Origin: Gemmobacter megaterium
Lineage (GTDB): Bacteria; Pseudomonadota; Alphaproteobacteria; Rhodobacterales; Rhodobacteraceae
Reading direction: 5' to 3'
DNA: 64,000 nt
Assembly: GCF_900156815.1 (NCBI RefSeq)
Contig: NZ_FTOT01000002.1
Coordinates: 558,001 to 622,000 of the forward strand
The notes under the pieces are model-generated. The model was given only the letters and a program-made list of their open reading frames with translations. It had not been told where the DNA came from and ran no database searches. Below are positions 1 to 64,000 of this stretch, piece after piece. The position numbers and the translations under genes are program-made. How positions within the stretch are numbered: the stretch's first letter is position 1; each line of letters begins with the position of its first letter.

Positions 1-101
1 ACAAAGCCGAAGCCCCGGCGGGGCGCCGCACATTCAGGAAAAGCGTGGCGCCGCTGCGTGCGGGCTGGGCAATCCGGCGGGTTCCGGGCTAGGCTGGTCC
101 C

Positions 102-575
102 ATGTCGGACATCGCCTCCCGCCCCTTTGCACCTGATGACTTTGCGGCTTGCCTGTCGATCTTCGACAGCAATGTGCCGCCTTTTTTCGATCCCTCGGAA
201 CGACCGGAGTTCTGCGCGTTCCTGCACGGCATCACGGCAGATCGCACCCCCTATCTGGTCCTGCTGCGCAATGGCATTGTGGTCGGCTGTGGCGGGCTGA
301 TCATAGATGCCGATGCCCGGCAAGCGACATTGTGCTGGGGCATGATCCACCGTGCCTGCCACGGCGCCGGGCTGGGAACCGCCCTGACGAGGGAACGGCT
401 TGGGCTTGCTGCCGCATTGCCGCAGGTGGACGAGGTGGTTCTGGCCACCAGCCAGCACACACAGCAGTTTTATGCGGGGTTCGGCTTCGGCCTGCGGTCC
501 GTCGCCCCCAACGGCTTTGGCGCGGGGCTTGACCGTTGGGATATGGCCCTGCGCCTGCGCCCGGCACGGCGCTGA
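102..575 (+). CDS. GNAT family N-acetyltransferase
   Basis: A 157-residue single-domain protein of normal length for a GNAT acetyltransferase, which moves an acetyl group from acetyl-CoA to an amine. The acetyl-CoA loop is visible as HGAGLGTAL near residues 87-95, followed by a helix and a late beta strand with the FYAGFGF pattern typical of the C-terminal half of these enzymes. The substrate cannot be read from the sequence. It stands alone and converges on the SDR gene at 596. The family assignment is good, the specific function unknown. Confidence 0.85.
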   Translation: MSDIASRPFAPDDFAACLSIFDSNVPPFFDPSERPEFCAFLHGITADRTPYLVLLRNGIVVGCGGLIIDADARQATLCWGMIHRACHGAGLGTALTRERLGLAAALPQVDEVVLATSQHTQQFYAGFGFGLRSVAPNGFGAGLDRWDMALRLRPARR

Positions 576-595
576 TCACGCCACCGCCGACACGG

Positions 596-1327
596 TCATA
601 CGTGCTGCGCGCCATTCACCTCGATCTCGGTTCCCGAGATATAGCTCGATTGCTCCGAACACAGGAACCAGATCGCATCCGCGACCTCGCTTGGCTGGCC
701 CAGGCGGCGCATCGGCAATGCTTCGACGATCTTGTCGGTGCCGGGCGACAGGATCGAGGTTTCCACCTCTCCCGGCGCGATGGCATTGACCCGCACGCCC
801 AGCGGCCCGAAGTCATGCGCCATCTCCCGCGTCAACGCGGCCAGCGCGGCCTTGGACGTGGCATAGGCCGCTCCGGCAAAGGGATGGACCCGGCTGCCCG
901 CGATCGAGGTGACATTGACGACCGCCCCCTTGGCGGCCGAAAGTTCGTCCTTCAGCCCGCGCGCCAGCACGACGGGGGCAAAGAAATTGACGTGGAACAC
1001 CTGCCCCCAGGTCCGCAGGTCGGTATCCAGCGTCCCCAGCCGCGCGCCCCCCGCGCCCTTGGGCGAGATCCCGGCATTGTTCACCAGCGCATGAACCCTG
1101 CCGCCGACCTTGGCCTTGATGGTTTCAATGGCGGCGATGGTCTTTTCCGGGTCCACAAGATCAAGCTGGATGTGGTTTTCCTCTCCTCCCGGCCAGGGAC
1201 AGCGCGCATCGAAGGGCTGGCGCGAACAGGTCAGCACGCGCCATCCTTCTGCCGAGAACCGCTTGACCGTGGCGTGGCCAATCCCGCGCGAGGCGCCGGT
1301 CAGGACAAGGGTTTTCTGTTCGGGCAT
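596..1327 (-). CDS. SDR family NAD(P)-dependent oxidoreductase
   Basis: A 243-residue classical short-chain dehydrogenase/reductase. The dinucleotide motif TGASRGIG lies at residues 10-17, NNAG at 83-86, the catalytic Ser at 141 and the YATSK motif with Tyr155 and Lys159. The C-terminal [13 protein letters not shown] follows the usual family ending. Substrate and cofactor preference are not evident. The gene is divergent from argB, with about 137 bases between the two starts, and overlaps no neighbour, so it is probably a single-gene unit. Confidence 0.9.
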
Positions 1328-1464
1328 TCACGCCTCCGCTGCTGTGGTCCCAAGGTAAGCTGCGGGCGGGAAAAGGCAAGGGTGCCGGATCACCCGCCCT
1401 TGGCAGACGCGGCGCAAGCGGTTACGAAACGGCACCCATCCACTGTGCCCCGACCGGAGGCCCC

Positions 1465-2361
1465 ATGAAAAAGCAGCTTGCCATGACGCGCGATCCCGCC
1501 GCCACCGCAAAGACCCTGTCCGAGGCCCTGCCCTATCTGCAACGCTATGCCGGCGCCATCGTGGTGGTGAAGTTCGGCGGCAATGCCATGGGAGACGAGG
1601 CTGCAATGGCCGAATTCGCCCGCGACATCGTGCTGATGCGCCAGGTGGGGGTCAATCCCGTCGTGGTGCATGGCGGCGGACCGATGATCAACGATCTGCT
1701 GGCCCGGCTGGGGATCAAGTCGGAATTCGTGCGCGGCAAGCGCGTGACCGACAAGGCCACGGTCGAGGTGGTGGAAATGGTGCTCACCGGCCTTGTGAAC
1801 AAGCGCATCGTCCAGGCCATCATGGACGAAGGCGGCCGCGCCGTCGGCCTGTCCGGCAAGGACGACGACATGATGGTCTGCGAGGCGGACGACCCCGAAC
1901 TGGGCTTTGTCGGCAAGCCGGTGGAAATGAACGTCCAGGTGCTGCGCGATCTGTTCAGCGCGGGCATCATTCCCGTGGTGGCCCCCGTGGCCACCGGGAT
2001 GAACGAGAACGAGACCTTCAACGTCAACGGCGACACCGCCGCCGGTGCCATTGCCGGGGCGCTCAAGGCCGATCGCCTGTTGCTGCTGACGGATGTTGCA
2101 GGCGTCAAGAACGCCGCCGGCGAGGTGATGACCCAACTCACCCCCGAGGAGGTCCGCCAGATGACCGATGACGGCGTGATTGCCGGCGGCATGATCCCGA
2201 AGACCGAAACCGCGCTGGCCGCGCTGGATCAGGGCGTGCGCGCCGTGGTCATCCTGGACGGGCGCGTCCCGAATGCCTGCCTGCTGGAACTGTTCACCGA
2301 TCAGGGCGCAGGCAGCATGATCCGCACCACCGAGCCGCGCGTGAAACCGCGCGAGGCGTGA
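1465..2361 (+). CDS. argB: Acetylglutamate kinase
   Basis: A 298-residue amino-acid kinase that phosphorylates N-acetyl-L-glutamate in arginine synthesis. The N-terminal [11 protein letters not shown] and [10 protein letters not shown] loops (nucleotide and substrate binding), a central [16 protein letters not shown] and the C-terminal [14 protein letters not shown] segment are all hallmarks of ArgB. The start has a GGAGG ribosome site at 1456-1460. Its stop overlaps the GTG start of the next gene by 4 bases, so three genes (argB, Fe-S protein, phosphatase) look translationally coupled. Confidence 0.96.
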
Positions 2362-3002
2362 GCCTGGGCGACATCTCCGCACGGCTGGCCGCGCATCGGC
2401 TGGCCGTGTTCGGCGGTTTCCATCCCGGCCCGGACGACGGGGCGCCGCCCGGCACCCGCACCTTGCTGCTGATCGGCCCGGACGAGCCGGGATTCTGGCC
2501 TCGGTTCACCGCCGATCCCGAATGGCAGGACGGCCGCCCCGACCCGATGGACCGCTGGTCGCGCCGGGTGATCGGTCGCATCGCCTGTGATCTGGCGGCC
2601 AAGGCGGTGTTCCCGTTTGGCGGCCCGCCCTTTGCCCCGTTCTACCGCTGGGCGCTGGCCAGCGGGCGGGCCTGGGCCAGCCCGGTGCATCTGCTGGTGC
2701 ATGACAGGGCCGGGCTGATGGTCAGTTATCGCGGCGCATTGGCGCTGAAACGGCACCTCGATCTGCCGCCGCCGCCGCCCTGCCCCTGCGATGGCTGCCC
2801 CCGCCCCTGCCTGTCCGCCTGCCCCGCCACCGCGTTGACCGGCGCAGGGTACGACGTGCCCGCCTGCCGGACCTGGCTGGCAGCCTCTGGCACCGACTGT
2901 CTTGCCGCAGGCTGCCAGGTGAGACGGGCCTGTCCAGTTGCCCAAAGCTATGGCAGGGTGGAGTCGCAATCCGCCTATCACATGAGCATGTTTCATAAAT
3001 GA
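2358..3002 (+). CDS. Cysteine-rich ferredoxin-like Fe-S protein
   Basis: A 214-residue protein with a GTG start overlapping the argB stop. The C-terminal third has two cysteine clusters, [15 protein letters not shown] near 154-168 and a later stretch with spaced Cys ending RRACPV. These are arranged like a two [4Fe-4S] ferredoxin module and recall the Fe-S part of QueG-like proteins, but the cobalamin domain is absent. The N-terminal 150 residues have no motif I can name. A redox role is inferred from the cysteines only; coupling to argB is common in this family of bacteria but does not show function. Confidence 0.7.
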
Positions 3003-3508
3003 GCACCCTTCGTCTGATTCTGACCCGCCACGCCAAATCCAGTTGGGATGATCCCACCGTCGCAGACCACGACCGCCCGCTGAATGCGCGCGGCATCCGG
3101 GCGGCGGGGTTGATCGGGGGCTGGCTGGCCTCGCGCGGGGATGTGCCGGGGGAAGTGTTGTGCTCTGATGCTGCCCGCACCCGCGAAACCTGGGAGCGGA
3201 TCGCTCCCCATCTGCCCGGCACGCCGGAGGCCACGCTGAAACCCGCGCTGTACCATGCCGGGCCCGACGTGATGCTTGCTGTGCTGCGCAGCGCCACCGC
3301 GCCCGTGGTCATGATGCTGGGCCACAACCCCGGCATCGCGGAATTTGCCGAACGCCTGCTGGCCCGCGCCCCGGCCGACCCCGAGTTCCGCCGCTATCCC
3401 AGCGGCGCCACCCTGGTGGCCACCTTCGAGGCCGCGCGCTGGCAGGATGTCGCTTTCGGCACCGGGTCGGTGCTGGATTTCGTGGCACCGCGCAGCCTCG
3501 AAGGCTGA
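2999..3508 (+). CDS. SixA-like histidine phosphatase
   Basis: A 169-residue histidine phosphatase. The RHG-type catalytic motif appears as LTRHAKSSWDD near residue 8-18 (His10 as phospho-acceptor) and the second catalytic His sits in MMLGHNPGIAEFAE. The form RHAKS plus a short length matches SixA phosphohistidine phosphatases rather than phosphoglycerate mutases. The ATG overlaps the preceding stop by 4 bases (ATGA), making it the third gene of the argB transcript. The substrate is not known. Confidence 0.85.
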   Translation: MSTLRLILTRHAKSSWDDPTVADHDRPLNARGIRAAGLIGGWLASRGDVPGEVLCSDAARTRETWERIAPHLPGTPEATLKPALYHAGPDVMLAVLRSATAPVVMMLGHNPGIAEFAERLLARAPADPEFRRYPSGATLVATFEAARWQDVAFGTGSVLDFVAPRSLEG

Positions 3509-3541
3509 TCCGTTCACGCCCGATCACGATTTCCCGAGGTT

Positions 3542-3597
3542 TTCTCTGGACACGCCCCGCTCTGCCCCACAAAGAGGCAAGTGGGGAAACCAGAGAA
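3542..3597 (+). other. Nested hairpin in the leader of the SARP regulator
   Basis: Two nested inverted repeats lie just upstream of the regulator at 3616: TTCTCTGG (3542-3549) pairs with CCAGAGAA (3590-3597), and inside it CCCCAC (3565-3570) pairs with GTGGGG (3581-3586). There is no U-tract, so it is not a convincing terminator of the phosphatase gene. It could be an operator or a structured 5' leader. Confidence 0.4.
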
Positions 3598-3615
3598 GAC
3601 ACGAGAGGACGGCAG

Positions 3616-5613
3616 ATGGCGGGCGACCCTGGCCAGGCCGGCACCGACGGCGCCCTGCTGCGTCTGTCGCTACTGGGTGGGTGTGACATCGCGGGGGCCG
3701 ACGGGCAATCGCTGCATCTTGCATCCCGCAAGGCCAAGGCGGTGCTGGCGGTGCTGGCCCTGTCTGACGGCATGGCTCTGGGCCGCGACCGGCTTTGTGG
3801 TCTGCTCTGGGCCGAAGCGGCCGAAGATCAGGCCCGCGCCTCGCTTCGTCAATGCCTCAAGCTGATCCGCCAGGCCCTGGGCGCACAGGCAGAGCCGGTC
3901 ATCAAGGCCGACCGGCTGACCATGGCGCTTGATCGTGCGGGCGTCGATCTTGACGTGACGCGCCTGCTGGACCGCCTGGCCAAGGCCGACCTGACCGATC
4001 CCGCGCTTTTGCAGCCGATGCTGCACGAAAGCCTGCTTGCAGGGTTCGACGGCATCGACCCCGGCTTTGATGCCTGGCTGGCCGTGTGGCGCGAAACGCT
4101 GCGCCGCCGTGTGCAGGCGGTGCTGGAAACCGCCATGACCGCCGATCCGTCCAGCGAGCGCCAGGAACAGGCGGCCCAGGCGCTGCTCGCCCTCGATCCC
4201 GCGCATGAGCCCGCCTTGCGCGCCCTGATGCGCCACCGTGCCGGGCGCGGCGACCGCGCGGGCGCCCTGCGCGAGTTCGAGACCTTCCGCGCCCGCCTGC
4301 TGGCCGACTATGACGCCGAACCCGATTCCGACACGCTGGATCTGCACGCCACCCTCAGGGACGACACGCCCCGCCCGGTGCAGGCAGCTGCCCAGCCCAT
4401 GCCCGCACCAGCCCCCGCAGGCAGCGTCACCGTGATCGCAGTTGCGGAAACGCTGTCGGGCGATACCGAGGCGGATGCGGCCTGCCGGTCCTTTGGATTG
4501 GCGCTGCGCGGAATGCTGGCACGGTTCCGCCACTGGACGGTGATCGCGGCCCCGCCCGACGCCGAACCCGCCCTGCCCCCCGGCAGCCATGTGCTGCGTC
4601 TGACCCCCCTGCCCAGTGCGGGCGGCTTGTCGCTCTCGGTCGTTCTGGCAGGCGCCGGGCCGCAGGGCGCGACGATCTGGACCCAGATGGCCGACATCTC
4701 CACCGCCCGCACAATGGCCAGCCAGGAAGCGGTCTTGCGCGGCATCTGCGGGGCGCTGGATGTCTACCTGTCACAGGCCCGCCTGTCGCAGTTGCGCCTG
4801 CGCGAGCCGCACAGCCTGAACGCGCTTGAAAAATGGATGCGCGGCCAACAGTTGATGGACCAATGGGATCCGACCGCTGACAGCCGGGCCGAAACCATGT
4901 TTCTCGAAGCGATCCACGCCTGGCCCGATCACCCGACGCTGCTGGCCAATCTGGCCGATCTCTACAACTCACGCCACATCGTCTATCCCGGTGTGCGTCG
5001 CCGCCCCGAGCTGGAACGCAAGGCGATGCAGCTTGCACGCCGCGCCGTCGCGCTCGATCCGCTGGATCCGCGCTGCCACGTCACGCTGGGCTGGTCGCTG
5101 GCCATGGCCGGGCGCTTTGAACAGGCCGGACACAGCTTTCTGCGCGGGCACGAACTGAATCCGGCAGACCCCGCCATCGCCATGTCTGCGGCCCACGGCA
5201 TGGGGGTGCTCGACCGGCTTTCGGATTCGCTACGCCTGTGCAAGGCAGCCTTCGACTGCCACCCCGCCCCGCCCTGGACCTTCTGGGGCTTTGAATCCAA
5301 CCTGCTGTTCCTGGCGGGAGAGTATGACGGCGCCGTGCGCTCTGCCGATCGTTCGGGCGAGGTCAAGGCCAATATCCTCGGCTGGAAATGCGCGGCCCTT
5401 GGTATGCTGGGCGACCCTCGGGCACGGGGCGACGCGCAGGAATTCCTTGACCGCATCCGCGAGGCATGGACCGCCGACAGCCCACCGACCGATGCCGAGG
5501 CGATTTCCTGGTTCGTCGATATCTTCCCCTTCGCCCGCCCCGCCCAACGCGCCCATCTGTGCGAAGGTCTGTCCCGCGCGGGTTTGCCGGTGCCGGATAG
5601 CGCGGCACGTTAG
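3616..5613 (+). CDS. SARP/BTAD transcriptional activator with TPR C-terminus
   Basis: A 665-residue regulator. Residues about 15-90 form an OmpR-type winged helix of the SARP class (LSLLGGCDI, then [14 protein letters not shown] and RDRLCGLLWAEAAEDQARASLRQ). Residues about 95-245 are the all-helical BTAD domain. After a proline/alanine linker (250-275) comes an alpha/beta region resembling the TolB-N-like part of CadC-type regulators, then TPR-like helices from about 395 to the end. SARP proteins usually activate secondary-metabolite clusters. It sits beside the YcaO/peroxidase genes and converges on them, so it is the obvious candidate regulator. No receiver or membrane segment is present. 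Confidence 0.85.
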   Translation: MAGDPGQAGTDGALLRLSLLGGCDIAGADGQSLHLASRKAKAVLAVLALSDGMALGRDRLCGLLWAEAAEDQARASLRQCLKLIRQALGAQAEPVIKADRLTMALDRAGVDLDVTRLLDRLAKADLTDPALLQPMLHESLLAGFDGIDPGFDAWLAVWRETLRRRVQAVLETAMTADPSSERQEQAAQALLALDPAHEPALRALMRHRAGRGDRAGALREFETFRARLLADYDAEPDSDTLDLHATLRDDTPRPVQAAAQPMPAPAPAGSVTVIAVAETLSGDTEADAACRSFGLALRGMLARFRHWTVIAAPPDAEPALPPGSHVLRLTPLPSAGGLSLSVVLAGAGPQGATIWTQMADISTARTMASQEAVLRGICGALDVYLSQARLSQLRLREPHSLNALEKWMRGQQLMDQWDPTADSRAETMFLEAIHAWPDHPTLLANLADLYNSRHIVYPGVRRRPELERKAMQLARRAVALDPLDPRCHVTLGWSLAMAGRFEQAGHSFLRGHELNPADPAIAMSAAHGMGVLDRLSDSLRLCKAAFDCHPAPPWTFWGFESNLLFLAGEYDGAVRSADRSGEVKANILGWKCAALGMLGDPRARGDAQEFLDRIREAWTADSPPTDAEAISWFVDIFPFARPAQRAHLCEGLSRAGLPVPDSAAR

Positions 5614-5738
5614 GCCGTGCCGTGCCAGGCTGGCGCGCGCACCCCTGACTCTGATCCGATTGTTTCGCGGGATGAATTGGCCTGAATGGCCAAGATTGGG
5701 GCAGTCGCCCGCCCATCCAAGGCAGCAGATGCAACCGA

Positions 5739-5774
5739 AACCGCCCGGCATCCCTTGCGGGATACCGGGCGGTT
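5739..5774. terminator. Strong hairpin between convergent genes
   Basis: Left arm 5739-5754 and right arm 5759-5774 pair over 16 positions with one mismatch around a TTGC loop. It lies in the 302-base gap between the SARP gene and the converging small gene at 5916, and could terminate either strand, although no U-tract follows. Nothing else coding was seen in 5614-5915. Confidence 0.5.
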
Positions 5775-5915
5775 GCCCCAGGGCGGGGAGGGGAGCCACA
5801 CCCATCCCCGAGGCGATGGCCGTCGGGGCGCGCCTGCCCCTTGGCCTAATGAATAGATGAAAATGTCTGCCTGAAATGGCACCCGCCGCTGGGGACGGCG
5901 GTGTTCCGGGCCTGC

Positions 5916-6395
5916 CTAGCGACAGTAGTTGAGCGTGTAATCGCCCACCCGGAATTCATAAAACTGCTCTTCGGTCAGGCCCGCGTTGCCCTCGACCCAT
6001 TCCTTGTATTGCGGCGGCAACGGGTAATCGCCACCCGGCTGACGGAACCGGCACACCGCCGCCAAGGCCATTTCGGGGCTGGGATACATCGCGATGAAGG
6101 TCTTGGCCGGACGCGGCTCGAACCGGATCGCCCAATCCGCCGGAACGGGAATGCCCAGATCGTCCAGCACCTCGCGCATCACCGGCTCCGGCACTGCTGC
6201 CGGGTCCAACTCGCCCAGCGCCAGTTTCAGGATCAGACGGCCAAAGCGGGCAAAGGCATGGGAATCCGGCACCTGCATCAGCAGCGACGGGTCGGCTTGC
6301 GTACAATCCAGCGCATAGTCCTGCGAGAGAATCTCGATGACCTGTTCCTTGGTCAGCGGGGCGGGCGGGGCGTTGTTTTCCTGTTGGTCGTTCAT
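5916..6395 (-). CDS. Hypothetical protein with nitrile-hydratase-leader-like segment
   Basis: A 159-residue soluble protein. The start at 6395 is chosen over upstream in-frame codons because AAGGA lies about 8 bases before it. Residues 70-109 (VMREVLDDLGIPVPADWAI, then FEPRPAKTFIAMYPS) follow the pattern seen in NHLP leader peptides of RiPP precursors: an LGI-x-x-P turn, a strand rich in charged and hydrophobic residues, then a P-x-K-T strand ending in P. The C-terminal 50 residues hold only Cys115 and Cys158 and no obvious core. It is the last gene of the amidase/peroxidase operon. It may be a modified substrate of the nearby YcaO protein, or an unrelated small subunit; I cannot decide. Confidence 0.6.
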   Translation of the reverse strand: MNDQQENNAPPAPLTKEQVIEILSQDYALDCTQADPSLLMQVPDSHAFARFGRLILKLALGELDPAAVPEPVMREVLDDLGIPVPADWAIRFEPRPAKTFIAMYPSPEMALAAVCRFRQPGGDYPLPPQYKEWVEGNAGLTEEQFYEFRVGDYTLNYCR

Positions 6396-6481
6396 ACGTG
6401 CATCCTTCCGTTTCGCGCCTTGTTTGTGCGTTGCATGTGCAACGGGCATCCGGGCGGCGCGTGCCCGGTGCTACTGTTCGG

Positions 6482-8161
6482 TCATCCTGCGGCAAAATCC
6501 ACAAGTTCAGGCATCGTGGCGGGCATACCGGGCCCGGACGGGTAAAGTTCGCGCCACAACAGGGCGGCAGCGTCATCAAGGCTGGCCTCGCCGCCAAAAC
6601 CGGGATCGGCCAGCGCCGCGGCAAAGGTTTCGGCCACAACCAGACCGCCGACCGGCCCCAGCCGCTCTCCCGCCCCGAAATGCCGGGCTTCGGCCAGAAT
6701 GTAGAAGAACAACGGTGTACGCTGCGACAGAAAGCCGATGTCGGCCTCTGTCACACAGCGTTCCCCGATACAGCCCGCCGTGCGCCCAGTCCGCAGGATA
6801 TGGTCCAGTGCCGCCTGCGGCAGCACCTCAGTCGGGGCAATCTTGCCTGCCTGAACCAGATGCCGCGCCAACGCCTGTCCGGTTGGCAGCCGCGCCATCA
6901 GCCCCTTGGCCATGGTTCGCCACCCCAGCCCCAGACGATGCCCGGCCAGACCGGGCAGATCGGCGGGCGGCGCGACGCGGGTCGCCGCATGGCGGCGCAG
7001 CGGCTCGGCAATGGTGGGACCAAGCGGGCGGGCGCGGTTCATGCGCGGATTGGCCGCCTGCCCTGTCAATGGATCGAAGAACAGCGACCAGTCGATCACC
7101 CAGGTGTCATCGGCAGGCAGATCGCGGGTCGGATGCAGGCCGAAAAAATCCATCAACCGCTCCAGCCGGGCCGGACCCGACGGGCCGGACCCGGAATGCA
7201 CCGCGCTGAACTCATAAACCGGCTGCACCATCGCGTGCCCAAAGCGCAGCACCGCCAGCGCCGCCTCCAGCCCCACGGGACCGGCGGTGGCAGGGGTCGC
7301 CAGCCGGGCCAGCGCGGATGGCGGCAACAGACGCGGCAGAAAATCCCCGCGCAGGATCTGGCGGTAGATCGCGGTCAACATGCAGCGCGCCGCCTCGAAG
7401 GGGCGGGCGAACAGCCGGTTGTGCGCCCGTCCCGATGCCGCATGATCCTGCGCCGCATCATACAGGCGGTTGTGCGTCTTCATCAGCAACACGACCAGTT
7501 GGCTGACGATCAGGTTGTCGGCATTACGTGTATCGGCCAGCAAAGGGTCGAACCGCGTGTCGCCGGGGGCTGCCCCCAGTTCGGGGCCCAGTGGCAGGCG
7601 GGGAATGTCCTCTTGCCGGGTCGGATGGCCGCGTAGTGCCGGATCGCCGCTGCTGTCACGCATCCAGCCCAGCCGGAACCGGGCCCGATGCTCGGTCGCG
7701 TCCGTCGGCTCGAAAAAGGCCGGGCTTCCAGCGGGGCCGCCACCGTAAAGCGATGCCAGATCCAGCGCCGCGCTCTGGATGTTGCCGAACTGGCGGCGCG
7801 GCAGGTTGCGGTCCAGCGTGGTGCGGAAACTGGCGGTATTGACCAGATCATGGATGGCGAACTGCGCAAGATAGGTATAGCCCGCCGGCAGATCGCCCAG
7901 GCTGCCCGTCAGCTTCAGCGCGCCGACATGCATCTGCGTCGACAACCGCGCAAGCATGTCCAGCAGTTCGGGCAGCGCGACACCGGTCGCAGGATCGTCC
8001 AGCAGATCTTCGGGGGCATAGTCGAACATCGGCTCATAGCGGTCAAAGCCCGGCAAGGGCTCTGCCCGCGATGCAGGCGGCTGCGCGGCAAGACGCAGCC
8101 ATTCCTGAAAGACCAGATCGAATCCCTGCCCGTGGCGCATTGTGTGTTCCGTTTCCTTCAC
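6482..8161 (-). CDS. Animal-type haem peroxidase
   Basis: A 559-residue member of the animal haem peroxidase superfamily. The distal haem motif is LAQFAIHDLV, with Gln100 and His104; NADNLIVSQ and MKTHNRLYD (about 213-234) match the conserved helix before the proximal site; the proximal His309 lies in LRFGHAMVQP. No signal peptide or membrane segment is visible, so it is predicted cytoplasmic or exported without a signal. It would oxidise an organic or halide substrate with peroxide. The GTG at 8161 overlaps the stop of the amidase-fold gene (GTGA); ATG at 8140 is an alternative start. The operon partners suggest a role in tailoring or defence. Confidence 0.85.
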   Translation of the reverse strand: MKETEHTMRHGQGFDLVFQEWLRLAAQPPASRAEPLPGFDRYEPMFDYAPEDLLDDPATGVALPELLDMLARLSTQMHVGALKLTGSLGDLPAGYTYLAQFAIHDLVNTASFRTTLDRNLPRRQFGNIQSAALDLASLYGGGPAGSPAFFEPTDATEHRARFRLGWMRDSSGDPALRGHPTRQEDIPRLPLGPELGAAPGDTRFDPLLADTRNADNLIVSQLVVLLMKTHNRLYDAAQDHAASGRAHNRLFARPFEAARCMLTAIYRQILRGDFLPRLLPPSALARLATPATAGPVGLEAALAVLRFGHAMVQPVYEFSAVHSGSGPSGPARLERLMDFFGLHPTRDLPADDTWVIDWSLFFDPLTGQAANPRMNRARPLGPTIAEPLRRHAATRVAPPADLPGLAGHRLGLGWRTMAKGLMARLPTGQALARHLVQAGKIAPTEVLPQAALDHILRTGRTAGCIGERCVTEADIGFLSQRTPLFFYILAEARHFGAGERLGPVGGLVVAETFAAALADPGFGGEASLDDAAALLWRELYPSGPGMPATMPELVDFAAG

Positions 8162-8838
8162 ATCGTCCGCAGCGTCGCTTCCGGCGGCGCGGGACTATCC
8201 AACAGCACAAGCGGCGTTGCGCGGGCGACCAGCACGGGCAGATCGGCCGGCGGAACCCCCACCACCAGATGCCGCACCCGCCCCCAGTCCAGCAACGACG
8301 CCGGACAGGCAGGATCAATCTCCGACCGGCAAATGACCTGACCCAACGCAGGGTAACGCGCCCACAGGTGGCGTATCAACTGCGCCAAGGCCAGGGTCTG
8401 CCACCCCGATGGGGCGACATCGGGCGCCTGCGGGCTGGCGGCAACAAGGACCGACAGGGTGACATGGTTCAGGCGCGGCTTGCCGCCTGCAAGGGCCGGA
8501 TGCGCCAGTCGGGCGGGAAGATGCCGCGCCGCGCGCCCCTCGGGCGCCGCGGCCCACAGGAACCGGCCATGCTGATCCTCGCCCTCTGCGGGGATGATCC
8601 AGTGCCAACTGGCCCGCCCGGCCTGCATCAGCGCCAACGCCTGATCGGTTCCCGTGCTGCGCGCGCAATGCACCACCAGCGCCTCGACCCCGAACACAGG
8701 ATCCCCGGCCTGACGCAGGGTTGACTGCTTCCAGACCGAGCGGATACCGGGATAGGCCTCGACGGCCACGGGCGCACTCAGCGGGCGCTGCGCGGCGGGA
8801 AGGGAAAACTGGCGGACACTCACACGGCTCATGTACAT
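8158..8838 (-). CDS. Degenerate amidase_2-fold (PGRP/T7-lysozyme-like) protein
   Basis: A 226-residue protein whose middle follows the zinc amidase_2 fold: VEALVVHCARS (His57, as in T7 lysozyme), WHWIIP (77-83), LNHVTLSVLVA (123-133), a helix ending ARYPALGQVICRSEID, and PACPASLLDW (Cys178). In active amidases the segment before the C-terminal Asp/Cys ligand carries a His; here it is Arg171. Two of three zinc ligands remain, so the protein is probably not a normal peptidoglycan amidase. It may be a binding protein or have altered chemistry. It is the first gene of the minus operon and overlaps the peroxidase start. AAAGG lies 6-7 bases before the ATG at 8838. Confidence 0.6.
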   Translation of the reverse strand: MYMSRVSVRQFSLPAAQRPLSAPVAVEAYPGIRSVWKQSTLRQAGDPVFGVEALVVHCARSTGTDQALALMQAGRASWHWIIPAEGEDQHGRFLWAAAPEGRAARHLPARLAHPALAGGKPRLNHVTLSVLVAASPQAPDVAPSGWQTLALAQLIRHLWARYPALGQVICRSEIDPACPASLLDWGRVRHLVVGVPPADLPVLVARATPLVLLDSPAPPEATLRTM

Positions 8839-8905
8839 ATCGGGCCTTTCACGGGGCGGAACACCGGATCACCATCCGGCACCGGAACTGCGATTCGCAT
8901 AGGTC

Positions 8906-8927
8906 GCGTGATTGCAGCGTGATTGCA
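8906..8927. promoter_or_regulatory. 11-bp tandem repeat in divergent promoter
   Basis: GCGTGATTGCA occurs twice head-to-tail (8906-8916 and 8917-8927) in the 109-base gap between the minus operon start (8838) and the YcaO start (8948). SARP regulators are known to bind direct repeats with an 11-bp period, so this is a candidate binding site for the regulator at 3616. A GCGAAT hexamer about 8 bases downstream on the minus strand (8893-8898) could be the -10 of the minus operon. The repeat is observed; the binding is inferred. Confidence 0.55.
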
Positions 8928-8947
8928 CGACAGCACAGGAGCAGCGG

Positions 8948-9958
8948 ATGCAGCCACAGGACTTTGCACAGGCCGCTGCGGCCTTGCGCGCTGGTGCCGC
9001 GCTGGTCGATGTGCCGGGGTTTCCCGGCGGTCTGGGTCAGGGCATGGCCGCGCTGGCCGCACTCGCCGCCGGGTGCAGCCATCTGTTCCTGGCCCGCCCC
9101 CCGATGGCCCCCGGCGCTGTCCTGTGCGGGGCGAGCCATGTGCCGCAGCCGGGCCTGCGCGCCCATGCCGCTGGTCTGGGGCCGACGCCGCAGGCCGCCT
9201 TTGCCCGCGCGATGGGCGAAGTCGCGGAAACGCGCGCCTTGTACCGCAGCCCCGGCGACCCACGGATCGACATGGCGGACACCCTGCCCTTGCTGGGCGC
9301 GGAACTGCGCCCGTCAGGCAGAATTCCGGCGCATGGCCTGCTGCGCGACGCGGACCGCAATGCCCATGGCAATGGCCTTGGCGCGGGCCATGACGTGACC
9401 ATGGCCGCCAGCGCCGCCTGGCGCGAGGCTGTCGAGCGACATGCCATCGCCGTCTGGTTCCGCAACCAGGCGCCCGCCGTTCCCCTGCCCTCGCCTGCCG
9501 CAGCGCAGCGACTGGAATCCGCGCTGCGGCGCAACTTCAAGGCGGAGCCGTTGCGATACCTTCTGTTGCCGGGCGCCGTGCCGGGGCTGGTCGTCGTCGT
9601 GGCATTGTCCGAAGGGACATGGGGCTGCCTGCCCGGATATGGCTGTGCCCCGACCGCAGCCGAAGCCGCCTGCAAGGCCGCTACAGAAGCCGTGATGGGG
9701 GAATTCGCACTGTATCTGGAACATCGCGCCAGAACCGAAGAGGGGCGCGCACCACCGGCGCAGGGCTTTACCGCCCGTGCCGCGATGCTGGCCACCCGAA
9801 CCGATCTGACCCAGCCCCCCGCAGGCGGCGCACTGATGACAGGCGCAGCGCGGCAACCGGCCTTTGCGGATCTGACCGTTGCGGATGATGGCCTTGTGGT
9901 CCTGCGCAGCGTGACGCCGGGCCTGCTCTACCCGGACGAAACACCCGGCCCGGTCTAG
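8948..9958 (+). CDS. YcaO-domain protein
   Basis: A 336-residue protein with the three blocks of the YcaO fold: GPTPQAAFARAMGEVAETRA (about 78-97, E91xxE94), GNGLGAGHDVTMAASAAWREAVERHA (141-166, E160xxE163) and GYGCAPTAAEAACKAATEAVMGEF (230-253). YcaO enzymes use ATP to activate backbone amides in azole, thioamide or amidine formation on peptides. The third block lacks the usual Q-x-R after the Glu (M-x-E here), so ATP use may be altered. No ThiF-like partner, TfuA or dehydrogenase is adjacent. AGGAG at 8938-8942 supports the ATG at 8948. It is divergent from the amidase/peroxidase operon. Confidence 0.78.
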   Translation: MQPQDFAQAAAALRAGAALVDVPGFPGGLGQGMAALAALAAGCSHLFLARPPMAPGAVLCGASHVPQPGLRAHAAGLGPTPQAAFARAMGEVAETRALYRSPGDPRIDMADTLPLLGAELRPSGRIPAHGLLRDADRNAHGNGLGAGHDVTMAASAAWREAVERHAIAVWFRNQAPAVPLPSPAAAQRLESALRRNFKAEPLRYLLLPGAVPGLVVVVALSEGTWGCLPGYGCAPTAAEAACKAATEAVMGEFALYLEHRARTEEGRAPPAQGFTARAAMLATRTDLTQPPAGGALMTGAARQPAFADLTVADDGLVVLRSVTPGLLYPDETPGPV

Positions 9959-10032
9959 GGCCGGACAGCCCAAGTGGTGCATCGGCCTTGAGAACACCGG
10001 CCATGCCCGACGGCACCAGCCGACAGGCCATG

Positions 10033-10048
10033 CCCCCGGTTCCGGGGG
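10033..10048 (+). terminator. GC hairpin downstream of the YcaO gene
   Basis: CCCCCGG (10033-10039) and CCGGGGG (10042-10048) face each other 75 bases after the YcaO stop. The loop is very short and there is no clear U-tract, so this is at best a weak terminator. The gap 9959-10120 holds no gene that I can see. Confidence 0.3.
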
Positions 10049-10120
10049 GGATGCAGTCACAGCATTTCACGTTAGGTTGAACCGATCGCGAATCGACGAC
10101 ACATCCTCACCAGGCTCCAA

Positions 10121-12277
10121 ATGCCACGCTGGCTGAACACCCCGATCACGCTGCCTTTGACGGCGCTCGCCCTTGGCCTGCTGATGGCGGCGATCACCGT
10201 CGCGCTGACCCTTGGCCAACCGTGGATGGGCCTGCGCCTGGCCGCGAGCCCCGAGGAGAATGCGGTCGTGATCACGGCCGTTGCGCCAACCGGCCCTGCG
10301 GCCCAGGCCGGGGCGCAGCCCGGCGCGGTGCTGGTCGCGCTGAACGGCATTGCCCTCGAAGCCGACGACCTGATCGAGGAACCCGACATGATCGAGTCCT
10401 TCGATGCCTTCGCGCGGTTCATCGCGCGGCAGGATCGTCTGGCCCAACAGCTTCAGGGCGGGGGAAGCATCCTGATCGCGCTGGACGAAGACGAGGCGCG
10501 CGCGTTGCACCCCGCCCCGCTGCGCCCGTTGCAAACCTTGCCCGCCGCCTTCTGGGCGCAGGTGCTGGTCGGGTTGTTCGGATTCGTTGCCGGAAGCTGG
10601 GTTCTGGGATTGCGGCGCAGCCGGGCGGCGGCGTTCCTATGGCTGGCAGGCGTGGGATTGCTGCTGTCAGCCCACGCAGCGGCGATCTACTCGGCGCGGG
10701 AACTCGCCTTGCCGGGCGCGCAGTTCCAGATGCTCTCGTCGCTCAACCATCTTGGCGCGCTTGGGTTCGGGGCGGGAATGATCGGCCTGTTTCTGTGCTA
10801 CCCGGTCCGTCTGGTTCCGTCGCGCTGGCAATTCCTGCCCGGCATTGCGCTGCTGATCTGGTGGGGGGCGAACCAACTTCGGCTGTTGCCCACCCCGGCT
10901 CTGGGGTTCCAACTGCCGGTGGCACTGGCACTGGCCGCCATCGCGGTCTGCGTCGCGCTGCAATACCGCGCCACACGGACCGATCCGCGCGCACGTGCCG
11001 CGCTGCGCTGGCTGGGACTGGCGGTCCTGATCGGCGCCGGGGCCTTTGTGATGACGATCATCGTGCCGATCCTGCTGGGATTCGATGCGCCGTTGTCACA
11101 GGGATTTGCCTTTCTGTTCTTCTTGCCGATCTATGCGGGCCTGGCGCTTGGCGTGGCCCGCTATCGGCTGTTCGAACTGGAGGACTGGGCCTTTCGCATC
11201 CTGTTCTATCTGGCAGGCATGGTGATGCTGCTGGTGCTGGATGCCTCGTTGATCGCCCTGATCGCGATGGATCGCGCCCCGGCCTTTGGCCTGTCGCTGC
11301 TGGCGGTCAGCCTGCTGTACCTTCCGTTGCGTGACGACATCGGGCGGCGCCTGCTGCGACGGCGCAACGACGTGTCCGGCCAAATGTTCCGGGCGATCAC
11401 CGATGTCGCGCTGACCCCGCCGGACACCTCGCGGATCGAACGGTGGCAGGCGCTGCTGACCGCCAGTTTCGACCCGCTTCGCATCGAACCCATGGCCGAG
11501 ACCCCGCCACATGTCAGGCTGGCCGAGGAAGGCTCCGTTCTGGAAATTCCCGCCGTGGACACGCTGCCACCGCAACGGCTGGTCTGGGCGCGGGGCGGGC
11601 GGGCCTTGTATTCGCTCCATGATCTGGCGCGCGCCGAAGAGATGGTGACAATGCTGGATCAGGCGGCCGCCAGCCGTCGCGCCTATGAAATGGGGGCCGC
11701 CGAAGAGCGCGCCAGGATCGCACAGGACATGCACGATAACATCGGCATCCAGTTGACCGGCGCACTGCATTCCGGCTCTGCCGCCCGCAAAGACGCGCTG
11801 ATCCGCGAAACGCTGAGCGACCTGCGCGACATCATCTCGAATGCCAATCGTGCCGATCTGGAACTGGAAGAGTTGCTCGCCGATCTGCGTGCAACCATGG
11901 GCGAGCATCTTTCGTCTGTCGGCATCGCGCTGGACTGGAAAGTAGTCGGGGCCGGCCCCTCCCGCTCGGAGCCACGCCAGGCCCATGCGCTGCGGTCCAT
12001 CCTGCGCGAGGCGGTCAGCAACGCCCTGCGCCATTCCGGCGCGTCGCAGGTGCGGGTCCGTGTGCGGATTTCCCCCGACGCGGTGCATGTCTCCGTCGAG
12101 GACAATGGCCGCGGCATCGGCGATGCCATCCCACAACCGGGCGGCGGAAACGGCCTGTCCAACATGCGCGCGCGTGCCAACGGGATGGGGGGCGAGGTCA
12201 TCATCACCGAGATCCCCGGTGGAGGAACGCGCGTGGAGGCGGTTTTGCCCATGGCATCGGCAGGAAAAGCAGCATGA
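10121..12277 (+). CDS. Membrane sensor histidine kinase (NarX/LiaS class, PDZ-like sensor)
   Basis: A 718-residue kinase. One transmembrane segment (about 10-32) is followed by a periplasmic PDZ-like stretch (GPAAQAGAQPGAVLVALNGI, 63-82), then about eight further membrane helices (145-425). The cytosolic part has a HisKA_3 helix with EERARIAQDMHDNIG (phospho-acceptor His538) and an HATPase domain (LREAVSNALRH, DNGRGIG, GNGLSNMRARA). The kinase class pairs with LuxR-type regulators, and the next gene is one, overlapping by 4 bases. The ligand is unknown. It lies directly after the YcaO gene, but no sequence evidence ties the two. Confidence 0.9.
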   Translation: MPRWLNTPITLPLTALALGLLMAAITVALTLGQPWMGLRLAASPEENAVVITAVAPTGPAAQAGAQPGAVLVALNGIALEADDLIEEPDMIESFDAFARFIARQDRLAQQLQGGGSILIALDEDEARALHPAPLRPLQTLPAAFWAQVLVGLFGFVAGSWVLGLRRSRAAAFLWLAGVGLLLSAHAAAIYSARELALPGAQFQMLSSLNHLGALGFGAGMIGLFLCYPVRLVPSRWQFLPGIALLIWWGANQLRLLPTPALGFQLPVALALAAIAVCVALQYRATRTDPRARAALRWLGLAVLIGAGAFVMTIIVPILLGFDAPLSQGFAFLFFLPIYAGLALGVARYRLFELEDWAFRILFYLAGMVMLLVLDASLIALIAMDRAPAFGLSLLAVSLLYLPLRDDIGRRLLRRRNDVSGQMFRAITDVALTPPDTSRIERWQALLTASFDPLRIEPMAETPPHVRLAEEGSVLEIPAVDTLPPQRLVWARGGRALYSLHDLARAEEMVTMLDQAAASRRAYEMGAAEERARIAQDMHDNIGIQLTGALHSGSAARKDALIRETLSDLRDIISNANRADLELEELLADLRATMGEHLSSVGIALDWKVVGAGPSRSEPRQAHALRSILREAVSNALRHSGASQVRVRVRISPDAVHVSVEDNGRGIGDAIPQPGGGNGLSNMRARANGMGGEVIITEIPGGGTRVEAVLPMASAGKAA

Positions 12278-12924
12278 GATCCGTCCTGATCGTAGAGGAC
12301 GTTGCGGAAACCCGCCGCTGGCTGGGGGGGATCGTGCACAGGGCCTTTCCAGAGGCACAACTGGTCGAGGCATCGACCCTGCGGATGGCACAAGGGTTGT
12401 TGCGCGAAAGCTTCGACCTGGCGCTGATCGACCTTGGCCTGCCCGACGGTAGCGGGCTGGACGTGCTGCGCGCCCTGCGCAATCAGCAAAGCGGGGCGCT
12501 GTGTGTCGTCACGACGGCGATGGGGGACGATGCCAGCATCGTGGCCGCCTTGTCATCCGGGGCGGATGGCTATCTGCTGAAAGAACAGCCTGCCGAAGTG
12601 CTCTCCCGGCAACTGCTGCAACTTGCGATCGGGGTTCCGGCACTGTCCCCCGCAGTCGCCCGGCGGATCATGGAGCATTTTCGCCTGACCGGACCTGCGG
12701 CGCCGCCGGACACCGGCCTGACCCAGCGCGAAACCGAAGTGCTGGGCCTGATCGGTCGCGGAATGCGCAACGTCGAGGTGGCGGCAGAGCTTGGCCTCGC
12801 CGAAACGACGGTGGCCGGGTACATCAAGGCAATCTACCGCAAACTCGGTATCTCCTCGCGCGCCGAAGCGTCCTGGCACGCCACACGGATGGGGCTGGGG
12901 GCGCGGCCTCATGGCGACGACTGA
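12274..12924 (+). CDS. NarL/FixJ-family response regulator
   Basis: A 216-residue two-domain regulator. The receiver has the acidic pair Glu8/Asp9, phospho-acceptor Asp53 (LALIDLGLPDG) and the conserved Lys in LLKEQ. The C-terminal LuxR-type helix-turn-helix reads TQRETEVLGLIGRG through NVEVAAELGLAETTVAGYIKAIYRKLG. The ATG overlaps the kinase stop, so they form a cognate two-component pair. Target genes are not shown by the sequence. Confidence 0.93.
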   Translation: MRSVLIVEDVAETRRWLGGIVHRAFPEAQLVEASTLRMAQGLLRESFDLALIDLGLPDGSGLDVLRALRNQQSGALCVVTTAMGDDASIVAALSSGADGYLLKEQPAEVLSRQLLQLAIGVPALSPAVARRIMEHFRLTGPAAPPDTGLTQRETEVLGLIGRGMRNVEVAAELGLAETTVAGYIKAIYRKLGISSRAEASWHATRMGLGARPHGDD

Positions 12925-12960
12925 TCCCGCCGACGACGACCGCCCCCGCATCGGCGGCGG

Positions 12961-13770
12961 CTATTCACCCAGACTGTTCAGCGCGCGTTGCATCAGGGCA
13001 TCCAGCCCAAGACGCGCCTGATCCGCAACCGCGACATAGGCGTCCAGCATCGGTTCTGCCGACGGAACGGCCTGCACGATGGCGGGCGCCTGCGCATACA
13101 GCCCCCAGGCCAGAACAGCCAGCAAAAGCATCAGCCCGAAGCCCAGGCGGAACCCCGCGCGGCGTAGTTCGGGTGGTTCGGGCACATGAACAGCAGCTTC
13201 GCCCCGGCGCGAGGCGGAACTGGCGTTCAAGGTTGAATTGATGGCCTCTATGTCCGGCAGCAATTCGCGCCGGGCCGCGCGATTGGACAACGACGGCGCA
13301 GAGGGGGCCTCGGCCGTCGCCTCGCCCTCGTCCGGATCCTGCGCACGCGGGCGGATCCGCAGGCGCGACGGTTCCGCATCGGTCAGCCCCAGCTCTGGCT
13401 GGGTTTCCAGACTGCGAGCTGCGGCGCGGGCGGCCTCCTCGGCGCGGGCTCTGGTCTCGCGCTCGGCCTCTTCGCGCAGCACGGCCAGCATGGATTCGTC
13501 CAGAGAATGACGCCGGAGAACCTGCGGATCTTCGATATCGGGCTCAGGGGCCGACCCCAGATCCGGCTCGGGTTCCGGTTCCGGCTCAGGCACCACAGGC
13601 GGATCCGCCATCACGGCCAGATCGACAAGTTCCTCGTCCGCCTCGGTCATGTCGGGAGGTTGGAACCACACATGGCCGCAGGCAGAACATTGCACATCCC
13701 GCCCTTCGGCTGGTATCAACGCTGCATCCACCTCGTACTGGGCGTCGCAATTCGGGCAGATCAATCGCAT
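12961..13770 (-). CDS. MJ0042-type zinc-ribbon membrane protein
   Basis: A 269-residue protein beginning MRLICPNC. Cys5, Cys8, Cys28 and Cys31 form an MJ0042-type zinc ribbon. Residues about 45-165 are acidic, proline-rich and low in complexity, and one membrane helix (FRLGFGLMLLLAVLAWGLY) lies near 210-230. The start at 13770 is chosen because the ribbon motif begins there; codons upstream give a non-conserved extension. The gene is divergent from ftsE, an arrangement often seen in Rhodobacterales. Its function is unknown; a link to division or envelope is only suggested by position. Confidence 0.85.
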   Translation of the reverse strand: MRLICPNCDAQYEVDAALIPAEGRDVQCSACGHVWFQPPDMTEADEELVDLAVMADPPVVPEPEPEPEPDLGSAPEPDIEDPQVLRRHSLDESMLAVLREEAERETRARAEEAARAAARSLETQPELGLTDAEPSRLRIRPRAQDPDEGEATAEAPSAPSLSNRAARRELLPDIEAINSTLNASSASRRGEAAVHVPEPPELRRAGFRLGFGLMLLLAVLAWGLYAQAPAIVQAVPSAEPMLDAYVAVADQARLGLDALMQRALNSLGE

Positions 13771-13940
13771 CGGCCTGTGTCCCCACTCGTGCTGCCCGGC
13801 CCTTGTGGCAGCGCCCCTTATGGTCTGTTGTATCAAGGGAATGTCCAGGCTTCCAGTATTCCCAACACCTTTGCGCCAGTGATTGCAACGCCGGACGCCA
13901 CGGGCCATTCTGCCCCCGCCTGATTCGCAAAGGGGCCAGC

Positions 13941-14612
13941 GTGATTTCGTTCGACAAGGTAGGGTACAGCTATGGCGGGGGCGAGTTGCTGTCGGAGATC
14001 TCGCTGACATTGTCGCCGGGATCGTTCCACTTTCTGACCGGGCCCTCGGGGGCGGGCAAGACCACGTTCCTCAAGCTGTGTTACGCCGAGCTTTTGCCCA
14101 CTGCCGGGCGCTTGACCCTGTTCGACGGCGAGGCCCGCGGATTGTCGCGCGATGACGTCGCCATGGTGCGCCGCCGCATCGGTGTCGTGCATCAGGATTG
14201 CCAGTTCCTGGATCACCTGCCGGTGGCGGCCAATGTGGCGCTGCCGCTGACGGTGACGGGCAAGGACGCCGAAGTCGCCGATCTGCAGGATCTGCTGACA
14301 TGGGTGGGCCTGCGCCCGCTGGCCGATGCGCTGCCCCCCTCGCTGTCGGGGGGCGAACGGCAGCGAGCCGCCGTGGCCCGCGCCGTGATCATGTCGCCCG
14401 ATGTGATCCTTGCGGACGAACCGACCGGCAACCTCGACTGGGAAATGTCGCAGCGGCTGCTGCGGCTGTTTTTGGAGTTGAACCGCATGGGCAAGACCAT
14501 CGTGATCGCAACCCATGACATGAACCTGATCCGCACCGCCAAGGGCCAGGTCGCCGCGCGCGTGCTGCGCATCCAGAACCGGCGCGTCCAACTGGCGGGG
14601 GCCGATCTGTGA
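13941..14612 (+). CDS. ftsE: Cell division ATP-binding protein FtsE
   Basis: A 223-residue ABC ATPase with Walker A GPSGAGKTT (about 35-43), signature LSGGERQRAAVARA, Walker B VILADEPTGNL and the switch His in IATHDMN. FtsE with FtsX controls septal peptidoglycan hydrolysis from the inner membrane. The GTG start at 13941 is preferred because the protein then begins MISFDKVGYSY like other FtsE proteins and an AAAGGGG site precedes it. The stop overlaps the GTG of ftsX by 4 bases. Confidence 0.94.
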   Translation: MISFDKVGYSYGGGELLSEISLTLSPGSFHFLTGPSGAGKTTFLKLCYAELLPTAGRLTLFDGEARGLSRDDVAMVRRRIGVVHQDCQFLDHLPVAANVALPLTVTGKDAEVADLQDLLTWVGLRPLADALPPSLSGGERQRAAVARAVIMSPDVILADEPTGNLDWEMSQRLLRLFLELNRMGKTIVIATHDMNLIRTAKGQVAARVLRIQNRRVQLAGADL

Positions 14613-15511
14613 AGGAACTCCTGCAACGCCTTGGCCTGATCTGGTCGGATCGCGCCTCTGACCGGGTGGTCCCCCCTACGGGACACACCGCCTGGCTGAC
14701 CGGATTCACGGCAGGGGCGATGGCATTCCTGGCGGTGTTCGCGCTGGCGCTGTCGCTGGCCTCCGGGCGGCTGGCCGACCGCTGGGCCGAGGCGCTGAGC
14801 AATACGGCAACCATCCGCATTTCCGCCCCGCCCGACCAGATGACGGCCCAGACGCGGGCCGTCCTGAACCTGCTTGGCACCACCCCCGGCGTGCAGGGCG
14901 CGCGCGCCCTGAGCCCCGAGGAACAACGCGCCCTGCTGGAGCCGTGGTTCGGCCCCGATCTGCCGGTGGACAGCCTGTCGCTGCCGCAACTGGTGGAATT
15001 CACCGAAGCCGACGGCGGCTATGACGCCCAGGGCCTGCGCCTGCGCCTGCAAGCCGAGGCCCCTGGCGCGGTGCTGGACGACCATACCCGATGGCGCCGC
15101 CCGTTGACGGTGGCAGCCGAACGGCTGCGCCTGCTGGGCTGGCTGTCGCTGGTGCTGATCGGCGGGGCGCTGGCCGCGATGATCACGCTGGCCGCCAATG
15201 CCTCTCTGGCCGCCAATGCGCAGGTGATCCGGGTGTTGCGCCTGGTCGGGGCGCAAGACCGCTTCATCGCCGGGGCCTTCGTGCGCAGGTTCACGCTGCG
15301 GGCTGCCATCGGCGCAAGTGCCGGCGTGGCCATGGGCCTGCTGGGGATAGCGCTGCTGCCATCGGCCGATGCGGCCGGCGGGTTTCTGACCGGCCTTGGT
15401 TTTCAGGGCTGGGGCTGGCTGGTTCCGCTTGTCCTGCCGGTCATGGCCGCGCTGGTCGCCTGGACCGCCACGCGGATTGCCGCCCTTGCCAAACTGCGGG
15501 AGCTGAAATGA
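14609..15511 (+). CDS. ftsX: Cell division protein FtsX
   Basis: A 300-residue membrane protein with one helix near 30-52, a periplasmic domain (about 55-170) and three C-terminal helices (about 175-290), the FtsX topology. It is the permease-like partner of FtsE and transmits ATP hydrolysis to periplasmic amidase activation. The start overlaps ftsE, and its stop overlaps the start of the acyltransferase gene, so the three genes form one transcript. Confidence 0.92.
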   Translation: MKELLQRLGLIWSDRASDRVVPPTGHTAWLTGFTAGAMAFLAVFALALSLASGRLADRWAEALSNTATIRISAPPDQMTAQTRAVLNLLGTTPGVQGARALSPEEQRALLEPWFGPDLPVDSLSLPQLVEFTEADGGYDAQGLRLRLQAEAPGAVLDDHTRWRRPLTVAAERLRLLGWLSLVLIGGALAAMITLAANASLAANAQVIRVLRLVGAQDRFIAGAFVRRFTLRAAIGASAGVAMGLLGIALLPSADAAGGFLTGLGFQGWGWLVPLVLPVMAALVAWTATRIAALAKLRELK

Positions 15512-16257
15512 TGGGGCCTGTACGCCTTGCGCTGCAATATGTGCTGTCGCTGATCTTCATCGTGCAGATGTATCTCATGATGGCGATCATGGCGGTGGTG
15601 TTCCTGCCCTGGGCGCTGATCTCGCCCGCCGGGGCCTTTGCAGCCTGCCAGAGCTTTTGTCTGTGGGTCCGGTTCACGGCGCGCTGGTTGATCGGACTCA
15701 AGACCGAAATCCGTGGCACACCGCCTCGCGACGCCGTTCTCGTCGCGGCCAAGCATCAGTCCTTTCTGGACATCCTGCTGATCTTCTCCGCCATGCCCCG
15801 CCCCCGTTTCATCATGAAACGCGAACTGATCTGGACCCCGATCCTTGGGCAATATGCGCTGCGCATCGGTTGCATTCCTGTCAACCGTGGCCGACGCGGG
15901 GCAGCGATCAAGCAGATGCTGGCCGACGTGGCCTCGGGCAAGGACAAGGGTGGACAACTGACCATCTATGCCCAGGGAACCCGCGTGGCACCGGGCGTCA
16001 AGGCGCCCTACAAGATCGGGATCGGCGCCCTGTATCAGGAACTGGGGCAGGATTGCGTGCCGGTGGCCACCAATGTGGGCGTGTTCTGGCCCCGCCACGG
16101 CATCCTGCGCAAACCGGGAGTGGCGGTGGTGGATTTCCTGCCGCGCATACCGGCAGGCAAGCCCCTGCCAGAGTTCATGGCAGAACTGGAACAGGCCGTG
16201 GAAACCCGCTCTGACGCCTTGCTGACCGAAGCGGGATTCCGGCCCGACGCAACCTGA
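15508..16257 (+). CDS. plsC: 1-acyl-sn-glycerol-3-phosphate acyltransferase
   Basis: A 249-residue PlsC-family enzyme that makes phosphatidic acid. The first motif HX4D appears as KHQSFLD (about residue 76-82), the glycerophosphate-binding block as IPVNRGRRGAA, and the third motif as YAQGTRVAPG, where the usual EGTR is QGTR. A membrane anchor occupies about residues 8-45. The start is ATG 15508 (or 15511), overlapping the ftsX stop (ATGA). Confidence 0.9.
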   Translation: MMGPVRLALQYVLSLIFIVQMYLMMAIMAVVFLPWALISPAGAFAACQSFCLWVRFTARWLIGLKTEIRGTPPRDAVLVAAKHQSFLDILLIFSAMPRPRFIMKRELIWTPILGQYALRIGCIPVNRGRRGAAIKQMLADVASGKDKGGQLTIYAQGTRVAPGVKAPYKIGIGALYQELGQDCVPVATNVGVFWPRHGILRKPGVAVVDFLPRIPAGKPLPEFMAELEQAVETRSDALLTEAGFRPDAT

Positions 16258-16269
16258 CGTGACCTCCGG

Positions 16270-16713
16270 CTACGCGCGCGCGCCCAGCTTGCCCTGAACA
16301 AAGGCAACGATATCCGCAGCCGGGCGTGCGCCGGCCAGCCCCGCCACCTCGCGCCCGCGATGATACAGGATCAGCGCGGGAATGCCCTGAATACCGGCAC
16401 GCGACGAAACCTCGGGATGGTCTTGCGTGTTCAGCTTGGCCAGCCGCACCTTGGGGGCCAGCGCCTTGGCAGCCTTGGCGAATTCGGGCGCCATCATCCG
16501 GCAGGGGCCACACCAAGGCGCCCAGTAATCGACCAGAATGGGCAGATCGTCGCGCTTTGTCACCTTGTCATGGGCGGCAGCATCCAGGTCGGCGGGTTTG
16601 CCCGGTATCAGCGGGTCGCCGCAACTGCCGCAGCGGGGGTTTTGGTCCAGTCGCGCAAGCGGAACACGGTTGGCCTGACCACAGGTCAGACAGGTCAGTC
16701 GGGTGGCATCCAT
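16270..16713 (-). CDS. trxC: Thioredoxin TrxC (thioredoxin 2)
   Basis: A 147-residue thioredoxin with an N-terminal zinc ribbon (CLTCGQ at about 8-13 and CGSCGD at about 29-34) and the WAPWCGPC active site near residue 69-76, followed by a cis-Pro segment GIQGIPAL. The zinc ribbon identifies it as thioredoxin 2, a cytoplasmic disulfide reductase linked to oxidative stress. The start at 16713 matches the family N-terminus; longer reading frames upstream are not conserved-looking. It converges on plsC with 12 bases between stops. Confidence 0.94.
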   Translation of the reverse strand: MDATRLTCLTCGQANRVPLARLDQNPRCGSCGDPLIPGKPADLDAAAHDKVTKRDDLPILVDYWAPWCGPCRMMAPEFAKAAKALAPKVRLAKLNTQDHPEVSSRAGIQGIPALILYHRGREVAGLAGARPAADIVAFVQGKLGARA

Positions 16714-16913
16714 GGCGGTCCTCGTGGGATGGCTTTCCCTGTAGATGGGCGCGCGCGACGGTTTGCCAAGGCCACAGGCCCTGCGACGAACGGCGCACGC
16801 TTGCGCCCCCTCCTTGCCAAGGCTAGAGCCGTCGGACGAACCGCGCAAGCGGTCGGGGTCGGATGGCCTGTCCCACCCCGTCCCGACCCCTGCCCGCAAA
16901 GGACGATTGCCGC

Positions 16914-17801
16914 ATGACCCGCGCCCGCGCCACCGCGATCGGCTTCATCGCCGTCCTCCTGTGGTCGTCACTGGCCTTGCTGACCGTGGCAACGGCCCCG
17001 GTGCCCCCGTTCCTGTTGAACGCCCTCACCTTCGGGATCGGCGGGGCGGTCGGATTGGCGTGGATCGTCGGGACAGGCGGCGGCAGGCGGTTGCGCGCGG
17101 TCTCGCCAGCTGTGCTTGCCTTTGGCATTGCGGGATTGTTCGGCTATCACGCGCTGTATTTCAGCGCCCTGCGATTGGCCCCCGCAGCCGAAGCCGGCCT
17201 GATCGCCTATCTGTGGCCGCTGCTCATCGTGCTGTTTTCCGGCCTGTTGCCCGGCGAACGGCTGACCCGGCGCCATATCCTTGGCGCGTTGATCGCCTTT
17301 GCAGGGGCGGCCCTGATCATCCTGTCCCGTCAGCGCGATGCGATGGCCTCCGGTGCCGCTGTCGGGTTGGGGCTGGCCTTTCTGTGCGCCCTGACCTGGG
17401 CGGCCTATTCCGTGGGCTCGCGTCGACTTGGCACAGCCCCGACCGAGGCGGTCGCCGTTTTCTGCCTTGCCACGGCGCTGTTGTCGGTGCCGTTCCATCT
17501 GGCGCTGGAAGAGACGCAGTGGCCACAGGATGCCATCGGCTGGGGCGCTGTGCTGGGGTTGGGTCTGGGGCCTGTCGGATTGGCGTTCTATGTCTGGGAT
17601 GTCGGCATGAAGAAGGGCGATATCCAGCTTCTCGGCGTCGCGTCCTATGCCGCGCCGCTGCTCTCGACCCTGGCGCTGGTTCTGGCCGGTGTCGCGGAAC
17701 CGACGCCGGTTCTGGCACTGGCCGCCGCCCTGATTGCCGCAGGGGCATTGCTGGCCGCACGCGCAGGTCAGGGCGGGAAACGACACTCCAGCCAGCCATA
17801 G
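16914..17801 (+). CDS. DMT-superfamily exporter, YddG-like
   Basis: A 295-residue protein with ten predicted membrane helices in two EamA repeats. The opening TRARATAIGFIAVLLWSSLA, the YLWPLLIVLFSGLL segment and LAFYVWDVGMKKGDIQLLG resemble YddG, the aromatic amino acid exporter. The start at 16914 is supported by AAAGGAC a few bases before; an ATG at 16863 is less likely. The substrate assignment is inference from similarity in pattern. The gene is divergent from trxC and convergent with a second DMT gene. Confidence 0.85.
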   Translation: MTRARATAIGFIAVLLWSSLALLTVATAPVPPFLLNALTFGIGGAVGLAWIVGTGGGRRLRAVSPAVLAFGIAGLFGYHALYFSALRLAPAAEAGLIAYLWPLLIVLFSGLLPGERLTRRHILGALIAFAGAALIILSRQRDAMASGAAVGLGLAFLCALTWAAYSVGSRRLGTAPTEAVAVFCLATALLSVPFHLALEETQWPQDAIGWGAVLGLGLGPVGLAFYVWDVGMKKGDIQLLGVASYAAPLLSTLALVLAGVAEPTPVLALAAALIAAGALLAARAGQGGKRHSSQP

Positions 17802-17873
17802 GAACGTTGCGCCCTGTCGGGCGCAGGGGTCAGGCGGCGCCGTCCGGGACTGCCGGACAGGGCGACGACCAGA

Positions 17874-18794
17874 TCATGCCGCCCGGCCCCGCCAGCCCAT
17901 GGCCACGCCCGACGCAATGATGACACCCATTCCGATCACCGCGACCGGCCCGATGGTCTCGCCCCAGATCAGCCATGCCCAGATCGCCGAGAACGGCAGA
18001 ACGACGTATTCCAGCACCGAAACCCGGCTGGCCTCGGCCAGTTGATAGGCACGCACCATCAGACCGACCGCCACCACAGAGCCTATGGCCTGAATGGCGA
18101 TCCAGAACAGCACCTCGTTCGATGGCCAGTTCGGACCGCGGATCAGAAATCCGGCGGCCCCCTGCGGCGCCGCTGGCGCAATCCACCACAGCAGGGCCAG
18201 GACCAGCGCCGCCAACACGCCCATCACCAGCATGTAGGAGACGACCAGCGTCGCAGCACTTTCCCGGCCGCACCATTCCCGCGTGGCGATATTGGCCAGC
18301 GCATACAGCGCCCCTCCCAGCACCGGCACCAGCGTACCTGGGCCAAGCGCCTGCGGATCGGGCGACAGCACCATCAGCACCCCGGCAAACCCCGCCAGCG
18401 CCGCAGCGATCCGCCAGGGGCCCAGCCTGTGGCCATAGGCGAACCGCCCGATCAGCAGCACAAAGATCGGTGCGGTGAACAACCCCGCCGCTGCCTGCGC
18501 AACCGACAGAAACCCCAGACTGCCGAAATAGGTGAACATCGCCGCCGACTGGACCAGCGCACGGGCCAGCACCGCTCGCGGCGCCACCACCCGCAACTGA
18601 GGCGCGAATGGCAGCGCCATCACCGCCATCAGCATCAGCGCGACCATGCCCGACCGCATCGCCTGAAACTGCCACAGCCCCGTGCCGTCCGCGATCACGC
18701 GGACATAATTGTCGATGTAGCCGATCAGCGCGGCATAGATCAGGATGGCCCCGGCGGCGGCCAACATGCGGTTCGGGCGATCAGAAGGGGTCAT
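17874..18794 (-). CDS. DMT-superfamily (EamA) transporter
   Basis: A 306-residue membrane protein with about ten helices and two EamA repeats (first repeat about 15-145, second about 160-300). It begins MTPSDRPNRM; the start at 18794 is chosen because residues upstream are non-hydrophobic and unlike the family. Substrate is unknown. It is divergent from the acyl-CoA synthetase gene, whose start lies 80 bases away. Confidence 0.88.
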   Translation of the reverse strand: MTPSDRPNRMLAAAGAILIYAALIGYIDNYVRVIADGTGLWQFQAMRSGMVALMLMAVMALPFAPQLRVVAPRAVLARALVQSAAMFTYFGSLGFLSVAQAAAGLFTAPIFVLLIGRFAYGHRLGPWRIAAALAGFAGVLMVLSPDPQALGPGTLVPVLGGALYALANIATREWCGRESAATLVVSYMLVMGVLAALVLALLWWIAPAAPQGAAGFLIRGPNWPSNEVLFWIAIQAIGSVVAVGLMVRAYQLAEASRVSVLEYVVLPFSAIWAWLIWGETIGPVAVIGMGVIIASGVAMGWRGRAA

Positions 18795-18873
18795 GGACAC
18801 TCCGTCGGGGCTTTCCACTCCCGGCTTATCCCGCCAGTATGCCGCACCACAAGCACGCATCGGGGAGGATCGC

Positions 18874-20499
18874 ATGGGATGGCTGGCGGATGAAACCGGG
18901 CTGGGGCGCAACCAGGCCAACCATGTGCCCCTGACCCCCTTGTCGCATCTGGCCCGTGCGGCCGACATCTGGCCGGATCACGAGGCGCTGGTCTATGGCA
19001 CCATCCGCCGCAGCTATGCCGACTACCGCGCCCGCGTCAGCCGCCTGGCCTCGGCCCTTGCCACACGGGGAATACGGCCCGGCGATGTGGTGGCCACGAT
19101 CATCCCCAACCTGCCCGCACAGGTCGAGGCGCATTTTGGCGTACCCGCCTGCGGGGCGGTGCTGAACACCATCAACACCCGGCTGGATGTGGATACGGTC
19201 GCCTATATCTTTGCGCATGGCGGGGCCCGGCTGGTGCTGGTGGATACCGCCTTCCTGCCGCTGGCCGAGGCGGCCTGCGCCGCGATGGAGGGGCCACCAC
19301 CCGGCATTGTCGAGGTCGCAGACCCCCAGGCCGGATTTCCCGCCACCGGCCGCTATCCGGAATACGAAGCCATGCTGTCCGCCGGTGATCCCGACTTCGC
19401 CTGGCTGATGCCACAGGACGAATGGGAATCACTGGCGCTGAACTATACCTCGGGCACGACCGGGCGGCCCAAGGGCGTTGTCTATCACCATCGCGGGGCC
19501 ATGTTGTCCACCTTCGGCCAGGTCGTCAGTTGGCGGTTGCAGTTGCATCCGCGCTATCTGACCATCGTGCCGCTGTTCCATTGCAACGCCTGGTGCCACC
19601 CCTGGATGATGCCGCTGCTGGCGGGTACCGTGATCTGCTGCCGAGATGTTACGGCGCGGGCGCTCTATGCCGCATTTGCCGATGAGCGCGTCACCCATTT
19701 CGGCGGCGCCCCCATCGTGCTGAACACCATCATCCATGCCCGCGACGAGGACCGCCGCCCCTTTGACCAGATCATCGAGGTCTTCACCGCTGGCGCCCCG
19801 CCTCCGGCGGCCACGCTGGCCGCCATCGAGCCGCTGGGCTTCAATGTCACACAGGTCTATGGCCTGACCGAAACCTACGGCCCCGATGTGGAATGCGTCT
19901 GGCAAGCCGGTTTCGAGGGATTGACTGGCGACGACCGCGCCGCAGTCAAGGCGCGCACCGGCGTTGCCATGCCCTTCATGGAACATGTCACGGTGCTGGA
20001 TCCGACCGATGCCCCCGTGCCCCGCGACGGCACCACACTGGGAGAGATCGCCCACCGTGGCAATGGCGTGATGAAGGGCTATTACAAGAATCCCGAAGCC
20101 ACGGCAGAGGCATTCAAGGGCGGCTGGTTCCGCTCAGGCGACATCGCGTTCCGCCATCCCGACGGCTATATCAAGATCGCCGACCGCGCCAAGGACATCA
20201 TCATTTCTGGCGGCGAGAATGTCAGCTCGGTCGAGGTGGAAGGCGCGCTGATGCACCACCCCGCCGTGGCCCTCTGCGCCGTCGTCGCCCGGCCGGACGA
20301 CAAATGGGGCGAGGTGCCTTGCGCCTTTGTCGAATTGAAGGACGGCGCCAGCGCGACCGAAGCCGAACTGATCGCCTTTGCCCGCACCCGTCTGGCCGGG
20401 TTCAAAACGCCCAAACAGGTAATCTTCTGCGACCTGCCGAAAACCTCCACCGGCAAGATCCAGAAATTCGAACTGCGCAACCGCGCCAAAGGCCTGTGA
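18874..20499 (+). CDS. Acyl-CoA synthetase (AMP-binding)
   Basis: A 541-residue adenylate-forming ligase that activates a carboxylic acid to its CoA thioester. The P-loop YTSGTTGRPKGV is near residues 190-201, the A5 motif QVYGLTETYG near 329-338, the A7 motif WFRSGDIAFRHPDGYI near 418-433 and the catalytic Lys in STGKIQKFELR near the end. Length and layout match the medium-chain AlkK / DmdB group. A GGGGAGG site at about 18862-18868 sets the ATG at 18874. The substrate is not determined by the sequence. Confidence 0.92.
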   Translation: MGWLADETGLGRNQANHVPLTPLSHLARAADIWPDHEALVYGTIRRSYADYRARVSRLASALATRGIRPGDVVATIIPNLPAQVEAHFGVPACGAVLNTINTRLDVDTVAYIFAHGGARLVLVDTAFLPLAEAACAAMEGPPPGIVEVADPQAGFPATGRYPEYEAMLSAGDPDFAWLMPQDEWESLALNYTSGTTGRPKGVVYHHRGAMLSTFGQVVSWRLQLHPRYLTIVPLFHCNAWCHPWMMPLLAGTVICCRDVTARALYAAFADERVTHFGGAPIVLNTIIHARDEDRRPFDQIIEVFTAGAPPPAATLAAIEPLGFNVTQVYGLTETYGPDVECVWQAGFEGLTGDDRAAVKARTGVAMPFMEHVTVLDPTDAPVPRDGTTLGEIAHRGNGVMKGYYKNPEATAEAFKGGWFRSGDIAFRHPDGYIKIADRAKDIIISGGENVSSVEVEGALMHHPAVALCAVVARPDDKWGEVPCAFVELKDGASATEAELIAFARTRLAGFKTPKQVIFCDLPKTSTGKIQKFELRNRAKGL

Positions 20500-20620
20500 T
20501 CCCCGAGCGAAACAGTCGGGCGCCCCTGTCGCATGGGCGCCCCGTGTCGACGGCGTTAGACATCGTGCAGCAAGATGGCCTGCGACCCTCCCGTCCGGCG
20601 GCCATCCAGCCCTCCTCCCC

Positions 20621-20666
20621 CTGACATTCCAGCACGCCAGCCTCGCGCCAGCCAGCGGAATGTCAG
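20621..20666 (-). terminator. Inverted repeat at the end of the beta-propeller gene
   Basis: CTGACATTCC (20621-20630) is a perfect inverted copy of GGAATGTCAG (20657-20666), which overlaps the stop of the Asp-box gene. A 10-bp stem with a 26-base loop could act as terminator on the minus strand. A separate GGGCGCCC pair (20518-20525, 20535-20542) follows the acyl-CoA synthetase on the plus side. Confidence 0.4.
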
Positions 20667-21823
20667 GCCGGATGTTCCAGAACCTCGACCGACAGGATCG
20701 TCGGCATGTGCCGCGCGATTTCGGTCCAGGTGTCTCCCTCGTCCAGACTGGCAAAGACCGATCCGCTGTTGCTGCCGAAATAGACCCCCGCGGGCGTATG
20801 CCCGTCCCCCGCCATCGCCTGGCGCAACACGGTAAAGAAACACGCCTCCTGCGGCAGGCCCTGACGCAATGCCTGCCAGCTTGCCCCGCCATCGCGCGAC
20901 CGCCAGACAGCACAGGCCGCATCAGGGGGAAAACGCCCGGCACTGTCGCCGTTCAGGGGAAGCGTCCAGAGCGTATCGGGGTCGCGCGGATGCACCCGGA
21001 TCGGAAACCCGAACGTCGAAGGCAAGCCGGACGTGATGTCGTCCCAGCTTCGTCCCCCGTCGTTCGACCGCCAGACGCCATGATGGTTCTGCTGATACAG
21101 CCGGTCCTCGCCCCCCGGTGCGCGCATCATGTTGTGCACGCAATGCCCCACCTCGCCTCCCCCTGGGCCTGCCGGATGGTCGTGATCCGCGCAGGCATCT
21201 GCATTGGACAGCCGGTTGCGCCGCTCCCAGGTCGCGCCGCCATCCTCGCTGGCAAAGACCCCCGCCGCCGAAATGCCCAGCCACAGCTTTTGCGCGTCGC
21301 CCGGATCGGACACGATGGTGTGCAGCACCAACCCGGCGGCGCCAGGGCTCCAGCCAGGGGCAGAGGGATGGTCGGTCAACCCGTCCACCCGCATCCAGCT
21401 TGCCCCGCCATCGCGGCTTGCCAGCAGGCCAGCAGGCTTGGTCCCGGCATACAGCACACCATGGACATGGCCCAAGGACCACACCTGGGCAAACTCATCG
21501 CCAAACGGCAACGCAGCCTCGGCCCAACCGATCATGGCAGCAAAATCCGGATCCTTCGCCGCCCATTCGTCCATCGTCCCGCTGGTCAGGCGCGTAACCG
21601 TCCAGCTCGCCCCGCCATCTTCCGACCGCCAGATCCCCGCCCCATGCCAGTCACCACCGCCTCCGGCCCAGATCGTGCCAGAGCCCGGATCGCCCACCAC
21701 ATGGTTGATCGGCCACCCATCGCAGAACGGGCCACGCACCGACCACCCGCTGCGCGCGCGTCCCCCGTCGATCAGAAACACTCCCTTGGTCGTCCCGACC
21801 AGCACCGTGATCTTGCCCGCCAT
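20663..21823 (-). CDS. Asp-box beta-propeller (sialidase/VPS10-like) protein
   Basis: A 386-residue protein with six Asp-box repeats of the form S-x-D-G-G-x-x-W (for example RSEDGGASW, ASRDGGASW, ASEDGGATW, RSNDGGRSW, RSRDGGASW and ASLDEGDTW), which predicts a beta-propeller. No signal peptide precedes MAGKITVLVGTTKGV, so it is probably cytoplasmic. It lacks the Arg triad I would need to call it a sialidase, so the activity is unknown. Annotations such as exo-alpha-sialidase are likely for this family but not supported here. Confidence 0.8.
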   Translation of the reverse strand: MAGKITVLVGTTKGVFLIDGGRARSGWSVRGPFCDGWPINHVVGDPGSGTIWAGGGGDWHGAGIWRSEDGGASWTVTRLTSGTMDEWAAKDPDFAAMIGWAEAALPFGDEFAQVWSLGHVHGVLYAGTKPAGLLASRDGGASWMRVDGLTDHPSAPGWSPGAAGLVLHTIVSDPGDAQKLWLGISAAGVFASEDGGATWERRNRLSNADACADHDHPAGPGGGEVGHCVHNMMRAPGGEDRLYQQNHHGVWRSNDGGRSWDDITSGLPSTFGFPIRVHPRDPDTLWTLPLNGDSAGRFPPDAACAVWRSRDGGASWQALRQGLPQEACFFTVLRQAMAGDGHTPAGVYFGSNSGSVFASLDEGDTWTEIARHMPTILSVEVLEHPA

Positions 21824-21893
21824 CGCAACGCCTCCCCTTGCGGATATGCGGAAAGCCTATCACAGATCGGCTGTCGGGCCATGCGCGGGCTGC

Positions 21894-21938
21894 TTCATCT
21901 TGCCGCAAATACCCCGGGGTCCGGGGCAGCGCCCCGGA
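21894..21938 (-). repeat. Dispersed terminator-linked repeat, copy 1
   Basis: The 20-mer TTCATCTTGCCGCAAATACC (21894-21913) is followed by a GC hairpin (21920-21927 with 21931-21938). The same 20-mer and a similar hairpin occur at 57176-57228. Read on the minus strand, each copy lies downstream of a minus gene (hemN here) and starts with the hairpin, which suggests a repeated terminator module. Confidence 0.7.
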
Positions 21939-21960
21939 GGTCCGCCACAGGCGCACCGGA

Positions 21961-23316
21961 TCAGATTGCGCTGGAATGCCCGGCCTTGGACAGATCGTAG
22001 GCGTCAAAGGCCCGCGCCACCATGCGGGTCAGCGGGCGGCCCGGTTCGGGTATCGACAATCCGGTTTCGTCCAGCCGCACCATGTCTCCGAACTGCTCGG
22101 CGGCTGCCTGGAACATCGCGTCCAACGCAGATTCCTGCACCGGAAAACAGTCCAGCAACTCGGCCCGGCTGACGCGGAAGTCGCACATCAGCGCCTCGAT
22201 GATGCGCGCGCGCAAAAGATCCTCGCCGCGGAACGTATGCCCCTTGCGGGTGGCGAACTGGCCCGAGCGGATCAGCTTGGTATATTCGCCGGTCGCCGGG
22301 GCGTTCTGGGCATAGCCTTGCGGAAACCGCGAGATCGACGAGGCCCCCAACCCGACCAGCACCGGCGCGGGATCGTCGGTATAGCCCTGGAAGTTCCGTC
22401 GCAGGGCGCCATTGGCCAGCGCGCGGGCCATGCCGTCGGTGGGGCGGGCAAAATGGTCGATACCCACATCCACATAGCCGTCCCACAGGAACAACTTTCG
22501 CGCCACGTCGAACAGGTTCAACCGCTCTTGCGGTGTCGGCATGGCGTCCGACGGGATCATCTGCTGGCGGCGGCTCATCCATGGCACATGGGCATAGCCG
22601 TAAAGCGCGACCCGGTCGGGCGACAGGCTGAGCAGCTTTTGCACCGAATCCGCGATCCGCTCTGGCGTCTGATGCGGCAGGCCATAGAGGATGTCGGCAT
22701 TCAGACTGTGCACGCCGCGCGCGCGGATCATCTCGACCGCGTCGCGGGTGATGTCATAGCTTTGCTCGCGGCCGATGGTCTTTTGAATCTCCGGGTCGAA
22801 GTCCTGCACACCGATCGAGGCGCGGTTCATCCCCGCTGTGGCCAGCGCATCCAGCCGGGGCGCGTCAATCTCGTTCGGGTCGATCTCCACCGAGAATTCG
22901 CCATCGCGCGCCATGGGCGCCACTGCAAACACCGCCTGCGCCAGATCCGCGATCAGATCCGGGCCCAGCAACGTGGGGGTTCCCCCGCCCCAATGCAGGC
23001 GCGACAGCCGCACGCCGGGCGCAAGATACTGCCGCAGCAGGGCCAGTTCCGCCTTGAGTGTTTCCACATAGGCATAGACCGGCCCATCCGATGTGGTGCC
23101 CTGGGTGCGACAGGCGCAGAACCAGCACAACCTTCGGCAGAACGGCACATGCAGATACAGCGAGATTTCAGAGCCCGCCGGGATCTGCCTGATCCATCCG
23201 GCGAATTGTGCGGGGCCTGTCGTGGTATTGAAATGCGGGGCCGTGGGATAGCTGGTATACCGTGGCACCCGCGCATCAAAAAGCCCGAGGCGTGCGAGTT
23301 GCGATTCCGTGTCCAT
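21961..23316 (-). CDS. hemN: Oxygen-independent coproporphyrinogen III oxidase
   Basis: A 451-residue radical-SAM enzyme for the anaerobic step to protoporphyrinogen IX. The cluster motif HVPFCRRLCWFCACR (about 56-70, CxxxCxxC plus extra Cys) and WGGGTPT define HemN. The start VPRYTSYPTAPHF near residue 17 matches the family. No ribosome site precedes the ATG at 23316, and the FNR box at 23351-23364 is centred 41.5 bases upstream of the start codon's A, with TAGGCT at the -12 to -7 position. A leaderless transcript is therefore predicted. Confidence 0.95.
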   Translation of the reverse strand: MDTESQLARLGLFDARVPRYTSYPTAPHFNTTTGPAQFAGWIRQIPAGSEISLYLHVPFCRRLCWFCACRTQGTTSDGPVYAYVETLKAELALLRQYLAPGVRLSRLHWGGGTPTLLGPDLIADLAQAVFAVAPMARDGEFSVEIDPNEIDAPRLDALATAGMNRASIGVQDFDPEIQKTIGREQSYDITRDAVEMIRARGVHSLNADILYGLPHQTPERIADSVQKLLSLSPDRVALYGYAHVPWMSRRQQMIPSDAMPTPQERLNLFDVARKLFLWDGYVDVGIDHFARPTDGMARALANGALRRNFQGYTDDPAPVLVGLGASSISRFPQGYAQNAPATGEYTKLIRSGQFATRKGHTFRGEDLLRARIIEALMCDFRVSRAELLDCFPVQESALDAMFQAAAEQFGDMVRLDETGLSIPEPGRPLTRMVARAFDAYDLSKAGHSSAI

Positions 23317-23350
23317 TCGTATAGCCTAAAGGCAGAGTTGGGCAGCGGCC

Positions 23351-23364
23351 TTGACCTAGATCAA
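23351..23364. promoter_or_regulatory. FNR box between hemN and fnrL
   Basis: TTGACCTAGATCAA fits the FNR consensus TTGAT-N4-ATCAA with one change. It lies 35 bases before hemN and 15 bases before the fnrL ATG. For hemN its centre is at -41.5 from the A of ATG, the class II activator position. For fnrL it is close enough to the start to mean autorepression or autoregulation. Confidence 0.8.
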
Positions 23365-23378
23365 CAGCGACGAGCGGC

Positions 23379-24128
23379 ATGGCCCTTAAAGACGCCCCGG
23401 TTCTCAGCCACGTATCCTGCGGAGACTGCCCGATCCGGCATCGGGCCGTTTGTGCCCGCTGCGAATCCGACGAACTGGTCGCGCTGGAACGCATCAAGTA
23501 TTACCGCAGCTACGAAGCGGGACAGACAGTGGTATGGTCTGGCGACCGCATGGATTTTGTCGCCTCGGTCGTGACCGGAATCGCCACGCTGACCCAGACG
23601 CTGGAGGACGGGCGCCGCCAGATGGTGGGTCTGCTGTTGCCGTCGGATTTCGTGGGGCGGCCAGGGCGATCGAACGCGGCCTATGACATCACCGCGACCA
23701 CCGATCTGGTGATGTGCTGTTTCCGCAAGAAGCCGTTCGAAGATCTGATGGCCCATACCCCGCATATCGCCCAGCGACTTCTGGAAATGACGCTGGATGA
23801 ACTGGATGCCGCACGGGAATGGATGCTGCTGCTTGGCCGCAAGACCGCGCGGGAAAAGATCGCCAGCCTGATTGCCATCATCGCCCGCCGGGATGCCTCG
23901 TTGAAGGCAGAGGGCAGAGACGGGCCGCTTGTGTTCGATCTGCCGCTCACGCGCGAGGCGATGGCGGATTATCTGGGGCTTACGCTGGAAACCGTCAGCC
24001 GCCAGATCTCTGCCCTGCGCAAGGATGGGGTGATCGTGCTGGACGGCAAGCGTCATGTCACCGTGCCCGACATTGACCGCCTGCTGCTAGAGGCGGGCGA
24101 CGACAGCGATGGCGGTTTCATCGGCTGA
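23379..24128 (+). CDS. fnrL: Crp/Fnr-family oxygen sensor FnrL
   Basis: A 249-residue regulator. The N-terminal cysteines CGDCPIRHRAVCARC (about residues 12-26) plus a further Cys at about 113 (VMCCFRKKP) could carry the oxygen-labile [4Fe-4S] cluster of FNR. The cNMP-type beta roll spans about 35-140, and the helix-turn-helix reads LTREAMADYLGLTLETVSRQISALRKDGVI, with E-x-V-S-R contacts typical of FNR recognising TTGAT. It is divergent from hemN and shares its FNR box, and should control the cco genes and the candidate small RNA here. Confidence 0.92.
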   Translation: MALKDAPVLSHVSCGDCPIRHRAVCARCESDELVALERIKYYRSYEAGQTVVWSGDRMDFVASVVTGIATLTQTLEDGRRQMVGLLLPSDFVGRPGRSNAAYDITATTDLVMCCFRKKPFEDLMAHTPHIAQRLLEMTLDELDAAREWMLLLGRKTAREKIASLIAIIARRDASLKAEGRDGPLVFDLPLTREAMADYLGLTLETVSRQISALRKDGVIVLDGKRHVTVPDIDRLLLEAGDDSDGGFIG

Positions 24129-24217
24129 CCCTGGCCTGCCCCTTCGGCACAGGCAAAATCCTGTTGCCCCCTGCATTCGCCATTCACAACCGCGTGCGCG
24201 TGCCGTAAGTCGGGATC

Positions 24218-25030
24218 ATGCGGATACTTTTTCTTGGCGATGTGATGGGACGGGCCGGGCGCAACGCGGTTGCGACGCGCCTCAAGGGCCTGCGCACCGA
24301 ATGGGCGCTGGATTTCGTCGTGGTCAATGGCGAGAATGCCTCCAGCGGGGCGGGGCTGACAGCGGCCCATGCCAAGGCGTTGCTGGAAGCCGGGGCCGAC
24401 TGCATCACCCTGGGCGATCATGCCTTTGACCAGAAGGACATGATCGGTTTCATCGAGCAGGAGCCGCGCATCCTGCGACCGCTGAACTACGCCAAGGCCG
24501 CGCCGGGGCGCGGGGCGCGTCTGTTCACCGATGCGCGCGGGCGCAAGGTGCTGGTGACGCAGGTTCTGGGCCAGGTGTTCATGAAGCGCCCGTTCGACGA
24601 CCCGTTCTCTGCCATCCAGCCGGTGCTGCACGCGCATCCTTTGGGCGGCATGGCGCAGGCCGTGATCGTTGACATGCATTGCGAGGCCACCAGCGAGAAA
24701 ATGGCCATGGGCCACTGGTGCGATGGCCGGGCCAGTCTGGTGGTCGGCACCCATACCCATGTGCCCACCGCCGACGCCATGATCCTGCCCGGCGGCTGCG
24801 GCTATCAGACCGATGCCGGCATGTGCGGCGACTACAATTCCGTCATCGGGATGCAGAAGGAAGAACCGATGCGCCGGTTCATCACCCAGATGCCAGGCGG
24901 GCGTTTCGAACCCGCAGGGGGCGAGGCCACACTGTCGGGCGTCATGGTCGAAACCGACGACCGCACCGGCAAGGCGACCCGGATCCGCATGATCCGCATC
25001 GGCGGCAGGCTGGAAGAAGCACAGCCCTGA
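24218..25030 (+). CDS. YmdB-type metallophosphoesterase (TIGR00282)
   Basis: A 270-residue calcineurin-like phosphodiesterase of the YmdB type. Metal-site motifs appear as FLGDVMGRAGR, VVNGENASSG, LGDHAFD, VDMHCEATSEK and GTHTHVPTAD. YmdB-type proteins cleave phosphodiester substrates such as cyclic nucleotides in vitro, and their wider roles vary. It stands between fnrL (89-base gap) and the SLC13-type transporter and needs no frame change. No FNR box was seen before it. Confidence 0.88.
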   Translation: MRILFLGDVMGRAGRNAVATRLKGLRTEWALDFVVVNGENASSGAGLTAAHAKALLEAGADCITLGDHAFDQKDMIGFIEQEPRILRPLNYAKAAPGRGARLFTDARGRKVLVTQVLGQVFMKRPFDDPFSAIQPVLHAHPLGGMAQAVIVDMHCEATSEKMAMGHWCDGRASLVVGTHTHVPTADAMILPGGCGYQTDAGMCGDYNSVIGMQKEEPMRRFITQMPGGRFEPAGGEATLSGVMVETDDRTGKATRIRMIRIGGRLEEAQP

Positions 25031-25075
25031 ACCCCGCGCCACCGGCCTGCGACATCCGGGCCGTCACGCCACGCT

Positions 25076-25113
25076 TGTTTCAGAAATAATCTCTGCTAGA
25101 AAGGTCGAGATTA
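25076..25113 (+). promoter_or_regulatory. Promoter-like region with inverted repeat before the SLC13 gene
   Basis: TAATCTC (25087-25093) and GAGATTA (25107-25113) form a 7-bp inverted repeat 16 bases before the start at 25130. A TTGTTT at 25076-25081 and TAGAAA at 25097-25102 (15-base spacing) could be -35 and -10 elements, so the repeat would overlap the promoter as an operator. It is AT-rich against the GC-rich background. Confidence 0.4.
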
Positions 25114-25129
25114 ATTCACACAGGCGACC

Positions 25130-26908
25130 ATGTTCGGCATAGAGCTTTCCCAGACCGTTCAAGCCCTCATCGCCATTGGCATCGTGATTGCGATGCTGGT
25201 CATGTTCATCCGCGAGACCTACCCCGTCGAGGTGGTGGCAATCGGCGGCGCCGTCGCAATGCTTGTGACCGGCGTCCTGCCGCAGGCCGAGGGGCTCAAG
25301 GTATTCGCCAACCAGGCGCCCTGGACCATTGCCGCGCTGTTCATCGTGGTGGGCGCGCTGGTGCGCACCGGCGGGCTGGACTGGGTGTCGCGCAAGGCAT
25401 CGGCCAGCATCGAACGGCGCCCTGTGCGCACGGTCGTGATGCTGGCCCTGACCGCCCTGACGATGTCGGCCTTTGTCAACAATACGCCTGTGGTCGTGGT
25501 CATGATCCCGATCTTCATGCAACTGGCCAAAAAGCTCTCGCTCTCGCCGTCAAAAGTGATGATCCCGCTCAGCTATCTTACGATCCTGGGCGGAACGCTG
25601 ACCTTGCTTGGAACCTCAACCAACCTTCTGGTGGATGGCGTGGCCCGCCAGGCAGGGCTGCCTGGATTCAGCCTGTTCGAAATCACGCCGCTTGGCCTGA
25701 TCGTGGCGGCCTTTGGCCTTGCGTATATTGCGCTGTTCGCACGCCGTCTGCTGCCCGACCGCGACAGCATGGCATCCCTGTTGTCCGACAAGTCCAGGAT
25801 GAAGTTCTTTACCGAAGTTGCCGTGCCCGAGGGTTCTGCCCTGATCGGCAGGCGGCTGGATGAAGTCGATATCTTCAAGCGCGATACAGCCAGGGTCATC
25901 GACGTGCTGCGCGGCGATGCCTCGTTGCGGCGCAATCTTGGCGACGTCGTGATGGAACAGGGCGACCGCGTGGTTCTGCGAACCCCGATGTCCGAAGTGC
26001 TGGGGCTGCAACAGAACAAGGATCTGCGACTGATCGACAAGCTGTCGTCGGTGCAGACATCGACGGTCGAAGTCCTGATCACGCCCGGTTGCCATATGGT
26101 CGGTCGCTCGTTGGGCTCGTTGCGCCTGCGGCGGCGCTATGGCGTCTATCCGCTGGCGGTGCACCGGCGGAACCAGAACATCGGGCGGCAGATCGACGAC
26201 CTGGTCGTTCAGGTGGGCGATACCCTGCTGCTGGAAGGCGCGCAGGCCGACATTCAGCGCCTGGCGCTGGAGATGAACATGGTCGACATTTCGCAGCCAT
26301 CCGAGAGGGCCTATCGGCGCGGCCATGCGCCGATCGTCCTGGCAACGCTGGTCGGGATCGTCCTGCTGTCGGCAATCGAGGTTGCCCCCATCATGGTGCT
26401 GGCGATCATCGGCGTCGCCATTGTGCTGCTGACCCGCTGCATCGACGCCGAAGAAGCCTTCGAATTCGTCGAGGGGCGGTTGCTGGCGCTGATCTTCGGG
26501 ATGCTTGCGGTGGGCGCGGGGCTGGAACATTCCGGCGCCGTGCGCATGATCGTCGAGACACTCGCGCCCTGGCTGGTCGGCCTTCCTGCCCCCCTGCTGA
26601 TTCTGGCGGTCTATGTACTGGCGTCCACACTGACGGAAATCGTGTCCAACAACGCCGTTGCGCTGATTGTCGCGCCGATTGCCATCGGACTGGCCAGCAC
26701 GCTGGGTATTGATCCGCGCCCCTTGCTGGTGACGGTGATGTTCGCCTCGTCCGCCGCCTTCTCGACACCGATAGGCTATCAGACCAACACGCTGGTCTAT
26801 GGACCCGGTGGCTACAAGTTCACCGACTATCTGCGCATCGGCCTGCCGCTGAATATCGGACTGGCCATCGTCGTGGCCGTGACGGTCCCGCTGCTGTGGC
26901 CGTTCTAG
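25130..26908 (+). CDS. SLC13-type transporter with two TrkA_C domains
   Basis: A 592-residue membrane protein. Helices fill about 5-215 and 395-590, with two TrkA_C (RCK_C) regulatory domains between (about 215-300 and 300-385, LIGRRLDEVDIF and MVGRSLGSLRLRRRYGV). The segments GTSTNLLVDG and SAAFSTPIGYQTNTLVYGPGG are the paired substrate/sodium motifs of the DASS/SLC13 class. Such proteins carry sulfate, dicarboxylates or citrate; which one is not decided. An AT-rich inverted repeat sits at its promoter. Confidence 0.88.
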   Translation: MFGIELSQTVQALIAIGIVIAMLVMFIRETYPVEVVAIGGAVAMLVTGVLPQAEGLKVFANQAPWTIAALFIVVGALVRTGGLDWVSRKASASIERRPVRTVVMLALTALTMSAFVNNTPVVVVMIPIFMQLAKKLSLSPSKVMIPLSYLTILGGTLTLLGTSTNLLVDGVARQAGLPGFSLFEITPLGLIVAAFGLAYIALFARRLLPDRDSMASLLSDKSRMKFFTEVAVPEGSALIGRRLDEVDIFKRDTARVIDVLRGDASLRRNLGDVVMEQGDRVVLRTPMSEVLGLQQNKDLRLIDKLSSVQTSTVEVLITPGCHMVGRSLGSLRLRRRYGVYPLAVHRRNQNIGRQIDDLVVQVGDTLLLEGAQADIQRLALEMNMVDISQPSERAYRRGHAPIVLATLVGIVLLSAIEVAPIMVLAIIGVAIVLLTRCIDAEEAFEFVEGRLLALIFGMLAVGAGLEHSGAVRMIVETLAPWLVGLPAPLLILAVYVLASTLTEIVSNNAVALIVAPIAIGLASTLGIDPRPLLVTVMFASSAAFSTPIGYQTNTLVYGPGGYKFTDYLRIGLPLNIGLAIVVAVTVPLLWPF

Positions 26909-26980
26909 GCCGGGGTTGCGGGCGGGGCCAAGGCTGGACTATACCGACGCATCCACAGATCGTGCTTCCGGGGGAAGGTC

Positions 26981-27721
26981 ATGGCAGGCCATTCGAAATG
27001 GGCGAACATCCAGCACCGCAAGGGCAAACAGGATGCGATCCGCTCGAAAATGTTCTCGAAGCTGGCGAAGGAAATCACCGTCGCCGCCAAGATGGGCGAT
27101 CCTGACCCCGACAAGAACCCGCGCCTGCGGCTGGCGGTGAAGGCGGCCAAGGCCGTCTCGATGCCCAAGGACGTGATTGACCGCGCGATCAAGAAATCCC
27201 AGATGGGCGACGCGTCGGACTACTCGGAAATCCGCTACGAGGGGTATGGCGTCAACGGAATCGCCATCATCGTCGAGGCGATGACCGATAACCTGAACCG
27301 CACCGCATCGAACGTGCGCAGCTATTTCACCAAATGTGGCGGCAACCTTGGCCAGACCGGATCTGTCGCGCACAGCTTTGATCGGGTGGGCGAAATCACC
27401 TATCCGGCATCGGCGGGCGACGCCGATACGGTGATGATGGCCGCGCTGGATGCGGGCGCCGAGGATGTGGACTCGGACGAGGACGGGCATTTCATCTATT
27501 GCCAGGTCGAAGATCTGTCAGCGGTTTCCGACGCTCTGGAAACCGCGTTGGGGGAATCGACCGAATCCAAGCTGATCTGGCGCCCGCAAAGCCGCACCGA
27601 GGTGGATCTGGAAACCGCGCAAAAGCTGATGCGGCTTGTCGAAATGCTGGAGGATGACGACGACGTTCAGACCGTCACCCACAATTTCGACGTACCCGAC
27701 GATGTGGCGGCCCAGCTCTAG
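26981..27721 (+). CDS. yebC: YebC/PmpR-family protein
   Basis: A 246-residue YebC protein: [18 protein letters not shown] at the N-terminus, followed by the conserved [19 protein letters not shown] and a three-domain layout. The family was named as transcriptional regulators and is also implicated in relief of ribosome stalling. The start follows a GGGGGAAGG ribosome site. A good hairpin plus T-run (27750-27773) follows the stop, and it converges with ccoP. Confidence 0.95.
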
Positions 27722-27749
27722 CCATCCATCGCCCACCAAGGTCTGAGAG

Positions 27750-27773
27750 GGGCGCTGCTGCGGCGCCCTTTTT
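27750..27773 (+). terminator. Rho-independent terminator of yebC
   Basis: GGGCGC (27750-27755) pairs with GCGCCC (27763-27768) and is followed by five T bases (27769-27773), 30 bases after the yebC stop. Confidence 0.85.
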
Positions 27774-27786
27774 GCTGCGATGGCAA

Positions 27787-27814
27787 CAAAAAGACCCGGC
27801 ACCATGGTGCCGGG
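27787..27814 (-). terminator. Rho-independent terminator of ccoNOQP
   Basis: CCCGGCACCATGGTGCCGGG (27795-27814) is a perfect palindrome. On the minus strand it is followed by a T-rich run (the complement of AACAAAAAG), 29 bases after the ccoP stop. It stands back to back with the yebC terminator. Confidence 0.85.
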
Positions 27815-27842
27815 CCAGTCCGGGACGCAAAGGCCGGGCGGT

Positions 27843-28784
27843 CTATTCGCCGCCGCCAAGCCCGTGCACATACACCGCGACAGCGCGGATATCGGCCTCT
27901 GACAGACGGGTCGTCCAGTTCGGCATCACACCATACCGTGCAAAGCGGACCGAATGGGTCAAAGAGGCCACATCGCCACCATAGAGCCAGATAGCATCCG
28001 TCAGGTTCGGCGCGCCTTGCGAACGGTCGCCGGTGCCATCCTCGGCATGGCACGAAGCGCAGTTGTCGGCATAGACCTCTGCACCCGGTCCGGCCAAGGC
28101 CGCGTCATAGTCCTGCCGCGAGATCTGGCGCACATATTGCACAACCTGCGAAATTTCCTCGTTCGACAGCATGTCGCCAAAGGCGGGCATCTGGCTGAAA
28201 CGGGCGTCGTCATCGGTCGTGTTGCGGATGCCATGGGCAACCGTGTAGTGGATCGACTCTATGTCGCCCCCCCACAGCCAGTCATCATCCAACAGGTTCG
28301 GGTAGCCCGACGCCTGGACCCCGGCCGCGCCCGCGCCATGGCACTGCGCGCACCATGTTTTGAACACGGCCGCACCCGCCTGGTTGGCGAATTGCACCAG
28401 TTCGGGATTGCTGGTGATCTCTGTCAGCTCGGTTTCCACCAGCCGCGCCCGGATCGGGGCATTCATGCCCGCGAAGCGGTCGATCTCGGCGTTCAACTCG
28501 TCGATGCGATTGTAGCCCAGCACGCCTTGCGTGGCGCGTGTCAGCATCGGCCAGGCCGGGTAGGCAATCGAATAGATCAGTGCCCAGACGATACAGGCGT
28601 AGAACGTCCACAACCACCACCGCGGCATCGGGTTGTCGTATTCCTCGATCCCGTCCCAGGTATGGCCGGTGGTCTGCACCTCGCCGACAACCTTGCGCTT
28701 CAAGACGACCTTGGGGTCGGGATACTGCCGTTCGGGTGGTGTGACCTTGTTTTCCGGCACGCGGTCTTCTGGATCGACCATCAC
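27843..28784 (-). CDS. ccoP: cbb3-type cytochrome c oxidase subunit CcoP
   Basis: A 313-residue dihaem cytochrome c that carries electrons into the cbb3 oxidase. A membrane anchor lies at about 48-70 ([22 protein letters not shown]). Two CxxCH sites, CAQCHGAG and CASCHAED, bind haem c, with downstream Met ligands ([16 protein letters not shown]). The start overlaps the ccoQ stop by 4 bases. Confidence 0.96.
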
Positions 28785-28984
28785 TGCATCTCCTTGGTGG
28801 CAGAGGCGCTGTCAGGCGCCGGGCGGTCGTCGTTGCGGAAGATCGAGTTCGCCACGTCACGGTGGACCTTGTTCGACCCAGGGCGAATCGCCCAGACGAA
28901 AACGCCGATCAGGAACAGGAACATGAACAGCAGATGCCAGCTGTCCGCGAAGTTGCGCAGGAAGGAATAGGTTTCAGTTCCCAT
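28781..28984 (-). CDS. ccoQ: cbb3-type oxidase small subunit CcoQ
   Basis: A 67-residue protein with a single membrane helix (about 15-33, [17 protein letters not shown]) and the C-terminal charged tail typical of CcoQ/FixQ, which stabilises the cbb3 complex. It lies between ccoO and ccoP and overlaps the latter. Confidence 0.92.
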
Positions 28985-28995
28985 GATGTCCTCCC

Positions 28996-29724
28996 TCAGC
29001 GCAGCGGATCAGGCTGGAAGGTCGAGAAATCGACCATCGTGCCCAGAACCTGGATATAGGCGATCAGTGCATCCGCTTCGGTCAGTTGCGGCTGACCGTC
29101 GAAGTTGCGCACATCCACCCGTTCGCCATAGCGTTCAAGCAGCCCGCCGGTATCGGCATCGGGATCGGCCTGCGCGATGAAGTCGGCCTGCGCGGCTTCG
29201 ATCATCTCGCTGGTATAGGGCACACCGAACACCGCGTTGGTCTTCATGCTGTCCGCGATATACCGGCCATCGATCGGCGTCCGGAACAGGAACGCATAGG
29301 GGGGCATGACCGATTCCGGCACCACAGACTTTGGATCGCGGAAGTGATCCTGGTGCCATTCGTCGGAATACCGCCCACCCACACGCGCCAGATCCGGGCC
29401 GGTCCGTTTGGACCCCCACTGGAAGGGCCGATCATACATCGACTCGGCCGCCAGCGAGTAGTGGCCGTAGCGTTCCACCTCGTCCCGCATCGGTCGGATC
29501 ATCTGGCTGTGGCAGACGTAGCAGCCTTCGCGGACGTAGATATCCTTGCCAGCCAGTTCCAGCGGGGTGTAAGGGCGCATCCCCTCCACCTTTTCGATGG
29601 TGTTCTCGATGTAGAACAGCGGCACGATCTGCACGATACCGCCGATGGTGACGACCAGGAAACTCAGCACCAGCAGCAGCGTGGCGTGCGTCTCGATGGC
29701 CTTGTGCTTGTCAAGAAATGCCAT
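28996..29724 (-). CDS. ccoO: cbb3-type cytochrome c oxidase subunit CcoO
   Basis: A 242-residue monohaem membrane cytochrome c. An N-terminal anchor (about 12-35) is followed by [14 protein letters not shown] with the haem-binding Cxx[18 protein letters not shown] and a Met ligand segment (VMPPYAFL) follow. It is the second gene of the operon, 14 bases from ccoN. Confidence 0.96.
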
Positions 29725-29738
29725 GGTTCACACTCCGG

Positions 29739-31346
29739 TCATTCTGCGGGGACAAAGTTGTTCGCGTTCACCGGCGCCTTGGCCGGCTGGGCACGAACGG
29801 TCATCCATAGGTTGTAGCACATGATGATGGCCCCCAGCAGGAACATCACCCCGCCCAGCATCCGCACCACATACATCGGCAACTTGGCACTGACCGTGTC
29901 GGCAAAGGCGTTGACGAGGAACCCGTTGGCGTCAACTTCGCGCCACATCAGCCCTTCCATGATGCCCGTGACCCACATCGACGAGGCGTAGAGCACGATC
30001 CCGATGGTGGCGAGCCAGAAGTGCCAGCTCACAAGGCTCAGCGAATACAGCCGTTCACGGTTCCACAGCCGGGGCACCAGGAAATACAGCGCGCCGAAGG
30101 TGATCATGCCGTTCCAGCCCAGGGCGCCGGAATGAACGTGGCCGATGGTCCAGTCCGTGTAATGCGACAGGCTGTTGACCGCCTTGATCGACATCATCGG
30201 GCCTTCGAAGGTGGACATGCCGTAGAAACCTACCGCGATCACCATCATGCGGATCACCGGATCGGTGCGCAGCTTGTCCCAGGCCCCCGACAGCGTCATC
30301 AGGCCGTTGATCATGCCGCCCCAGCTTGGCATCCACAACATGATCGAGAAGATCATGCCCAGGGTCGAGGCCCATTCGGGCAATGCGGTATAGTGCAGGT
30401 GGTGCGGACCGGCCCAGATATACAGGAAGATCAGCGCCCAGAAGTGGATGATCGACAGCTTGTAGCTGAAGACCGGGCGTTCGGCCTGCTTGGGCACAAA
30501 GTAGTACATCATGCCCAGAAAGCCCGCCGTCAGGAAGAAGCCTACGGCATTGTGGCCATACCACCACTGGATCATGGCATCCTGCACACCCGCATAGGCC
30601 TGAACCGAGGCGGAACCGAACACCGACACCGGCAGCGCGGCATTGTTGACCACATGCAGCATGGCAACGGTGACGATGAACGACAGATAGAACCAGTTGG
30701 CCACATAGATATGCGGCTCTTTCCGGTTCCAAAGCGTTCCAAGAAACGCCAGCAGGAACGCCACCCAGACCACCGTGATCAGGATGTCCACATGCCAGGG
30801 CATTTCAGCATATTCCTTGCCCTGCGAGCCACCAAAGACATAGCTGGTCGCCGCCAGGACGATGATCAGTTGCCAGCCCCAGAAGACGAACCAGCCCAGA
30901 TTGCCGCCCCACAACCGCGCCGCCGTGGTGCGTTGCACGACGTAAAAGGCAGTTGCGATCAGCGCGTTGCCGCCAAAGGCGAAAATAACGGCCGAGGTGT
31001 GCAGCGGCCGCAGGCGGCCGAAGTTCAGGTAGGGCTGGGCCCATTCGAAATTGAGCACCGGGAAGGCAAGCTGCGCTGCCACCACGACCCCGACAAGAAA
31101 GCCCACCACGCCCCAGAACGCGGTCGCAATGACCCCGGCGCGCACGACGCCGTCAAAATACTCGTTCTTCGGTGCTACCGCCTTTGGCTCGCCCGTGTTC
31201 CGCAAGGTCCAGATGAACGTGGCGGCTGCGGCAAGCATTACGGTAAGCGCATTGACCAGATAGGCCTCGTCGCGCGCATAATTGGCGGCGATCGCGGCAA
31301 GCAGCGCGATCACGCCAAGCGCGACCAGTTTAACGTAATCCCACAT
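29739..31346 (-). CDS. ccoN: cbb3-type cytochrome c oxidase catalytic subunit CcoN
   Basis: A 535-residue haem-copper oxidase catalytic subunit with about 12 membrane helices. His-bearing helices include [46 protein letters not shown] and [14 protein letters not shown]. The cbb3 enzyme is a high-affinity, proton-pumping oxidase for low oxygen. The start at 31346 ([11 protein letters not shown]) is chosen because the longer frame upstream is not membrane-like. FNR box 31441-31454 lies 95 bases upstream, with TATAAC (31396-31401) in between. Confidence 0.97.
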
Positions 31347-31440
31347 GTTGCGTCCCTTCGTCTCGTCGTCCGGCAAGGTTTTCGCCCTGCCACATGTTAT
31401 ACGACAGCGTTGGTGATGGCTGCGATGCGGCAAAGATACC

Positions 31441-31454
31441 TTGATCCATGTCAA
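31441..31454. promoter_or_regulatory. FNR box upstream of ccoN
   Basis: TTGATCCATGTCAA has the two FNR half-sites TTGAT and GTCAA. It sits 95 bases upstream of the ccoN start. A TATAAC hexamer on the minus strand at 31396-31401 would place the centre near -58, close to a class I position. Confidence 0.8.
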
Positions 31455-31503
31455 GATGTCGCGCTTTCCTGTCGTCGTGCCGAACATCAGGTGCAACCTT
31501 GTG

Positions 31504-31517
31504 TTGATCCGTATCAA
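31504..31517. promoter_or_regulatory. FNR box upstream of the universal stress gene
   Basis: TTGATCCGTATCAA matches the FNR consensus exactly. Its centre is about 90 bases upstream of the start at 31601, which leaves a leader of about 49 bases for a class II promoter. It is a separate site from the ccoN box 50 bases away. Confidence 0.85.
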
Positions 31518-31600
31518 GGTGCAGGCTGGCAGGGCGTGCCAACCTCGTAGCCACATGAACAGGAACCGGCGCCGGTGCGCCGACATCAAGGAGGCAATCC

Positions 31601-32449
31601 ATGGCCTGCAAAACCCTGCTTACCGTCGTGACAGAACAGGGGGCCGATGGCCCCGGCCTGGCCGGGCTGGAAACCGCCATTGCCCTGGCACGGCGCGAAG
31701 ACGCGCATCTTGAGGTGCTGGTCCTTGGCATCGACCAGACCCAATATGGCTATTTCAGTGCCGGGGCAGGCATCGCAATGGTTCAGGAAACGCTGAACCA
31801 GGCCATCGCCGCCTCTGAAACGTTGGAAACGACTGTGCGCAAGCGTCTGGCCAGCGAAGAGATTCGCTGGTCCGTTGACCGGGCTGTGGCACAGCTTGGC
31901 GGCGTGGCGCCCCTGGTCGCGCACCGCGCACGCTTTTGCGATCTGGTCGTGCAGGCGCGCCCCTATGGTGCCGGCCGCTCGGCCACGGACGAAGCCGTTG
32001 TCGAATCCGCCATGTTCGACGGTCAGGCCCCGGTGCTGATCATGCCCGACGGCATGGTACAGCCGCCTGCCTTCGAGCGTGTGGTCGTCGCCTGGAACCA
32101 GTCGCCAGAAGCGATGGCCGCGATTCGCCGGGCTCTGCCGCTGCTGAAACGCGCCTCGGTGATCGACATCACCATTATTGATCCGCCTGCCCACGGGCCG
32201 GAACGCTCTGACCCCGGCGGCCTTGTCAGCCAGTGGTTGTCGCGCCACGATGTGCGGGCCGAGGTTTCGGTTCTGGCGCGCACGCTGCCGCGGGTGTCCG
32301 ATGTGCTGGCCCGGCATCTGCGCGACCGCGATGCCGATCTGCTGGTGATGGGCGCCTATGGCCATTCCCGCTTTCGCGAGGCGATTCTGGGCGGCGCGAC
32401 CCGCGACATGCTGGAAAACACCCCGGTCCCGGTGTTCATGGCGCGCTGA
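31601..32449 (+). CDS. Universal stress protein with two USP domains
   Basis: A 282-residue protein with two USP-like halves (about 1-150 and 155-282). The second half retains the ATP-binding pattern [21 protein letters not shown]; the first half lacks it. The gene lies between ccoN (divergent) and ccoS (convergent) and has a perfect FNR box, so it should be induced at low oxygen together with the oxidase. Its exact role is unknown. A bidirectional terminator follows. Confidence 0.87.
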
Positions 32450-32471
32450 CGACCCGTCATTCCCATCAACA

Positions 32472-32500
32472 AAAGCCCCGGCCACACTGGCCGGGGCTTT
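32472..32500. terminator. Bidirectional terminator between usp and ccoS
   Basis: AAAGCCCCGGCCA (32472-32484) and TGGCCGGGGCTTT (32488-32500) form a perfect 13-bp stem with a 3-base loop, with T-rich or A-rich flanks on both sides. It can end both the plus usp and the minus ccoGHIS transcripts. Confidence 0.9.
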
Positions 32501-32537
32501 GCTTTGCACAGGTTGGCGCCGGAATGGGCCGACCCGC

Positions 32538-32696
32538 CTAGGGCTTGGGGTGATCGTCCCAGTCGCTGGTCAGGATACGTCGCGAATCGCCTTCGGGGTC
32601 TTCGTACTGGCGGTGCCGCATCGTCCAGAAGAACAGCACCAATCCCAATGCCCCCAGAAACAGCGAAACCGGAATCAGAATCGTCAGAACTTCCAT
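32538..32696 (-). CDS. ccoS: cbb3 oxidase maturation protein CcoS
   Basis: A 52-residue reading frame beginning MEVLTILIPVSLFLGALGLV and ending DWDDHPKP. It is one membrane helix followed by the short tail QYEDPEGDSRRIL that is typical of CcoS/FixS. CcoS is needed to load haem and copper into the cbb3 oxidase. The ATG lies 4 bases after the end of ccoI, as the last gene of ccoGHIS. Confidence 0.93.
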   Translation of the reverse strand: MEVLTILIPVSLFLGALGLVLFFWTMRHRQYEDPEGDSRRILTSDWDDHPKP

Positions 32697-32700
32697 GGGC

Positions 32701-34902
32701 TTACTTCAACCTCAGCGCATTCAGGGCCACGGTGATCGAGGACAGCGACATCGCCAGCGCCGCCCACAGGGGCGTGGCCAGCCCCACCAGCGCAATCGGC
32801 ACCGCCACCACATTATACGCCGCCGAGATCCAGAAATTCTCGCGGATCCGCCGCGTGGACTTTCGGGCGATCCGCAGCGCATCGGCCACCGGCGCGATGT
32901 TGCGGCCCAGCATCACGATATCCGACGCCACCCGAGCCGCATCCAGCGCCGTGGCAGGCGAGACAGAGGCATGGGCCGCCGCAAGTGCGGCGGTGTCATT
33001 CAGCCCGTCGCCTACCATCAGCACACGGCGACCGCTCGCCGTCAGCCGCGCCACTTCGCCTGCCTTGTCTTCGGGCAAGGCGCCTGCGGTCCAGTCCGCG
33101 ATGCCCAGCCGTTCTGCCAGATCCCGCACCGCACCCGGCGCATCGCCCGAGATCAGCTTGACAGCCAGCCCCTGCGCCTTGACGGCCGCCACCACCTCGA
33201 CCGCCCCTTCGCGCAGCGCATCGGCAAAGGTAAAGGCCGCGACCGTTCCATCCGGCAAGGCAAGATAGGTGGCCGTTACGTCCAGCGATTGGGCGCCGAC
33301 CCATTCAGCGCGGCCCAGACGAACACGACGCCCATTGTGCCACCCTTCGATGCCATATCCAGGGACTTCCGCCAGATCCGTGACATCTGCGGGCGAGACT
33401 CCGCCAGCCCTGCAAGCCATGGCCAGCGATTGCGCCAATGGATGCCCCGATGCCCCCGCCAATGCGGCCGCCACGTCCAGCACCGAACGGGGATGGTCGC
33501 CCAGATTGGTCGGCTCCGGGGTGCCCATCGTCAATGTGCCGGTCTTGTCGAACACGACCGTATCCACCTCGGCCAGCCGTTCCAGCGCCGTGCCTGACTT
33601 GATCAGCAGCCCTCGGCGGAACAGTTGGCCACTGGCCGCAGTGACAACCGCAGGCACCGCCAGCCCCAGCGCACAGGGGCAGGTGATGATCAGCGTCGCC
33701 GCAGAAATATTGATGGCAAAGCGCACATCGCCGCCAGTCGCCCACATCCAGTAGCCAAATGCAGAGAAAGACAGCAGATGGACCAGCGGCGAATACGCCC
33801 GCGCCGCACGGTCGGCCAACCCGGTATAACGTGTCTTGGCGCTTTCCGCGATAGCGACCAGTTCGGCCATGCGCGACAGTGAACTGTCCTTGCCCGCCGC
33901 CGTCACCCGAACCGTCAGCGGCCCGGTCAGATTGACCTCACCCGCACTGACCACACGGTCGGGGCCGGCGAATACCGGCAGAACCTCGCCCGTCAGCAGC
34001 GAGCGGTCCAGTTCGGACGTGCCTTCGGTCACGACGCCATCCACGGGGATTCGCCCCCCCGGACGCACAAGCACCAGATCGCCGACGCGCAGTTCGGCGA
34101 CATTTACCGTTTCCTCGGCGCCTGCCAGCAACCGAATGGCACGGGGCACCTCCAGCGCCGCCAGTTCCTGTGCGGCGGACCGGGCGATGGCGCGGGTGCG
34201 ATGGTCCAGATAGCGCCCGATCAGCAGAAAGAACGTCAGCATCACTGCGGCATCGAAATAGGCGTGATGCCCCGACATCCAGGTTTCGTAGACCGAGATC
34301 CCCGAGGCCAGAACCAAGGCCAACGAGATCGGGAAATCCATTCCCAACCGCCCCGCCCGCAGCCCACGCCACGCGGATTTGAAGAACGGCTGCCCGGCGA
34401 AGGCCACGGTCGGCAAGGCGATCATGCCGGAAATCCAGTGGAACAGGTCGCGCGTGGAATCCGTCGCCCCCGACCATACCGCGACTGACAACAGCATGAT
34501 GTTCATCATGCTGAAGCCTGCAACGCCAATCCGCATCAGCAGCTCGCGCCCCTGGCGATCGGTGTCTGTCACCGAAAGAACCCCGGCATCCAGTTCATGG
34601 GCCTCATAGCCCAGCCGATCCAGATGCGGGATCAGGCTGGCCGCCGTCACCTGGGGATCCGCCTCGACCAGAACCCGGCGCAATGTCAGGTTCACCCGCG
34701 CCGACCGCACGCCGGGCAGTTTCTCCAGCCCTTGTTCCACCGTCGAGATGCAGGCGGCGCAATGCGCGGCGGGAATCGACAGCATCAGCCGCGCCTCGCG
34801 CGGGGCGGCCATCTGGGCAATCCGCTCTGCCGAAGGGGCGGCCACACAGGCGGGGCAGGCAGACAGCGATGCGCGGGTTTCCGGTTCGGCAGCCAGCGAC
34901 AT
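32701..34902 (-). CDS. ccoI: Copper-translocating P-type ATPase CcoI
   Basis: A 733-residue P1B ATPase that delivers copper for the cbb3 centre. A Cys-rich N-terminus (CPACVAAP) and a heavy-metal domain with CAAC lead to membrane helices with the ion motif CPC (TCPCALGL), the phosphorylation site DKTGTLTMG and the hinge GDGLNDTAAL. The start at 34902 (MSLAAEPETR) is preferred because upstream residues read as shadow sequence. It follows ccoH by 4 bases. Confidence 0.95.
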   Translation of the reverse strand: MSLAAEPETRASLSACPACVAAPSAERIAQMAAPREARLMLSIPAAHCAACISTVEQGLEKLPGVRSARVNLTLRRVLVEADPQVTAASLIPHLDRLGYEAHELDAGVLSVTDTDRQGRELLMRIGVAGFSMMNIMLLSVAVWSGATDSTRDLFHWISGMIALPTVAFAGQPFFKSAWRGLRAGRLGMDFPISLALVLASGISVYETWMSGHHAYFDAAVMLTFFLLIGRYLDHRTRAIARSAAQELAALEVPRAIRLLAGAEETVNVAELRVGDLVLVRPGGRIPVDGVVTEGTSELDRSLLTGEVLPVFAGPDRVVSAGEVNLTGPLTVRVTAAGKDSSLSRMAELVAIAESAKTRYTGLADRAARAYSPLVHLLSFSAFGYWMWATGGDVRFAINISAATLIITCPCALGLAVPAVVTAASGQLFRRGLLIKSGTALERLAEVDTVVFDKTGTLTMGTPEPTNLGDHPRSVLDVAAALAGASGHPLAQSLAMACRAGGVSPADVTDLAEVPGYGIEGWHNGRRVRLGRAEWVGAQSLDVTATYLALPDGTVAAFTFADALREGAVEVVAAVKAQGLAVKLISGDAPGAVRDLAERLGIADWTAGALPEDKAGEVARLTASGRRVLMVGDGLNDTAALAAAHASVSPATALDAARVASDIVMLGRNIAPVADALRIARKSTRRIRENFWISAAYNVVAVPIALVGLATPLWAALAMSLSSITVALNALRLK

Positions 34903-34906
34903 GTGA

Positions 34907-35365
34907 TCAGCCCCTGATATACAACTGGCGCTGCTGGCGGAACAGCGTGCCATTGGCGGCGACCGCCTCGATACGCAGGATCCACTTGCCGGGCGCCAGA
35001 TCGACCGGCGCGACGAACGCCCCGGCCTCGCGGGCAAAGACTGGTCGCTGGTCGTCACGGGATTCGGTTGCCCGGCCGATCAGCACCTGAAAATCGACGA
35101 TCTCACCCGGAGTGCCGCTGTCCTTTTCGGTGATGCGCAACATCAGCTGGCCATCGGTGTAATCCTGCGCGACCTCCCAGCCCAAGGCCTCCTGCGCCCG
35201 CATCGCCGCGTTGAAATTCTGGCTGGCGTAGTAGGTGTTCTTTGCCTCGACCCCCGGAAAGGTGCTGATTGCGGAGTAGGCCATGAACAGATTGACCCCG
35301 ATAATCACGCTGAACGCCCCCACGGTGCCAATCAGAACATGTCGCCCGGTGATTTCGCGTGCCAT
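34907..35365 (-). CDS. ccoH: cbb3 oxidase assembly protein CcoH
   Basis: A 152-residue protein with one N-terminal membrane helix (about 9-28) and a periplasmic FixH domain (AYSAISTFPGVEAKNTYYASQNF). It acts in cbb3 assembly with CcoI. A GTG at 35371 overlaps the ccoG stop, but AAGGA lies only 2-3 bases before it; the ATG at 35365 has that same site about 8 bases before it and is chosen. Confidence 0.9.
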   Translation of the reverse strand: MAREITGRHVLIGTVGAFSVIIGVNLFMAYSAISTFPGVEAKNTYYASQNFNAAMRAQEALGWEVAQDYTDGQLMLRITEKDSGTPGEIVDFQVLIGRATESRDDQRPVFAREAGAFVAPVDLAPGKWILRIEAVAANGTLFRQQRQLYIRG

Positions 35366-35367
35366 TG

Positions 35368-36822
35368 TCACTGTCCTTTTCCGTTGAATACCGTGCCAGC
35401 ACTGACCCGGCTGGACGACCCTTCGGCCTGGAACCAGAAGGTGATGTCCGTTCTTGCCATATTGGCCGCAGGCGAACCGGGCGGTGCGATGATGTAGACC
35501 CGCTGCTGCAAGGTTGCATCAGGTGCCATCCGCGCGGTGGCCGCATCTTCGCCCTCCAGTTCCAGGCGCAATCCAGGCGGAGCGTCGATGGAAAAGCCCA
35601 GCGTGCGTTCCTCATGGTACTTGTTGCGCAGGCGGATGTCATAGGTATTGCGGATAGATCCGTCCGACAGTGTCACAAAGGTCGGGTTGCGCACCGGGGT
35701 CACGTTGACGTCGATGTCCGACCGCAGGAACAGCGCCACCAGCAGCGCAAGGCCCACGCCTGCCCACAGGACCGTATACAGCACCGTGCGCGGACGCAGA
35801 ATGTGTTTCCACACAGGCTTGGGCGTGCTGCCTGCACGTTCTGCCGCCTCGTCGGTCAGGGCCATATAGTCGATCAAGCCGCGAGGCTTGCCGATCTTGT
35901 CCATCGTGTCGTTGCAGGCGTCGATGCACAGGCCACAGGTGATGCACGCCAGTTGCTGGCCGTTGCGGATGTCGATGCCCATCGGGCAGACGTTGACGCA
36001 GGCCATGCAGTCGATGCAGTCGCCCTGGGCCACGGTCGGCGCTGCGGCACCCTTCTTCAGCTTGCCGCGCGGCTCGCCCCGCCAGGACCGATAGCCGACC
36101 GTGATGGTGTCTTCGTCCATCATCGCGGCCTGAATGCGCGGCCAGGGACAGGCATAGATGCAGATCTGTTCGCGGGCGAACCCGCCAAAGACAAAGGTGG
36201 TCGCGGTCAGTGTGGCTATGGTCAGCCAGGCGACAGGATGGGCACTGAAGCTGAGCAGATCGCGCAAGAGCGACGGCGCGTCCGTGAAATAGAACACCCA
36301 GGCGCCGCCCGTCGCCACCGAGATCAACAGCCACGACACCCATTTGACCAGCCGCTTGCGGACCTTTTCCGCGTCCCATTTCTGCCGGTGCAGACGCAGG
36401 CGGGCGTTACGATCCCCCTCGATCCAACGCTCCACCAGGATGAAAAGGTCGGTCCATACCGTCTGCGGGCAGGCATACCCGCACCACACCCGGCCCGCGG
36501 CGCTGGTGAACAGGAACAACCCAAGCCCCGCCATGATCAGCAACCCAGCCACGAAATAGAATTCGTGCGGCCAGATCTCGATCATGAAAAAGAAAAAGCG
36601 CCGGTTGGCCATGTCGATCAGCACGGCCTGATCGGGCATATTGGGGCCGCGATCCCAGCGAATCCACGGCGTCAGGTAATAGATCCCCAGAGTCACGGCC
36701 ATGATCCACCACTTGAGCGTGCGGAAGTTTCCTTTCACACGCCGGGGGAATACCGGCTCGCGGGCGGCATACAGGCTGGGCGGGGTGCTCGAATCGGTTG
36801 GCAAGGGACTGTTCCCGGACAT
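35368..36822 (-). CDS. ccoG: cbb3 oxidase accessory Fe-S protein CcoG
   Basis: A 484-residue membrane protein of the CcoG/RdxA/FixG type, with about five helices and cluster motifs CGYACPQTVW (about 125-134), CIDCMACVNVCP and CITCGLCIDACN. CcoG is a copper reductase for oxidase assembly. The start at 36822 has GGAAGG about 8 bases before it. The FNR box at 36862-36875 is centred 46 bases upstream of the start, which leaves little room for a leader at the class II position. Confidence 0.94.
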   Translation of the reverse strand: MSGNSPLPTDSSTPPSLYAAREPVFPRRVKGNFRTLKWWIMAVTLGIYYLTPWIRWDRGPNMPDQAVLIDMANRRFFFFMIEIWPHEFYFVAGLLIMAGLGLFLFTSAAGRVWCGYACPQTVWTDLFILVERWIEGDRNARLRLHRQKWDAEKVRKRLVKWVSWLLISVATGGAWVFYFTDAPSLLRDLLSFSAHPVAWLTIATLTATTFVFGGFAREQICIYACPWPRIQAAMMDEDTITVGYRSWRGEPRGKLKKGAAAPTVAQGDCIDCMACVNVCPMGIDIRNGQQLACITCGLCIDACNDTMDKIGKPRGLIDYMALTDEAAERAGSTPKPVWKHILRPRTVLYTVLWAGVGLALLVALFLRSDIDVNVTPVRNPTFVTLSDGSIRNTYDIRLRNKYHEERTLGFSIDAPPGLRLELEGEDAATARMAPDATLQQRVYIIAPPGSPAANMARTDITFWFQAEGSSSRVSAGTVFNGKGQ

Positions 36823-36861
36823 TTGGCTGACCTTCCATCGCGCTTTCACGCGCATCCTACA

Positions 36862-36875
36862 TTGACCTGCATCAA
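36862..36875. promoter_or_regulatory. FNR box upstream of ccoG
   Basis: TTGACCTGCATCAA, 40 bases before the ccoG start. The identical 14-mer is found again at 37064-37077. At the class II spacing the transcript would start inside the ribosome site, so the promoter geometry is unusual. Confidence 0.7.
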
Positions 36876-36913
36876 AATGCCGAATGAACGATGCAACTAA
36901 TCGACGCACCCGG

Positions 36914-37030
36914 AAAAAAAGGCCGGAATTCCCCAAGGAATCCGGCCTGTTGGCTGTTTTGTCGCACCGACGCCCCAGGAAACGCGCGAACAGGACGGGG
37001 CGTCGGTGCCGGGCCCCAACGCGGGGCTTG
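36914..37030 (-). ncRNA. Candidate FnrL-dependent small RNA
   Basis: On the minus strand three stem-loops follow each other: GCCCC/GGGGC (37013-37027), a perfect 13-bp stem (36964-36976 with 36997-37009, loop 20 bases holding two UCCU motifs), and a terminator stem (36921-36932 with 36937-36947, one bulge) followed by seven U (36914-36920). A FNR box lies at 37064-37077, centred about 41 bases upstream of the predicted start near 37029. No protein-coding frame was found. The structure and U-tract suit a short regulatory RNA of about 115 nt. Alternatively the last hairpin may only be the terminator of the ABC genes. Confidence 0.6.
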
Positions 37031-37063
37031 CAGACGTTCTGGCACGACTCGGGCGCGGGCGAT

Positions 37064-37077
37064 TTGACCTGCATCAA
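37064..37077. promoter_or_regulatory. FNR box upstream of the candidate small RNA
   Basis: TTGACCTGCATCAA, identical to the box at 36862-36875 and 202 bases from it. It lies 48 bases from the stop of the ABC permease and upstream of the three-hairpin element, in the minus orientation. Confidence 0.7.
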
Positions 37078-37125
37078 GCCAGCGACGGGCGCGGGCGCGG
37101 CAGGCTGTCGCAGTCCGGCCGCGTT

Positions 37126-37914
37126 TCAGGCGGCTGTGGTCCGCTGGCGCAGATGGCGCTCCAGCCGCCGCAACCCAAGCGACAGGCTGACCGTAAGCCC
37201 GAGATAGATCAGCGCGACCATATTGTAAGTTTCGAAATAGCGAAAATTCCCGGCGGCCGCGACCTTGCCCAGTTGTGTCACATCCGTGACCCCCAGCACC
37301 GAGACCAGCGAACTGTCCTTGACCATGGCGACGAAATCGTTGCCCCAGGGTGGCAGGATGGTACGAAACGCCTGGGGGGCCACGATCAGGCGGAACCTCT
37401 GCCGCCGGTTCAGGCCCAGGGCTTCGGCAGCCTCGATCTGCCCGGCGGGAACCGACTGGATGCCGGCGCGGAACACTTCGGACAGAAAGCTGGCATAGGC
37501 CAGTACCAGCGCCAGAACCGCCCGCCACAGCAGTGGAATGTCGCGGGTGCGAGCCTCGGGCAGGCCAAGGGCGTTCCAGCCCTCGACCGCCAGAGGCACT
37601 CCGACAAAGGCGACATACAGCAGCAGCACGATGATGGGCACGCCGCGCATCACCTCGACATACAGTCGCACGACCTGCCGGATCAGCCAGATGCGCGACA
37701 TGCCACCAAGCGCCAGCAGCAAGCCCAGCGCCGACGCCCCGGCAAATGCCATCAGCGTGACCAGCAAGGTGATGCCAAGCCCTTTCCACAGGATCGACAG
37801 GATCTGTGCATGGACCTCCGACGCAAGGGCGGCGCCCAAGGCCCAGATCCCGGCGCCCGCCAGGATGATCAGCCAGAGCGGAAAGTCGCCTTCGCCGCGC
37901 GGAGCCGACGTCAC
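37126..37914 (-). CDS. Amino-acid ABC transporter permease
   Basis: A 262-residue inner-membrane permease of the HisM/GlnP class. The EAA loop is visible as EAAEALGLNRRQRFRLIVAPQAF (about 180-202). It begins with a longer than usual N-terminus and has about five helices. It pairs with the binding protein gene just upstream at 37928 (13-base gap). No ATPase gene is adjacent, so the ATP subunit would come from elsewhere. Confidence 0.9.
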   Translation of the reverse strand: MTSAPRGEGDFPLWLIILAGAGIWALGAALASEVHAQILSILWKGLGITLLVTLMAFAGASALGLLLALGGMSRIWLIRQVVRLYVEVMRGVPIIVLLLYVAFVGVPLAVEGWNALGLPEARTRDIPLLWRAVLALVLAYASFLSEVFRAGIQSVPAGQIEAAEALGLNRRQRFRLIVAPQAFRTILPPWGNDFVAMVKDSSLVSVLGVTDVTQLGKVAAAGNFRYFETYNMVALIYLGLTVSLSLGLRRLERHLRQRTTAA

Positions 37915-37927
37915 GGGGCGCCCCGCC

Positions 37928-38716
37928 TCATTCGCCCATCTTGTAGTCCAGGAACCATCTGGTGTTCAGCGCATCCAGCGTGCCATCGGCCTGCATCGCA
38001 GCAAGGGCAGCATTCACCGGGCCGACCAGATCGGACCCTTTGGGAAAGATGAACCCGAAATCCTCGGTGCCCAGGGGCTCTCCGACGATCTTGAGCGCGC
38101 CTTCCGCCGCCGCGACATAGCCGTGTGCGGCCGTCGAATCCGACAGCACCATATCCACGTCCCCCGCCCTCAGCGCCGCAAGCCCGGCCCCAAAGGTCTC
38201 GAACTTGATGATGCGGGCGTTGTCCTCGTTGCCGTCAAGCACCTCGTAGACACCGACATAGAACGGCGTGGTTCCGGGCTGTGCCGCCATCAGCAGCAAG
38301 GGATCCCCGGCGAATCCCGCCGCATCGGCAAACCGCTCCTCGTCGCCGCGCACGATCATCAGCATCTCGGACCGCAGATAGGGCACCGAGAAATCCACCT
38401 TGTCCATGCGATCCTCGCGGATGGTGATCCCGGTCATGCCGATGTCGTACTGGCCCGAGGACACGGCCGGGATCATCGCATCCCAACTGGTGTTCTGATA
38501 GGCGATCCGGGCATTCAGCCGCTGGCCAATTTCTGCCATGGCATCGTATTCCCAGCCCACGGCCATGCCCTGCCGGTCAAGAAACTGTAGCGGAGGATAG
38601 GCATTCTCTGTCACCACGACGATCTCGCGTCCTTGCAGATCGGGCAAGGGCTGAGCCAGCAGCACAGGCGTCGTCAGGACAAGGGCAAGCCCGGCAAGCA
38701 GGGTTCGGCGCAGCAT
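37928..38716 (-). CDS. Amino-acid ABC transporter substrate-binding protein
   Basis: A 262-residue periplasmic binding protein with a signal peptide ([21 protein letters not shown]). The SBP_bac_3 fold shows as [43 protein letters not shown] and the ligand loop. The start at 38716 fits the signal peptide. Polar or cyclic amino acids are the usual ligands of this fold, but specificity is not shown. Confidence 0.9.
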
Positions 38717-38801
38717 CGGCAGTCTCCAGTCTGAATCCTGGCGCAGTATGCAGGCTGTTCCGCAGATTGCCACCCCCTTGCAAGCGGTTGTGAGCCCTGT
38801 G

Positions 38802-39848
38802 TCAGCCCCCGCGCGCCACGCCACTGCAAATCGGGCAATCCGCGCGAGGGTGCACGCCCACCATCCGCGACTCGCCATAGAGCCCGTCAAAGATCATCAG
38901 CCGCCCCGACAAGGTCTCTCCTGCGCCGGTCATGTGCTTGACGGCTTCCAGCGCCATGACCGACCCGACGACACCCGGCAAGGGGGCGATCACCCCGGCC
39001 TCGGCACAACTTGGCACCAGCCCCGGCGCGGGCCGCTCGGGAAAGACGCATTCATAGCACGGGGCGCCCAGCTTGGGCGCAAACAGCGATATCTGCCCCT
39101 CCCACTGGCCGATAGCACCGGAAATCAATGGCTTGCCCAGTTCGACGCAAATACGGTTGACCAGATAGCGCGTGTCGAAATTGTCGGTCCCATCCAGCAC
39201 AAGATCATACGCGCCGATCAACTCGCGCGCGACAGCCTCGTCCAGGCGGCGCTGGTAGGGGCGCACGTCCACATGCGGATTCAAGGCCTGCGCGGCAATC
39301 TGCGCGGAACGCACCTTTGGCAACCCTATGCGATCATCGGCATGAAGGATCTGGCGTTGCAGGTTGCCCGGCTCCACGATGTCGTCATCAATGACGCCGA
39401 TCACGCCCACCCCTGATGCGGCCAGATACAGCACCACAGGGCTGCCCAGCCCCCCGGCGCCTACCACCAGCACCCGCGCCTGTTTCAGCCGCACCTGTCC
39501 CGGCCCCCCCACCTCGCGCAGCACGATATGGCGGGCATAGCGGGTGAGTTCCGCGTCAGACAGCGGACCGGTCGCCTCTGGCCTGGCTTCGGGTGCCGCG
39601 CGGCCCTTCAACCAGCGCAGGCCAGCGCGATAGCCAAGGATCAACAAGCCAACGCCGCCCAGCACCAGCCAGGGTTCCGCCCGCCCGCCCGTCGCCACCC
39701 GCAGCGCCGATCCTTCGGGCAACACCAGTTGCGCCAGGATCACCGCCAGATACAGCAGCCCCAGCAGCAACCCGCGCAATGGGCGGGACAGGCGCAACGC
39801 CGCGCCGCCCAGCCAGATCACCGCCGCCAGGGCCAGGACCGCCAGCAC
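38802..39848 (-). CDS. HesA/MoeB/ThiF-family adenylyltransferase
   Basis: A 348-residue E1-like enzyme. An N-terminal hydrophobic part (about 1-80, three helices) precedes the ThiF domain: nucleotide loop [11 protein letters not shown] near 111-121, [13 protein letters not shown], and the two CxxC zinc motifs CYECVFPE and CPICSG. These activate a ThiS- or MoaD-like protein by adenylation. A GTG start lies 3 bases after dut. A membrane anchor on this fold is uncommon but known. Substrate not assigned. Confidence 0.87.
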
Positions 39849-39851
39849 GGC

Positions 39852-40307
39852 CTAGCCTCCGGTCGAGCCAAAGCCGCCCGCCCCGCGCGCCGTCTGCTCG
39901 GAAAACTCCGTCACCACGGTAAAGTCGGGCCGGACAACCGGCACAAAGATCATCTGCGCGATGCGTTCCCCCGGCTCGATGACAATGGGATCGGTACCCG
40001 GACCATTCCGGTTCCAGGCACTGATCAGAATCTCGCCGGTATAGTCGGGGTCGATCAACCCGACGGTATTTCCCATGACCAGCCCGCGCTTGTGCCCTGC
40101 CCCCGAGCGCGGCAACACCAGCGCGGCAAAGGAGAAATCACCGAACGACAGCGCAATGCCCGACCGGACCAGAACCGCGGGGGTCTGCGGCGCAATCCGC
40201 AAAGGCGCATCAATGCAGGCAAACAGATCCACCGCTGCGGCCCCGGCCGTCTGATAGGCGGGCAAGCCCCAGTGCTGAAGCCGGGGGTCGAGGACCTTGA
40301 TCTGCAT
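39852..40307 (-). CDS. dut: dUTP diphosphatase
   Basis: A 151-residue trimeric dUTPase. Motifs are visible: AAAVDLFAC, PRSGAGHKRGL, GLIDPDYTGEILI, GERIAQMIFVPV and RGAGGFGSTG. It hydrolyses dUTP to dUMP and prevents uracil entry into DNA. The start at 40307 (MQIKVLDPRL) matches the family; a longer upstream frame is not conserved. It lies 3 bases upstream of the MoeB-like gene. Confidence 0.95.
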   Translation of the reverse strand: MQIKVLDPRLQHWGLPAYQTAGAAAVDLFACIDAPLRIAPQTPAVLVRSGIALSFGDFSFAALVLPRSGAGHKRGLVMGNTVGLIDPDYTGEILISAWNRNGPGTDPIVIEPGERIAQMIFVPVVRPDFTVVTEFSEQTARGAGGFGSTGG

Positions 40308-40388
40308 GTCGGATTCCCATGGTCTGTTGCACGCCAGCATATACCAACCGCGCCGGGCCAAGACCAGCGGCCCGGACAGGGCCGGTCC

Positions 40389-41027
40389 TCAGCCCTGCCC
40401 GGCCGCCTTCAGCGTGTCCAGCGCATCGCAGATATCGGCGGTGATCGCCGCCCTCAGCGCCGCCTCGTTGCCCGCACGGACCGCGCGCAGCGCCGCCTGA
40501 TGCCTGTCGGTCGCCAACTGGGCGGACGCCCGATCGAACAACAGATGCATCCAGGGACCGAACTGCAACCACAGGCTCTCGATCAACGGGGCCAGAACAG
40601 ACTCTGGCGCCGCACGATACAGGCGAAAGTGAAAACGGTAATTCAGGCGCATGTAGCTGGCCGGATCCCTGGCCAGAATCGCCTGTGACAAGGCGGCGTC
40701 CGTCTGGGAAAGCTCGGCCACATCCGACGGCCCCAGGAACGGCAGCGCATCCGCCGCCGCCTCGGGTTCCAACAGCAGGCGGGCGCGCATCAGCGCCTGA
40801 AACCGCGCCGACCCCAACGCAGGCACAGTCAGCCGCCGGGTCTCGCTTGCGCTCAAGCCGCCTTCAGCGGTCAACCGCCGCACGGCCTCGCGCATCGGCA
40901 TGGTCCCGGTGCCCAGCAATGCCGCAAGGGAGGCGACCGTGACCGGCTGGCCGGGCGGAATCCGCCCTTCCAGCAAGGCTTCCTTCAGCGCCAGATACGC
41001 AAGGTCATGCAGCGGAGTGGCGGCCAT
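40389..41027 (-). CDS. GntR-family regulator with FCD domain
   Basis: A 212-residue regulator with an N-terminal winged helix (GQPVTVASLAALLGTGTMPMREAVRRLTAEGGL) and a C-terminal all-helical FCD domain (about 80-205, with HFRLYRAA as the metal-site region). The ATG overlaps the aminotransferase stop (TGATG), so both are one transcript. FCD regulators sense small acids. The 18-bp palindrome at 42473-42490 is the likely operator, because the gene controlled lies next to it. Confidence 0.9.
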   Translation of the reverse strand: MAATPLHDLAYLALKEALLEGRIPPGQPVTVASLAALLGTGTMPMREAVRRLTAEGGLSASETRRLTVPALGSARFQALMRARLLLEPEAAADALPFLGPSDVAELSQTDAALSQAILARDPASYMRLNYRFHFRLYRAAPESVLAPLIESLWLQFGPWMHLLFDRASAQLATDRHQAALRAVRAGNEAALRAAITADICDALDTLKAAGQG

Positions 41028-42421
41028 CAGGCGGCCTGCCACAGCCCTTCGGCCCGAACCTTGGCCGCAGCCTCGTCCAGCGACACCCATGCCCGTTCGA
41101 TCAGCAGATCAATCTCTGCCGGGGTGATGACCAGCGGCGGCGCGATGATCATGCGGTCCCCGACATGGCGCATCACAAGGTTGTTGGCAAAACACCGTTC
41201 GCGGGTGATCAGGCCGACCGTGCCCTCTTCGGCGGCAAACGCCGCGCGCCTTGTCTTGTCCGGGCTCAGCGCGATAGAGCCCATCAGCCCCACCAGCCGG
41301 GCCTCGCCCACCATCGGATGATCCGCCAGTTGCGCCCATTTCGCCGCAAGATGCGGATGTGCCACGTCGCGGACGTGATCGACCACCTTTTCCTCGGACA
41401 GGATACGCAGGTTTTCCAGCGCCAGCGCCGCAGAAAGCGGGTGGCCGGAATAGGTATAGCCGTGATTGAACTCGTCGCGCCCGATGACCTCGGCCACCTC
41501 GTCACAGACAATGGACCCGCCAATCGGCGCATAGCCCGACGACAGGCCCTTGGCGATGGTCACGATATGCGGGCGGATGCCAAAGGTCTGGCTGCCGAAC
41601 CAGTTGCCGGTGCGGCCAAAGCCCGTGATCACCTCGTCCGCAATCAGCAGGATGCCGTATTCGTCGCAAATCCGCTGGATCTCCGGCCAGTAGGTGCTGG
41701 GCGGGACAATCACCCCGCCAGCGCCCTGGATCGGCTCGCCGATAAAGGCTGCGACAGTCTCGGGGCCAAGCTCCTTGATCTTGGCCTCCAGTTCACGCGC
41801 ACGCAGCAGGCCGAAGTCCTCGGGCGTCATGTCGCCGCCTTCGGCATACCAGTGCGGCTGGCCGATGTGGACAATGCCGGGAATCGGCAGCCCGCCCTGT
41901 TCGTGCATAGGCTTCATGCCACCCAAGCTGCCCCCGCCCATGGTGGATCCGTGATATCCGTTGCGGCGGCTGATCAGGATATGCTTTTCCGGTTTGCCCT
42001 TCAGCGCCCAGTACTGCCGCACCATGCGGATATTGGTGTCATTCGCCTCTGACCCCGAGCAGGCGTAGAACACATGGTTCAGATCGCCCGGCGCCAGTTC
42101 CGCGATCTTTGCCGCCAGCGCAATGGCCGGGACATGGGTCGTCTGGAAAAAGGTGTTGTAATAGCTCAGTTCCTTGACCTGACGCGCGGCGACCTCGGCC
42201 ATCTCTTGCCGGCCATAGCCGATGTTGACGCACCACAGCCCGGCCATGCCGTCGATGATTTCATTGCCTTCGGAATCCGTCAGGAACACGCCTTGCGCCC
42301 GCGTGATGACCCGCGCGCCCTTGGCCCCCAAGGCGTTTCCGGCGGTAAACGGATGCATGTGATGGGCCGCATCCAGCGCCTGAAGCTCTGCGGTCGGCAG
42401 ATGGTTGGTGATCATGGTCAT
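41027..42421 (-). CDS. Class III (omega) aminotransferase
   Basis: A 464-residue PLP-dependent aminotransferase. The PLP-binding segment is DEVITGFGRTGNWF and the Schiff-base Lys lies in ITIAKGLSSGY-like VTIAKGLSSGYAPIG. CSGSEANDTNIRMVRQY matches the subgroup II omega-amino-acid:pyruvate transaminases. The start at 42421 is chosen from an AGGGGA site 7 bases upstream. It may act on beta-alanine, taurine or a polyamine-derived amine. It is coupled to the GntR regulator. Confidence 0.9.
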   Translation of the reverse strand: MTMITNHLPTAELQALDAAHHMHPFTAGNALGAKGARVITRAQGVFLTDSEGNEIIDGMAGLWCVNIGYGRQEMAEVAARQVKELSYYNTFFQTTHVPAIALAAKIAELAPGDLNHVFYACSGSEANDTNIRMVRQYWALKGKPEKHILISRRNGYHGSTMGGGSLGGMKPMHEQGGLPIPGIVHIGQPHWYAEGGDMTPEDFGLLRARELEAKIKELGPETVAAFIGEPIQGAGGVIVPPSTYWPEIQRICDEYGILLIADEVITGFGRTGNWFGSQTFGIRPHIVTIAKGLSSGYAPIGGSIVCDEVAEVIGRDEFNHGYTYSGHPLSAALALENLRILSEEKVVDHVRDVAHPHLAAKWAQLADHPMVGEARLVGLMGSIALSPDKTRRAAFAAEEGTVGLITRERCFANNLVMRHVGDRMIIAPPLVITPAEIDLLIERAWVSLDEAAAKVRAEGLWQAA

Positions 42422-42472
42422 GTCAAAATCCCCTTTTGGCGCAACCTGAGCCAGATGCGTCAAAAGGTCAAC

Positions 42473-42490
42473 ATATTTTGATCAAAATAT
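42473..42490. promoter_or_regulatory. Perfect 18-bp palindrome, candidate operator
   Basis: ATATTTTGATCAAAATAT (42473-42490) is a perfect palindrome centred 60 bases upstream of the aminotransferase start, in the 108-base gap before RidA. Its AT content is striking in this genome. It is the likely operator of the GntR regulator. Confidence 0.7.
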
Positions 42491-42529
42491 TGCGCCAAGC
42501 AAAGGCCCCGGCGAACCGGGGCCTGCGCA

Positions 42530-42877
42530 TCACTTGGCCGGAACAGCCGCCGTGACGATGATTTCCACACGGTATTTCGGTGCGGCCAGCTTGGCCTCGC
42601 CCGTGGCGCGGGCGGGCGTGTGACCGGCAGGAACCCATTTGTCCCAGACCGCGTTCATCTCGGCGAAATCGGCCATGTCTGCCAGCCAGATGATGGTTTG
42701 CAGGATGTTTTCCTTGGACGAGCCGATCTCGGCCAGGATGCGGTCCACCTGGGCCAGGCAATCTGCGGTCTGTTCGGCGACGGTGGCCCCCTCACCGACC
42801 TGACCGGCCAGCCATGCGGTGCCATTGTGGATGACAGCCTCGGACATGCGAGGGCCGGGATTGACGCGCTGGATCAT
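42530..42877 (-). CDS. RidA-family protein
   Basis: A 115-residue RidA/YjgF fold protein. Conserved segments include QVGEGATVAEQTADCLAQVD, ENILQTIIWLADMADFAEMN and RATGEAKLA. RidA deaminases hydrolyse reactive enamine/imine intermediates formed by PLP enzymes, which suits a partner of the aminotransferase downstream of it. The gene shares the strand with the aminotransferase but is separated by the palindrome. Confidence 0.88.
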   Translation of the reverse strand: MIQRVNPGPRMSEAVIHNGTAWLAGQVGEGATVAEQTADCLAQVDRILAEIGSSKENILQTIIWLADMADFAEMNAVWDKWVPAGHTPARATGEAKLAAPKYRVEIIVTAAVPAK

Positions 42878-43024
42878 GGGATACCCCTTGTTGTGATATG
42901 GCTATGGCCCCGGATGCGGGCAGCGGCGGATTGGCACCCAAGACCCCCCGTTGGTAGGAACTGCATCCCGGAAGATCAAGGCATCCTCGACCGATATGCC
43001 GCAAAGCGGTGCCCATTGCGGTGA

Positions 43025-45115
<2,091 letters not shown>

Positions 45116-45223
45116 TCCGGGGTATCGGTTCGCACCATGATGTTTTCGCCCTGATCCACGTGTCCTGCCGGGGGCCGGGGGGTGCACACCCCCTGTCCGC
45201 CTGCCAATGCCAGAGAGCCGCAG

Positions 45224-45940
45224 ATGAATATCGCCATGTGGTCCGGGCCCCGGAACCTGTCCACCGCCATGATGTACGCCTTCGCCGCCCGAGGCGATTG
45301 CGCCGTCTGGGATGAACCCTTCTACGCCGCCTATCTTGCGGCCACTGGCATCGACCATCCGATGCGCGACCAGATCCTCGCCGCGCATGATCCCGATCCG
45401 GCCCGCGTTTCTGCCCTGTGCGCGGCGCGCCCGGCCACCGGCGAGCCGTTCTTTTACCAGAAGCACATGACGCTGCACATGTTGCCCAGCATCGACCGGG
45501 GCTTCATGCGCGCCTGCGCCAATGTCTTTCTGATCCGCCACCCTGCCCGCGTCGTCGCCTCCTATGCCAAAAAGCGCGAAGGGCCGGTGCTGTCCGACAT
45601 CGGCTTTGTCCAGCAGGCAGAGCTGTTTGACGAGGTGGCGAGCTGGATGGGCCGGGCGCCGCTGGTGATCGACAGCGCCGACATTCGCGCCGATCCGGCG
45701 GGTGCGCTCGGGCGGCTTTGTACGGCCCTGGGCGTCCCCTACACGGATCAGATGTTGCGCTGGCCAGCCGGGGCCAAGCCCTACGACGGCGTCTGGGCGC
45801 CGCATTGGTACGGCGCTGTGCACCGTTCTACCGGCTTCGAGGATCCCGAAGGCGCGCTGCCAGACCTGGCCCCCGACTATGCGCGGCTGGCCGACAGCGC
45901 CCTGCCCTATTACGAACGCCTGCGCGCCCACGCGCTCTGA
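45224..45940 (+). CDS. Sulfotransferase-family-like protein
   Basis: A 238-residue protein with a P-loop-like start MNIAMWSGPRNLSTAMMYAFA and the second motif NVFLIRHPARVVASY, as in the sulfotransferase fold (PAPS binding). RHPARVVASYAK is the 3'-phosphosulfate loop. It may be a true sulfotransferase or a related kinase-fold protein; no acceptor is suggested. The start at 45224 uses the conserved N-terminus. It lies between the flavoprotein and an MFS gene. Confidence 0.75.
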   Translation: MNIAMWSGPRNLSTAMMYAFAARGDCAVWDEPFYAAYLAATGIDHPMRDQILAAHDPDPARVSALCAARPATGEPFFYQKHMTLHMLPSIDRGFMRACANVFLIRHPARVVASYAKKREGPVLSDIGFVQQAELFDEVASWMGRAPLVIDSADIRADPAGALGRLCTALGVPYTDQMLRWPAGAKPYDGVWAPHWYGAVHRSTGFEDPEGALPDLAPDYARLADSALPYYERLRAHAL

Positions 45941-46005
45941 TCTGCGACACTTGACGCTTTCGTGAGCCGGGCGCATCTTCGCCGCCCGTCCCCCCGGAGC
46001 GCGTG

Positions 46006-47250
46006 ATGACCCAGACCAAGGCCCCCCTGATGACACCCGTGCTGATCGCGGGGTGTATCATGCTGATGCTCGGCTTTGCCGTGCGTGCGTCGTTCGGAGT
46101 CTTCCAGATTCCCATTGCAGAGGAATTCGGCTGGGCACGGTCGGAATTCTCGCTTGCCATCGCCATCCAGAATCTGGCCTGGGGCATCGGCCAGCCGCTG
46201 TTCGGCGCGGTCGCCGAACGCTTTGGCGACCGCCGCGCGATCATTCTGGGGGCGTTGGCCTATGCAGGCGGGCTGGTGCTGTCGGCCTTTGCGACCACGC
46301 CCTTTGCCATGCAATCGCTGGAGGTGCTGGTCGGCTTTGGCATCGCGGGCACCGGATTTGGCGTGATTCTGGCCGTGGTCGGCCGCGCCGCCGCGCCCGA
46401 ACACCGCTCGATGGCGCTTGGCATCGCCACTGCTGCCGGGTCGGCGGGACAGGTCTTTGGCGCACCGACTGCCGAGATCCTGATGGGCTTTGTGCCGTGG
46501 CAAGGCGTGTTCATCATCTTTGCCGGTGTCATCCTGGCCTCTCTGTTCGCCCTGCCCTTCCTGCGATCCGCCCCGATGGCCAGCAAGACCGAACTGGAGG
46601 AAAGCCTGGGCACCGTGCTGAACCGCGCCTTCCGCGACCCCAGCTATACGCTGATCTTTCTGGGGTTCTTCTCTTGCGGGTATCAACTGGCGTTTATCAC
46701 CGCCCATTTCCCGGCCATGGTGACAGAGATGTGCGGCCCGGTGGCGCCTAATGGAATGCTTGCCTCGCTGGGCATCACCACGACATCGGCGCTGGGGGCG
46801 CTGTCCATCGCGGTGATCGGGCTCGCCAACATTGCGGGCACGATCTTTGCAGGCTGGCTGGGGGCGCGATACACGCGGAAATACCTGCTGGCAGGCATCT
46901 ACACGCTGCGCACCATCGCGGCGGCGCTGTTCATCATGATGCCGATCACTCCGGCATCGGTGCTGGTATTCTCCCTGGTGATGGGGGCCTTGTGGCTGGC
47001 CACCGTGCCGCTGACGTCCGGGCTGGTCGCGCATCTCTACGGTTTGCGCTACATGGGCACGCTCTATGGGTTCATCTTCCTGTCGCACCAGATTGGCGGG
47101 TTTCTGGGTGTCTGGCTGGGCGGCAAGATGTATGACCTGACCGGCGACTATACCCTCGTCTGGTGGGTGGGCGTCGGGGTTGGCGCGTTTTCGGCCATCG
47201 TCCATCTGCCCGTGCGCGAACATCGGCCCACGGCGGCACTCGCGGCCTGA
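46006..47250 (+). CDS. MFS transporter
   Basis: A 414-residue major facilitator protein with 12 predicted helices. The loop motif RFGDRRAIILGAL between helices 2 and 3 and a weaker one near ARYTRKYLLAG are characteristic. The start at 46006 is preferred because GGAG lies 6 bases upstream; GTG 46003 also reads. It resembles the oxalate/formate antiporter branch, but the substrate is unknown. Confidence 0.88.
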   Translation: MTQTKAPLMTPVLIAGCIMLMLGFAVRASFGVFQIPIAEEFGWARSEFSLAIAIQNLAWGIGQPLFGAVAERFGDRRAIILGALAYAGGLVLSAFATTPFAMQSLEVLVGFGIAGTGFGVILAVVGRAAAPEHRSMALGIATAAGSAGQVFGAPTAEILMGFVPWQGVFIIFAGVILASLFALPFLRSAPMASKTELEESLGTVLNRAFRDPSYTLIFLGFFSCGYQLAFITAHFPAMVTEMCGPVAPNGMLASLGITTTSALGALSIAVIGLANIAGTIFAGWLGARYTRKYLLAGIYTLRTIAAALFIMMPITPASVLVFSLVMGALWLATVPLTSGLVAHLYGLRYMGTLYGFIFLSHQIGGFLGVWLGGKMYDLTGDYTLVWWVGVGVGAFSAIVHLPVREHRPTAALAA

Positions 47251-47265
47251 GCCAGCCACCGCCCC

Positions 47266-48405
47266 CTAACGCGGGCGGTGGACATGCGCGCTCTGGACCA
47301 GACCGAAGCCGATCATCAGCACCAGCATCGCCGATCCGCCATAAGACACCAGCGGCAGGGGCGAGCCCACGACAGGCGCCAGCCCCATGACCATCGCCAT
47401 GTTGACGCCGAAGTACAGAAAGAACGTTGCCGCGATCCCCAGCGTCACCAAGGCCGCAAAGCGGTCCTTGGTCCGCAAGGCTGTGATGATGCAGAACACG
47501 ATGACCAGCGAATACAGCGTCAACAGGCTGATCCCGCCAATGAAACCGAATTCTTCGGTCAGGGTGTTGAAGATGAAGTCGGTGTGCTTTTCGGGCAGAA
47601 AGTTCAGCCTGCTCTGCGTGCCCTGCATGAAGCCCTTGCCAGCCCACCCCCCGGAACCTAGCGCGATCTTGGCCTGGCTGATGTGATACCCGGCCCCAAG
47701 CGGATCTGATCCGGGATCAAGGAATGTGTCGATCCGGCGATACTGATAATCCAGCAGGACCTGCCACTCGGTTCCACGCGACAACAGAACGGTGGCAACG
47801 CCCCCCGCGCCCATGGCCAGAACCGACGCGAAATAGGCCCAGTGGACCCCGGCAACCAGCATCACCGCCACGCCGGACCCGACCAGCATCAGCGATGTGC
47901 CCAGATCCGGTTGGCGCAACACAAGGGCGGTGGGCAACAGGATCAGGAACACCGGCACAAGCACCCAGAACGGGCGCGACGTGCGCTTGACGTCCAGCCA
48001 GTCGTAATAGGCTGCAAGCATCATCACCATGGCAACCTTCATCAATTCAGAAGGTTGCAGGCGCATGAAGCCCAGATCCAGCCAACGCTGCGCACCCATG
48101 CCGACATCGCCAAAAAGCTCAACCGCGATCAACAGCAACAGCGACACGCCATAGGCAACGCCAGCCATGTTGCGCCAGAACCAGATCGGCACCAGCCCGA
48201 TGGCCAGCATCACCACCAGCCCAAGGCCAAAGCGTTCCATCTGTGGCTCTGCCCAGCGGTCGATATCGCCGTCCGCCACGGAATACAGCATCAGGAACCC
48301 GACCGAGGCGATGGCCGCCAGCAGTACCGCAAGGGCCCAGTTGATATGCAGCAGCTTGCGAAAACCCGCTGGGACGCGCTTGACCGAGTATTCCAGATAG
48401 CTCAT
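47266..48405 (-). CDS. rodA: Rod-shape-determining peptidoglycan polymerase RodA
   Basis: A 379-residue SEDS protein with about ten helices. Recognisable blocks include GFMRLQPSELMKVAM, RQPDLGTSLML, GKGFMQGTQSRLNFLPEKHTDFIF and PLPLVSYGGSAML. RodA makes glycan strands for side-wall growth with PBP2. The start at 48405 (MSYLEYSVKRVP) is the conserved one. It follows mrdA by 16 bases. Confidence 0.94.
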   Translation of the reverse strand: MSYLEYSVKRVPAGFRKLLHINWALAVLLAAIASVGFLMLYSVADGDIDRWAEPQMERFGLGLVVMLAIGLVPIWFWRNMAGVAYGVSLLLLIAVELFGDVGMGAQRWLDLGFMRLQPSELMKVAMVMMLAAYYDWLDVKRTSRPFWVLVPVFLILLPTALVLRQPDLGTSLMLVGSGVAVMLVAGVHWAYFASVLAMGAGGVATVLLSRGTEWQVLLDYQYRRIDTFLDPGSDPLGAGYHISQAKIALGSGGWAGKGFMQGTQSRLNFLPEKHTDFIFNTLTEEFGFIGGISLLTLYSLVIVFCIITALRTKDRFAALVTLGIAATFFLYFGVNMAMVMGLAPVVGSPLPLVSYGGSAMLVLMIGFGLVQSAHVHRPR

Positions 48406-48421
48406 CGGATGCCCCCGCCCG

Positions 48422-50371
48422 TCAGGCCCGCGTACGGCTGGTTCCAGCCAATTGGCCTGGATCGCGCAGCGGCATGGTGCGGTGCTGTGTCTCGATCCGG
48501 TTGCGCTGCGCCGCCGGATAGGCCGTTTCCGGTGGAATGCCGCCATGCAGCGCGAACAGCAGGATGTCGCGCGCGATGGGGGCTGCCACGCCCGACCCGC
48601 CGCCGCCATGTTCGACCACCACCGAGACCGCATAGCGCGGCGCGTCCGAGGGCGCATAGGCGACATAAAGCGCATGGTCGCGCCGGTTCCACGGCAACTG
48701 ATCGTTGCGCAGCACACCACGCGCACGCTCGGCCGCGGTGATATTGCGCACCTGGCTGGTTCCGGTCTTGCCCGCGATCAGGGTCGCCTTGTCATCGGAG
48801 CGCGATGAATATGCGGTACCGCTGCGGGTATTGGTCACGGCGAACATCCCTTGCTGGACCGCCCGCAAGTTCTGCGGCTTCAGCCCCAGCGGGGCGGCTG
48901 CGGACACGGGCACATCCACGCCATCGACGGCCTTGACCAGACGGGGTTCGACGGCAAGCCCGGTCGCCAAGCGCGCGCTCATCACCGCCAACTGGATCGG
49001 CGAGGCAAGGACATAGCCTTGCCCGATAGAGGCGTTGATCGTGTCGCCGATCCGCCATTCCTGTCCGCGCTTTTCCCGTTTCCAGTGGCGGTTCGGGTTC
49101 AGCCCTTCGGCAATCGCCGACATTGGCAGATCATGCCGCACACCCAGCCCCAGCCGCTCCGACATGGCGGCAATGGCGTCGATACCGACCCGCTGGGCGA
49201 TGTCGTAGTAATAGACGTCGCAGCTTTCGGCCAGGCTGCTGTTCAGGTTCACCGCGCCATGGCCGCCGCGCTTCCAGCAGTGGAACCGCCGCCCGCCCGC
49301 ATCGTAATGGCCAGGGCAGCGCACCGTCGTTTCCGGCGTGATCACGCCGGCCTCCAGCGCCGCCAGGGCGGTGACCATCTTGAAGGTCGATCCGGGCGGA
49401 TAGGCGCCCGACACCGCCTTGTTCGACAAGGGGCGAAAATCGGCATCATCCATCAGCGCGCGAAAATCGGTGTTGGAAATGCCCCTCACGAACAGGTTCG
49501 GATCGAACGACGGCACCGAGACCAGCGCAACGATGTCGCCCGACTGCACATCCATCACAACGGCGCTGGCACTCTCGCCCCCCAGCCGGATGCGGGCATA
49601 GTTCTGCAAGGCGACATCCAGCGTCAGCACGACATCGGCGCCTTCGTCGCCTTCGCGCCGGTCCAGCTCGCGCATCACGCGGCCAGCGGCGTTGACCTCG
49701 ATCCGCCGCGATCCGGCGGCCCCGCGCAGCGCATCTTCCATCCGCCGTTCCACCCCGACCTTGCCGATCTGGAACTTGGGTATCTGCAACACCGGGTCGG
49801 GGCTTTCCAGCTGGGCCAGGTCGCTTTCCGACACCGGGCCGACATATCCCACCGCATGGGCGAAATCCTGATCCAGCGGATAGACGCGGCTCAGCCCAAC
49901 CTCGGGCTGCACCCCCGGCAACGAGGGCGCATTGACCGAAACCCAGGACAACTGTTCCCAGGTCAGCCGCTCGGCCACGATGATGGGAACAAAGGGGCTG
50001 CGGCGCTTCACCTCCCGCAAGGTCCGCTCGATATCGTCCTCGGTCAGGGGGATCCCCTCGGCCAGACGATGCAGCACCGCCTCGACATCGCCTGCGTCCT
50101 CTCTGGTGATCGTGACACGGTAATTCTGTTCGTTGCCGGCGATCAACACGCCGTTGCGGTCAAAGATCTGGCCGCGCGCGGGGGGCACAAGGCGGATGGA
50201 AACCCGGTTCTCCTCGGCCAGCAAACGGAACTGGTCCGCCTGTTCGACCTGCATGTATCGCAACCGGGCGGCCAGAACCGCGACGACAGCGGCCTGACAT
50301 CCCCCCAGAAACAGCGCCCGCCGCGTGACCTTGCGGGCAGCATCATCGGTATCGCGGGCGCTGCGTCTCAT
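48422..50371 (-). CDS. mrdA: Penicillin-binding protein 2
   Basis: A 649-residue class B transpeptidase. An N-terminal membrane anchor lies at about 22-42 (ALFLGGCQAAVVAVLAARLRY). The dimerisation domain spans about 60-230. The active-site motif SxxK is GSTFK (about residue 326-330), followed by SCD and KTGTS. It crosslinks side-wall peptidoglycan with RodA. It overlaps mreD by 4 bases. Confidence 0.94.
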   Translation of the reverse strand: MRRSARDTDDAARKVTRRALFLGGCQAAVVAVLAARLRYMQVEQADQFRLLAEENRVSIRLVPPARGQIFDRNGVLIAGNEQNYRVTITREDAGDVEAVLHRLAEGIPLTEDDIERTLREVKRRSPFVPIIVAERLTWEQLSWVSVNAPSLPGVQPEVGLSRVYPLDQDFAHAVGYVGPVSESDLAQLESPDPVLQIPKFQIGKVGVERRMEDALRGAAGSRRIEVNAAGRVMRELDRREGDEGADVVLTLDVALQNYARIRLGGESASAVVMDVQSGDIVALVSVPSFDPNLFVRGISNTDFRALMDDADFRPLSNKAVSGAYPPGSTFKMVTALAALEAGVITPETTVRCPGHYDAGGRRFHCWKRGGHGAVNLNSSLAESCDVYYYDIAQRVGIDAIAAMSERLGLGVRHDLPMSAIAEGLNPNRHWKREKRGQEWRIGDTINASIGQGYVLASPIQLAVMSARLATGLAVEPRLVKAVDGVDVPVSAAAPLGLKPQNLRAVQQGMFAVTNTRSGTAYSSRSDDKATLIAGKTGTSQVRNITAAERARGVLRNDQLPWNRRDHALYVAYAPSDAPRYAVSVVVEHGGGGSGVAAPIARDILLFALHGGIPPETAYPAAQRNRIETQHRTMPLRDPGQLAGTSRTRA

Positions 50372-50907
50372 AGCCGCCTCCCCATGGCGTCAACCTCGCC
50401 GGTGGCGGGCTTGCGCAATCCGAACGCCACCCGCAAGACGCCCACCACGAAGGGATAGGCCAGGACCGAGAACACGAACTGCACAAGCGTCAACCCCAGA
50501 CCCGGCTGGGGCAACATCGTCAGCGCCAGCACAAAGCGGTAGGCCAGCAGCATGGCCAGCATGACAATCGCCACCATCACCCATTCCGAGACCAGCGTCA
50601 GTTCGCGCGAGAATGCGGCCCGGCTGCGCAGGAATTCCGTGCCGATCAGCATCAGCGCCGCCCACAAGCCAGGTGGGCGCATCAGCAACATGTCTTCGAC
50701 CAGCACGGCCCCGGCGATGAGCAGCGCAGGCAGATGGTCCGGCCGGCGCAAGACCCAGGCGCAACTCAGGCACATCAGCAAATCCGGGCCGGGCAAGCCA
50801 CCTGCCTGCGACCGCAGCGGCAGAATACGCAGGAACAGCATCACCGCGACCGCCGCGACAAACAGCCCGCGCCACATCCACAAACTGTCGCGTGCGCCCT
50901 CAGCCAT
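50368..50907 (-). CDS. mreD: Rod-shape-determining protein MreD
   Basis: A 179-residue protein with about five membrane helices, the MreD topology. The ATG at 50907 has GGGG six bases before; an ATG at 50919 is an alternative. It overlaps mreC by 8 bases and mrdA by 4. MreD links MreC to the elongation complex. Confidence 0.85.
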   Translation of the reverse strand: MAEGARDSLWMWRGLFVAAVAVMLFLRILPLRSQAGGLPGPDLLMCLSCAWVLRRPDHLPALLIAGAVLVEDMLLMRPPGLWAALMLIGTEFLRSRAAFSRELTLVSEWVMVAIVMLAMLLAYRFVLALTMLPQPGLGLTLVQFVFSVLAYPFVVGVLRVAFGLRKPATGEVDAMGRRL

Positions 50908-51811
50908 CGGCGCCCCCATCGGGAACGGCGGCCTGCGGCTCGGGCAGGGTTCCGGGCGGTGGCGGGATCAGCACACCGGGGTCGTCGATCCGCTCGGCCT
51001 CGTGGCTGCGCAGCACGCGCAGGAATTCCAGCCGCAGGTAATCGGCCGCAGGCGCGACGCGCAGGCGCCGGTCAGCCCCCTGAACAACCTGCCCCACCAG
51101 CAACCCGGCCGGAAACACACCCCCATCGCCCGAGGTGACAACCCGGTCGCCGGGGCGCACAAGATCGGATTTCTCCAGAAAATCCAGCGGCGGCAACGGC
51201 GAGTTGTCACCTGACAGGATCGCCCGCTGCCCCGATGGCTGGACCGTCACCGGCACGCGGCTGGAAGCATCGGTCAACAGCACCACCCGGCTGACCGTGC
51301 GCCCCACCCCCGAGATGCGCCCCACCACGCCCAGCCCGTCCATCGTGGCCCAGCCATCGCGGATCCCGTCACGCGCGCCCACGTTCAGCAGCACCGACTG
51401 CCGGAACGGGCTGCCGCTATCGGCCAGCACCACCCCTGTAACATGGGTCAGCTTGGGATCCAGCCGCACCTGGTTCAGGTCCAGCAGCTTGGCGTTCTTT
51501 TGTTCCAGTTGCAACGCAGCCTCGCGCCACGCCTTCATCTGCTGCAACTCGCGGCGCAATTCCTGGTTCTGTTCGTAAACCCGGGTATAGGACTGAAACC
51601 CGTCCACCACGCCGGCGCCCCAGGTGATGGGCGCCATGGCCCAGTCCATATTGGGCACGATCCGGTCCAGAAGCGCCATGCGGAACCGTTCCACCCGCGG
51701 ACTGTCGATGCGCCACAACAGGAACAGACCAAGCAGCGCAACACCAAGTGCGCCGACAAGAATGCGGCGCACCGGGCGGGAATACTGCTGTGGGTCACGG
51801 TCCCTTGCCAA
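50900..51811 (-). CDS. mreC: Rod-shape-determining protein MreC
   Basis: A 303-residue bitopic protein. One membrane helix (about 14-34) is followed by a coiled coil (YEQNQELRRELQQMKAWREAALQLEQKNAKLLDLN, about 80-113) and a beta domain (VTGVVLADSGSPFRQSVLLNVG to about 270). It organises PBP2 in the periplasm. Confidence 0.92.
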   Translation of the reverse strand: MARDRDPQQYSRPVRRILVGALGVALLGLFLLWRIDSPRVERFRMALLDRIVPNMDWAMAPITWGAGVVDGFQSYTRVYEQNQELRRELQQMKAWREAALQLEQKNAKLLDLNQVRLDPKLTHVTGVVLADSGSPFRQSVLLNVGARDGIRDGWATMDGLGVVGRISGVGRTVSRVVLLTDASSRVPVTVQPSGQRAILSGDNSPLPPLDFLEKSDLVRPGDRVVTSGDGGVFPAGLLVGQVVQGADRRLRVAPAADYLRLEFLRVLRSHEAERIDDPGVLIPPPPGTLPEPQAAVPDGGADG

Positions 51812-51849
51812 GGCCGCCTCTCGATAGGTTCAGGCCGGGGTGGTGCCCC

Positions 51850-52932
<1,083 letters not shown>

Positions 52933-53103
52933 TCAGCGGCAGGCGGCTTGTTGTAACGTTGCTGACCCAGCAGGGAAAGGGGGCGGGGGGCGCACGGGCG
53001 CAATTCCGCGTGTTTCATCGCCCAGGGCCATCACCCCCCTATGAAAATGCCGGCCAGAGCGGTGGGCACCGCCCCGCAATGCACCCCATCGGGCACAAGC
53101 GAT

Positions 53104-53127
53104 GCGCCCGCCAACATGGGCGGGCGC
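53104..53127. terminator. GC hairpin between gabD and mreB
   Basis: GCGCCCGCC (53104-53112) pairs perfectly with GGCGGGCGC (53119-53127). No U-tract follows on the minus strand. It lies 62 bases after the gabD stop and probably ends that transcript. Confidence 0.45.
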
Positions 53128-53188
53128 GGCTGTTTGACGCCCCCGCCCCGCAGACCGGGATTGCGCCACAGCGACGGGGCGGCCCGCG

Positions 53189-54667
53189 TCAGATCGAGAG
53201 GCAGACGTATTTCATCTCCAGATAATCCTCGATTCCGTGACGGCTGCCCTCGCGCCCCAGACCCGATTGCTTGACGCCCCCGAACGGCGCAACCTCGGTC
53301 GAGATGATCCCGGTGTTCACCCCGACGATGCCATATTCCAGGGCTTCCTGGACGCGGGTGATGAGACCGATGTCGCGGGCGTAGAAATATGCCGCCAGCC
53401 CAAAGATGGTGTCATTGGCATATCCCACGACCTCTTCCTCGGTTTCGAACCGGAACAGGGGTGCCAGGGGGCCAAAGGTCTCTTCCTTCGACACCATCAT
53501 ATCCTGCGTGACCCCGGTGATGATGGTGGGCTGAAAGAAGTTTCCACCGCGTTCGTGCCGCTGCCCCCCTGCGACGACCTTGCCACCCTTGGCGACGGCA
53601 TCGGCGACATGCTCCTCGACCTTCTCGACTGCGGCCATGTTGACCAGCGGCCCCAGTTCCACCGTTTCGGTCAGCCCGTCCCCGACGCGCATCTTGTCCA
53701 CCGCCGCCGCCAGCTTGTCGGCAAAGGCATCGTAGACCCCGGCCTGCACATAGATCCGGTTGGCGCAAACGCAGGTCTGCCCGTTGTTGCGATACTTGGA
53801 CATGATGGCACCCTGTACGGCGGCATCCAGATCGGCATCGTCAAAGACGATGAACGGCGCATTGCCGCCCAGCTCCATGCTGCATTTCATCACCTGATCC
53901 GCCGCCTGCCGCAGCAGGATGCGCCCCACCTCGGTCGATCCGGTAAAGGTCAGCTTGCGGATCGCGGGGTTCTCGCAGAACTCCTTGCCGATATCGGACG
54001 AGCGTTTCGAGGTCACGATCGAGAACAGCCCCCCTGGCACCCCGGCGCGTTCTGCCAACACCGCCAGCGCCAGCGCGGACAGCGGGGTTTCCGCCGCCGG
54101 GCGCCCGACAAAGCCGCAGCCCGCCGCCAGCGCCGGGCCACATTTGCGGGTGATCATCGCGTTGGGAAAGTTCCATGGCGTGATCGAGCCAACAACCCCG
54201 ATGGGCTGCTTGAGCACAGTGATCCGCTTGTCCGGTTGGTGGCCGGGGATCGTCTCGCCATAGATGCGCTTGGCCTCTTCGGCGAACCATTCGATGAAGC
54301 TGGCGCCATAGGCGACCTCGCCCTTGGCCTCGGCCAACGGCTTGCCCATCTCTGCTGTCAGAATGGCGCCCAGATCGTCCTGGTTCGCCATCATCAGATC
54401 GAACCATTTGCGCAGGATGTTGGCGCGTTCCTTCGCGGTGCGCGTCTGCCATGCCTTCATCGCGGTTTCCGCGGCGGCAATGGCGCGCGCCACCTCGGCC
54501 CTCCCCAGGTTCGGCACGGTGCAGATCACGTCGCCCCGCGCAGGGTTGGTCACAGGAAAGGTCGAACCATCGTCTGCCTCGATCCATTCGCCCGCCACAT
54601 AAGCCTTGGTTGCCAACAGCGTCGGGTCTTTCAACAGTGATTTCAGATCGCTCGCGGTATCCAGCAT
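53189..54667 (-). CDS. gabD: NAD(P)-dependent succinate-semialdehyde dehydrogenase
   Basis: A 491-residue aldehyde dehydrogenase. The catalytic Cys lies in NNGQTCVCANRIYV, the general base Glu in MELGGNAPFIVFDDAD, and the N-terminal stretch TYAV-like AYVAGEWIEADDG is typical for GabD. It oxidises succinate semialdehyde to succinate in GABA breakdown; related aldehydes are possible. The start at 54667 is the conserved-looking one. Confidence 0.88.
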   Translation of the reverse strand: MLDTASDLKSLLKDPTLLATKAYVAGEWIEADDGSTFPVTNPARGDVICTVPNLGRAEVARAIAAAETAMKAWQTRTAKERANILRKWFDLMMANQDDLGAILTAEMGKPLAEAKGEVAYGASFIEWFAEEAKRIYGETIPGHQPDKRITVLKQPIGVVGSITPWNFPNAMITRKCGPALAAGCGFVGRPAAETPLSALALAVLAERAGVPGGLFSIVTSKRSSDIGKEFCENPAIRKLTFTGSTEVGRILLRQAADQVMKCSMELGGNAPFIVFDDADLDAAVQGAIMSKYRNNGQTCVCANRIYVQAGVYDAFADKLAAAVDKMRVGDGLTETVELGPLVNMAAVEKVEEHVADAVAKGGKVVAGGQRHERGGNFFQPTIITGVTQDMMVSKEETFGPLAPLFRFETEEEVVGYANDTIFGLAAYFYARDIGLITRVQEALEYGIVGVNTGIISTEVAPFGGVKQSGLGREGSRHGIEDYLEMKYVCLSI

Positions 54668-54741
54668 CGGGGCCTCCCATTTCGGTTCAGAACATGTCAA
54701 GCATGGCCCGACAGGCTTGTCCAGCGACGGAGGAATGACGG

Positions 54742-55524
54742 ATGGATTGGGATCGTGCCTATGCGAATGCGGATTTCATCCCGCAAGGGGCGGACTATCC
54801 CGCGCGCTGGCAAGCCGATGCCGAGGCGTTCCGCGCCACCGCACGGGCCCGGCTGGACCTGCCCTATGGCGAAGGCGCGCGGCATCGCTACGACCTCTTC
54901 CTGCCCGATGGCCCACCCAAAGGCGTGGTCGTGTTCATCCACGGCGGCTACTGGCTCGCCTTCGGGCGCGAGATCTGGTCGCATCTGGCTGCGGGGCCAC
55001 TTGCGCATGGCTGGGCGGTGGCTTTGCCGTCCTACACCCTGGCGCCCGACGCCCGGATTTCGCAGATGACACAAGAGATTGGCGCCGCCATCACCGCCAT
55101 CGCCGCCCAGGTGCCCGGCCCCATCGTGCTCACCGGCCACAGCGCCGGGGGGCACCTGACGGCCCGCATGGCCTGCGCCGATGCCCCGCTGGCACCGGAC
55201 ATTGCGGCCCGCATCCTGCGGGCGGTGCCGGTGTCGCCCCTGGCCGATCTGGAACAGATCGCGCTGACCGGAATGAACGCCAAACTGCGGCTCGTCTCCG
55301 CCGAGGTGGCCGCCGAAAGCCCCGCGCGTCTGCGGCGCCGCGCCGGGCAGGATGTGCTGGTCTGGGTCGGCGGGCAGGAACGCCCCGCCTTCCTGTGGCA
55401 GGCGCGGCTCCTGTCGGAAAACTGGGATTGTCCTTGGCAAGTCTCGGCCGGGCACCACCACTTCGACGTTATCGCCCCGATGACCGATGCCACCAGCCCG
55501 CTGACCAGGGCACTGATCGGATGA
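54742..55524 (+). CDS. Alpha/beta hydrolase
   Basis: A 260-residue hydrolase. The oxyanion region FIHGGYWLAFGREIW and the nucleophile elbow GHSAGGHLTARMA (Ser near 136) suit the esterase/kynurenine-formamidase-like HGGYW subgroup. The catalytic His is in AGHHHFDV. An ACGGAGG site precedes the ATG at 54742. It overlaps the next gene by 4 bases and is divergent from gabD. Confidence 0.85.
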   Translation: MDWDRAYANADFIPQGADYPARWQADAEAFRATARARLDLPYGEGARHRYDLFLPDGPPKGVVVFIHGGYWLAFGREIWSHLAAGPLAHGWAVALPSYTLAPDARISQMTQEIGAAITAIAAQVPGPIVLTGHSAGGHLTARMACADAPLAPDIAARILRAVPVSPLADLEQIALTGMNAKLRLVSAEVAAESPARLRRRAGQDVLVWVGGQERPAFLWQARLLSENWDCPWQVSAGHHHFDVIAPMTDATSPLTRALIG

Positions 55525-56102
55525 TCGTCCTGCTGCGGCATGGCCAGACCGAATTCAACGTGGCAGGGCGGCTTCAAGGTCAGCTCGACTCACCGCTGAC
55601 CGAGATTGGCCGCGCCCAGGCCCTGCGCATGGGCGACAGGCTGGCGCAACTGGCTGCAGGGCGGCGGGTGGCCATCCACGCCAGCCCGCTGACACGCGCC
55701 TTCGACACGGCGCGGATCGTTGCGGACCGGATCCCCGGATCGCCCGAACCCCTGGTCGATCCGGGCTTCAAGGAAATCAGCTTCGGCGCGTGGGACGGAT
55801 TGACCCAGCCGGAAATCGACGCGCGCTGGCCCGGTCTGCGCGCGCAGGTGCCACGGCACCATTGGTTTTTTCACGGCCCGAACGGCGAAACACTCGACAT
55901 GCTGATGGCCCGCATCGCGCCGGCGCTGGCCAGGGTCGCCGCCGATCCGGCAGAGCTGCGGGTGATCGTGTCGCATGGCATTGCCGGCTGGGTCATACGC
56001 ATGGCCCATACCGGCCAGACGCCCGAAGACACCATCCTCCCCGGCCTGCAACAGGATTCACTCCAGCATCTGACACCGGATCGCCGCGTCATCCTGTTGT
56101 AA
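55521..56102 (+). CDS. Histidine phosphatase family protein
   Basis: A 193-residue phosphoglycerate-mutase-like phosphatase. The catalytic RHG motif appears as LLRHGQTEFNVAGRLQG (phospho-acceptor His8) and the second His as VIVSHGIAGWV. It may act as GpmB/CobC-like phosphatase; the true substrate is unknown. The start overlaps the stop of the hydrolase gene (ATGA). Confidence 0.87.
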   Translation: MIVLLRHGQTEFNVAGRLQGQLDSPLTEIGRAQALRMGDRLAQLAAGRRVAIHASPLTRAFDTARIVADRIPGSPEPLVDPGFKEISFGAWDGLTQPEIDARWPGLRAQVPRHHWFFHGPNGETLDMLMARIAPALARVAADPAELRVIVSHGIAGWVIRMAHTGQTPEDTILPGLQQDSLQHLTPDRRVILL

Positions 56103-56163
56103 CCCGCGGCGGAATGCCCCGCTTGGCCATCAGCCGTATCGGGGCCCGGATACCAGGCGGATG

Positions 56164-57156
56164 TCACCGTCCATAAAGGCTGGCCCAGGACGGCTGTACA
56201 TCGCCATCCATGGCCGTTGCCGCATGAACCCCCCGCGCGATGGCACGGGCCAGAACCGTCGCCGCCGCATGGCCCAGCGTAAAGACATCCGCATCGCCGT
56301 GCTCCAGATCCCGCGCTCCGGTCGATACGCCAAAGACCAGATCGCCATCGAACGGTGTATGGCTGGGCACGATGGCCCGCGCCATCCCGTCCTGGGCAGC
56401 CGTCGCCATGCGCAGCGCCTGCGCCTGAGTCAGCCGCGCATCCGTCGCCACGATCGCGATCGTGGTCGCCTCGCGCAATGCCTTGCCGGGGCGCATCTCC
56501 TCATCCGCCGGATAGATTTGCGCCACGCCGCCTGCGCCGAACTCGCCGTCCATCTCCCAGGGCGCCGCCCAGAACTGCCCGGTGTCGCCCACCACAACCG
56601 ACCCCAGCGGGTTGACCGCCACCAGCGCCCCCACCGTCACCCCGTTCGACAGCACGGCCGACGCCGACCCCAAACCGCCCTTGAGGTTCTTCGTCGTCGC
56701 CCCATAGCCCGCGCCGGCCGATCCGATGGCGAAATCCTCCGCCACCGCAGCCAGCGCCCGTCGGCCAAGCCCCGGATAGGGGCTGGCATCCCAGCCCTTG
56801 TCCCCGCCATTCACCAGATCAAAGATGATCGCCCCCGGCACCACCGGCACATGCAGGCCATGCACCGGAAAGCCCCGCCCCATGGCCCGCAGGCCATCCA
56901 CCACACCGCCGACAGCATCGAGCCCATAGACCGACCCCCCCGACAGCACCAGCGCCTCAACCTCCTGCACCACCTTGTCGGGTGCAAGCAGATCAGTCTC
57001 CCGCGTGCCGGGCGATCCGCCCATGACCGAAACCGCCGCGACGAAAGCCCGCTCGCCCAACAGGACGGACGTGCCGGTGCGCACATGCGCATCCTCGGCA
57101 TTGCCCACCTTCAGCCCCGGAACATCCGTGATCAGGTTTCTCGGTCCTGGCCGCAT
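56164..57156 (-). CDS. P1-family (S58) peptidase
   Basis: A 330-residue N-terminal-nucleophile hydrolase of the DmpA/P1 family. It starts MRPGPRNLITDVPGLKVGN, as in many members, and the likely self-cleavage region is GALVAVNPLGSVVVGDTG. Such enzymes cleave small peptides or amides. The start at 57156 is supported by GGAGG about 8 bases upstream. A longer fused frame (to 58053) overlaps the SDR gene in another frame and is not real. Confidence 0.8.
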   Translation of the reverse strand: MRPGPRNLITDVPGLKVGNAEDAHVRTGTSVLLGERAFVAAVSVMGGSPGTRETDLLAPDKVVQEVEALVLSGGSVYGLDAVGGVVDGLRAMGRGFPVHGLHVPVVPGAIIFDLVNGGDKGWDASPYPGLGRRALAAVAEDFAIGSAGAGYGATTKNLKGGLGSASAVLSNGVTVGALVAVNPLGSVVVGDTGQFWAAPWEMDGEFGAGGVAQIYPADEEMRPGKALREATTIAIVATDARLTQAQALRMATAAQDGMARAIVPSHTPFDGDLVFGVSTGARDLEHGDADVFTLGHAAATVLARAIARGVHAATAMDGDVQPSWASLYGR

Positions 57157-57175
57157 CGCAGCGCCCTCCATCTGT

Positions 57176-57228
57176 TTCATCTTGCCGCAAATACCCTCGG
57201 GGGGTCCGGGGGGCAGACAGCCCCCCGG
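57176..57228 (-). repeat. Dispersed terminator-linked repeat, copy 2
   Basis: TTCATCTTGCCGCAAATACC (57176-57195) repeats the copy at 21894-21913 exactly. It is followed by a hairpin (CCGGGGGG 57206-57213 with CCCCCCGG 57221-57228). It sits after the minus SDR gene, as copy 1 does after hemN. Confidence 0.7.
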
Positions 57229-57251
57229 CGCTGGCCGCCCCGCACCAGCGC

Positions 57252-57995
57252 CTAGATGCAGCGCCCGCCGTCGACTTCCATCGCCACGCCCGTCACCATG
57301 CCCGCCTCGTCCGAACACAGGAACAGCGCCGCATTCGCCATATCCTCTGGGGTCGAGAACCGCCCGATCGGGATGGTGGACAGGAATTTGGCCCGCACCT
57401 CGGGGGTATCCTCGCCCATGAAGCTCTTCAGCAGCGGCGTCTCTCCGGCAACCGGGTTGATCGCATTCACCCGGACGCCGAATGGCGCCAGTTCCACCGC
57501 CATCGCGCGGGTGGCCGTGATCATCCAACCCTTCGAGGCATTGTACCAGTTCAGCTTGGGCCGCGGGCTGACCCCGGCAGTCGAGGCGACGTTCAGGATC
57601 GCCCCCGAGCCGCGGGCCTTCATCCCCGGCACCAGCGCCCGCGCGATCAGGTAGACCGACTTGGCATTCACCAGCAGTACCCGGTCGAAATCGGCCTCGG
57701 ACACATCCTCCATGAAGGCGGGCAGATGGGTGACACCCGCGTTGTTCACCAGAATGTCCGGCGTTCCGCCAAAGGCCGCCACAGCCGCAGCGGCCATGGC
57801 ATCCACCGACTCGCCGTTGCCGACATCGACACCTTGGGCAATGCCGCCGATCTCGTCCGCGACAGACCGCGCCGCTTCGGCGTTGATGTCCGCAACCATG
57901 ACACGTGCGCCTTCCAGCGCGAAGCGCCGGGCGATGCCCGCGCCAAATCCCGAACCTGCCCCGGTCACGATGGCCGTCTTGCCCTGAAGTCGCAT
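57252..57995 (-). CDS. SDR family oxidoreductase
   Basis: A 247-residue SDR with the cofactor motif TGAGSGFGAGIA near 12-23, NNAG, catalytic Ser in VASTAGV and WYNASKGW with Tyr and Lys. It resembles 3-oxoacyl-(acyl-carrier-protein) reductase or glucose-dehydrogenase-like SDRs. The start at 57995 (MRLQGKTAIVTGAG) is the conserved one. It is upstream of the P1 peptidase on the same strand. Confidence 0.9.
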   Translation of the reverse strand: MRLQGKTAIVTGAGSGFGAGIARRFALEGARVMVADINAEAARSVADEIGGIAQGVDVGNGESVDAMAAAAVAAFGGTPDILVNNAGVTHLPAFMEDVSEADFDRVLLVNAKSVYLIARALVPGMKARGSGAILNVASTAGVSPRPKLNWYNASKGWMITATRAMAVELAPFGVRVNAINPVAGETPLLKSFMGEDTPEVRAKFLSTIPIGRFSTPEDMANAALFLCSDEAGMVTGVAMEVDGGRCI

Positions 57996-58083
57996 CCGTC
58001 TCTCCCCTCGCTGGAATCGCGCGGATAGGGCCATGTTTCCGTAGGCTCTGCAAGCCGTTGGCCGCAGAAGGCGCAGAACTTTG

Positions 58084-58118
58084 CCTTTTGCCGCCCGGTG
58101 AAGGACGGGCGGCAAAGG
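58084..58118 (-). terminator. Terminator after the YeeE-type gene
   Basis: CCTTTTGCCGCCCG (58084-58097) and CGGGCGGCAAAGG (58106-58118) form a stem with a one-base bulge, just after the minus stop at 58141. Confidence 0.65.
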
Positions 58119-58140
58119 TATCGGCCCCGGTCGCGCGGGC

Positions 58141-59184
58141 CTATTCCGGCTGATAGCCACCGATTAGTTGCTGCAACCCCAGCGCCGCCCCTGCGGCGAT
58201 CGCGATCAGCGTCACAGGGCCGGACCATGCCAGCGTGGCAAAGGCAGTGACCCCCTGCCCGACCGAACACCCCATCGCCACAACGCCGCCGACCCCCATC
58301 AGAGCGGCGCCGCCAACCTGACGGCCGAGTTCGCGCGGGTCTTCGCAGGCTTCCCATTTGAACAGGCCACGGGAGATCGACCCGATCAGTGCCCCCGCCA
58401 TCACACCGACGACAGAGCCGACGGAAAAGGTGATACCACCGGCGGTCGAGGTCATCAGATAGATCAGCGTCCGCCCGACCGGCGCGGTGAAGGACGGGCC
58501 TTCGACCGCCACCTCGCCAAGGCTGTGGTCATAAAGCCAACTGGTGCCCAGAAAGGTCCAGGTCACCGCAAGCCCGGCCGCCGCGCCCCAGGCGACCATC
58601 TTTGGCCGGGCGCGCAGCGGCGCATGGGACAGGCCCCAGATCAGCGCGCCCAGGCCGATCACCGCGACCACCGCCACGGCCGGAACGCCAAGGCTGCCCA
58701 GATCGTGGACAATGCCCTGCGGCCCGGTTGCCTCGGGCTGGGGAAACAGCATCACCCGCAGCGGCGCCAGCGGCCCTGCCAGGGCGAAAAATCCGAAGAT
58801 GCCCATGACCACCACCACGACCAGCGACCGCAGATCGCCGCCACCGAACCGCACCAGCGCGCCAAAGCCGCAATTCCCAGCCATCGCCATGCCATAGCCG
58901 AAAACAAGCCCGCCAATGATGGAGCCAAGCGGATTCCAGGCGATGCTGTGGTAAAAGGTTCCCTGCAACTCGATCAGCCCGGCCATGGCAAGGCCCTGGG
59001 TGCCCAGGATCGCCACGCCCAGCACCACCCCCCACAGACGCAGGCGGCGGTAGTCCTTGCCATAGATCGCCGACTCCAGCGCGCCGAGCGTGCAGAAATC
59101 ACCCAGACGGGCCGACAGGCCCAGGACGATACCGCCCAGCAACCCCACCAGCGCCGCCAGCACTCCGACCGGAAGCTCTTCCAT
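58141..59184 (-). CDS. YeeE/YedE-type transporter (SoxT-like)
   Basis: A 347-residue membrane protein with about nine helices and the three cysteine motifs of the YeeE/YedE family: FCTLGALES, NCGFGALVRF and GCSVGQGVTA. This family imports thiosulfate in other bacteria. Position next to soxR and soxS suggests a SoxT-like role here. The start at 59184 (MEELPVGVLAAL) is chosen over a 6-codon extension. Confidence 0.85.
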   Translation of the reverse strand: MEELPVGVLAALVGLLGGIVLGLSARLGDFCTLGALESAIYGKDYRRLRLWGVVLGVAILGTQGLAMAGLIELQGTFYHSIAWNPLGSIIGGLVFGYGMAMAGNCGFGALVRFGGGDLRSLVVVVVMGIFGFFALAGPLAPLRVMLFPQPEATGPQGIVHDLGSLGVPAVAVVAVIGLGALIWGLSHAPLRARPKMVAWGAAAGLAVTWTFLGTSWLYDHSLGEVAVEGPSFTAPVGRTLIYLMTSTAGGITFSVGSVVGVMAGALIGSISRGLFKWEACEDPRELGRQVGGAALMGVGGVVAMGCSVGQGVTAFATLAWSGPVTLIAIAAGAALGLQQLIGGYQPE

Positions 59185-59238
59185 CGCATTCCTCCCCACC
59201 AAGAGGGGTCGGCCCCTCGCAGTGTCTTCGCAGCCTTG

Positions 59239-59565
59239 TCAGCAGGCCCCGCCATACAGCCTTTTCAGAACCGCCAGGATGTCAACGACCTTTGGATCCA
59301 GAATGGAATAATAGATCGCCTGCCCCTCGCGCCGGGCACTGACCAACCCTTCGTATCGCAAGCGGGCAAGTTGCTGGCTGACCACCGCCTGGCGGGACGC
59401 CAACAGATTTTCCAACTCTGTCACACTCTTGGGGCCCGTCAGCAGATGACACAGGATCGTCAGCCGACCATCGTGCCCAAGTGCCTTAAGGAAGGTCGAT
59501 GCATCGGACGCAGCGGCGACCAGCCCGTCCAGCTCGCTGTCCCATTCGCCTTGATCGCCCACCAT
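59239..59565 (-). CDS. soxR: ArsR-family sox regulator SoxR
   Basis: A 108-residue winged-helix repressor: LGHDGRLTILCHL, TELENLLASRQAVVSQQLARLRYEGLV, then the wing ARREGQAIYYSILDP. It belongs to the BigR/SqrR/SoxR group that senses persulfide through two Cys. Cys39 is conserved. The second Cys is the last residue, Cys108, three places later than in the BigR pattern as I recall it. A GTG at 59574 is an alternative start. It should repress the sox genes in the absence of thiosulfate. Confidence 0.85.
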   Translation of the reverse strand: MVGDQGEWDSELDGLVAAASDASTFLKALGHDGRLTILCHLLTGPKSVTELENLLASRQAVVSQQLARLRYEGLVSARREGQAIYYSILDPKVVDILAVLKRLYGGAC

Positions 59566-59665
59566 ATCTTCCACGGCCCCGCCCCTTCCCTTGGCCCCTA
59601 AATGCCGGGGAAGTCGCCGCAGGGCAACTGAAACCGGGGAGCCGGAGAAATTTGTCGGCCGCAGC

Positions 59666-60025
59666 CTAGTTCGCCTGCGCTGCGGCAATCATCCTGGCCA
59701 GCATCGGCCAGAAGAAATCCTCGGCGGTGTATCCTTCAAGGCGCCCGTGCTCGACGCCGTCGGCCAGCAGAACGAATGTCGGCGTGAAATTGACCGGCCG
59801 GGCAAGCGTGACATCTTCGGGCAAGGCGGCGCGCAACTGCACCCGGCGCAGCGGCGCGGCGCGCCCCTCTTCCGTAATGGGATATTCCGGCGCGACGTCC
59901 TCGTTCCAGCGCGCGCAATAGATGCAGCCGGGTTGTTCGAACATCAGCAACTCCAGTTCGGCGCCCAATGCTTGCAGCGGCAGGACGACGGCCAGCATCA
60001 GCGACAGGGCAAGACGTTGAATCAT
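59666..60025 (-). CDS. soxS: Periplasmic thioredoxin SoxS
   Basis: A 119-residue secreted thioredoxin-fold protein with a signal peptide (MIQRLALSLMLAVVLPLQALG) and an active site QPGCIYCARW. SoxS helps to keep the sox enzymes reduced. It is divergent from soxV; the 106-base gap holds a candidate SoxR site (60061-60073). Confidence 0.86.
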   Translation of the reverse strand: MIQRLALSLMLAVVLPLQALGAELELLMFEQPGCIYCARWNEDVAPEYPITEEGRAAPLRRVQLRAALPEDVTLARPVNFTPTFVLLADGVEHGRLEGYTAEDFFWPMLARMIAAAQAN

Positions 60026-60060
60026 GGCAGCCACCCGCAGGATTGACGAACACAGAAGAA

Positions 60061-60073
60061 CATAGAAATATGC
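60061..60073. promoter_or_regulatory. Candidate SoxR operator, soxS-soxV gap
   Basis: CATAGAAATATGC in the divergent region. It matches CATAGGAATATTC in the soxW-soxX gap at 11 of 13 positions. SoxR is known in related bacteria to bind both these gaps. The match is by eye. Confidence 0.6.
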
Positions 60074-60131
60074 TAATGTAACCGGGCGTGCTCTACAAGC
60101 GTTGCCCACCTGCGAGCTTCGAGGAGGGGCG

Positions 60132-60869
60132 ATGCTCGATATCACTTTTGGCGGGGCCGCGCTGGCGGGGCTTCTGTCCTTCCTGTCGCCCTGCATTCTG
60201 CCGATGGTGCCGTTCTATCTGTCCTATATGGCGGGATCGTCGGTCAATGACCTGCGCGATGGCGGGCAACTGGCCCCCGGCGCCAGACGGCGGCTGGTGT
60301 TGCGCGCCTTGGCCTTTGCCCTTGGCGTCACCACCATATTCCTGCTGCTTGGCCTGGGCGCCACCGCCGTGGGCAAGGCATTTGCACAATGGAAAGAAAC
60401 CCTGTCCTGGGTCGCCGCCGCCGTGCTGATCCTGTTCGGCCTGCATTTCCTGGGCGTGCTGAAAATCGGCCTGCTGTACCGCGAGGCGCGCGTCCAGTCG
60501 GATGCAAAACCCTCCAGCTTTGTCGGCGCCTATGTGATGGGCCTTGCCTTCGGCTTTGGCTGGACCCCCTGCGTCGGCCCGGCACTGGCGGCGATTCTGA
60601 TGGTTGCCGGCGGCATGGGCGACTTGTGGCGCGGCGGGCTGCTGCTGGTCGTCTACGGGCTGGCCATGACCCTGCCCTTTGTGGTCGCGGCATTCTTTGC
60701 CGGGCCGTTTCTTGGCTGGGTCGCCCGGCATCGCAACATGATGGGGTATGTTGAAAAGGCGATGGGGGTCATGCTGATCGTGTTCGGCCTGCTGATCGCC
60801 ACCAATTCGGTGAACCTCATTGCCGACTGGATGATTCGCAACTTCGACTGGTCCGCCACGCTGAAATGA
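60132..60869 (+). CDS. soxV: Membrane thiol transporter SoxV
   Basis: A 245-residue CcdA/DsbD-type protein with six helices and two Cys motifs: FLSPCILPMVPF and GWTPCVGPALA. It carries electrons from cytoplasmic thioredoxin to SoxW. The start at 60132 follows GAGGAGGGG. It begins the sox plus-strand genes. Confidence 0.92.
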   Translation: MLDITFGGAALAGLLSFLSPCILPMVPFYLSYMAGSSVNDLRDGGQLAPGARRRLVLRALAFALGVTTIFLLLGLGATAVGKAFAQWKETLSWVAAAVLILFGLHFLGVLKIGLLYREARVQSDAKPSSFVGAYVMGLAFGFGWTPCVGPALAAILMVAGGMGDLWRGGLLLVVYGLAMTLPFVVAAFFAGPFLGWVARHRNMMGYVEKAMGVMLIVFGLLIATNSVNLIADWMIRNFDWSATLK

Positions 60870-60882
60870 AGGGAAGTCTGCC

Positions 60883-61443
60883 ATGAAACCGATTCGCGCC
60901 CTGTTCGTCGCCCTGCTGCTGGCTTCCGCCCCCGCGCTTGCCGCGACTGTCGGAGATGACGGGTTGCACAAGCCTGACTGGCTGCGCGAGACCTTCAAGG
61001 ATCTGCCCGAGGATCTGGCCGAGGCAAATGCCGAAGGCAAGCGGCTGTTGATCATCGTGGAACAGCGCGGCTGCATCTACTGCAAGAAGATGCACGAAGA
61101 GGTATTCGCCGATCCCGAGATCGACGCATTGATTAGAGACACCTATTTCGTCGTGCAGATGAACCTGTTCGGCGATGTCGAGATCACCGACTTTGACGGC
61201 ACCACCCTGGCAGAAAAGGATATGGCGGTGCGTTGGGGGGTCATGTTCACGCCAACGCTGATCTTTCTGCCCGAACAGGTGGCAGACGACGCGCATACCG
61301 GCACCGCCGCTGTCGCCATGATGCCCGGAGCCTTCGGCAAAGGCACCACCAAGGCGCTCCTGTCCTGGGTCAGGGATCACGGCTATGAAAACGGCGAACA
61401 TTTTCAAAAGTTTGTCGCCCGCACCCTTGGCGGAACGGATTGA
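60883..61443 (+). CDS. soxW: Periplasmic thioredoxin SoxW
   Basis: A 186-residue secreted thioredoxin with signal MKPIRALFVALLLASAPALA and an active site QRGCIYCKKMHEEVF. It receives electrons from SoxV and keeps SoxYZ reducible. It starts 13 bases after soxV. Confidence 0.92.
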   Translation: MKPIRALFVALLLASAPALAATVGDDGLHKPDWLRETFKDLPEDLAEANAEGKRLLIIVEQRGCIYCKKMHEEVFADPEIDALIRDTYFVVQMNLFGDVEITDFDGTTLAEKDMAVRWGVMFTPTLIFLPEQVADDAHTGTAAVAMMPGAFGKGTTKALLSWVRDHGYENGEHFQKFVARTLGGTD

Positions 61444-61467
61444 CGCGCCATCTTGACGCACCCAAGA

Positions 61468-61480
61468 CATAGGAATATTC
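61468..61480. promoter_or_regulatory. Candidate SoxR operator, soxW-soxX gap
   Basis: CATAGGAATATTC in the 115-base gap before soxX. It contains the palindrome GAATATTC (61473-61480) and shares 11 of 13 bases with the motif at 60061. Confidence 0.6.
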
Positions 61481-61558
61481 AAAAATACATATATCCATGT
61501 TGTCACCTGCGACGTTTTGGCACTATCATGGATACCGGGAGAGGACAGGGAGGACAGC

Positions 61559-62032
61559 ATGAACAGCCATCTATGGTACGTGTCGGCACTGGCATTGGCC
61601 ATTGCGACACCTGCCATTTCCGAGACCGGGCCGAAGGACGCCGTCTTCGTGGACGGCGCGATCGAGGCATCGCTGACCGGCGTTCCGGGCGATGCCGCGA
61701 ATGGGGTCAAGGTCATGACGACCGCAGCCCTTGGCAATTGCGTGGCCTGCCACCAGATCGGCGCCCTGCCGGACGTCGAGTTTCCGGGCGACATCGGCCC
61801 GCCGCTGGACGGCGCGGCCGACCGTTGGACCGAAGGCCAACTGCGCGGCCTGGTTGCGAATGCCAAGATGACATTCGACGGAACCTTCATGCCCGCCTTC
61901 TTCAAGGGCGAAGGCTTCGTTCGCCCTGGTGACGCCTATACCGGCAAGGCAGGCACGGAACCACTGCCGCCCATTCTCAAAGCCCAGCAGATCGAGGATG
62001 TCGTCGCCTTCCTCTTGACCCTGAAGGACTGA
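61559..62032 (+). CDS. soxX: Sulfur-oxidising cytochrome c SoxX
   Basis: A 157-residue monohaem c with signal peptide, haem site CVACHQIG and a Met ligand in TFMPAFF. With SoxA it joins thiosulfate to SoxY. The start at 61559 follows GGGAGGACAGC. Confidence 0.94.
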   Translation: MNSHLWYVSALALAIATPAISETGPKDAVFVDGAIEASLTGVPGDAANGVKVMTTAALGNCVACHQIGALPDVEFPGDIGPPLDGAADRWTEGQLRGLVANAKMTFDGTFMPAFFKGEGFVRPGDAYTGKAGTEPLPPILKAQQIEDVVAFLLTLKD

Positions 62033-62074
62033 CGCCCGCTTCGCGCCGGGCCGCCCAACACGAAGGAGAAACCG

Positions 62075-62497
62075 ATGAAACTTTCACGACGCGATGCGCT
62101 CTGGGTCGGCTTTGGCGGTCTGGCGGCCGCAATGCTGCCGGGCTCTGCCGCCCTTGCGAAAACGGTCGAGGAACTGACCACCGCTTTTGCCGGCTCTGCC
62201 AGCATCGGCGAAGGCGGGCTGACGCTGACCGCCCCCGAAATCGCGGAAAACGGCAACACGGTTCCGATCGAGGTGAATGCACCCGGCGCCGTCGCCATCA
62301 TGCTGATGGCCGCTGGCAACCCCGAACCGGCCGTCGCCACCTTTACCTTTGGTCCGGCGGCTGGTGCCCAGCGGGCTGCGACCCGTATCCGCCTTGCCTC
62401 GACCCAGGACGTGATCGCCCTGGCGAAAATGGCGGATGGGTCGGTGATCAAGGCACAGACCACCGTCAAGGTGACCATCGGCGGCTGCGGCGGCTGA
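62075..62497 (+). CDS. soxY: Sulfur carrier protein SoxY
   Basis: A 140-residue protein with a twin-arginine-like signal (MKLSRRDALWVGFGGLAAAM) and the carrier ending GGCGG, whose Cys binds the sulfur substrate. The short, Gly-flanked C-terminus is the SoxY swinging arm. Confidence 0.96.
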   Translation: MKLSRRDALWVGFGGLAAAMLPGSAALAKTVEELTTAFAGSASIGEGGLTLTAPEIAENGNTVPIEVNAPGAVAIMLMAAGNPEPAVATFTFGPAAGAQRAATRIRLASTQDVIALAKMADGSVIKAQTTVKVTIGGCGG

Positions 62498-62519
62498 GTT
62501 CAGGAACAGGAGAAACGAC

Positions 62520-62849
62520 ATGGCAAAAGATGCAAAGCCCCGCGTGAAGGTTCCGAAGTCGGCCAAAGCGGGCGAGGTTGTCACCATCAAGGCGCTGATC
62601 TCGCACAATATGGAATCCGGCCAGCGCAAGGGCTCGGACGGCAATCTGATCCCGCGGTCCATCATCAACCGCTTCACCTGCGATCTGAACGGGGTGAACG
62701 TGGTGGATGTGGCCATCGACCCGGCCGTCTCGACCAACCCCTATTTCGAATTCGACGCCAAGGTCGAGGCCGCAGGCGATTTCAAATTCACGTGGTATGA
62801 TGACGACGGCTCCGTCTACGAAGACGTGAAGCCGATCGAAATCGCGTAA
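62520..62849 (+). CDS. soxZ: SoxYZ partner protein SoxZ
   Basis: A 109-residue beta-sandwich protein (KVPKSAKAGEVVTIKALISHNMESG). It forms a heterodimer with SoxY and has no Cys for substrate. It lies 22 bases after soxY. Confidence 0.95.
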   Translation: MAKDAKPRVKVPKSAKAGEVVTIKALISHNMESGQRKGSDGNLIPRSIINRFTCDLNGVNVVDVAIDPAVSTNPYFEFDAKVEAAGDFKFTWYDDDGSVYEDVKPIEIA

Positions 62850-62878
62850 AGCCCGCATCCGTCCAGGGAGGAGACGCC

Positions 62879-63751
62879 ATGGGGCGCTTTACCAAGACTA
62901 CAAGAACACTGGCCGCAACGGCCCTTGGCCTTGCCATATCGGGCGCGGCCTTCGCTGGCCCGGCAGAGGATGAACTGGTCATCGAAACCGAAGACGGTGC
63001 CGTCGAGATCGTGACCAAAACCGATGCCCCGCCGTATCTGGATGGCGCCTTGACCGAGATCTATTCGGGCTGGCTGTTCCGCGACGATGCGACCAGGGAC
63101 ATGGAGCGGGACGATTTTGACAACCCCGCCATGGTGTTCGTGGATCGCGGGATCGACAAATGGAATGCCGCGATGGGCAAGAACGGCGAAAGCTGCGCCG
63201 GCTGCCACCAGGGCCCCGAGTCGATGGCTGGTCTGCGGGCCGAGATGCCCCGAGTCGATGCCAAGACCGGCAAGCTGATGATCATGGAGGACTACGTCAA
63301 CAACTGCGTCACCGAGCGTATGGGCCTGGAGCCGTGGGGCATGACCTCGGCCAACATGAAAGACATGCTCTCGGTCATCTCGCTGCAATCGCGCGGGATG
63401 CCGGTCAAGGTTGCGATCGACGGGCCTGCCGCCCCGTTCTGGGAAAAGGGCAAAGAGATCTACTACACCCGGTATGGTCAGCTTGAAATGTCCTGCGCGA
63501 ATTGCCACGAGGACAATTACGGCAACATGATCCGTGCCGACCACCTGAGCCAGGGGCAGATCAACGGCTTTCCGACCTACCGGCTGAAAGATGCAGGCAT
63601 GGTCACGGTGCAGCAGCGGTTCGTCGGCTGCGTGCGCGATACCCGTGCCGAAACCTTCAAGGCCGGATCCGACGAGTTCAAGGCGCTGGAACTTTACGTC
63701 GCCTCGCGCGGCGCGGGTCTGAGCGTCGAGGGCGTTTCGGTCCGGCACTAA
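62879..63751 (+). CDS. soxA: Dihaem L-cysteine S-thiosulfotransferase SoxA
   Basis: A 290-residue secreted cytochrome with signal (about 1-27) and two CxxCH sites, CAGCH and CANCH, plus the active-site Cys in FVGCVRDTRAE near residue 246. It joins thiosulfate to SoxY. A hairpin follows the stop (63757-63783). Confidence 0.95.
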   Translation: MGRFTKTTRTLAATALGLAISGAAFAGPAEDELVIETEDGAVEIVTKTDAPPYLDGALTEIYSGWLFRDDATRDMERDDFDNPAMVFVDRGIDKWNAAMGKNGESCAGCHQGPESMAGLRAEMPRVDAKTGKLMIMEDYVNNCVTERMGLEPWGMTSANMKDMLSVISLQSRGMPVKVAIDGPAAPFWEKGKEIYYTRYGQLEMSCANCHEDNYGNMIRADHLSQGQINGFPTYRLKDAGMVTVQQRFVGCVRDTRAETFKAGSDEFKALELYVASRGAGLSVEGVSVRH

Positions 63752-63756
63752 GATTT

Positions 63757-63783
63757 GGGGCCGCCGGTTCGCCCGGCGGCCCC
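63757..63783 (+). terminator. Hairpin between soxA and soxB
   Basis: GGGGCCGCCGG (63757-63767) pairs with CCGGCGGCCCC (63773-63783) over 11 bp with a TTCGC loop. No U-tract follows, so it may be an attenuator or an mRNA-stabilising stem inside the operon rather than a full stop. Confidence 0.55.
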
Positions 63784-63879
63784 CTGCAACAGACCAAAAC
63801 AGACCGTCATGGGGCAACCGCCTGATGCGCTTTGGCGCAACGGTTTTGTGTTGTCCAACGATTACAGGAGTGTCCGGGG

Positions 63880-64000
63880 ATGATCACCCGCCGCGAGTTT
63901 TTTCAGGCCGCCATGGCCACCACAGCCATCTATGGCGCGTCGGGCTTTGGCAACTGGTCGCGGCTGGCGGCGCAGCAAATGCTGACCCAGGACCAGTTGC
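63880..64000 (+). CDS. soxB: Sulfur-oxidising enzyme SoxB (cut by window end)
   Basis: The first 40 codons of soxB. MITRREFFQAAMATTAIYGA is a twin-arginine signal (TRREFF), as in SoxB, the manganese-dependent enzyme that hydrolyses the sulfonate from SoxY. The frame runs off the right edge. AGGAG lies upstream. Confidence 0.88.
   Translation, partial: MITRREFFQAAMATTAIYGASGFGNWSRLAAQQMLTQDQL

Follow-up and report, generated by a model that had tools for sequence, protein, structure and literature searches.

The products for which YcaO enzymes are known, namely azolines, thioamides and amidines, arise with flavin enzymes, TfuA or E1-like proteins as partners, and in the classical TOMM and cyanobactin systems the YcaO protein ends in a C-terminal PxPxP motif. 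Mycofactocin and PQQ follow another route, in which radical-SAM enzymes turn a small precursor, constant in its C-terminal or core residues, into one fixed product. Here we analysed a stretch of 64,000 nucleotides from Gemmobacter megaterium (the window), which holds an island with a YcaO gene, an animal-type haem peroxidase gene, a gene for a small protein and a SARP-type regulator gene (Table 1). The small protein is, like the mycofactocin and PQQ precursors, a candidate precursor with constant residues, but its partners are YcaO and a haem peroxidase instead of radical-SAM enzymes. Proteusins and other NHLP-led azole RiPPs, such as the MprE system with the YcaO enzyme MprC and the oxidase MprD (PMC12455567) and nostatin with NstC/NstD (PMC10858898), resemble the island in pairing a YcaO with a small protein whose leader is structured and NHLP-like; docking of NHLP leaders on YcaO enzymes is described in PMC12455567. 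A Cys in the C-terminal part and an oxidising partner are shared as well. However, in contrast to proteusins, the island has a haem peroxidase and not a flavin oxidase, the tail of the small protein is constant and not variable, and neither a visible double-Gly boundary nor a curated NHLP match was found in the protein. No description of a YcaO-haem peroxidase system was found in the open-licence literature searched, and the island points to a dedicated, apparently undescribed modification system acting on a constant tail.

Table 1. Features of the island, with positions in the window
Feature	Position	Strand	Basis
Whole island, sixA to the gene at 12961-14010	3509..12960 (about)		Block absence in two congeners
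SARP-type regulator, BTAD + TPR	3616..5613	+	PF03704, E 1.8e-7, over cut-off
Small protein, 159 aa, NHLP-like leader and constant tail; candidate precursor	5916..6395	-	14-member family
Constant C-terminal tail RVGDYTLNYCR, residues 149-159, candidate modified core	5919..5951	-	Alignment
YPLPPQY motif, small-protein residues 124-130	6006..6026	-	Y124, P127 and Y130 invariant, 14/14
NHLP-like leader region, small-protein residues 48-118	6042..6254	-	hhalign to true NHLPs
Animal-type haem peroxidase	6482..8161	-	An_peroxidase PF03098, E 7.3e-7, over cut-off
Amidase-fold protein, genus-specific, accessory	8158..8838	-	Amidase_2, E 0.0024
YcaO, 336 aa	8948..9958	+	PF02624, E 1.5e-12, over cut-off, two matching stretches
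PDZ / HisKA_3 histidine kinase	10121..12277	+	Pfam; island member in window genus only
LuxR-type response regulator, paired with the kinase	12274..12924	+	Pfam; 4-base overlap with kinase gene

The original prediction, made from the letters of the DNA, had named a YcaO protein, an animal-type haem peroxidase and a neighbouring SARP activator, and profile searches confirmed all three (Table 1). It had also taken these genes and the small-protein gene to belong together. We found that SARP, YcaO, haem peroxidase and the small protein recur in 14 loci (module loci) of at least seven alphaproteobacterial families, and that peroxidase, small protein and SARP are adjacent and in identical order in all 14 loci of the small-protein family. 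In 12 of them YcaO stands alongside this block, either intact or up to the point where the contig stops; it is broken in one (G919) and off the contig in the last (G634). In the unbiased subset, namely the seven loci retrieved via the small protein alone, SARP and peroxidase adjoin in 7/7, and YcaO is intact in five, broken in one and past the contig end in one. In G130, peroxidase and small protein are a single fused gene. L002 and L036 are apparently one record and were therefore counted once, and one of 15 peroxidase places (G284:C33) was left out of the neighbourhood comparison. The module peroxidases form a clade (14/14) in the tree, and so do 10 of 11 module YcaOs, the Mesorhizobium YcaO lying outside; the YcaO tree was made without L102 (broken YcaO) and L037 (YcaO cut by the contig end). 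SARP, YcaO, peroxidase and small protein are co-inherited as one system. Two variant loci, L035 and L044, keep YcaO and peroxidase with different small proteins that are also Cys-ended: the L035 protein is a clear NHLP ending in ...CASC, and the L044 protein ends in ...TRCR.

Each member of the small-protein family was recovered by a profile built without its own genus, at E 1.2e-6 or better (Z 5000); the L024 member had first been chosen by tail motif and position and was later recovered with a profile built without L024 (E 1.2e-6). A match of this protein to a family without leader character, which the original prediction had named as an outcome that would speak against it, did not occur: the window protein matched no curated family (Pfam at E up to 1; NCBIfam, TIGR03793 included, at E up to 10). 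Residues 70-109 had been read as an NHLP leader, and they lie inside the stretch (window residues 49-117) over which the 14-row profile aligned with true nitrile-hydratase-like leaders in hhalign (probability 73%, P 3.1e-5), a level reached by none of 200 column shuffles. The match was weaker with a nine-row profile (21%), and that to a single thiocillin-type leader dropped from 38% to 15% as rows were added. The profile matched the L035 NHLP weakly (2% with nine rows and 5.5% with 14), most single members scored at noise level against NHLPs (11-12 for L022, L023 and L024), and the curated leader model TIGR03793, searched at E up to 10, hit none of eight small proteins. Taken together, the alignments support a remote NHLP-like middle of the small protein; the leader originally proposed thus stands as a remote likeness and not as a member of the curated family. 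The helix and strand order agrees, by eye, with the NHLP description in PMC10858898. A structural model of the small protein (pLDDT 81, pTM 0.68) gave no Foldseek hits at E 0.001 and five unrelated hits at E up to 10, with no NHLP or nitrile hydratase fold among them, and a VIA second look gave nothing; a PDB sequence search returned three weak unrelated hits (best E 0.21). A model of the peroxidase fused to the small protein reached a pLDDT of 61, too weak for placing the tail.

The end of the small protein is constant. The tail has the pattern R..DY(T)...C, with R149, D152, Y153 and C158 (codon at 5922-5924) present in 14/14 members and T154 in 13/14, and the Cys is second to last in all but L024, where it is third to last. 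The background frequency of this tail was one in 173 coding-like ORFs. Between leader and tail, the general form of the motif in the family is YPxPxxY, and no cleavage boundary of the double-Gly (GG) type was seen in the 14-member alignment. Judged from this alignment, a variable putative leader with a constant tail is the reverse of the antibiotic-type RiPP pattern.

As for the enzymes, the ExxER ATP motif is kept in 13/13 YcaOs examined, and the Gln of the next YcaO block is replaced by Met in the window genus, by His in L023 and by Gly in L044. Small protein and peroxidase remain open in G919 although its YcaO is broken, and therefore YcaO may be dispensable. The predicted lack of a standard azole partner held when the window and the 15 loci of the module and its variants were probed with five queries: there was no match to an E1-like or leader-binding partner (two queries, which detect the donor loci), to a SagB-type flavin dehydrogenase (one query) or to TfuA (two queries, which detect L090-L092). 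The cyclodehydratases LynD and TruD have the YcaO fold in common with the island, and the YcaO of variant L035 matches LynD (E 3e-49), but no E1-like part was found in these loci and the 13 YcaO C-termini compared do not have the PxPxP end. The YcaO-TfuA thioamide systems at L090-L092 resemble the island in that YcaO stands beside a SARP- or cyclase-type TPR regulator, and differ from it in having TfuA; no module peroxidase was found there in the stretches examined. In the peroxidase, Q100, H104, D105 and H309 are invariant in seven aligned rows and the R..H block round H309 is kept in 16/16 peroxidases; we take these to be the haem-site residues. Fold family and haem-site residues are common to the island enzyme and bacterial animal-type haem peroxidases (PDB 8s6c; myeloperoxidase family), from which the former differs as a separate clade tied to YcaO and the small protein.

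Our preferred explanation, to which we give an even chance, is that the four genes form a SARP-switched system for the modification of a protein or peptide on its constant tail, with chemistry and function that we infer as follows. The NHLP-like region would dock the small protein onto YcaO. YcaO, with ATP, would activate a backbone amide of the tail, most likely before the invariant near-terminal Cys, to give an azoline or a related change, and the haem peroxidase would then oxidise the tail, acting on the azoline (to an azole), on the thiol or on the invariant Tyr, and would take the place of the flavin dehydrogenase of azole pathways. With a varying leader and a constant tail, a single fixed structure is the expected product rather than a diversifying antibiotic, and it may have a set job as a cofactor, signal, metal ligand or protein-bound redox group. 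In favour of this explanation we counted the co-occurrence, the G130 fusion, the absence of the block in congeners, the clades, the constant tail and the NHLP-like middle, as well as the Cys-ended variants L035 and L044, the conservation of ExxER and R..H, and purifying selection. Against it we counted the lack of a TIGR03793 match and of an NHLP fold in Foldseek, the noise-level alignments of single members, the falling thiocillin-type match, the lack of a GG-type site, peptidase and exporter, the lost YcaO Gln, G919, and the Mesorhizobium YcaO outside the clade; the G130 fusion was also counted here, as a subunit would explain it equally well. If the explanation is true, YcaO enzymes would gain a new oxidising partner in the animal-type peroxidase and, through the constant-tail substrate, a new kind of product, a single fixed structure in place of a library. 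More tentatively, the peroxidase may work with its own YcaO-modified protein tail, to which it is fused in one lineage; the two enzymes would then make a genetically encoded, NHLP-led cofactor or signal of protein origin on the constant R..DYT...C tail, under a dedicated SARP switch. Post-translational modification systems would thereby gain a new class, in which an animal-type peroxidase serves YcaO as oxidising partner. A direct test is feasible, since named strains, including Gemmobacter nectariphilus DSM 15620 and Mesorhizobium huakuii NZP2235, carry the candidate substrate with its presumed modified end and both enzymes, all of them short.

A different explanation, which we regard as rather unlikely, is that the small protein serves the peroxidase as a subunit or activator, with a Cys tail that reaches either the active site of that enzyme or a redox partner, and that YcaO modifies the peroxidase or another cell protein. 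The G130 fusion, the adjacency in 14/14 loci, the conserved tail, an island with no cleavage or export gene, and a small protein and peroxidase still open beside the broken YcaO of G919 all fit this explanation, as do the reported uL16 and McrA targets of YcaO enzymes; however, the NHLP-like middle speaks against it, and so do the other Cys-ended small proteins of L035 and L044, which suit a substrate tail better than a fixed subunit. It is unlikely, too, that the constant tail, once modified, is released as a small cofactor or signal, as in mycofactocin or PQQ, and is sensed as a signal in the window genus by the PDZ kinase and the LuxR-type regulator. The constant C-terminal residues, the dedicated SARP at 14/14 loci and the presence of the kinase and regulator within the island would suit such a signal, but no peptidase or exporter was found among the island genes and the kinase pair is limited to the window genus.

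Another possibility, very improbable in our judgement, would be two side-by-side units, YcaO with the regulator and peroxidase with the small protein, which do not share a substrate and serve, for example, peroxide defence. L090-L092 offer a precedent for a YcaO with such a regulator; nevertheless, the tightest block at 14/14 loci joins SARP to peroxidase and small protein, YcaO and peroxidase each form module clades, and the module YcaO profile had no match at nine other peroxidase places (L026-L034, of which L029 and L032 are short contigs), against the idea of independent units. A chance neighbourhood of unrelated genes is vanishingly improbable: in the window family alone, YcaO was found in one of 248 genomes, and tblastn of plasmid records with the window YcaO gave no match, but recurrence of the same block in 14 loci of at least seven families rules chance clustering out. 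The small proteins of the window and of L025 had no tblastn match in plasmid records either.

The amidase-like gene, originally counted as a part of the system, was rejected as a core part, since it occurs in only three of 14 loci, each of them from the window genus. Its Amidase_2 match, at 18.7 bits, lies below the cut-off of 26, and a PDB search gave no hits. As to the changed zinc ligand proposed originally, at the three presumed Amidase_2 zinc-ligand positions the first His is kept, the second is Arg (CRSEID) in 3/3 sequences and the third is Cys or Thr, as compared by eye. Judging by these residues, the protein probably has no zinc catalysis and looks catalytically dead. The kinase and LuxR-type regulator pair was also found in L036, and not in the other module and variant loci (L037 is cut by the contig end). 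This pair inside the island, the constant tail and the peroxidase-small protein fusion had escaped the original prediction.

A scan for promoters and terminators yielded no more than shuffled sequences. In two congeners, G234 (L087) and G248 (L088), the whole 9.4-kb segment is absent and the seven island proteins had no match in the stretches examined, and the island is present in G249. Because both congeners join sixA directly to a relative of the 12961 gene, the unit in the window genus comprises about 3509-12960. Between the window and L036, omega was 0.26 for YcaO, 0.17 for the peroxidase, 0.20 for the small protein, 0.21 for the amidase-like gene and 0.155 for SARP, and these five genes are under purifying selection.

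When the YcaO protein of the window was used as the query (E 1e-6), a match was found in one of the 248 genomes of the family and no plasmid record matched, and the module therefore seemed isolated; searches with the other module genes overturned this view. Matches to the peroxidase turned up in 13 of 289 genomes of the class and those to the small protein in 2 of 248 genomes of the family, and the four genes (for the SARP regulator, YcaO, the animal-type haem peroxidase and the small protein) lie side by side in genomes G130 (locus L022), G342 (L023), G345 (L024) and G479 (L025). In G130, the peroxidase and the small protein are fused in a single reading frame of 663 residues. A seven-row profile of the small protein, which recovers G342, G345 and G479 by construction because it contains their rows, matched 4 of 385 class genomes, none of them new. 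In the family of G342 it matched 2 of 18 genomes and brought in G634; in that of G479 it matched 1 of 23, again none new. The YcaO of L023 led to a Mesorhizobium huakuii NZP2235 plasmid that also carries all four genes. At phylum level, a nine-row profile matched 6 of 398 genomes, all six within the window's class, and the five new ones (G839, G854, G919, G896 and G908) share one order of peroxidase, small protein, SARP and YcaO. In G919 (L102, about 11650-13000), the YcaO frame is broken, and those of the peroxidase, small protein and SARP are open.

In total, 14 loci carry the small-protein family (the window, L036, L037, L022, L023, L024, L025, L043, L045 and L102-L106), from families f1, f93, f96, f128, f171, f174 and f179 and from Mesorhizobium. 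The order from peroxidase to small protein to SARP is constant in all 14, with the latter two genes convergent, and thus the unit is strengthened. The YcaO gene follows SARP on the same strand in nine loci (L022-L025, L102 with its broken frame, and L103-L106), is on the opposite strand in L045 and, in the three loci of the window genus, lies on the side of the peroxidase; in L043 it is off the contig, the SARP start being 166 bases from the contig end. Among the seven loci reached through the small protein itself (G130, G634, G839, G854, G919, G896 and G908), SARP and peroxidase are adjacent in all and YcaO is intact in five. Pairwise identity of the four module proteins between genera is 18-51% in the loci compared. 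In unrooted trees, a branch (98/89) separates 14 of 14 module peroxidases from 12 other peroxidases and 2 variants, and a branch of the YcaO tree (98/99) sets 10 of 11 module YcaOs apart, the Mesorhizobium YcaO lying outside. At nine other peroxidase places of the class (L026-L034, two of which are short contigs), the module YcaO profile had no match. The module genes are co-inherited, not loosely associated. A second haem peroxidase gene, outside the module clade, is present near YcaO in G908 (L106, 13092-14858).

Genes of the island and its boundaries in the window
Feature	Position	Strand	Remark
sixA	ends 3508		left boundary of island
SARP regulator	3616-5613	+	BTAD match above Pfam cut-off
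small protein	5916-6395	-	no curated match
animal-type haem peroxidase	6482-8161	-	Pfam match above cut-off
amidase-like protein	8158-8838	-	Amidase_2 match below Pfam cut-off
YcaO	8948-9958	+	Pfam match above cut-off
PDZ histidine kinase	10121-12277	+	
LuxR-type regulator	12274-12924	+	
gene after island	12961-14010		right boundary

In the window, seven genes lie between the two boundary genes. YcaO is present in three of five genomes of the window genus; in the two congeners that lack it (G234 and G248), a relative of the right boundary gene directly follows sixA, and none of the seven island proteins had a match in the fetched stretches. Because the boundary genes adjoin each other there, the 9.4 kb segment was probably gained or lost as one. 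Comparison of the window with L036 shows purifying selection on each of the seven genes (omega 0.08 to 0.30). The amidase-like protein occurs in 3 of the 14 loci, and the kinase and LuxR-type regulator, found in the window and L036, may possibly form a sensor for the product in the window genus.

The small protein had no match to TIGR03793, the curated model of the nitrile-hydratase-like leader (NHLP), with which true NHLPs were collected for comparison. In hhalign, nine small-protein rows aligned to 11 of these with a probability of 21% (P 0.001, score 26.5); none of 200 column shuffles reached this score (best 23.7), and the reversed alignment gave 13.0 and unrelated alignment segments at most 18.0. 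The rows of the window genus (23.8) and the remaining rows (23.4) took a common register against NHLPs, and single rows were mostly weak. With 14 rows, the probability was 73% (P 3.1e-5, window residues 49-117) and the score 34.7, against 16.9 for the best of 200 shuffles. The leader of a Thalassospira marina 'thiocillin family RiPP' matched the window protein by BLASTP (E 6e-5, for one comparison). The predicted model of the small protein (pLDDT 81, pTM 0.68) has helices at 45-59, 70-79 and 107-118; the weak model of the fused protein has helices at 549-560 and 570-576, strands at 590-592 and 600-602, and a helix at 607-617. In the NHLP described in PMC10858898, the helices are followed by strands 1 and 2, then by a proline-rich part and a final helix. 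A Foldseek search with the small-protein model did not find NHLP. It is likely that the small protein is a remote homologue of NHLP leaders. Among NHLP-type clusters, that of Thalassospira, with YcaO, includes an S53 peptidase, and G282 (L078, 3384-7107) has seven NHLP-type precursor genes in a row, several with different end cores.

A profile from which a genus had been left out still found that genus in every case, with E from 1.2e-6 (L024) to 1e-36 at Z 5000. P105, Y124, P127, Y130, R149, D152, Y153 and C158 (window numbering) are invariant in all 14 small proteins and T154 is present in 13; the tail is constant. The tail Cys is the penultimate residue in 13 of the small proteins and the antepenultimate in L024. 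Of 173 coding-like ORFs in the fetched loci, a set that may contain the fused module gene, one has a penultimate Cys and three have a Cys within the last three residues. Two variant loci combine YcaO and peroxidase with other small proteins. L035 (G522) has a cyclase/TPR regulator, small protein, YcaO and peroxidase, and the alignment of its small protein, which ends in RSCASC, to NHLPs has a probability of 85% (P 6e-6). L044, on a plasmid of Rhodobacteraceae bacterium QY30, has a peroxidase, a guanylate-cyclase/BTAD/TPR regulator and YcaO; the protein directly after the peroxidase (3710-4276) is unrelated, shows EF-hand similarity below the threshold and has the C-terminus TRCR. Since both variants have one too, the companion that the YcaO and peroxidase loci share is a small protein with Cys at its extreme C-terminus.

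Key residues of the enzymes are conserved, with ExxER present in 13 of 13 YcaOs examined. At the Gln position of the block after it, the window genus has Met, L023 has His and L044 has Gly. With the peroxidase profile, matches were obtained to 8s6c, a chain named lactoperoxidase, and to myeloperoxidases. Neither the window nor the 15 module and variant loci had phmmer matches to TfuA (two queries), E1-like (two) or SagB (one) proteins, a search that could miss a very divergent partner; the donor loci of the queries, as positive control, do match. In the favoured scheme, the leader of the small protein would dock on YcaO, which would activate the tail, most likely at the Cys, and the peroxidase would oxidise the tail, to give one fixed product. 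We lean towards a product that remains on the protein, because of the fusion and because the island has no protease or exporter, yet in L023 a kumamolisin-type protease (5710-7302) adjoins the module. The module resembles an NHLP-led YcaO pathway in the way it works, but falls outside the classical proteusins, TOMM and YcaO-TfuA systems by the membership tests of each; should its product turn out to be protein-bound, a separate class would be warranted. No published description of the module was found in the literature search, and a search of PMC4603692 for the terms 'peroxidase' and 'SARP' had no hit.

In L025, a vanadium-chloroperoxidase-like gene (VCPO_N and PAP2; 6513-8165) adjoins the haem peroxidase. 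On Paracoccus plasmids, hypothetical proteins with C-terminal RGMS(V/I) repeats (L090, 8098-8658; L091, 5733-6230) adjoin a cyclase/TPR regulator, YcaO and TfuA, and resemble a further RiPP precursor, one whose core is repeated.
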